DNA of 21,081 nt. Source: a bacterium (lineage in GTDB: Bacteria > DYJV01 > JALVYZ01). The notes beneath the pieces were generated by a model that worked only from the letters and a program-made list of their open reading frames with translations, did no database searches and was not told where the DNA came from. Made by a program: the position numbers and the translations under genes. The DNA is taken from contig JALVYZ010000382.1 of assembly GCA_027037705.1 (NCBI GenBank), positions 1 to 21,081 of the forward strand, written 5' to 3'. This document shows positions 1-21,081 of this stretch, in pieces (within the stretch, counting starts at the first letter, position 1; the number at the start of each line of letters is the position of its first letter).

Positions 1-1150
1 GAACTTCATTTCCATTATCATCTAAAATTTTAATAACATTTCCTGGTAAAGGTTTACCAACTGTTCTTCTTCTATATTCTGCTGGATCAGAAACCTTGCA
101 CCCACATATTGAACCTACATCCTGAGTGCCTAAATCGCTTGTAATAACTCCACCCATCCTTTCTTCTGCTTCCTGTGCTACATCTGGTGGTAAGTATCCT
201 CCAGCAGATCTTATAAATCTCAAATATTCAAGATTGTATTTTTCAACTTCTTTTTCAAGCATTCTTACTAAATGAGTTGGCACAACTCCTATTGCTGTTA
301 CATTCTCTTTTTCCATTAATTCAAGTGCTCCTTCTGGAGTAAACTCTTCAAGTAACACTATTTTTGCTCCTGCAATAGGTGCTGCAAAATAAACAAGAGT
401 CCCTGCTGCACCTCCAGCATGTGGTGCAATTGCTGCAACTGTATCATTTTTTGTTAAAAACCATAATTCTATTCTTCCCTTAGATGTGCATAATCTTGGA
501 GCAATAGGCCATTCAACTAATTTTGGAATTCCTGTTGTGCCAGTGGTTGATGTTAATAATGCAACATCTGTAAATGGATTAAATCTTCTCTTTTTAAATT
601 CTTCTTCTGGTAAACTTTTTTTAGCTTTTGCTATCTGCATAATAGAATAAAAATTATCTCCAAATCCTTCTGGCACCTCCTCTTCAAGCAGATAAAAATA
701 TTTTATTGTTTTATGCTTTTCATTTAGTTCCTGAAACATCTGCACATAGTCATGTTTTCTGTAAATATGAGGGATAACAACAGCTTTAGCCTGCGTTCTT
801 TCTATCATATAATCTAACTCTCTATGCCTCATATAAGGATAAACTGTTAATGAAATTAAGCCAGCTCTTTCAGCAGATATTCTTGCAAGCATTCCATAAG
901 CAGTATTTGGAGTTTGAATGATTACAACATCATCTTTTTTAAGTCCTGATTCTATAAAATGGGATGCAATACTATCAATTAATTCTTTTGCCTCTCCCCA
1001 TGTAATTCTGTACTTAGAATCAACTAATGCTTCTCTTTTGGGATATTTTTTTGCATTTTGAGCCCAGTAATCATAAAATGTTTCATCTGTCCAGTAACCT
1101 GCATTTTTAAACTCTTCAACCATTTCATCAGTATATCTAATTACTCTCAT
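1..1150 (-). CDS. Aryl/acyl-CoA ligase (AMP-forming), 3' end beyond window
   Basis: Translating the minus strand from the ATG at 1150 gives 383 uninterrupted codons running off the window start, so the C-terminal part is missing. The start is set by a GGAGGT ribosome site 6 nt upstream. The protein is a class I adenylate-forming enzyme: the phosphate-binding P-loop TSTTGTTGIPK lies near residues 200-210, and an SDLGTQDVGS stretch resembles the A5 region. The N-terminal half resembles the EntE/DhbE and benzoate-CoA ligase branch more than fatty acid ligases. Such enzymes activate a carboxylate with ATP and transfer it to CoA. Placed after a phenol-carboxylation gene set, the likely substrate is 4-hydroxybenzoate, giving 4-hydroxybenzoyl-CoA. 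Family is confident; substrate is inferred from context only. It is the last gene of the cluster inside the window. Confidence 0.85.
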   Translation of the reverse strand, partial: MRVIRYTDEMVEEFKNAGYWTDETFYDYWAQNAKKYPKREALVDSKYRITWGEAKELIDSIASHFIESGLKKDDVVIIQTPNTAYGMLARISAERAGLISLTVYPYMRHRELDYMIERTQAKAVVIPHIYRKHDYVQMFQELNEKHKTIKYFYLLEEEVPEGFGDNFYSIMQIAKAKKSLPEEEFKKRRFNPFTDVALLTSTTGTTGIPKLVEWPIAPRLCTSKGRIELWFLTKNDTVAAIAPHAGGAAGTLVYFAAPIAGAKIVLLEEFTPEGALELMEKENVTAIGVVPTHLVRMLEKEVEKYNLEYLRFIRSAGGYLPPDVAQEAEERMGGVITSDLGTQDVGSICGCKVSDPAEYRRRTVGKPLPGNVIKILDDNGNEV

Positions 1151-1174
1151 TTTTTACCTCCATCATTTTAGTTG

Positions 1175-1206
1175 ATGCGATAATGCGTAAATGCGTAAAT
1201 GCGTTT
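1175..1206. repeat. Octamer tandem array 1 (ATGCG-forward, 4 units)
   Basis: Four exact-length 8-bp units start at 1175, 1183, 1191 and 1199: ATGCGATA, ATGCGTAA, ATGCGTAA, ATGCGTTT. The array lies 25 nt before the ligase start codon and is inverted relative to array 2 (1231-1270). In the minus-strand transcript the two could pair into a hairpin in the ligase leader. Confidence 0.9.
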
Positions 1207-1230
1207 AATTTTTTTAATAATCATCTTTAT

Positions 1231-1270
1231 CTTCGCATATTCTCATTTTCACATCTACGCATTAACGCAA
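1231..1270. repeat. Octamer tandem array 2 (CGCAT orientation, 5 units)
   Basis: Five 8-bp units end in CAT or CAA: CTTCGCAT, ATTCTCAT, TTTCACAT, CTACGCAT, TAACGCAA. This is the reverse complement of the ATGCGTAA unit. It begins 2 nt after the stop codon of the small ORF 1273-1344 (minus-strand direction) and faces array 1 across a 24-nt spacer. Confidence 0.85.
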
Positions 1271-1272
1271 TA

Positions 1273-1344
1273 TCATTGCGAATCTTTGATGAGAAATGAA
1301 TATCTGATTTTTTGGAAAATCTTTTTAATGAATTGTTTTTGCAT
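1273..1344 (-). CDS. Possible 23-residue leader peptide
   Basis: A minus-strand ATG at 1344 opens a 23-codon frame ending in TGA at 1273-1275. It begins MQKQFIKK and is rich in Lys, Ile, Phe and Gln. An AGAGGAG ribosome site stands 8 nt upstream, and its left part lies in the 3' arm of the long hairpin at 1355-1395, so translation could depend on that hairpin opening. The peptide is basic and hydrophobic and matches no family I recognise. It could be a leader peptide, a small independent protein or chance; the strong ribosome site is the main argument for it. It lies about 120 nt upstream of the ligase start. Confidence 0.3.
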   Translation of the reverse strand: MQKQFIKKIFQKIRYSFLIKDSQ

Positions 1345-1354
1345 TGAATTTCTC

Positions 1355-1420
1355 CTCTTTAGCAAAATCCTTCACATAAGAATTTTACTAAAGAGAGGCA
1401 GGCATATCTTTTGCCCGCCT
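1355..1420 (-). ncRNA. Two adjacent RNA hairpins in the ligase leader
   Basis: Read on the minus strand, hairpin I (1420-1396) has an 8-bp stem with one G-U pair, arms GGCGGGC and GCCTGCC. Hairpin II (1395-1355) follows directly, with an 18-bp stem containing two U-G pairs and a 5-nt loop, arms beginning CTCTTTAG and ending GCTAAAGAG. All three non-Watson-Crick positions are G-U on the minus strand but A-C mismatches on the plus strand, so the minus-strand RNA is the better-folded one. The second stem runs into the ribosome site of the 23-codon ORF. No known riboswitch class is recognised. The plus strand would read hairpin I plus TTTTT as a terminator, but no plus-strand gene precedes it. 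Confidence 0.5.
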
Positions 1421-1429
1421 TTTTATATT

Positions 1430-1594
1430 AGTGTTGGTGTTAAATTTTTTGTTATTTATAGTTATTAATCGTAATTCATTGTAATTTATTGTTATTTAAC
1501 TGAACACAATTCATTGTTCACTAACCCTTTACTAACATCAATTAACCTGCAACTAACATAATCATTACTCCCGACTCCACACTCCACACTCCAA
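1430..1594. repeat. Composite short-repeat island A (6-, 10-, 10/11- and 7-bp units)
   Basis: Four arrays lie end to end. AGTGTT-GGTGTT is at 1430-1441. Five 10-bp units at 1451-1500 all begin GT (for example GTTATTTATA, GTAATTTATT). TAAC-centred units spaced 10-11 bp lie at about 1517-1558. Three 7-bp ACTCCAC units occupy 1574-1594. This fills the spacer after the outer-membrane protein gene, with no ORF supported in it. The order of array types matches islands B and C. Confidence 0.75.
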
Positions 1595-1604
1595 ACTATT
1601 TATA

Positions 1605-2588
1605 CTAATATCTCCAAATTACCTTAACCCATAAATTCTTTAATTGAGGTGCATTTCTTTCGTAAATTGTCTGTTGATATCTTACTGTTACAAAAAATCT
1701 TTTTATTTGAAACCATACACCAGGACCAATTGCTAACTGTTTTGAATGAAGTTCTTCATCTTTTTCTATTATCTGTTTTAATGGAGCAGGTAACTTACCT
1801 TTACCGTCATAATCATCATCTGTTGTCTGTTGATACCAGAATCCACCAATTCCTATTCTGAATTTTTTATTTAACGCATAAGAGATATTATAGTCAAAGT
1901 GAAACTCCTGACCAGGTGTTCTATCAAGCTTTACTCCATATGGAGTTGGATGATCATCTTCTTTTGTGCTGAAGTCATACATAAATTTTAATGAAATTTC
2001 CCATGGACCAGGAAGATATGTAACTGCAAATACTGGCTCAAATGTCCAATAATTGTGATGCATATTTGCCTGAAAATTATCATCATCACTTATTCCTGGA
2101 GTATAAATATCAGGCAATGAGAAAACAGTATGCAATTTACCACCTAAAAAATGATGTGCTAAAATAAATGGACTGTAGATAAAATATGGAAAATAAAAAT
2201 CTGAATAACCAGATTCACCTTTTGGTCCAACTGGAGCATTGAATTTAAAATGTGAATAAAGTAATGGAATAAATAAATGTTGACCATAACTTCCATTTAA
2301 TAATTTGTACTTGCTTATCCATATTGTTCTTAAAACATCCGCAAAAATAGTTGCATGGTCTAATACCCTTGTCCCATTTGGAAATCTTGCTTCATTACCC
2401 CTGTTATCTTTCAACTTTGGAGCATTTAACATTGCAAAATAATTTACTCCATAAAATCCTGGTGGTGGAACTGCTGCAACTAAAAATCCCTCTGCTCCAT
2501 TTGGATATACTCCACTACCTCCTGCAAATAACGGGATAGCACATAATGAAAAGATAAAAACCAATAGACTTAATAAAATTTTTTTCAT
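1605..2588 (-). CDS. Outer-membrane protein, SphA/phenol MetA-degradation-like family
   Basis: The 327-residue protein starts at an ATG preceded by a strong AAGGAGGT site. It opens with a signal peptide (MKKILLSLLVFIFSL..., cleavage probably after FAG near residue 23). The mature N-terminus carries the YPNGAEGFLVAAVPPPG segment typical of SphA/MetA-like outer-membrane proteins found beside aromatic catabolic genes. The rest alternates aromatic and polar residues in beta-strand fashion and ends WVKVIWRY, with a terminal aromatic residue as in beta-barrels. Its probable role is passage or binding of a hydrophobic aromatic substrate at the outer membrane; this is inferred from family and location. 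It follows the S23-like gene, and its upstream region is an octamer array. Confidence 0.75.
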   Translation of the reverse strand: MKKILLSLLVFIFSLCAIPLFAGGSGVYPNGAEGFLVAAVPPPGFYGVNYFAMLNAPKLKDNRGNEARFPNGTRVLDHATIFADVLRTIWISKYKLLNGSYGQHLFIPLLYSHFKFNAPVGPKGESGYSDFYFPYFIYSPFILAHHFLGGKLHTVFSLPDIYTPGISDDDNFQANMHHNYWTFEPVFAVTYLPGPWEISLKFMYDFSTKEDDHPTPYGVKLDRTPGQEFHFDYNISYALNKKFRIGIGGFWYQQTTDDDYDGKGKLPAPLKQIIEKDEELHSKQLAIGPGVWFQIKRFFVTVRYQQTIYERNAPQLKNLWVKVIWRY

Positions 2589-2610
2589 GCTTACCTCCTT
2601 AATGTAGTTT

Positions 2611-2642
2611 ATGCGTAAATGCGTATATGCGTATATGCGTAC
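2611..2642. repeat. Octamer tandem array 3 (ATGCG-forward, 4 units)
   Basis: Four units start at 2611, 2619, 2627 and 2635: ATGCGTAA, ATGCGTAT, ATGCGTAT, ATGCGTAC. The array fills the gap between the S23-like stop codon (2643-2645) and the outer-membrane protein start. Its first 15 bases (2611-2625) are perfectly inverted at 3049-3063 on the other side of the S23-like gene. Confidence 0.9.
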
Positions 2643-3005
2643 TCATTTCTTTTTCCCTTTTTGATATTTTATAAAATTTAGAATCATTCTTCTTAATTTT
2701 TCTATTTCTTCAAAAATCTCATTATACTCTTTTTTAGCAACATAATTTAATTTATCCGTTATTATTAATAAAGTTTCTAATTCAGATAATGAACCTAATG
2801 CAATATATAGAAATTGAATGAATTCTTTTATACTCTGTCTTGCTGCTCCTTCTGCAATATTTGTTGGTATTGAAACTGCACTTCTCTGCATTTGTAAAAC
2901 AATTCCAAATTTTTCATTATCTGGAAAATTTTCAGTAAGCTTATATATTTTTTCAACCAATTTTATCCCTTCTTTCCAAATATCTAAATCTTTATGAGTT
3001 ATCAT
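2643..3005 (-). CDS. Four-helix-bundle protein, S23 ribosomal intervening-sequence/Avd-like family
   Basis: The 120-residue protein matches the stand-alone four-helix-bundle family first known from 23S rRNA intervening sequences and related to the Avd accessory protein of diversity-generating retroelements. Diagnostic segments are DLDIWKEGIKLVEKIYKLTE, the central QMQRSAVSIPTNIAEGAAR and SLSELETLLII. Length is normal for the family. Its molecular role is not known; nucleic-acid binding is suggested for relatives. No rRNA and no reverse transcriptase is nearby. It has no evident ribosome site, sits inside a catabolic operon to which it is functionally foreign, and is bracketed by inverted octamer arrays 3 and 4, which suggests insertion as a cassette. 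Confidence 0.88.
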   Translation of the reverse strand: MITHKDLDIWKEGIKLVEKIYKLTENFPDNEKFGIVLQMQRSAVSIPTNIAEGAARQSIKEFIQFLYIALGSLSELETLLIITDKLNYVAKKEYNEIFEEIEKLRRMILNFIKYQKGKKK

Positions 3006-3031
3006 ATTTTACAATTTTTTTGACAACACAT

Positions 3032-3111
3032 TATCGCATTTACACATCTACGCATTTACGCATCCACTCATTTTCACATCTACGCATCTACTCATCCACG
3101 CATTCACTCAT
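3032..3111. repeat. Octamer tandem array 4 (CGCAT orientation, 10 units)
   Basis: Ten consecutive 8-bp units end in CAT at 3039, 3047, 3055, 3063, 3071, 3079, 3087, 3095, 3103 and 3111 with no slip in register. The consensus is YYACKCAT, the reverse complement of the ATGCGTAA-type unit. The last unit contains the TGA stop codon of the UbiX gene (3104-3106) and its final Glu codon. It is the longest array in the window. Confidence 0.92.
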
Positions 3112-3676
3112 TTTCTCCCCATCTTTTAAACAAATTATGCTCTATATTAAATTGGTCTAACGCTTTTCCAATTGTTTGATTAATAATATCATTAATATCC
3201 TTTGGTTCATGGTAAAATGATGGAACAGGGGGCAATATTATTCCACCATTTAATATTACCTTTTTCATTAACTCAATATGAGATAAATTTAAAGGAGTTT
3301 CTCTCACAATTAAAACAACTTTTCTCCTCTCTTTTAAGCATACATCTGCAGCTCTGATTAACAGATTTACATTAAAAGAATTAGCAATTCCTGATAAAGT
3401 TTTAATAGAACAAGGTGCAATTATCATACCTTCAGTTTTAAAAGAACCGCTTGAAACTTTTGCTGCCATATCTTTAATATCATAAACAATATCTGCTAAA
3501 TTTTTAACTTCCTCTATACTCCAATCTTTAACTTCTAATTTCAAAGTTAATTCTGCACTTTCTGAAATAATTAAATGAGATTCAACACTATCAATACTTT
3601 TTAAAACTTCTAAAAGTCTTATACCATAAATAATTCCTGAAGCTCCTGAAATCCCAACAATTATTCTTTTTTTCAT
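3104..3676 (-). CDS. ubiX: UbiX-type flavin prenyltransferase
   Basis: The 190-residue protein is a full-length UbiX/Pad1-family enzyme, which joins dimethylallyl phosphate to FMN to make prenylated FMN, the cofactor of UbiD decarboxylases. The N-terminal GISGASGIIYG nucleotide loop is at residues 8-18. The family block APCSIKTLSGIANS, the RKVVLIVRETPL segment and the C-terminal GGIILPPVPSFY segment are all present. It serves the UbiD protein encoded two genes upstream. The start codon lies in an AT-rich stretch with no Shine-Dalgarno sequence, 202 nt after the preceding gene and just downstream of repeat island B. The stop codon lies inside octamer array 4, so the coding end may have been trimmed or extended by repeat growth. 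Confidence 0.9.
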   Translation of the reverse strand: MKKRIIVGISGASGIIYGIRLLEVLKSIDSVESHLIISESAELTLKLEVKDWSIEEVKNLADIVYDIKDMAAKVSSGSFKTEGMIIAPCSIKTLSGIANSFNVNLLIRAADVCLKERRKVVLIVRETPLNLSHIELMKKVILNGGIILPPVPSFYHEPKDINDIINQTIGKALDQFNIEHNLFKRWGENE

Positions 3677-3689
3677 TTTTAAATTAATT

Positions 3690-3811
3690 AGTGTTGGTGT
3701 TGGTGATGGTGTTAGTTCTTAATAATTTTAAATTTTGAATTTTAAATTTTAAATTAACCATTTTCACTAACCTTAACTAACCTTAACTAACCTCAATAAC
3801 TTCAACTAACC
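3690..3811. repeat. Composite short-repeat island B (6-, 7- and 10-bp units)
   Basis: Three arrays occur in order. 6-bp AGTGTT/GGTGTT units, four copies, are at 3690-3713. 7-bp TTTTAAA/TTTTGAA units, four copies, are at 3726-3753. CTAACC-centred 10-bp units (TTAACTAACC) have cores at 3767, 3777, 3787 and, after a 19-nt step, 3806. The island lies between the LpdD-like and UbiX genes. Array order and the hexamer unit are the same as in islands A and C. Confidence 0.8.
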
Positions 3812-3862
3812 TCCCATCGCCTATAGCCAAGAGACTCTTGCCATTTTAGATTTTTCATTAAT

Positions 3863-3894
3863 TTCCGCATCTTCGCATTTACGCATCCCCGCAT
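3863..3894. repeat. Octamer tandem array 5 (CGCAT orientation, 4 units)
   Basis: The units are TTCCGCAT, CTTCGCAT, TTACGCAT and CCCCGCAT, ending at 3870, 3878, 3886 and 3894. The array overlaps the 3' end of the LpdD-like gene. The unit TTACGCAT contains its TAA stop, and the neighbouring units encode its last residues (CGDA). Confidence 0.88.
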
Positions 3895-4259
3895 ATTCGG
3901 TTTATCACTTTCTCACACAACTTCTCACAACACTCCAATATCTTTTCAATATCATTTTTTGCAATATTGTCAAAATGAATTCCAGCTACAGCAACAACTT
4001 TTTTATTTAAAGCTTTTGAAACTTTTTCTGAAAACATTTTAGCCACTATATCTTCTTTATGAGCTGGTAAGGTTATAACTGATGTTGTAATTGTATCTTT
4101 TCCTTTTTTAATAATTGAAGCAGTGGGATATGAAATCCCAACTGCTCCTATATGATATTCCCCTCCTCCAATAATAATTACCAAATCTTCCCCTACTTTA
4201 ATAATATTTGCAGTAAGTTTAAAATCATCAATTTTTTCCTCTACCTTAATCAAGCCCAT
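3879..4259 (-). CDS. LpdD-like prenyl-FMN accessory/chaperone protein
   Basis: This small protein has the look of the LpdD-type accessory family that accompanies UbiD-like decarboxylases such as gallate decarboxylase. It has an alternating beta-rich N-terminal half with GGGEYHIGAVGISYPTA, then TSVITLPAHKEDIVAKMFSEKVSK and a helical C-terminus. The frame is open back to a TTG at 4277, but ATG 4259 is preferred because GGGA lies 5 nt upstream; ATG 4265 is an alternative. With that start (126 residues) it overlaps the UbiD gene by 14 nt, implying translational coupling. It probably helps load or mature prenylated FMN in the UbiD partner. The C-terminus is encoded by octamer repeats. The assignment rests on motif feel plus context, so it is moderate. 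Confidence 0.6.
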   Translation of the reverse strand: MGLIKVEEKIDDFKLTANIIKVGEDLVIIIGGGEYHIGAVGISYPTASIIKKGKDTITTSVITLPAHKEDIVAKMFSEKVSKALNKKVVAVAGIHFDNIAKNDIEKILECCEKLCEKVINRICGDA

Positions 4260-5685
4260 ATTCATCCCAATTATCAAGCACTTTCTTTTTCATTTCTTCG
4301 TCAAGGAAAATTTCCATTGGTTTTCTCTTCCATTCAAATGGAATTGTTGCAATCATTTGAATTCTACTTACAAGTGATCTTCTATCCATATAATCTTCCC
4401 ATATTGGCAATGATGGGTCAAGAGGTGTTGACCTTGCCTTTTTGATTAATTGGGTATCCTCAATTGGATTGTATCTTGTAGATAAAGCCCACATTACCTT
4501 ATCCCAATCATCTGCTGGAATATCATCATCCACTACAATAATTCCCTTTAATCCATAATGTCCTGTATAGCTTGCCATTACTGCATCTGCTACCTGCTGA
4601 GCGTGGCCTGGATACATCTGTTTAACTGACACAATTGCCCAGAATCTTCCAGTTGATTCTGGTGGAATGAAAACAGATTGAATTCCTGGAATTTTCATTG
4701 TCATTAAATCTGTCCATAAAGTAGCAGTTCTATTTAATGATTGAATCATGTGTGTGTCTGTAATTGGTTTTCCAACTGTTGTTGACCAGAAAATATAATC
4801 ATTTCTCATATAAACTCTTTTTACATCAATCCAAGGTTTAGGCCATTCATCACTTTTTTTACCAGAATAGTAACCTGTGTATTCTCCAAATGGTCCTTCT
4901 TTTCTGAAATTTTCAGGATTTGGGTCAACAAATCCAGCTAATACTATTTCTGCTGTTGCATCCATTGGTAATCCAGTTATTTCCTCTTTTATAACATCAA
5001 TAGGCTCCCCTCTCAATGCTCCCATTACATCAAGCTCACTAACCTGTCCCATTGTTGGTGATGAACCTGTTAAAAATCCAAGAGGATCCCCACCAATTAC
5101 ATATAATACTGGCATCTTTTCGCCACGTTCTCCATACTGTCTTAACATAATTTCAGCATGTTTTCCTTTGATTAACTGCAATCCAACACTTTTTTCATCT
5201 AAAATCATTCCTCTGTAAGTTCCAAGATTTACCCAACCTGTATCAGGATCTTTTGTTACAAGATAAACTGCTGTACCAAAAAATCTTCCACCATCTTTTG
5301 GATACATAAAGGGGACAGGTATATCAAATAAATTTATATTATTCCCTTCAATTACATTTTCTAAAACTGGACCTGAATCAACATAGTTTGGTGGAATTAA
5401 TTCTTTTGTTGCTAATTCCATCCAATGTCTTGACATTTCACACATTGATGTACCTACTGGCAAACCAAGTGCAATTGCGAATCTCTCTTTTGTAGAATAA
5501 GCACTTGTTAATACTGGATTTTTATATCCTTTTACATTTTCAAATAGAAGAGCTGGACCTTTTTTCTCTTCATTAATTTTAGCAACATGGGATAACTCTA
5601 AATTCCAGTCCACTTCCTTTTTCACTCTTTTTAGCTGTCCATGTTCTTCACATTTCTTAATAAAATCCCTTAAATCCATTTTCAT
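4246..5685 (-). CDS. UbiD-family (de)carboxylase, probable phenylphosphate carboxylase
   Basis: The 479-residue protein is a full-length UbiD-family enzyme using prenylated FMN. It has the N-terminal MDLRDFIKKCEEHGQLKRV segment, the NLGTYRGMI segment that should carry the active-site Arg, and GPFGEYTGYY with the conserved acidic residues (Glu near 268). An upstream TTG at 5700 extends the frame, but the GGAGGT ribosome site at 5694-5699 lies inside that extension, so ATG 5685 is the real start. Downstream of a phenylphosphate-synthase-like pair, the likely reaction is carboxylation of phenylphosphate to 4-hydroxybenzoate; decarboxylation of a hydroxybenzoate or gallate-like acid is the alternative. 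In Thauera the carboxylase is a multi-subunit enzyme with two UbiD-like chains; only one is visible here. Confidence 0.85.
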   Translation of the reverse strand: MKMDLRDFIKKCEEHGQLKRVKKEVDWNLELSHVAKINEEKKGPALLFENVKGYKNPVLTSAYSTKERFAIALGLPVGTSMCEMSRHWMELATKELIPPNYVDSGPVLENVIEGNNINLFDIPVPFMYPKDGGRFFGTAVYLVTKDPDTGWVNLGTYRGMILDEKSVGLQLIKGKHAEIMLRQYGERGEKMPVLYVIGGDPLGFLTGSSPTMGQVSELDVMGALRGEPIDVIKEEITGLPMDATAEIVLAGFVDPNPENFRKEGPFGEYTGYYSGKKSDEWPKPWIDVKRVYMRNDYIFWSTTVGKPITDTHMIQSLNRTATLWTDLMTMKIPGIQSVFIPPESTGRFWAIVSVKQMYPGHAQQVADAVMASYTGHYGLKGIIVVDDDIPADDWDKVMWALSTRYNPIEDTQLIKKARSTPLDPSLPIWEDYMDRRSLVSRIQMIATIPFEWKRKPMEIFLDEEMKKKVLDNWDEYGLD

Positions 5686-5816
5686 AAAATTTACCTCCAA
5701 TTTTTATTTTATTTTTAAAGTTATTTCCTAATTAAAAGTTCAGAAAGAATCTTTAATTAAAACATGATAGCGAATTTTAATTATAATCTTTTTTATAAAA
5801 ATCCCTTTTTTAACCT

Positions 5817-6887
5817 TCATTTAATTTTAACTCCATGGATTAAGAAGTCAACCATTGCTCCCATTGCACCTTTAGAAGCATCAAGTTTTTTCTTTTCTTC
5901 TTCTCTCTTTTTATTCCATACAGATTCTGGTCTCACCTGTAAAATTATTACATTTTCAGGGAATTTCATATCTTTATCAATTCCAAATTCAATATCATAT
6001 GGCTTTCCATAATAATCTTCAATTCTAATAGCGACTTCACATAAATATCTAATTTCTTCATCAGTTAAACAGAACTTATTTCTCCTCTCTTCATCTACCT
6101 CTTTTTGAACAATATCACTTCCACCTTCTCTATAAACACATTCTATCTCTTTAGCACCTTTCACCCTTTTAACAACTTCAAAAGTTACTTTATCAATTAA
6201 ATAAGTATCAGGAGTAACAAGTCCACTAACCACTGCTTCACCGAGACCATAGCTTGCATCAATTGATATTTTTGATAAATCTCCATTAACTGGATTTAAT
6301 GTAAAAATAACTCCAGATACTCTTGAATTCACCATTTTAGGGATTCCAACTCCTATATTAAAAATTAGTCCCATTCCCCTATTTAATCTATAATGTATTG
6401 CTTCAACATTATAAGAACTTGCCCAGCACATTTTAATATATTTAATTAAATCATCATGTCCCCTTATATTAAGATATGTTTCCATTTGTCCAGGCATACT
6501 AACAGCACCACTTGAACGGACTGCAACAGGAACATCTTTAACCCCAACCTGATCGCAAAGTTTATCATAATTTTCTAAAATTTCTTTCTCAAGATCTTTT
6601 GGCATATCAGCTTCTTCAATCATATTCATTAATGTTTTACTGATTTCTTTTACTTGTTCATTATTAGGAGTGGGATATTTTTCAACTAATCTCTCCATCT
6701 CTTTCTTTATCCCAGACTTATCAACAAAGTAATCATTTGCCTTTATTGTTATTGCAAAGCCGGGACTTACAGGAATCCCGGCATGGAGCATTTCTCCTAA
6801 ATTTGCATTTTTCTTTCCAACAAGGTTGAAATTTTCACCTTTAAGTTCATTATACCAGATTATGTTTCTATTACTTAAATCAGTCAT
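5817..6887 (-). CDS. ppsB: Phenylphosphate synthase-like subunit B (PEP-synthase ATP-binding domain)
   Basis: The 356-residue (about 40 kDa) protein corresponds only to the N-terminal nucleotide-binding part of phosphoenolpyruvate synthase. It has LVGKKNANLGEML near the N-terminus, VAVRSSGAVSMPGQMETYL in the centre, ASYGLGEAVVSGLVTPD, and ends shortly after ILQVRPES. The phospho-His and PEP-binding parts are absent; the former is on the neighbouring upstream gene. This split matches phenylphosphate synthase, where the 40-kDa subunit takes phosphate from ATP and passes it to a His on the 70-kDa subunit. The start has a GGAGG site, and the gap to the upstream gene is 15 nt. The gene is followed by 131 AT-rich nt before ubiD that contain a perfect TATAAT (minus strand, 5785-5780) and a weak hairpin at about 5730-5760, so an internal promoter is possible. 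Confidence 0.82.
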   Translation of the reverse strand: MTDLSNRNIIWYNELKGENFNLVGKKNANLGEMLHAGIPVSPGFAITIKANDYFVDKSGIKKEMERLVEKYPTPNNEQVKEISKTLMNMIEEADMPKDLEKEILENYDKLCDQVGVKDVPVAVRSSGAVSMPGQMETYLNIRGHDDLIKYIKMCWASSYNVEAIHYRLNRGMGLIFNIGVGIPKMVNSRVSGVIFTLNPVNGDLSKISIDASYGLGEAVVSGLVTPDTYLIDKVTFEVVKRVKGAKEIECVYREGGSDIVQKEVDEERRNKFCLTDEEIRYLCEVAIRIEDYYGKPYDIEFGIDKDMKFPENVIILQVRPESVWNKKREEEKKKLDASKGAMGAMVDFLIHGVKIK

Positions 6888-6902
6888 TTTAAATTCCTCC
6901 AG

Positions 6903-8750
6903 TTAAGCTCTTTCAAGAATTTTTACATATCCCTCATCACCATCAATCTCAATCAAATCTCCAGTCTTAATGACAGTTGTGGCATTACCTGTTCCAACAA
7001 CTGTTGGTAATCCATACTCTCTACAAACAATAGCAGCATGACACATTGGACCTCCAACATCTGTTACTGCACCTGCAATTTTAGTAAATGCTGGAGCCCA
7101 GCTTGGAGATGTTGTTGGTGCTACCAAAATTTCTCCTTCCTGTAATTGGTCTAATTCTTCAACTTTTCTAATAACTCTTGCTTTTCCAGAAACCTTTCCA
7201 GAAGAACCTGGAGTTCCATGTAGTACATCAGTTTCTCCTTCTTCCCCTGTTTCTAAAGCAGATAACCACTTTTTCAATGTATCAGTGGTGACTCCCCATA
7301 GCACAATTGTAAATGGCTCAGTTACTTTCTCTGGTGGAATACCAAGAGCTGGTGGAGGTGTCCATTCTTCAAATTTTTTGTAAACTTCTTTTCTCCATGC
7401 AATTTCATCTGGCCAGTAACTTCTACCTGCTGGGATTGTCCCTGTTGCCCAGTTAGCAGTTATATCATGTAAGGTTACTTTAATTTCATGTCTATTCATA
7501 TACCATATATCTTCCACATCTTTTATAACATCCCAATTTACTAAAATTTTTGCAAGGTCTCTCATCTTATTCCAGAAAATACTATGGAAACAATGTTCAA
7601 CATAAAATAGGTGATTTTCAACATATGGAAAAACTTTTTTTGACAGATTAAGCTGCTCTTCAAAGGCTTTTCTTGTATCTGCATCTTTTATAAGTTTTAA
7701 ATATCCTTCAACTATTTTTTCACTTTCTTCTTTAACTTTTTCTATATCTCTTCCAACTTTGTTTCCTTTTTTCAATTCAGCAATATGCATTTTAATTGAA
7801 GATAAAGGGATATTTAAATCATCATTCCAGGATTTATCATCATGATACCATCCAGTTCCTGTGGAAATCCAGAACCATGGATCTCTTGCTTTTTCAAATT
7901 CCTCAAGCCATTTTTTTCCTGCTTCATTTTCTTCAAGCTTTTTTCTTAATTCTTCAAAATCTGAATATGATTCAATTAAATCTGCTAATTTTAATTCAAG
8001 AGCAAGTTTTGCAAGTCTTATTAATTCTGCATCTGGTTTATACATAACAACATCAATTCCTGATACCATCTTAGTTAAATTATGCATTGGAATATCTGGG
8101 AAAATTTGATTTGCAGTATTTATAAATGTAACATAAGCAGCATATCCAAGATTTAACTGTTCAAAGTGATACTGCCAGATTTTAAATCCAAGGTCTATAA
8201 GTTCATCATATTTCTTCAACAAAAGATAGCCACTGCTTAATCCTCTATGTTCAAAAACAACACTATCATCTTCCATATCAGGTAAATCGTTAAATGATAT
8301 ACTTTTAAGCTCATCAATTGTTGCATTTGCTTTTTTAAGCCAGTTTTCATAAATAGAATCCCAGTTTTCATAGTAATGTCCAGCTCTTTTTAAGAAATGC
8401 TGGACTCTCTCTTCAACTTCTTTCTGATCAAGAACAGGCACTGGTGTAATGTAAACATAACCATTTAAAATTCTATGGTCTATACCCCTCGCAGGTGGTA
8501 CCATAAAAATTCTGTTGTTATACTGTGATAATCCAAGAAACCACGCTTCATCCCAAATTAAATCAAATGGTGGATGGGGTTTTGGATAATGCAATCCGTC
8601 ATAGTACCACAATACGCTTTCTTCATATTTTTTTCTTTCTGGATCCTTTTCAGTTGCCCATTGGTAGTAATATGGATACATTCTCTCCCAGCCTTCTGTG
8701 CCAGGAATTGGTTCAATTTCACTTGCAAATTTAAATCTTTTATTACTCAT
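6903..8750 (-). CDS. ppsA: Phenylphosphate synthase-like subunit A (phospho-His domain)
   Basis: The 615-residue (about 70 kDa) protein ends in a PEP-utilising-enzyme mobile domain: LVAPTTSPSWAPAFTKIAGA is followed by GGPMCHAAIVCREYGLPTVVG, with the phospho-acceptor His at residue 571. The chain stops right after this domain, so the PEP/pyruvate-binding barrel of PEP synthase is missing and the acceptor must be something else. The first 500 or so residues, rich in Trp, Tyr and His, form the large domain presumed to bind phenol. The size and split match the 70-kDa subunit of phenylphosphate synthase, which with subunit B converts phenol and ATP to phenylphosphate, AMP and phosphate. A GGAGGGG ribosome site precedes the ATG. 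No CBS-domain third subunit is visible nearby. Confidence 0.82.
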   Translation of the reverse strand: MSNKRFKFASEIEPIPGTEGWERMYPYYYQWATEKDPERKKYEESVLWYYDGLHYPKPHPPFDLIWDEAWFLGLSQYNNRIFMVPPARGIDHRILNGYVYITPVPVLDQKEVEERVQHFLKRAGHYYENWDSIYENWLKKANATIDELKSISFNDLPDMEDDSVVFEHRGLSSGYLLLKKYDELIDLGFKIWQYHFEQLNLGYAAYVTFINTANQIFPDIPMHNLTKMVSGIDVVMYKPDAELIRLAKLALELKLADLIESYSDFEELRKKLEENEAGKKWLEEFEKARDPWFWISTGTGWYHDDKSWNDDLNIPLSSIKMHIAELKKGNKVGRDIEKVKEESEKIVEGYLKLIKDADTRKAFEEQLNLSKKVFPYVENHLFYVEHCFHSIFWNKMRDLAKILVNWDVIKDVEDIWYMNRHEIKVTLHDITANWATGTIPAGRSYWPDEIAWRKEVYKKFEEWTPPPALGIPPEKVTEPFTIVLWGVTTDTLKKWLSALETGEEGETDVLHGTPGSSGKVSGKARVIRKVEELDQLQEGEILVAPTTSPSWAPAFTKIAGAVTDVGGPMCHAAIVCREYGLPTVVGTGNATTVIKTGDLIEIDGDEGYVKILERA

Positions 8751-8769
8751 TTTCCCCTCCTTGTTTTAT

Positions 8770-8853
8770 AGTGATGGTGATAGTGTTGGTGTTAGTTTTC
8801 AATAAAAAATTTTAAATTTTGAATTATTTTTCTTCAACCTTCTACCTTCCACC
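8770..8853. repeat. Composite short-repeat island C (6-, 7- and 7-bp units)
   Basis: Four 6-bp units lie at 8770-8793 (AGTGAT, GGTGAT, AGTGTT, GGTGTT). TTTTAAA and TTTTGAA follow at 8810-8823. Three 7-bp TTCNACC units occupy 8833-8853 (TTCAACC, TTCTACC, TTCCACC). The island lies between ORF221 and the ppsA-like gene. Its order of array types is the same as in islands A and B, with a different unit in the last array. Confidence 0.8.
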
Positions 8854-8857
8854 TTAA

Positions 8858-9523
8858 CTACAGCTTCAACCATCTTGGTTTTTCAAATCTTTCTGTACAT
8901 CTTAAAATTTTTGATGATTTTACTTCAACAAAATTTTTTCTTACCTCTTTTTCAACATCTCTAAATTCTGGCAATCTCATTAATCTTCCAATATCGTAAG
9001 GGTCTTTGAAACTAAATTCTACTATATAATCTGCTTCTCCTCCGTATAAGACTCTCCATTCCTCTGTTAATTCCACAAAATCAATTTTATCAAAAATATC
9101 AATTAATCTTTTTATAAATTCTCGATATTCTGGTTTTTTATTTGGCTTAACATTGTAATGATAATTTAATTTCCATACATTTTCCTGAATTTTATATTCA
9201 CCTTTTGAAACTCTTCCTGTTGAAAATAGTAATACAGCTTTTCTATTTCTAATATAAAACGCAAGTTTATTTGTAAGTTCAATAAAATCATTGGATATTA
9301 CCAGCTCATTTACTCCAACAGGGTCATCCATACTTAAACAAGCAATTACCCCTGGTCCCTGTCCAACCTCAACATAATAACCACCTACAACATTAAATCC
9401 TATTTGTTTAATTTTAGGAATATATTCTTCAGTAACAAATTTTTCATACTCCTCTTCTTTTTCTTGAATTATATCCCAATATTGAACGTATAATACATTC
9501 CTATATAATGATAACTCCGCCAT
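8858..9523 (-). CDS. Tandem ABM-like (ferredoxin-fold) protein of unknown function
   Basis: The 221-residue protein is the first gene of the catabolic cluster, with a strong GAGGAGG ribosome site. No established family name can be given. It appears to contain two similar halves of about 100 residues, each shaped like a dimeric alpha-beta barrel monomer. Half one runs YVQYWDI...IPKIKQIGFNVVGGYY...FYIRNRKAVLLFSTGR; half two runs KLNYHYNV...WRVLYGGEADYIVEFSF...VEVKSSKILRCTER. It has no signal peptide, membrane segment or CBS motif, so it does not look like PpsC, although its size (about 26 kDa) is close to that 24-kDa subunit. Position suggests a role with the phenylphosphate-synthase-like subunits or in substrate or product binding. 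Function unknown. Confidence 0.7.
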   Translation of the reverse strand: MAELSLYRNVLYVQYWDIIQEKEEEYEKFVTEEYIPKIKQIGFNVVGGYYVEVGQGPGVIACLSMDDPVGVNELVISNDFIELTNKLAFYIRNRKAVLLFSTGRVSKGEYKIQENVWKLNYHYNVKPNKKPEYREFIKRLIDIFDKIDFVELTEEWRVLYGGEADYIVEFSFKDPYDIGRLMRLPEFRDVEKEVRKNFVEVKSSKILRCTERFEKPRWLKL

Positions 9524-9589
9524 TATTACCTCCTCAAATTATGTTTGACTTTTTTTCATTTTTTTAATAATCTTTATTATGAATTTTTA

Positions 9590-9621
9590 AGTATATTATT
9601 AGAACACCTTTTAAAAATCAA
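9590..9621 (-). promoter_or_regulatory. Possible sigma-70 promoter of the catabolic cluster
   Basis: On the minus strand TTGATT (9621-9616) is followed 17 nt later by TAATAT, overlapping a better TATACT (9595-9590) at 20 nt. This would start transcription about 60 nt before the ORF221 start codon. The region is very AT-rich, so the match is tentative. A non-ideal -10 and spacing would fit a promoter needing the LysR activator. Confidence 0.3.
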
Positions 9622-9642
9622 ATTATTTTATTTTATACATCT

Positions 9643-9659
9643 TATAACTAAAAGTTATA
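9643..9659. promoter_or_regulatory. Palindromic LysR-type operator candidate
   Basis: TATAACT (9643-9649), three A residues, then AGTTATA (9653-9659) make a perfect 7-bp inverted repeat. It contains a T-N11-A core (9645-9657), the LysR-family recognition pattern. It ends 12 nt before the lysR start codon, so the regulator probably controls its own gene, and it lies just upstream of the divergent catabolic promoter candidate. Confidence 0.55.
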
Positions 9660-9671
9660 CCATAAAAGAAT

Positions 9672-10565
9672 ATGTTCAAAAAATTTATAGAAAACTTAAA
9701 TGATTTATATTATTTCTATGTGGTTGCAAAAGAAAAAAGTTTTAGCAAAGCTGCTAAAACCTTGTTTGTAAGCCAGCCAGCAGTAACTAAGAGAATAAAA
9801 AATCTTGAAAGCAGATTAGAGCTTTCTCTATTTAAGAGAGAGCATAGTCACATAGAATTAACTGAAATTGGGCAAATTATATATAAACATCTTGATAATT
9901 TGATTAATAATTTAAGACAATTAGAGGATGAAATTTCAGCGTTGAAAAATATAAAATATGCAAAAAATATTCGCATTGGCACTACTCCATCTTATTCAGA
10001 ATATTTAATGCCTGAAATAATAAAAAAATTTTCAAAAATCTATCCAAATATTAAAATTACTCACTTTTCAGATAGTTCTAAACAATTAATTGAAATGTTA
10101 TCTGAAAAAAAATTAGATATAGCAATTATTGCTTTATGGAAAAAATTAAATTTAAAAGATTTTAAATTTTATCCATTTAGAAAAGAAGAAATTGTATTTG
10201 TTTGTAATAAAAATCATCCGCTTGCAGAACATGTAGTCTCTTTTGATGATATAACAAAAGAAGAATTTATTGTAAGAGATGCTTCATCTGGCACAAGAAA
10301 TTATATTGAAGAAAAATTAAAGAAAAAAGGAATTATTCTCGATATAAAAATAGAGGTGAAAAATTACCAATTGATAAAAGAACTTTTAAAACAAAGAAAT
10401 GCTCTTTCTTTTTTAACAAGAACAACTGTAAAAAAAGAACTTGAAACTGGTGAGCTTAAACAGATAATTTTACCAGAACAATTTTTTATTGATATTGGAA
10501 TTATAGCAAATAAAAACACCTGTCCCGAAATGGATAAATTTGTTGAAATTTTAAAGATGGTTTGA
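9672..10565 (+). CDS. LysR-family transcriptional regulator
   Basis: The 297-residue protein has the classic layout. The N-terminal winged helix-turn-helix is at about residues 12-70 (FYVVAKEKSFSKAAKTLFVS, then QPAVTKRIKNLE and LFKREHSHIELTEIGQ). A periplasmic-binding-protein-like effector domain follows from about residue 98 (IRIGTTPSYSEYLMPEIIKK...). It is transcribed divergently from the phenol-type cluster, the usual position for the activator of a neighbouring aromatic operon, and a T-N11-A palindrome lies just upstream. The effector is unknown; an aromatic substrate or intermediate is a reasonable guess. There is no strong ribosome site. Its 3' end is 31 nt from the recA start, so read-through into recA is possible. 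Confidence 0.92.
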   Translation: MFKKFIENLNDLYYFYVVAKEKSFSKAAKTLFVSQPAVTKRIKNLESRLELSLFKREHSHIELTEIGQIIYKHLDNLINNLRQLEDEISALKNIKYAKNIRIGTTPSYSEYLMPEIIKKFSKIYPNIKITHFSDSSKQLIEMLSEKKLDIAIIALWKKLNLKDFKFYPFRKEEIVFVCNKNHPLAEHVVSFDDITKEEFIVRDASSGTRNYIEEKLKKKGIILDIKIEVKNYQLIKELLKQRNALSFLTRTTVKKELETGELKQIILPEQFFIDIGIIANKNTCPEMDKFVEILKMV

Positions 10566-10596
10566 TAAAATATATAAAAATTGAGGGAGAATGAGA

Positions 10597-11640
10597 ATGC
10601 AACCTAATGATGTAAAAAGTAAAAAAGAAGAAGCAATAAAAGCTGCAATGTTACAAATTGAAAAACAATTTGGTAAAGGCTCAATAATGAAATTAGGAGA
10701 AGATAAGAAGATAGATATTCCTGTAATTAGCACAGGATCAATTTCTCTTGATGCAGCAATTGGTGTTGGTGGAGTCCCAAAAGGGAGAATAACAGAAATT
10801 TTTGGTCCTGAGTCATCAGGTAAAACAACTCTTGCTTTGTCAATAATAGCACAAGCGCAAAAACAAGGTGGAGTAGCAGCATTCATAGATGCTGAGCATG
10901 CTTTAGATTTAAATTATGCTGAAAAATTAGGAGTTAATACTAAAGATGTGCTTGTATCTCAACCAGATTATGGAGAACAAGCTTTAGAAATTGCAGATAT
11001 TTTAGTTAGAAGTGGAGGAGTTGATATTATTGTTGTTGATTCTGTTGCAGCACTTGTTCCTAAAGCTGAAATAGAAGGTGAAATGGGAGATACCAACATT
11101 GGACTACAGGCAAGATTAATGTCTAAAGCATTAAGAAAATTAACTGCAATGATTAGCAGAACAAATATAGTACTGATATTTATAAATCAAATAAGAATGA
11201 AAATAAATACATTTGGTTTTGGTGCAAATCCAGAAACAACAACAGGAGGAAATGCTTTAAAATTCTATGCTTCATTAAGACTCGATATTAGAAAAATAGC
11301 AACATTAAAAAAAGGAGCAGAGACTATAGGTAGTAGGACAAGAGTTAAAGTTGTGAAAAATAAAGTTGCTCCTCCTTTTAAAATTGCAGAATTTGATATA
11401 ATTTATGGCAAAGGAATTAATAGAACTGGAGAAATAATAGATTTAGCACTTGAAAACAAATTAATAAAAAGAGTAGGTGCTTGGTACTCTTATGGAGAAA
11501 CAAGATTAGGTCAAGGAAGAGATAATGCAATTGAATTTTTAGATAACAATCCAGAGATTAAAGAAGAATTAGAAAGAAAAATATATGAAATATTAGGTTT
11601 AAAAAAAACTGAAGAAGAGGTAATAAAAGATGAACATTGA
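10597..11640 (+). CDS. recA: Recombinase RecA
   Basis: RecA forms ATP-dependent filaments on single-stranded DNA, promotes strand exchange and triggers LexA self-cleavage. It has Walker [11 protein letters not shown], Walker [13 protein letters not shown], the NQIRMKI block, [16 protein letters not shown] and the C-terminal GRDNAIEFL region. Length (about 347 residues) is normal and no intein is present. The frame also has an ATG at 10591, but GAGGGAG at 10583-10589 is better spaced for the ATG at 10597, giving MQPNDVK. The L2 DNA-binding loop reads NTFGFGA between MKI and NPETTTGG, two residues longer than the E. coli segment GVMFG. No LexA/SOS box is recognisable upstream. Its 3' end overlaps the pilT-like gene by 11 nt. 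Confidence 0.97.
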
Positions 11641-12730
11641 TGACATATTAGGAATAGCTTTTAAAATAAATGCTTCTGATATTCATTTGAGAGTTGGAAG
11701 ACCTCCTATTTACAGAATCAATGGGAAATTAAAACCAATTACAGACCTCCCACCTTTAACAATTGAAGATCTTAACAATATAGCTAATAAAGTTCTTAGT
11801 GACCAAAAAAAGAAACAACTGAGAGAAAGATTGGAAGTAGATTATAGTTATGGAATTAAAGGAATTGGTAGATACAGAGTTAATATGTTTTTTCAAAGAG
11901 GGTCTTTATCAGCTGTTTTTAGAACAATTCCAAGTGAAGTGCCAAATATTGAAGAATTAAATCTACCTCTTGTTATAAAAAATATTGCTATGGAAGAAAG
12001 AGGACTAATCCTTGTTACTGGGATTACTGGAAGTGGAAAATCAACAACTTTAGCAGCAATGATTAATCATATTAATAATCATAAACATGCTCATATTATT
12101 ACAATTGAAGAACCAATAGAATTTTTACATAAAGACAAAAAATGTTTAATTAATCAAAGAGAAGTTGGAACTGATACTTTAACATTTGCCAATGCATTAA
12201 GAGCTGCATTAAGACAGGATCCAGATATAATTCTTGTTGGAGAAATGAGAGATTATGAAACTGTTGAAACTGCTTTGGAGGCAGCAGAAACTGGCCATCT
12301 TGTTTTAAGTACATTACATACTTTAAATGCCAAAGAAACAATAAATAGAATTATATCAATGTATCCTGTTCATCATCAACAACAAATAAGAATTCAATTG
12401 GCTGGCATCTTAAAAGGAATAATCTCTCAAAGACTAATACCAAGAAAAGATGGAAAAGGAAGAGTTCCAGCTTGCGAAATTTTAAGAACTTCTTCAAGAG
12501 TGAGAGATTGTATTATTAATAAAGAAAAAACAAATGATATTGAAGATGCTATGGTTCAAGGTCATGTCACATATGGGACTCAAACATTTGATATGAGCTT
12601 GCTTGAACTATACGAAAAAGGATTAATTTCATATGAAGAAGCACTTAAAAATGCTGACAAACCAGATGATTTTGCATTAAAAGCAAGCGGTATCTCTACT
12701 ACTTCTGATCTGATTGAAAAAGAAAGCTAA
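11630..12730 (+). CDS. pilT: Type IV pilus retraction ATPase, PilT/PilU family
   Basis: The 366-residue secretion-type ATPase would power depolymerisation of type IV pili (twitching motility, DNA uptake) at the inner-membrane base. The N-terminal PAS-like domain has [20 protein letters not shown]. Walker [10 protein letters not shown] is at 131-139, Walker B is [11 protein letters not shown], and the His box ends LSTLHT. The AIRNLIREGK-type motif of canonical PilT is replaced by [15 protein letters not shown], and the tail [13 protein letters not shown] looks PilU- or secondary-PilT-like, so it may be an accessory retraction motor. It starts inside the recA 3' end with GAGG 9 nt upstream, so the two are co-transcribed. 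No other pilus genes lie in the window. Confidence 0.92.
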
Positions 12731-12774
12731 AAAAGGGCGTTATTTAAAAATTTCAAACTCAACTCTTCTGTAGT

Positions 12775-12791
12775 AACTTTTAAAGTTTTTT
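12775..12791 (+). terminator. Weak terminator candidate after pilT
   Basis: AACTT-TTA-AAGTT followed by a short T run lies in the 97-nt gap between the convergent pilT-like and PiT genes. The stem is only 5 bp and AT-rich, so the call is weak. Nothing better is visible in the gap. Confidence 0.25.
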
Positions 12792-12827
12792 AAATATTGA
12801 TTATATCTATTACAACAAATAAATCAG

Positions 12828-14258
12828 CTAAAATAAATATTTTAATATTTCAAAAATAATAATTGTAAGAAAAGCACCTGTAGGAATGGTTATAGCCCAA
12901 GAAATAATAATATCTCTAACAACCTTAATATTTAAAGCAGAAAATCCTCTTGCCATTCCCACACCGAGGACAGCACCTACTAATGTATGAGTTGTAGAAA
13001 TAGGTAGGCCTAATTTAGAAGCAAAAACTATTGTTATAGCAGCACTAAACTCTGCTGAAAATCCTCGTGACGGAGTTAATTCTGTAATTTTTTTACCAAT
13101 AGTCTCAATAACTCTCCATCCCCATGTAGCTAAACCTATAACTATACCAAAACCTCCTAAAGCTAATACCCACATAGGAACAGGTGTTTTATTTATTACA
13201 GTACCTGATTTTAAAACTGTAATAATCCCTGCTAATGGTCCAACAGAATTAGCAACATCATTTGCTCCATGGGCAAAAGCCACAAATGATGCACTTAAAA
13301 TTTGAAGATAACCAAATATCTTTTCAACCATTATATATTCAGTTTTAGTTGTCATTATCTCTCTTGATTCAATATCTCCAATAATTGGTTTTAATTTCTC
13401 TAAAATTCCAGTTAATTCTTTTTTCATGCTAAAACTTGGAGCCAATCTTATTGCGTTTTCAATTCTCTTTGTTGCTCTATATATGTTAAAAAGAAACCTT
13501 GCACTTTTTTCCTCATATTCCTCAATTTCTTCTATTTCTTCAACACCCTTTACTCTTCCTATTAAGAAATTTCCTATTATCGCAGCTATAATACCAACTA
13601 TTACAGCAACTAAGCAAGCTTTTGGAAATGTTAAATTCAAATGTAAGTTTTTTAATCCTTTAAAAACCATTGCAAGCGTTAACACAAAAAAAACGCAAAA
13701 AATAAGATACGGTGCTATTTTCTTTGTAGACTTTAAAGGTTGTGAGCTAAAATAAACTTTATATCTAATTATATTAAAAACAATAAATGCAATAATCGCA
13801 CTTAAAATAGGTGAAACAACCCAGCTCATTGTAATTGAAAATAACTTAGGCCATTTAACTGCATGAACTCCACCTGTTATTAATCCAAACCCAACAATTG
13901 CACCTACAATTGAATGAGTTGTTGATACAGGCCAGCCAAAATAAGATGCAAGTTGCAACCATGCAGCAGCTGCAAGGAGTGCTGATAGCATCCCAAGCAT
14001 AAATAGAATTGGATTATGCACAAATATTGAAGGATCTATTATTCCTTTTCTAACAGTTTCTGTAACATTTGTACCTACAAAAAATGCACCAGAAAATTCT
14101 AATACTGATGCAATAATAATTGCTTGTTTAAGGGTGATGGCTCCTGAGCCAACAGATGTTCCCATAGCATTGGCAACATCATTAGCCCCAATACTCCAAG
14201 CCATGTAGAAACCAAAGGCGAGTGCAAGGATGAGTATTATATGCTCTGGTGTAATCAT
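12828..14258 (-). CDS. PiT-family inorganic phosphate permease
   Basis: The 476-residue multispanning inner-membrane protein has both halves of the PiT signature: GANDVAN at residues 24-30 and again from residue 331 (AHGANDVANSVGP). Each half also has its SVGPLAG- or TSVGSGAI-like stretch and the paired PVSTTHSIVG and PISTTHTLVG motifs. A charged cytoplasmic insert lies between the halves (about residues 235-310). PiT carriers import phosphate, often as a metal-phosphate complex, using the proton or sodium gradient. The gene begins 1 nt after the DUF47 stop codon, with its ribosome site (GAGTGAG) inside that gene's end, so the two form one unit. Confidence 0.94.
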   Translation of the reverse strand: MITPEHIILILALAFGFYMAWSIGANDVANAMGTSVGSGAITLKQAIIIASVLEFSGAFFVGTNVTETVRKGIIDPSIFVHNPILFMLGMLSALLAAAAWLQLASYFGWPVSTTHSIVGAIVGFGLITGGVHAVKWPKLFSITMSWVVSPILSAIIAFIVFNIIRYKVYFSSQPLKSTKKIAPYLIFCVFFVLTLAMVFKGLKNLHLNLTFPKACLVAVIVGIIAAIIGNFLIGRVKGVEEIEEIEEYEEKSARFLFNIYRATKRIENAIRLAPSFSMKKELTGILEKLKPIIGDIESREIMTTKTEYIMVEKIFGYLQILSASFVAFAHGANDVANSVGPLAGIITVLKSGTVINKTPVPMWVLALGGFGIVIGLATWGWRVIETIGKKITELTPSRGFSAEFSAAITIVFASKLGLPISTTHTLVGAVLGVGMARGFSALNIKVVRDIIISWAITIPTGAFLTIIIFEILKYLF

Positions 14259-14259
14259 C

Positions 14260-14928
14260 TCACTCTAAAATCATACGAATTCTATTAGCCAACTTTTCGC
14301 TGTAATTAGATAGGTCAGCAAGTGTTTTTAATGTTTGGACCCAGAGAAAAAATTCTGTATATTTTAATTCATTTTCTGCTTTAAAAAGTACTTTTAAAAC
14401 TTCAGATTGAAATTCATCAGCCTCATGCTCTTTAAAAGCAACATCCTCAACTAATTCCTTTATTATTTCAACATCTTTTCCACCAAATGATGTTAAAGTT
14501 AATTCATCAAAATATTTTAAGATTTTTTTAGTAATTTCAACACATTCAACATTTTTATCTACCATTAATTCAAGGTTTTCCTTCATCTCTGGTAATATCT
14601 TTAATCTTCTTAAATTTAACAATACTCCCAGGTCCTCACATTTATCTGCTATCCCATCTTGAATTGAAAGAATTTCAAAAAAAGTATTTTTATCAATACT
14701 GAAAAGTCTCTTTTTTATAAATTCATTTCTAATTTTATTTTTAATTTTATCAGCTGCATTTTCAAGTTCACTAATCTCTACCTTTAATTTTGCAATTTTC
14801 TCATATTCTTCATTAGTTAAAGCATTAAATAGCTCTTTTACTTTACCTGAACATTCTACAACTTTTTCAAAATGATCACATAAAAGAGATATTGGAGATG
14901 AGAAAAATAATTTAGATATTGTACTCAT
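14260..14928 (-). CDS. DUF47 (PhoU-like) partner of the phosphate permease
   Basis: The 222-residue helical protein belongs to the DUF47/TIGR00153 family, relatives of PhoU that usually lie directly before PiT transporters, as here. The heptad-rich helices include KLKVEISELENAADKIKNKI, IQDGIADKCEDLGVLLNLR, and FKEHEADEFQSEVLKVLF with the conserved E-x-x-A-D pattern. It probably modulates the permease in the cytoplasm. There is no ribosome site before the ATG. A near-consensus promoter ends only 6 nt upstream, so the mRNA is predicted to be leaderless. Confidence 0.88.
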   Translation of the reverse strand: MSTISKLFFSSPISLLCDHFEKVVECSGKVKELFNALTNEEYEKIAKLKVEISELENAADKIKNKIRNEFIKKRLFSIDKNTFFEILSIQDGIADKCEDLGVLLNLRRLKILPEMKENLELMVDKNVECVEITKKILKYFDELTLTSFGGKDVEIIKELVEDVAFKEHEADEFQSEVLKVLFKAENELKYTEFFLWVQTLKTLADLSNYSEKLANRIRMILE

Positions 14929-14934
14929 GGATGT

Positions 14935-14963
14935 CTATTATTATTTTTGATTTATTTTGTCAA
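14935..14963 (-). promoter_or_regulatory. Sigma-70 promoter for a leaderless DUF47-pit transcript
   Basis: On the minus strand a perfect TTGACA (14963-14958) is followed by exactly 17 nt and TAATAG (14940-14935). Only 6 nt separate the -10 from the ATG at 14928, so transcription should start at or within a base of the start codon. A 7-bp inverted repeat (ATGTCTA 14931-14937, TAGACAT 14973-14979) brackets the promoter and could be an operator. Confidence 0.6.
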
Positions 14964-15007
14964 CATATTTTGTAGACATAATTTAATATTTCTGATAAAG
15001 AAAATTA

Positions 15008-16102
15008 ATGAAAACTTATTTTGCTCCAGCAGAAAGAATCTCAAAGGAAGATGCTTTTTACCAATATTTATCCATTACAAAAAATAATTCTCTAATAAAT
15101 ATTATACAGGCTCTTCCAGAAGTTGTTGTCCTTTTAAATAAATTTAGACAAATAGTATTTGCTAATAAAACTTTTTTAAACCTATTAAATAAAAAAATTG
15201 AAGATGTAGTTGGATTACGACCAGGTGAGGCTGTTGGATGTATTCATGCAAATGAGAATGAAGCAGGTTGTGGCACTTCAAGATTCTGCAGATTTTGTGG
15301 AGCTGTAAAAACAATATTAGATGGGATTAGTGGCAAAAATGGAGTTGAAGAATGTAAAATTTTAACCCAAAATAATCAAGTTTTCTTATTTCAAGTAAAA
15401 ACTGTTCCTGTTGAATTAGATGGTATCAAATATACATTATTTACAATAAATGATATTAGAGATTTAAAGGCATTAAAAGAGTATCAAAAAATTTTATTCA
15501 TTGATATTAATGAACTTTTATCAGAAATTGTAGTTGGTTTAGATGTTTTAAGCAAAAATTGCGATGAAAATCCTTATTTAAAAAATATTTATGATTCCGC
15601 AAAAACCGCAATATCTATTATTGAAAAACAAAAACTTTTAATTTTAGCAGAAAATAATCAAATTACTCCTTATTTAGTAAAAATTAAATCTAAAGATTTT
15701 CTGGATTTCATTTCTAATCATCTTAACATTGATTTTTTAAAAATAGATGATTCTACAGAAAATATAGAATTTAGGTCAGATTTTGAGTTGCTAACAACTA
15801 TTTTTGAAAATATAATTTTTGCTTTAATTGAATTAGGAGAAAAAGAAAAAATTATTTTATCATGTAAAGACAAAAACGATAAAATTGAATTTAATATAAA
15901 AAGTCAATTATTTATCCCTGTTGAAATTCAATATAATATTTTTAAGAAAGGCTTACCTTCAAAAGAAGCTCCTGCTGAACTTATTACATATTTAGCAAAA
16001 ATTTTAACAGAATGGTATTTGAACGGTAGATTATTTTATGAAACAAATGATGAAAATGGTACTATTTTTACACTACAACTAAGTAAGAGTCCTATCGTCT
16101 AA
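15008..16102 (+). CDS. PAS-domain protein with Cys cluster and degenerate histidine-kinase core
   Basis: The 364-residue cytoplasmic protein has a PAS domain at about 35-150, containing C78, H80, C88, C94 and C97 in a C-x-H-x7-C-x5-C-x2-C pattern, as in a group of PAS histidine kinases that probably bind a metal or Fe-S cluster. The rest resembles a histidine kinase but has lost key residues. The H-box-like LFIDINELL has Ile165 where the phospho-His is expected. The N-box-like IFENIIFALIE lacks the second Asn. No DxGxG motif precedes PVEIQYNIFKKGLPSK. The end (YLAKILTEWYLNGRLFYE) still matches the kinase fold. It is probably a non-catalytic sensor or scaffold. It is divergent from the phosphate genes, and its 3' end overlaps the convergent small gene by 24 nt. 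Confidence 0.75.
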   Translation: MKTYFAPAERISKEDAFYQYLSITKNNSLINIIQALPEVVVLLNKFRQIVFANKTFLNLLNKKIEDVVGLRPGEAVGCIHANENEAGCGTSRFCRFCGAVKTILDGISGKNGVEECKILTQNNQVFLFQVKTVPVELDGIKYTLFTINDIRDLKALKEYQKILFIDINELLSEIVVGLDVLSKNCDENPYLKNIYDSAKTAISIIEKQKLLILAENNQITPYLVKIKSKDFLDFISNHLNIDFLKIDDSTENIEFRSDFELLTTIFENIIFALIELGEKEKIILSCKDKNDKIEFNIKSQLFIPVEIQYNIFKKGLPSKEAPAELITYLAKILTEWYLNGRLFYETNDENGTIFTLQLSKSPIV

Positions 16103-16255
16103 TATTCCTTTTTTTAATAATTCTAAAATTTCATTTTCTGTTAAATGTTTCTTTAGTTCTTTTTCTGTAATAAACAATCTGTTTTTTGAAAATTTTTTTA
16201 ATTTATCTGAATTTTTTATAATTTTGAATATTTTTTCTTTATTTTCTTCGTTCAT
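16079..16255 (-). CDS. Small basic protein of unknown function (58 aa)
   Basis: A short lysine- and glutamate-rich, mostly helical protein (MNEENKEKIFKIIKNSDKLK...) with no recognisable family. The frame extends to a GTG at 16264, but AGGG lies 8 nt before the ATG at 16255, which is the better start. It comes 16 nt after the SecB-like gene and is probably the last gene of the envelope operon. Its 3' end overlaps the PAS gene on the other strand. The C-terminal ITEKELKKHLTENEILELLKKG... could be a small helical DNA- or protein-binding unit, but this is speculative. Confidence 0.55.
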   Translation of the reverse strand: MNEENKEKIFKIIKNSDKLKKFSKNRLFITEKELKKHLTENEILELLKKGILDDRTLT

Positions 16256-16271
16256 TTTTAACACCCTAATA

Positions 16272-16706
16272 TTAATTTATAATTTTATTTTCATTAATTT
16301 CGTTTCTTTTTGAATAAAGTTTTTCAAAATCTATATAAGGTAATATTAAAGGTCTTATGCCAGCTTTTGAAGTTAAACTCTGTATATTCTCTAAAACAAA
16401 TGGGAAAAGTAGTTGAGGAGCTTTTATTTTACTAATTAAATCCATTGCTTCATTATTTAAATCATTCTCTAAATTAATTTTGAAGATTCCTTCTATAGAA
16501 ACTAAAAAATTCAGTGGTATAACATTGTTTTCTGTTGTTCCCTGCCCTGAAACTTCTAATATTACAGATAATATTTTTTCCTTTCTATTATATTTTGAAT
16601 TTATGTTTATATCACTTTTCATAGACAAATTTTGATTATTTATAACTACTTCCCTTATACAATTAAACTCTATCTTTTTTAAAAATACTTCTATTAACTG
16701 TATCAT
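16272..16706 (-). CDS. SecB-like export chaperone
   Basis: The 144-residue protein has the size and C-terminal signature of SecB, the cytoplasmic tetrameric chaperone that holds preproteins unfolded for SecA. The APQLLFPFVLENIQSLTSKA, IRPLILPYIDFEKLY stretch corresponds to the SecB block around APxLLFPYxRExIxxLxxxxGFPPLxLxPxxFxxLY. The N-terminal half is divergent, with alternating strands (REVVINNQNLSMKSDINI). The ATG follows the trmI stop directly, with AAAGGTGA as ribosome site. Location in an operon of exported and outer-membrane lipid-transport proteins fits an export role. No toxin-antitoxin pair is adjacent, so a TA-chaperone is less likely. Confidence 0.65.
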   Translation of the reverse strand: MIQLIEVFLKKIEFNCIREVVINNQNLSMKSDININSKYNRKEKILSVILEVSGQGTTENNVIPLNFLVSIEGIFKINLENDLNNEAMDLISKIKAPQLLFPFVLENIQSLTSKAGIRPLILPYIDFEKLYSKRNEINENKIIN

Positions 16707-17474
16707 CTATTCACCTTTATTTGCAAAAATTAAGTACCCAGTATGAGCAACCATTCTATCTTCTGGTCTAATTCTATCTGGATTTATTTTATAATCTCTC
16801 AATAAAATTTCCTGCACAGAAACATTATAAAATCCATTATTTAAAATCTTTAAAACTTCTGAAATTTGATTTGTAGTTGGAACAAGTAACCCCAATTTTT
16901 TTCCGCCTTTCAATACATCTTTTACCTTTGGAATTAAATTCCAAGGCTCTTTTACATCAATAAATGCTGCATCAAAATCATTGTCACAAATTTCTTCTTT
17001 TTCTAAATCTTTTAAATTAAATTTTACATAATCTTTAAGACTCATCAATTCAATATTTTTTTTTGCTAAGTTTAAAAACTTTTCTCTCTTTTCATAAGTT
17101 ATAACTTTTCCTTTTTCAGAAACTGCATTTGCTAAAAACATTGTTAAAGAACCACTTCCAGTTCCACATTCAAAAACTTTAAATCCATTTTTTAATCCTA
17201 ACATATAACAGATATATGATGCATCTTTTGGATAAATAATTTGAGTTTCCCTTTTAATGCCATAAATAACATAATCAACAATAGATACAGGAGTAACTCT
17301 ATAAGGAAATTCTTTATGTGTATATACAATTTCTCCCCATTTGCATTCCTGAATATCTGAAATTTTTATGTTACCTTTATTTGTAGAAATAAATTCCTTA
17401 TCTTTAAAATTTTCTAAATTAAAAAAAGTTTTTCTCTGGGAGTTTAACTCAACAAGTAATATTAATTTTTTCAT
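16707..17474 (-). CDS. trmI: tRNA (adenine-N1-)-methyltransferase, TrmI family
   Basis: The 255-residue SAM-dependent methyltransferase is expected to make m1A at position 58 of the tRNA T-loop. The N-terminal small beta domain is followed by the SAM loop FECGTGSGSLTMFLANAV, the acidic strand end VITYEKREKF, the catalytic-region motif AAFIDVKEPWNLI, and the family signature LLRDYKINPDRIRPEDRM with HTGYLIFA near the end. The full-length sequence is consistent with bacterial and archaeal TrmI. Such enzymes are frequent in thermophiles, where m1A58 stabilises tRNA. It lies 17 nt after the DUF3108 gene and abuts the secB-like gene; there is no clear ribosome site. Confidence 0.9.
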   Translation of the reverse strand: MKKLILLVELNSQRKTFFNLENFKDKEFISTNKGNIKISDIQECKWGEIVYTHKEFPYRVTPVSIVDYVIYGIKRETQIIYPKDASYICYMLGLKNGFKVFECGTGSGSLTMFLANAVSEKGKVITYEKREKFLNLAKKNIELMSLKDYVKFNLKDLEKEEICDNDFDAAFIDVKEPWNLIPKVKDVLKGGKKLGLLVPTTNQISEVLKILNNGFYNVSVQEILLRDYKINPDRIRPEDRMVAHTGYLIFANKGE

Positions 17475-17491
17475 AAATTTTAATTATCAGT

Positions 17492-18274
17492 TTAATTTAA
17501 ATATTGCAAGGCAATTAAATATGCTTTTATATCTCCAAAAATTGGAACACCTGGTAGTATTCCTTTTACAGGCAACATATCTTTTGTTATAATTCCATAA
17601 ACTTCATTTCTTTTTGTTTTTACAATATCTTTTACTATTTTTGCCTTTAGTTTTATTTTATCTTTTTTTTCCTTAATAAAAAAAATTTCTATAAATCTTT
17701 GCTTCTTTTTCTTTTCTGGTAAAACTTTAATTTTTAATGAATGGTTTTTATCTGGGAAACCAAAGACTCCAAGTCTAAAATTATATGCAAGGGTAAGATA
17801 ATCATCAACTGGAGGATTAATTTTAATTTCATAAACTTTTTTTGATGTTAATTTTGAATTTTTGTATTTTTCTTTTGTTTTAATTATAACATTTTTTTTA
17901 TAGTCAAATTTATATATTGATTTCCTAATTTTACTCCCAATTTGAGTCATTTTTGTAAATTCATAAGGAATTAATCTTTTTGAATTATTATCATAAAACA
18001 TCTTTGAAATATAAATATCTTTTCTAAAAGCTGTAAACATCCCAACAACACCTTTTGTCTGACCTTTAAGGGTAGCTTCAAAAAGGTTATCTTTTATATG
18101 TTTAAAATTTAATTTTACAACTGCTGCTTTTCTAAAAATAAAAAAACTGAATCTATATTTCAGGGATTCACCAGTAATGTTATCAAGTGTTAAAAACTTT
18201 ATATTAGACTTAGAGAAAAGTAAATTACTACAACCCAGTATAAAAATTATAAGAATAATTAATTTTTTTTTCAT
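17492..18274 (-). CDS. Secreted DUF3108-family protein
   Basis: The 260-residue protein has an N-terminal export signal (KKKLIILIIFILGCSNLLFS); the ILGC sequence could be a lipobox, making it a lipoprotein, or signal peptidase I may cut later. The mature part is beta-rich and fits DUF3108: GESLKYRFSFFIFRKAAVVKLNF near the start, KINPPVDDYLTLAYNFR in the middle, and the PGVPIFGDIKAYLI end. DUF3108 proteins are periplasmic and of unknown function. The start codon lies 47 nt inside the preceding gene, so the two are translationally coupled. The setting in an Mla-type operon suggests an outer-membrane maintenance role. Confidence 0.75.
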   Translation of the reverse strand: MKKKLIILIIFILGCSNLLFSKSNIKFLTLDNITGESLKYRFSFFIFRKAAVVKLNFKHIKDNLFEATLKGQTKGVVGMFTAFRKDIYISKMFYDNNSKRLIPYEFTKMTQIGSKIRKSIYKFDYKKNVIIKTKEKYKNSKLTSKKVYEIKINPPVDDYLTLAYNFRLGVFGFPDKNHSLKIKVLPEKKKKQRFIEIFFIKEKKDKIKLKAKIVKDIVKTKRNEVYGIITKDMLPVKGILPGVPIFGDIKAYLIALQYLN

Positions 18275-19496
18275 GTTTAAATTTTAATTTTAAAAACTGG
18301 AAAAATTTTAGTGTGGTGCAATTATCATTTTTTTCATAAACAAACAAGCCCCATAAGAAATTTATTCTTTTTTTGTTTTCATTTTTTGCAATATAAAAAA
18401 TATTAAAAAATGGTGAATAAAGTTCATAAAATGGCTTTATTTTAAACGGAAAGAGTTCAAAAAGCTTAAATACATAACTATTTTTTGAAGATGCATACTC
18501 AAAAAATGGCCAAACATTTTTATAAGTTGTGTTATTTGAATAATTCTTTTCAAATCTATTAATCAATAAAAAAGATTTTTTTGATGAATATTTTTTCCCT
18601 TTTAAAAATGTTTTTTCATTTTTAAATAAGATCCAGAAAAACGATTCTTTGTGCATATTTTTTAAATAAATTTTTCTATATATTGGAAAAAAACTAAATT
18701 TATAAAATTTCCCACTGCTATCTTCTTTTTCATAAGTTAATATTGGCCATGGAAAAGCAAAATATCTGTATCCTGAATTATTTCTATTAAACCTAAAAAA
18801 TGGAAATAAATATGTTTTATAATCATATTCTTTGCTATAAGTATGAATAAAAAATGGGAAATATAAATGTTTATATTCAAAGTTATTTAAATTACAGTCA
18901 ATTTTTCTTTTTTGAAATATAAAAAATGGCCATAGAAAGAATTTTTCATAAAAAAAATCTTTCTTCTCTTTAAAACTAAAAAATGGCCAGAATCTAAAAC
19001 CATGATAATTTTCTCCTTTACTCCATCCAAAAAAAGGCCATAATAATGAATAATCTTTATCATTATTTCTTCTTTTTTCACTCCATATTGGCCAGAGTAA
19101 AAAACTCACTTCATCATACTTCAACCTGTTTAACAATTTTCCATAAAAAGGAAAAAATCCACCATACGATTTATTATTTTTTGTTTTTCCCCAGAAAAAA
19201 GGAAAAAAATTAGTATGATTTTTATCTTTATCTCTTGAATTAAACAATGGAAAAATTCTTTTATTTTGCTTAGAAAAACTTACAATTGGATACAAAAAAT
19301 CAAAACGATAATCATTCTCTTCTTTTTCATAAACAAATAATGGTCTAAAAATTGTCTTATTATCATTCCATTGAATAAATGGAGAGATTAAACTAAACTT
19401 ATTATTATTTTTAAAAAAAAGTGGCCATATCCCATAAGAATAAGCTGTTGGAGTATTACAAAAAAATAACAGTAGAATTACTATAAGTTTTCTCAT
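18228..19496 (-). CDS. Exported Trp/Pro/Phe-rich repeat protein of unknown function
   Basis: The 422-residue protein begins with a signal peptide (MRKLIVILLLFFCNTPTAYS) and is then built of many degenerate repeats of about 15-25 residues. Each is centred on a WPFF, FPFF, WPIW or FPLF core followed by a charged turn with KEK-, RNN- or KDK-like residues. Examples are SLLWPFFGWSKGENYHG and FRFWPFFSFKEKKDFFY. The regular alternation of an aromatic strand and a polar loop suggests a beta-solenoid or beta-barrel in the periplasm or outer membrane. I recognise no named domain. Its ATG overlaps the mlaD stop codon (TAATG), and its 3' end overlaps the DUF3108 gene, tying it firmly to the lipid-transport operon. 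Function unknown. Confidence 0.75.
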   Translation of the reverse strand: MRKLIVILLLFFCNTPTAYSYGIWPLFFKNNNKFSLISPFIQWNDNKTIFRPLFVYEKEENDYRFDFLYPIVSFSKQNKRIFPLFNSRDKDKNHTNFFPFFWGKTKNNKSYGGFFPFYGKLLNRLKYDEVSFLLWPIWSEKRRNNDKDYSLLWPFFGWSKGENYHGFRFWPFFSFKEKKDFFYEKFFLWPFFIFQKRKIDCNLNNFEYKHLYFPFFIHTYSKEYDYKTYLFPFFRFNRNNSGYRYFAFPWPILTYEKEDSSGKFYKFSFFPIYRKIYLKNMHKESFFWILFKNEKTFLKGKKYSSKKSFLLINRFEKNYSNNTTYKNVWPFFEYASSKNSYVFKLFELFPFKIKPFYELYSPFFNIFYIAKNENKKRINFLWGLFVYEKNDNCTTLKFFQFLKLKFKHEKKINYSYNFYTGL

Positions 19497-20635
19497 TAAA
19501 ATAATGTTCCCATTACAGTTCCAAAGGTTGAAATAGGAGTTTGCTCAGAAATTCCATCTGCTGCTCTTTGAATTCTTAATAAAGTTTTTCTTATTTCATT
19601 ATACATCTCTTCATCTGAAACAACTTTTCCTAAAGTCCCTTCACCTTTATTAATTTTAGTTGTTATGTTATCAAGATTTGCAATTGTTTTTTTCAAATTT
19701 ATATATACAGAATCATCAGTTAATAATTTACCGAAAGTTCCTTTTCCTTCAGTTAAAAGATCTGTAACCTTTTTTATCCCCTTAATTGAATTTTTTATAT
19801 CATTATAAAATTCCTCACTTGTAACTAATTTTCCAAGTGTTCCTTTGCCATTTGCTATGTCTTCAGAAATTACTTTTAAATTTTTAAAAGAAGCATTAAT
19901 GTTAGTATATAACTCTTTATCATTCACAAGTTTACCTAAAGTGCCCTCTCCTTTATTTATCTTTTCAGAAATATCAGATAGATTTTTAATAGATTTATTT
20001 AATGTAACTGAAATATTATCAAAATTATCAAGCATATTCTGAATTTTATTTTGATTTTTCGATAACAATGTATTTAAATTTCCTGTAAATTTGGCAAGAT
20101 TATAGCTAAAATTATCAAAATTATTAATTATATTTTTAATTTTACTGCCACCAACTTCTCCCATAGATGCATTTAAATTTCTTACAAATTTTGAAAATTC
20201 ATTAACAGCAACAGAAATCTGGTCAGCAACTTCTCCTATACTCTTTTCAGAATATGAATTTTTTATTACACTTCCTACAGAAAGAATTTTTCCATTTTTT
20301 CCTGGATAAAGCTCTACGTATTTCTCTCCCATAAAACCATAACTTCTAACATAAGCTTTTGCATCATCTCTCACTTTTACATCTGGATTAATTTTAATCT
20401 CAACTTTAGCTTTTCCATCCTCAGTTAAAACAATATTTTCAACCCATCCAGTTTCAACGCCTGCTATTTCAACTTTAGCTTTTTTCACAAGTCCTGAAAC
20501 ATTAGTAAAAACTATATAATAAGTTTTACCTTCTCCTTTTACTTTGCCAACACCACTTATTTTTAAAGTCATATAAAATAGTAAAATAAGTGCAATTAAA
20601 ACAAATATTCCTACCTTTGCTTCAGTTTTTATCAT
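19496..20635 (-). CDS. mlaD: MlaD/MCE-family lipid-transport substrate-binding protein
   Basis: The 379-residue protein has an N-terminal membrane anchor (about residues 8-28, VGIFVLIALILLFYMTLKI), then the MCE domain with YIVFTNVSGLVKKAKVEIAG and VRSYGFMGEKYVELYPG. A long helical periplasmic tail follows. MlaD forms a hexamer that passes phospholipids between the MlaFE transporter and other periplasmic components. The tail holds four repeats with a near-invariant GxGTxGKL/V core (GEGTLGKLVND, GKGTLGKLVTS, GKGTFGKLLTD, GEGTLGKVVSD), each followed by an xYxxI/L helix. The start has a GGAGG site and lies 25 nt after the ATPase gene. Confidence 0.92.
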   Translation of the reverse strand: MIKTEAKVGIFVLIALILLFYMTLKISGVGKVKGEGKTYYIVFTNVSGLVKKAKVEIAGVETGWVENIVLTEDGKAKVEIKINPDVKVRDDAKAYVRSYGFMGEKYVELYPGKNGKILSVGSVIKNSYSEKSIGEVADQISVAVNEFSKFVRNLNASMGEVGGSKIKNIINNFDNFSYNLAKFTGNLNTLLSKNQNKIQNMLDNFDNISVTLNKSIKNLSDISEKINKGEGTLGKLVNDKELYTNINASFKNLKVISEDIANGKGTLGKLVTSEEFYNDIKNSIKGIKKVTDLLTEGKGTFGKLLTDDSVYINLKKTIANLDNITTKINKGEGTLGKVVSDEEMYNEIRKTLLRIQRAADGISEQTPISTFGTVMGTLF

Positions 20636-20660
20636 GTTAATCCTCCATTACTTGACTATA

Positions 20661-21081
20661 TTATCCAAGAAATAAATCTCTTTTTAAAAATTCTCTAACA
20701 GTCTCATTTTTTGATTTTTTTAAATCTTCAGGTGTTCCATATTCAACAATCAGACCTTTATCAAGCATTGCAACAAAATCTGCAATTCTAAATGTAGCTG
20801 GAATATCATGACTTACAACTAAGACTGTTAAATTTAATTTTTTCTGAATATCAACAATCATATTATCAACTGCATCACATATCACAGGGTCAAGCCCAGT
20901 AGTTGGTTCATCAAAAATTAATATTTTAGGTTCTAATATTATTGCTCTTGCAAGTCCCACTCTTTTCTGCATTCCACCACTTAATTCAGATGGCATCTTT
21001 TCTTCAATTCCTTCAAGTTCAACCATTTTAAGTATTTTAGTTACTTTTTCTTCTATTTCTTTTTTTGACAATTTTGTATGT
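20661..21081 (-). CDS. mlaF: MlaF-type ABC transporter ATPase, 5' end beyond window
   Basis: The frame continues to the window edge; in-frame codons before TTG 21071 read HTKLSKKE, typical of the middle of MlaF proteins, so the apparent internal start is not real and the Walker A half is outside. Visible are the ABC signature LSGGMQKRVGLARAI, Walker B KILIFDEPTTGLDP, the H-loop VLVVSHD and the C-terminal YGTPEDLKKS...VREFL stretch. It energises the MlaE permease of the lipid-transport complex that includes the downstream MlaD. The permease gene, if present, should lie beyond the window end. Confidence 0.92.
   Translation of the reverse strand, partial: HTKLSKKEIEEKVTKILKMVELEGIEEKMPSELSGGMQKRVGLARAIILEPKILIFDEPTTGLDPVICDAVDNMIVDIQKKLNLTVLVVSHDIPATFRIADFVAMLDKGLIVEYGTPEDLKKSKNETVREFLKRDLFLG

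Follow-up and report, generated by a model that had tools for sequence, protein, structure and literature searches.

The window, a 21,081-nucleotide stretch of a bacterial genome (GTDB lineage DYJV01; JALVYZ01; assembly GCA_027037705.1, contig JALVYZ010000382.1), contains exactly five arrays when scanned for at least 4/5 matches to an ATGCG core at every 8 bp (the core scan). Four of the five are the paired arms of two elements, 1175–1270 and 2611–3111. The features are as follows:

1175–1206, + strand: array of 4 units (core scan)
1231–1270, − strand: array of 5 units (core scan)
1175–1270, − strand: gene-less element with arms 1231–1270 and 1175–1206 and a 24-bp loop; hairpin MFE −22.0, z −3.4
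1440–1600, − strand: spacer of other short array families, GTTATTNATT-type with period 10 and ACTCCNN with period 7
2611–3111, − strand: whole S23 cassette (5′ array, short leader, S23 ORF, 3′ array); same design at about 100 other loci
2611–2642, + strand: array of 4 units (core scan), the cassette 3′ arm, ATGCGTAN on the + strand and CGCAT on the transcribed strand
2643–3005, − strand: S23/IVP gene, 120 aa, four-helix bundle; PF05635 E 4.6e-40
3024–3111, − strand: 8-bp array of 11 units (core scan), the cassette 5′ arm, ATGNGNNN on the − strand
3691–3813, − strand: spacer in which arrays of other units, GTGTTG.. / ACTAACC.., face each other on either side of AATTTTA (sequence inspection only)
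3863–3894, − strand: array of 4 units (core scan), a lone arm with ATGCG on the − strand and no partner

All five arrays had been predicted, and Tandem Repeats Finder independently recovered 4/5 of them, 1231–1270 being the one missed. The longest, first placed at 3032–3111 with 10 units, is present but runs from 3024 with 11, and calling the 8-bp unit exact was loose wording, as bases inside the unit vary, which the original prediction had itself correctly stated. It was also right that arrays are missing from recA onward, where the core scan finds none from position 10591 to the window end, and that the transcribed strand reads ATGCG after stop codons and CGCAT before starts. This reading follows from a simpler rule, namely that arrays come as convergent pairs.

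The cassette lies between protein-coding genes and not inside an rRNA gene, flanked by a ubiX-like gene (3104–3676), whose stop codon (3104–3106) is provided by the 5′ arm, and by a MetA-type porin gene (1605–2588), with the 3′ arm placed after the S23 stop codon and ahead of the porin gene’s Shine-Dalgarno. The second arm of the gene-less element 1175–1270 sits directly 5′ of the Shine-Dalgarno and ATG of a CoA-ligase gene. The lone arm, probably a remnant, provides the stop codon of a PAC_bac-like ORF (ends 3879). The spacer at 3691–3813 is probably a gene-less element too, related but belonging to a different family. As for the spacer at 1440–1600, the GGAGTNN family adjoins ATGCG elements elsewhere in this genome. 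An Rfam scan of the window gave no match.

The S23/IVP gene between two facing arrays is the key part of the locus and was absent from the original prediction. Its product scores 136.6 bits against the PF05635 profile (cut-off 33.8) and has the four-helix-bundle fold of the family, for which we know of no function. A Foldseek search with the AlphaFold model (pLDDT 94) retrieved 2gsc (TM 0.90), 2rld, Avd (4dwl, TM 0.79) and Avd in the DGR ribonucleoprotein (8ub*); as modelled, the fold equals that of XCC0516 and Avd. S23 is the sole gene of the cassette and shows no match to a transposase family.

Arrays of this kind are dispersed through the genome and are not a feature of one operon, as had been supposed. 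Searching for (ATGCGNNN)3 with at most 1 mismatch gave 55+79 (134) matches in this 2.05-Mb genome and 0–1 in each of 40 other genomes; they are not chance occurrences. Non-random orientation genome-wide had been named beforehand as a test, and across about 20 sampled regions of the draft genome (93% complete) array pairs less than 200 bp apart were convergent in 17 cases and divergent in none, so each pair forms a long imperfect hairpin. The predicted ability of facing arrays to pair in RNA is borne out by 17 gene-less elements with hairpin MFE z-scores from −3.4 to −9.9, and in 15/18 elements the same arm lies directly before, and faces, the downstream Shine-Dalgarno and start. Each element combines arms of two sequence types, and pairing in cis scores no higher than pairing across elements of this genome (18.3 vs 19.7), also when elements are oriented, so what is conserved is not exact pairing. 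The cassette and the many gene-less hairpins share a common array unit. Because a PF05635 search of this genome returned one match only, the 2643–3005 gene, we ruled out that the gene-less hairpins are eroded neighbours of many S23 genes.

The association between S23 and tandem arrays extends well beyond this genome. We scanned genome contigs for S23 with a three-row S23 alignment. The strongest flank periodicity was 7 or 8 bp in 112/115 S23 loci, which span many phyla and ANME-1 archaea. Both flanks are 7/8-periodic for 59/90 S23 ORFs versus 9/511 other ORFs (P = 1.1e-48, Fisher’s exact test), about a third of S23 ORFs failing this strict two-flank test. S23 genes also surpass 444 control ORFs of their own contigs in flank complementarity (median 20, n = 78, vs median 10; P = 3e-25), and the 5′ array is G-rich at 66/73 loci (P = 4e-13). 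Array units vary between genomes while the 7/8 period is constant, and the period class tracks the S23 tree (13 changes vs 23 in shuffles, with 0/500 shuffles as low).

Filled and empty sites come from Nostoc plasmids, other Nostocales and Flavobacterium, the window’s own site having no close enough relative. At the TraM spacer of related Nostoc plasmids, L173, L179, L177 and L180 are empty (50–52 bp), L162 and L174 carry the S23 cassette as alleles one 7-bp unit apart, and L175 carries a gene-less hairpin whose left junction is identical to that of the cassette. Further Nostocales provide additional filled/empty sites; at one of them the flanks are 97.7% identical, GTAA is apparently duplicated and L182 keeps a truncated remnant. 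Between the genes of a Flavobacterium ABC-exporter pair, L208/L209 have an empty TAAATG junction, L216/L222/L226 the S23 cassette, and L213/L214 arrays without S23. Flavobacterium offers almost no S23-free genomes for comparing S23 copies with arrays: 59/61 carry S23, and the remaining two have no GTGANNN array. Apparent target duplications at four cyanobacterial sites are short and variable (3–5 bp; GTAA, ATG, TTCTA, TCA). Insertions occupy stop/start junctions in a strongly biased orientation (59 sense vs 2 antisense); on cyanobacterial plasmids, of 11 cassettes whose neighbours share a strand, 3 are antisense. That related plasmids or genomes differ at one spacer in having the S23 cassette whole, truncated, gene-less or not at all indicates that it is mobile.

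We consider it highly probable that the arrays belong to a small mobile cassette, as its inverted arms, and to gene-less copies of its ends. The cassette consists of a 7- or 8-bp tandem array, a short leader, the S23/IVP gene and a complementary array. By analogy, the cassette is best read as being built like the S23-bearing “IVS” of 23S rRNA. These IVS (Leptospira, Coxiella and others) are about 430 bp long, their ends are complementary and their loop contains an S23 ORF (PMC4990558); the window cassette has the same layout. The Coxiella IVS has a 28-bp stem that is cleaved by RNase III, and S23-bearing IVS have been called selfish and their mobility proposed (PMC4990558). Unlike them, window-type cassettes lie in mRNA operon spacers, have arms made of 7/8-bp tandem arrays, and have dispersed gene-less copies and observable empty sites. 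In the operon transcript, the two arms may base-pair as a long stem whose loop holds the S23 ORF. RNase III may then excise the stem-loop, as with the rRNA elements, which are removed without ligation, so that host genes would stay expressed. An S23 pentamer, perhaps an Avd-like ring, could bind the repeated GT-rich units and help to mobilise both the cassette and, acting in trans, the gene-less copies. The cassette and gene-less elements resemble a DNA transposon and its MITEs in sharing the array unit as terminal inverted repeats; they differ in that S23 is the cassette’s only gene and no known transposase is encoded.

Several described repeat families resemble these arms. Intergenic GGGAATC and GGGGA(C/T)T heptamers of Xanthomonas and Nostoc form arrays in close convergent pairs (70–75 per Xanthomonas genome), with the G-rich strand after stops and its antisense before starts (PMC4692102). 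The rule for the GGGAATC heptamers of Xanthomonas is nearly identical, and an orientation rule peculiar to this operon is not supported. S23 is not named in that paper, which describes no general connection with mobile elements (PMC4692102). Xanthomonas campestris has the S23 protein XCC0516 (2gsc); the window unit differs in being 8 bp and free of G tracts. TAACTGA heptamer arrays of Beggiatoaceae, Cyanobacteria and Bacteroidetes lie mostly directly before start codons, and horizontal spread was suggested for them without a mechanism or mention of S23 (PMC4679880); the window unit, at 8 bp, differs from them. The predicted kinship with cyanobacterial STRRs is real, in that STRR-type heptamers (GGGGAGT) flank Nostoc S23 genes, although the window unit is 8 bp and its arrays fall outside the STRR definition of a heptamer in a cyanobacterium. 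STRRs have been described as repeats without a gene. We found no earlier report linking 7/8-bp arrays to S23 in the open-access PMC literature; a paywalled or preprint account may exist.

Alternatively, the hairpins could belong to the host as 5′-UTR regulatory or processing devices (RNase III sites, attenuators, translational switches), S23 being merely one flanked gene. The position of one arm directly before the Shine-Dalgarno and start codon and the stability of the folds would suit such a role, as would the related rule in Xanthomonas, where most repeats are transcribed (PMC4692102), and the regulatory role proposed for TAACTGA heptamers (PMC4679880). This account nevertheless seems unlikely, since S23 is enriched among array-flanked genes with an odds ratio of ~106, close relatives differ in cassette presence, unrelated operons are hit, and the 7/8 period persists although units differ between genomes. 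The gene-less hairpins may even so play some regulatory role for the host. Quite improbable, in our estimate, is that the elements are REP/BIME-like and spread in trans by a Y1 (RAYT) transposase, or that a resident reverse transcriptase copies them, S23 being a passenger or helper. Dispersed intergenic hairpins do resemble REPs, the S23 fold is that of Avd, the partner of the reverse transcriptase in diversity-generating retroelements, and Y1 genes are commoner with S23 (13/17 S23+ genomes vs 9/24 others). However, searches of this draft assembly (93% complete) at E ≤ 1e-8 gave no match to PF01797 (Y1_Tnp, RAYT) or PF00078 (RVT_1), S23+ genomes show no excess of RVT_1 (4/17 vs 7/24), and the window’s S23, for all its likeness to Avd in modelled fold, has neither a reverse transcriptase nor a template or variable repeat beside it. 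To our knowledge, REP arms are also not tandem arrays. As far as the draft genome shows, neither enzyme is needed, and we rejected both as required partners.

That the arrays are ordinary minisatellites, produced by replication slippage and facing each other by chance or inversion, has very little probability. Slippage probably does change array length, and near-identical plasmid alleles differ by one repeat unit, but as a full account it is refuted by the exclusively convergent pairs, the restriction to periods 7 and 8, the G-rich-5′ polarity shared across phyla and the tight tie to one gene family. We find it just as hard to credit that the arrays matter through G-quadruplexes formed in DNA or RNA, a proposal made for GGGAATC in Xanthomonas and Nostoc. 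The GGGGAGT and GGGAATC families are G-tract repeats, and GGGAATC and GGGGACT repeats fold into quadruplexes in vitro (PMC4692102), yet the window’s ATGCGTAA units and most S23 arms (e.g., GTGAATA, AAAAGCT, AGTTACG) have no G tracts and the same architecture, which refutes quadruplex formation as a general function.

The same cassette layout turns up in diverse bacteria and in archaea, and it ties several short-repeat families to the S23 gene family. The mobile cassette would give a common origin to several families of intergenic short repeats, which were described one by one over decades and attributed to regulation or quadruplexes. It would also place S23/IVP, a large family with solved structures, in a biological setting. 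S23 genes inside cas operons (Pseudanabaena, Anabaena) would then have a plain reason, as insertions in operon spacers. More tentatively, and as a possibility rather than an expectation, S23/IVP could be the mobility protein of a tiny, widespread autonomous element (about 400–500 bp), an Avd-like pentamer that recognises the 7-/8-nt arm units and inserts the element at stop/start junctions, with no known transposase or reverse transcriptase involved, in which case the cyanobacterial, Xanthomonas and Beggiatoaceae repeats would be its gene-less progeny. One small protein and 400–500 bp of DNA would suffice to test these claims directly, and should S23 prove able to move the cassette alone, it would be a new kind of mobility protein.

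Tandem arrays in the window flank a gene for a 23S rRNA-intervening sequence protein (S23/IVP). The five originally predicted arrays keep their 8-bp register at 1175–1206, 1231–1270, 2611–2642, 3024–3111 and 3863–3894 (the fourth had been placed from 3032), and a scan of the window bore out the claim that none occurs from recA onward. An ORF absent from the original prediction lies between two of these facing arrays and matches PF05635 at 136.6 bits (cut-off 33.8).

Features of the S23 cassette in the window
3024–3111, minus strand, upstream array
2643–3005, minus strand, S23/IVP ORF (PF05635 match), flanked by the ubiX-like and porin genes
2611–2642, plus strand, downstream array

For this intact ORF, the structure prediction (pLDDT 94) matches pentameric XCC0516 (2gsc, TM 0.90) and BT_0352 (2rld); a more remote match is Avd from the diversity-generating retroelement of a Bordetella phage (4dwl, TM 0.79). 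The surrounding cluster encodes a CoA ligase, a MetA-type porin, a ubiX-like flavoprotein, a UbiD decarboxylase and a PPDK/PEP-utilising pair; positions 1–9523 look like an anaerobic phenol-degradation cluster, including a phenylphosphate synthase-like PPDK/PEP pair and a UbiD carboxylase. The stop codons of the ubiX-like (3104–3106) and PAC_bac-like (3879) genes come from arrays, so insertion extends into the 3′ ends of both ORFs. Spacers at 1440–1560, 3691–3813 and 8768–8855 carry arrays of other units (GTTATTNATT, GTTAGTG/ACTAACC, AATTTTA, CTTCAAC), probably further families of such elements.

The arrays are abundant in the host genome (a 2.05-Mb, 93% complete draft of 496 contigs, the window being contig C382) and form convergent pairs. 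(ATGCGNNN)3 with at most one mismatch has 55 + 79 matches there, versus 0–1 per genome in 40 others. Within about 20 sampled regions, whose choice was guided by the array pattern, and the window, array pairs lying within 200 bp are convergent in 17 cases and divergent in none. The proposed rule that arrays after stop codons and before starts face each other is real, and it is explained by convergent pairs filling stop-to-start spacers. Gene-less elements, that is, facing arrays without an S23 ORF, fold as hairpins (MFE z −3.4 to −9.9 against mononucleotide shuffles). The two arms of an element are of two sequence types, and the same type directly precedes the downstream Shine-Dalgarno and start codon in 15/18 elements, counting the S23 cassette. 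Arms match no better in cis than between host-genome elements (18.3 vs. 19.7), so the conserved property is not exact pairing. A second array family, (GGAGTNN)n-AAT, which is unpaired, abuts the ATGCG element on its 5′ side in several host elements (L041, L042, L046, L048 and L051); the ACTCCACACTCC stretch at 1566–1598 is a member.

Facing arrays accompany S23 genes across diverse lineages. PF05635 genes of distant genomes lie between facing arrays whose units are different, for example GGTAAAG/TTTACCT, or AGAAGAC/TCTTCTG, which is perfectly inverted. Among 80 S23 loci picked by protein similarity alone (Bacteroidota, Cloacimonadota, Nitrospirota, Acidobacteriota, Chloroflexota, Campylobacterota, ANME-1 archaea and others), median complementarity of the 150-bp flanks is 20 (n = 78), versus 10 for 444 control ORFs (P = 3e-25); these controls share contigs with the S23 loci, a conservative choice because some contigs hold additional cassettes. 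Both flanks show 7/8-bp periodicity in 59/90 S23 ORFs versus 9/511 other ORFs (Fisher 1.1e-48); one in three S23 ORFs fails this strict two-flank test. The strongest flank period is 7 in 83/115 loci and 8 in 29/115, with typical 5′ units NGTRATG and NGTNNATG, respectively; the window unit ATGCGTNN belongs to the latter type. The G-rich arm is the 5′ arm in 66/73 (P = 4e-13). Neighboring genes on both sides are co-directional with S23 at 59 loci and both opposed at 2, a near-exclusive sense orientation compatible with either reliance on the host transcript or selection against antisense copies. Period class tracks the S23 tree (13 changes vs. 23 in shuffles; 0/500 shuffles as low), a pattern explicable by protein recognition or simply by co-inheritance.

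Other arrangements also occur. At L145, a 110-aa ORF (7915–8245) with strong 7-bp arrays on both sides lacks an S23 profile match and may be different cargo or a diverged S23. Two cassettes about 1.2 kb apart on contig C4 of genome G030 (L057, L072) share a common 5′ arm, the second being truncated; the pair is a recent local duplication. The distant genome G009 has 19 partial PF05635 matches, many as divergent pairs separated by several hundred bp, an arrangement unlike that of array-flanked cassettes.

Related sites differ in whether they are occupied, which marks the cassette as mobile. Behind a TraM-like gene on related Nostoc plasmids, the spacer is empty (50–52 bp) in L173, L179, L177 and L180, and holds S23 cassettes differing by one 7-bp unit in L162 and L174. 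In L175 it holds a gene-less hairpin of arrays that shares the left junction, and in L176 a different array-bounded insert. At a second cyanobacterial site (flanks 97.7% identical), empty L181 reads ...aaaaagtaaTTAACAAATAATTatg..., filled L172 has the cassette with GTAA repeated, and L182 retains a truncated remnant. An overlapping stop/start TAATG is empty in L184 and filled in L167; L167/L185 and L183/L168 are further such pairs. The TAAATG junction of a Flavobacterium ABC-exporter gene pair in two species (L208, L209) is occupied by S23 cassettes in three (L216, L222, L226) and by arrays without S23 in two (L213, L214); in F. kayseriense, the cassette arms match further places in the same genome. 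Apparent duplications at insertions, of variable length (3–5 bp), are no more than suggestive.

Plasmid-borne S23 genes are found mainly in Nostocales, where their arms are heptamers of the cyanobacterial short tandem repeat (STRR) type. In Nostoc edaphicum the gene lies between both ribonucleotide reductase genes, with arms (GGGGAGT/GGGAGTA)n and (ACTCCCT)n; further cyanobacterial arms include GGGAACA, GGGTGTA and GACAGGT. In type I-D CRISPR operons on Pseudanabaena and Anabaena plasmids (L164, L169), a cassette separates cas6 from cas4; the L164 arrays, AAAAGCT/AAAAGCC, are direct, not inverted. Such placement may explain why S23 genes had been reported in cas loci (PMC3936711).

Beyond the observed architecture, polarity, period, S23 association, presence or absence at fixed sites and gene-less derivatives, a mechanism can be proposed by analogy. 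Coxiella 23S rRNA contains a 428-nt intervening sequence (IVS) with an S23 ORF, for which RNase III cleavage was shown (PMC4990558); similarly, a cassette transcript would form a stem whose loop contains the S23 ORF, and RNase III would cut this transcript. We hypothesize that S23 binds the repeated units of the arms, because their 7/8 spacing is constant and because the protein forms a pentameric ring and is related to Avd. The 93% complete host draft gave no match to reverse transcriptase (PF00078) or Y1 transposase (PF01797).

Previous studies interpreted comparable repeats differently. Xanthomonas GGGAATC repeats, convergent heptamer pairs with a nearly identical orientation rule, were read as quadruplexes (PMC4692102), an account in which S23 goes unmentioned, and TAACTGA repeats as translational regulation, with horizontal transfer by a mechanism that was not evident (PMC4679880). 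Our searches, which covered open-access PMC, turned up no paper linking tandem arrays to S23 genes. Mobility has been proposed for rRNA IVSs, their own ORF being considered necessary for moving (PMC4990558). The object in the window works like an rRNA IVS but differs in location, the IVS family being defined by residence in an rRNA gene, and is best called an S23 cassette whose arms are tandem arrays and which lies in an operon spacer.
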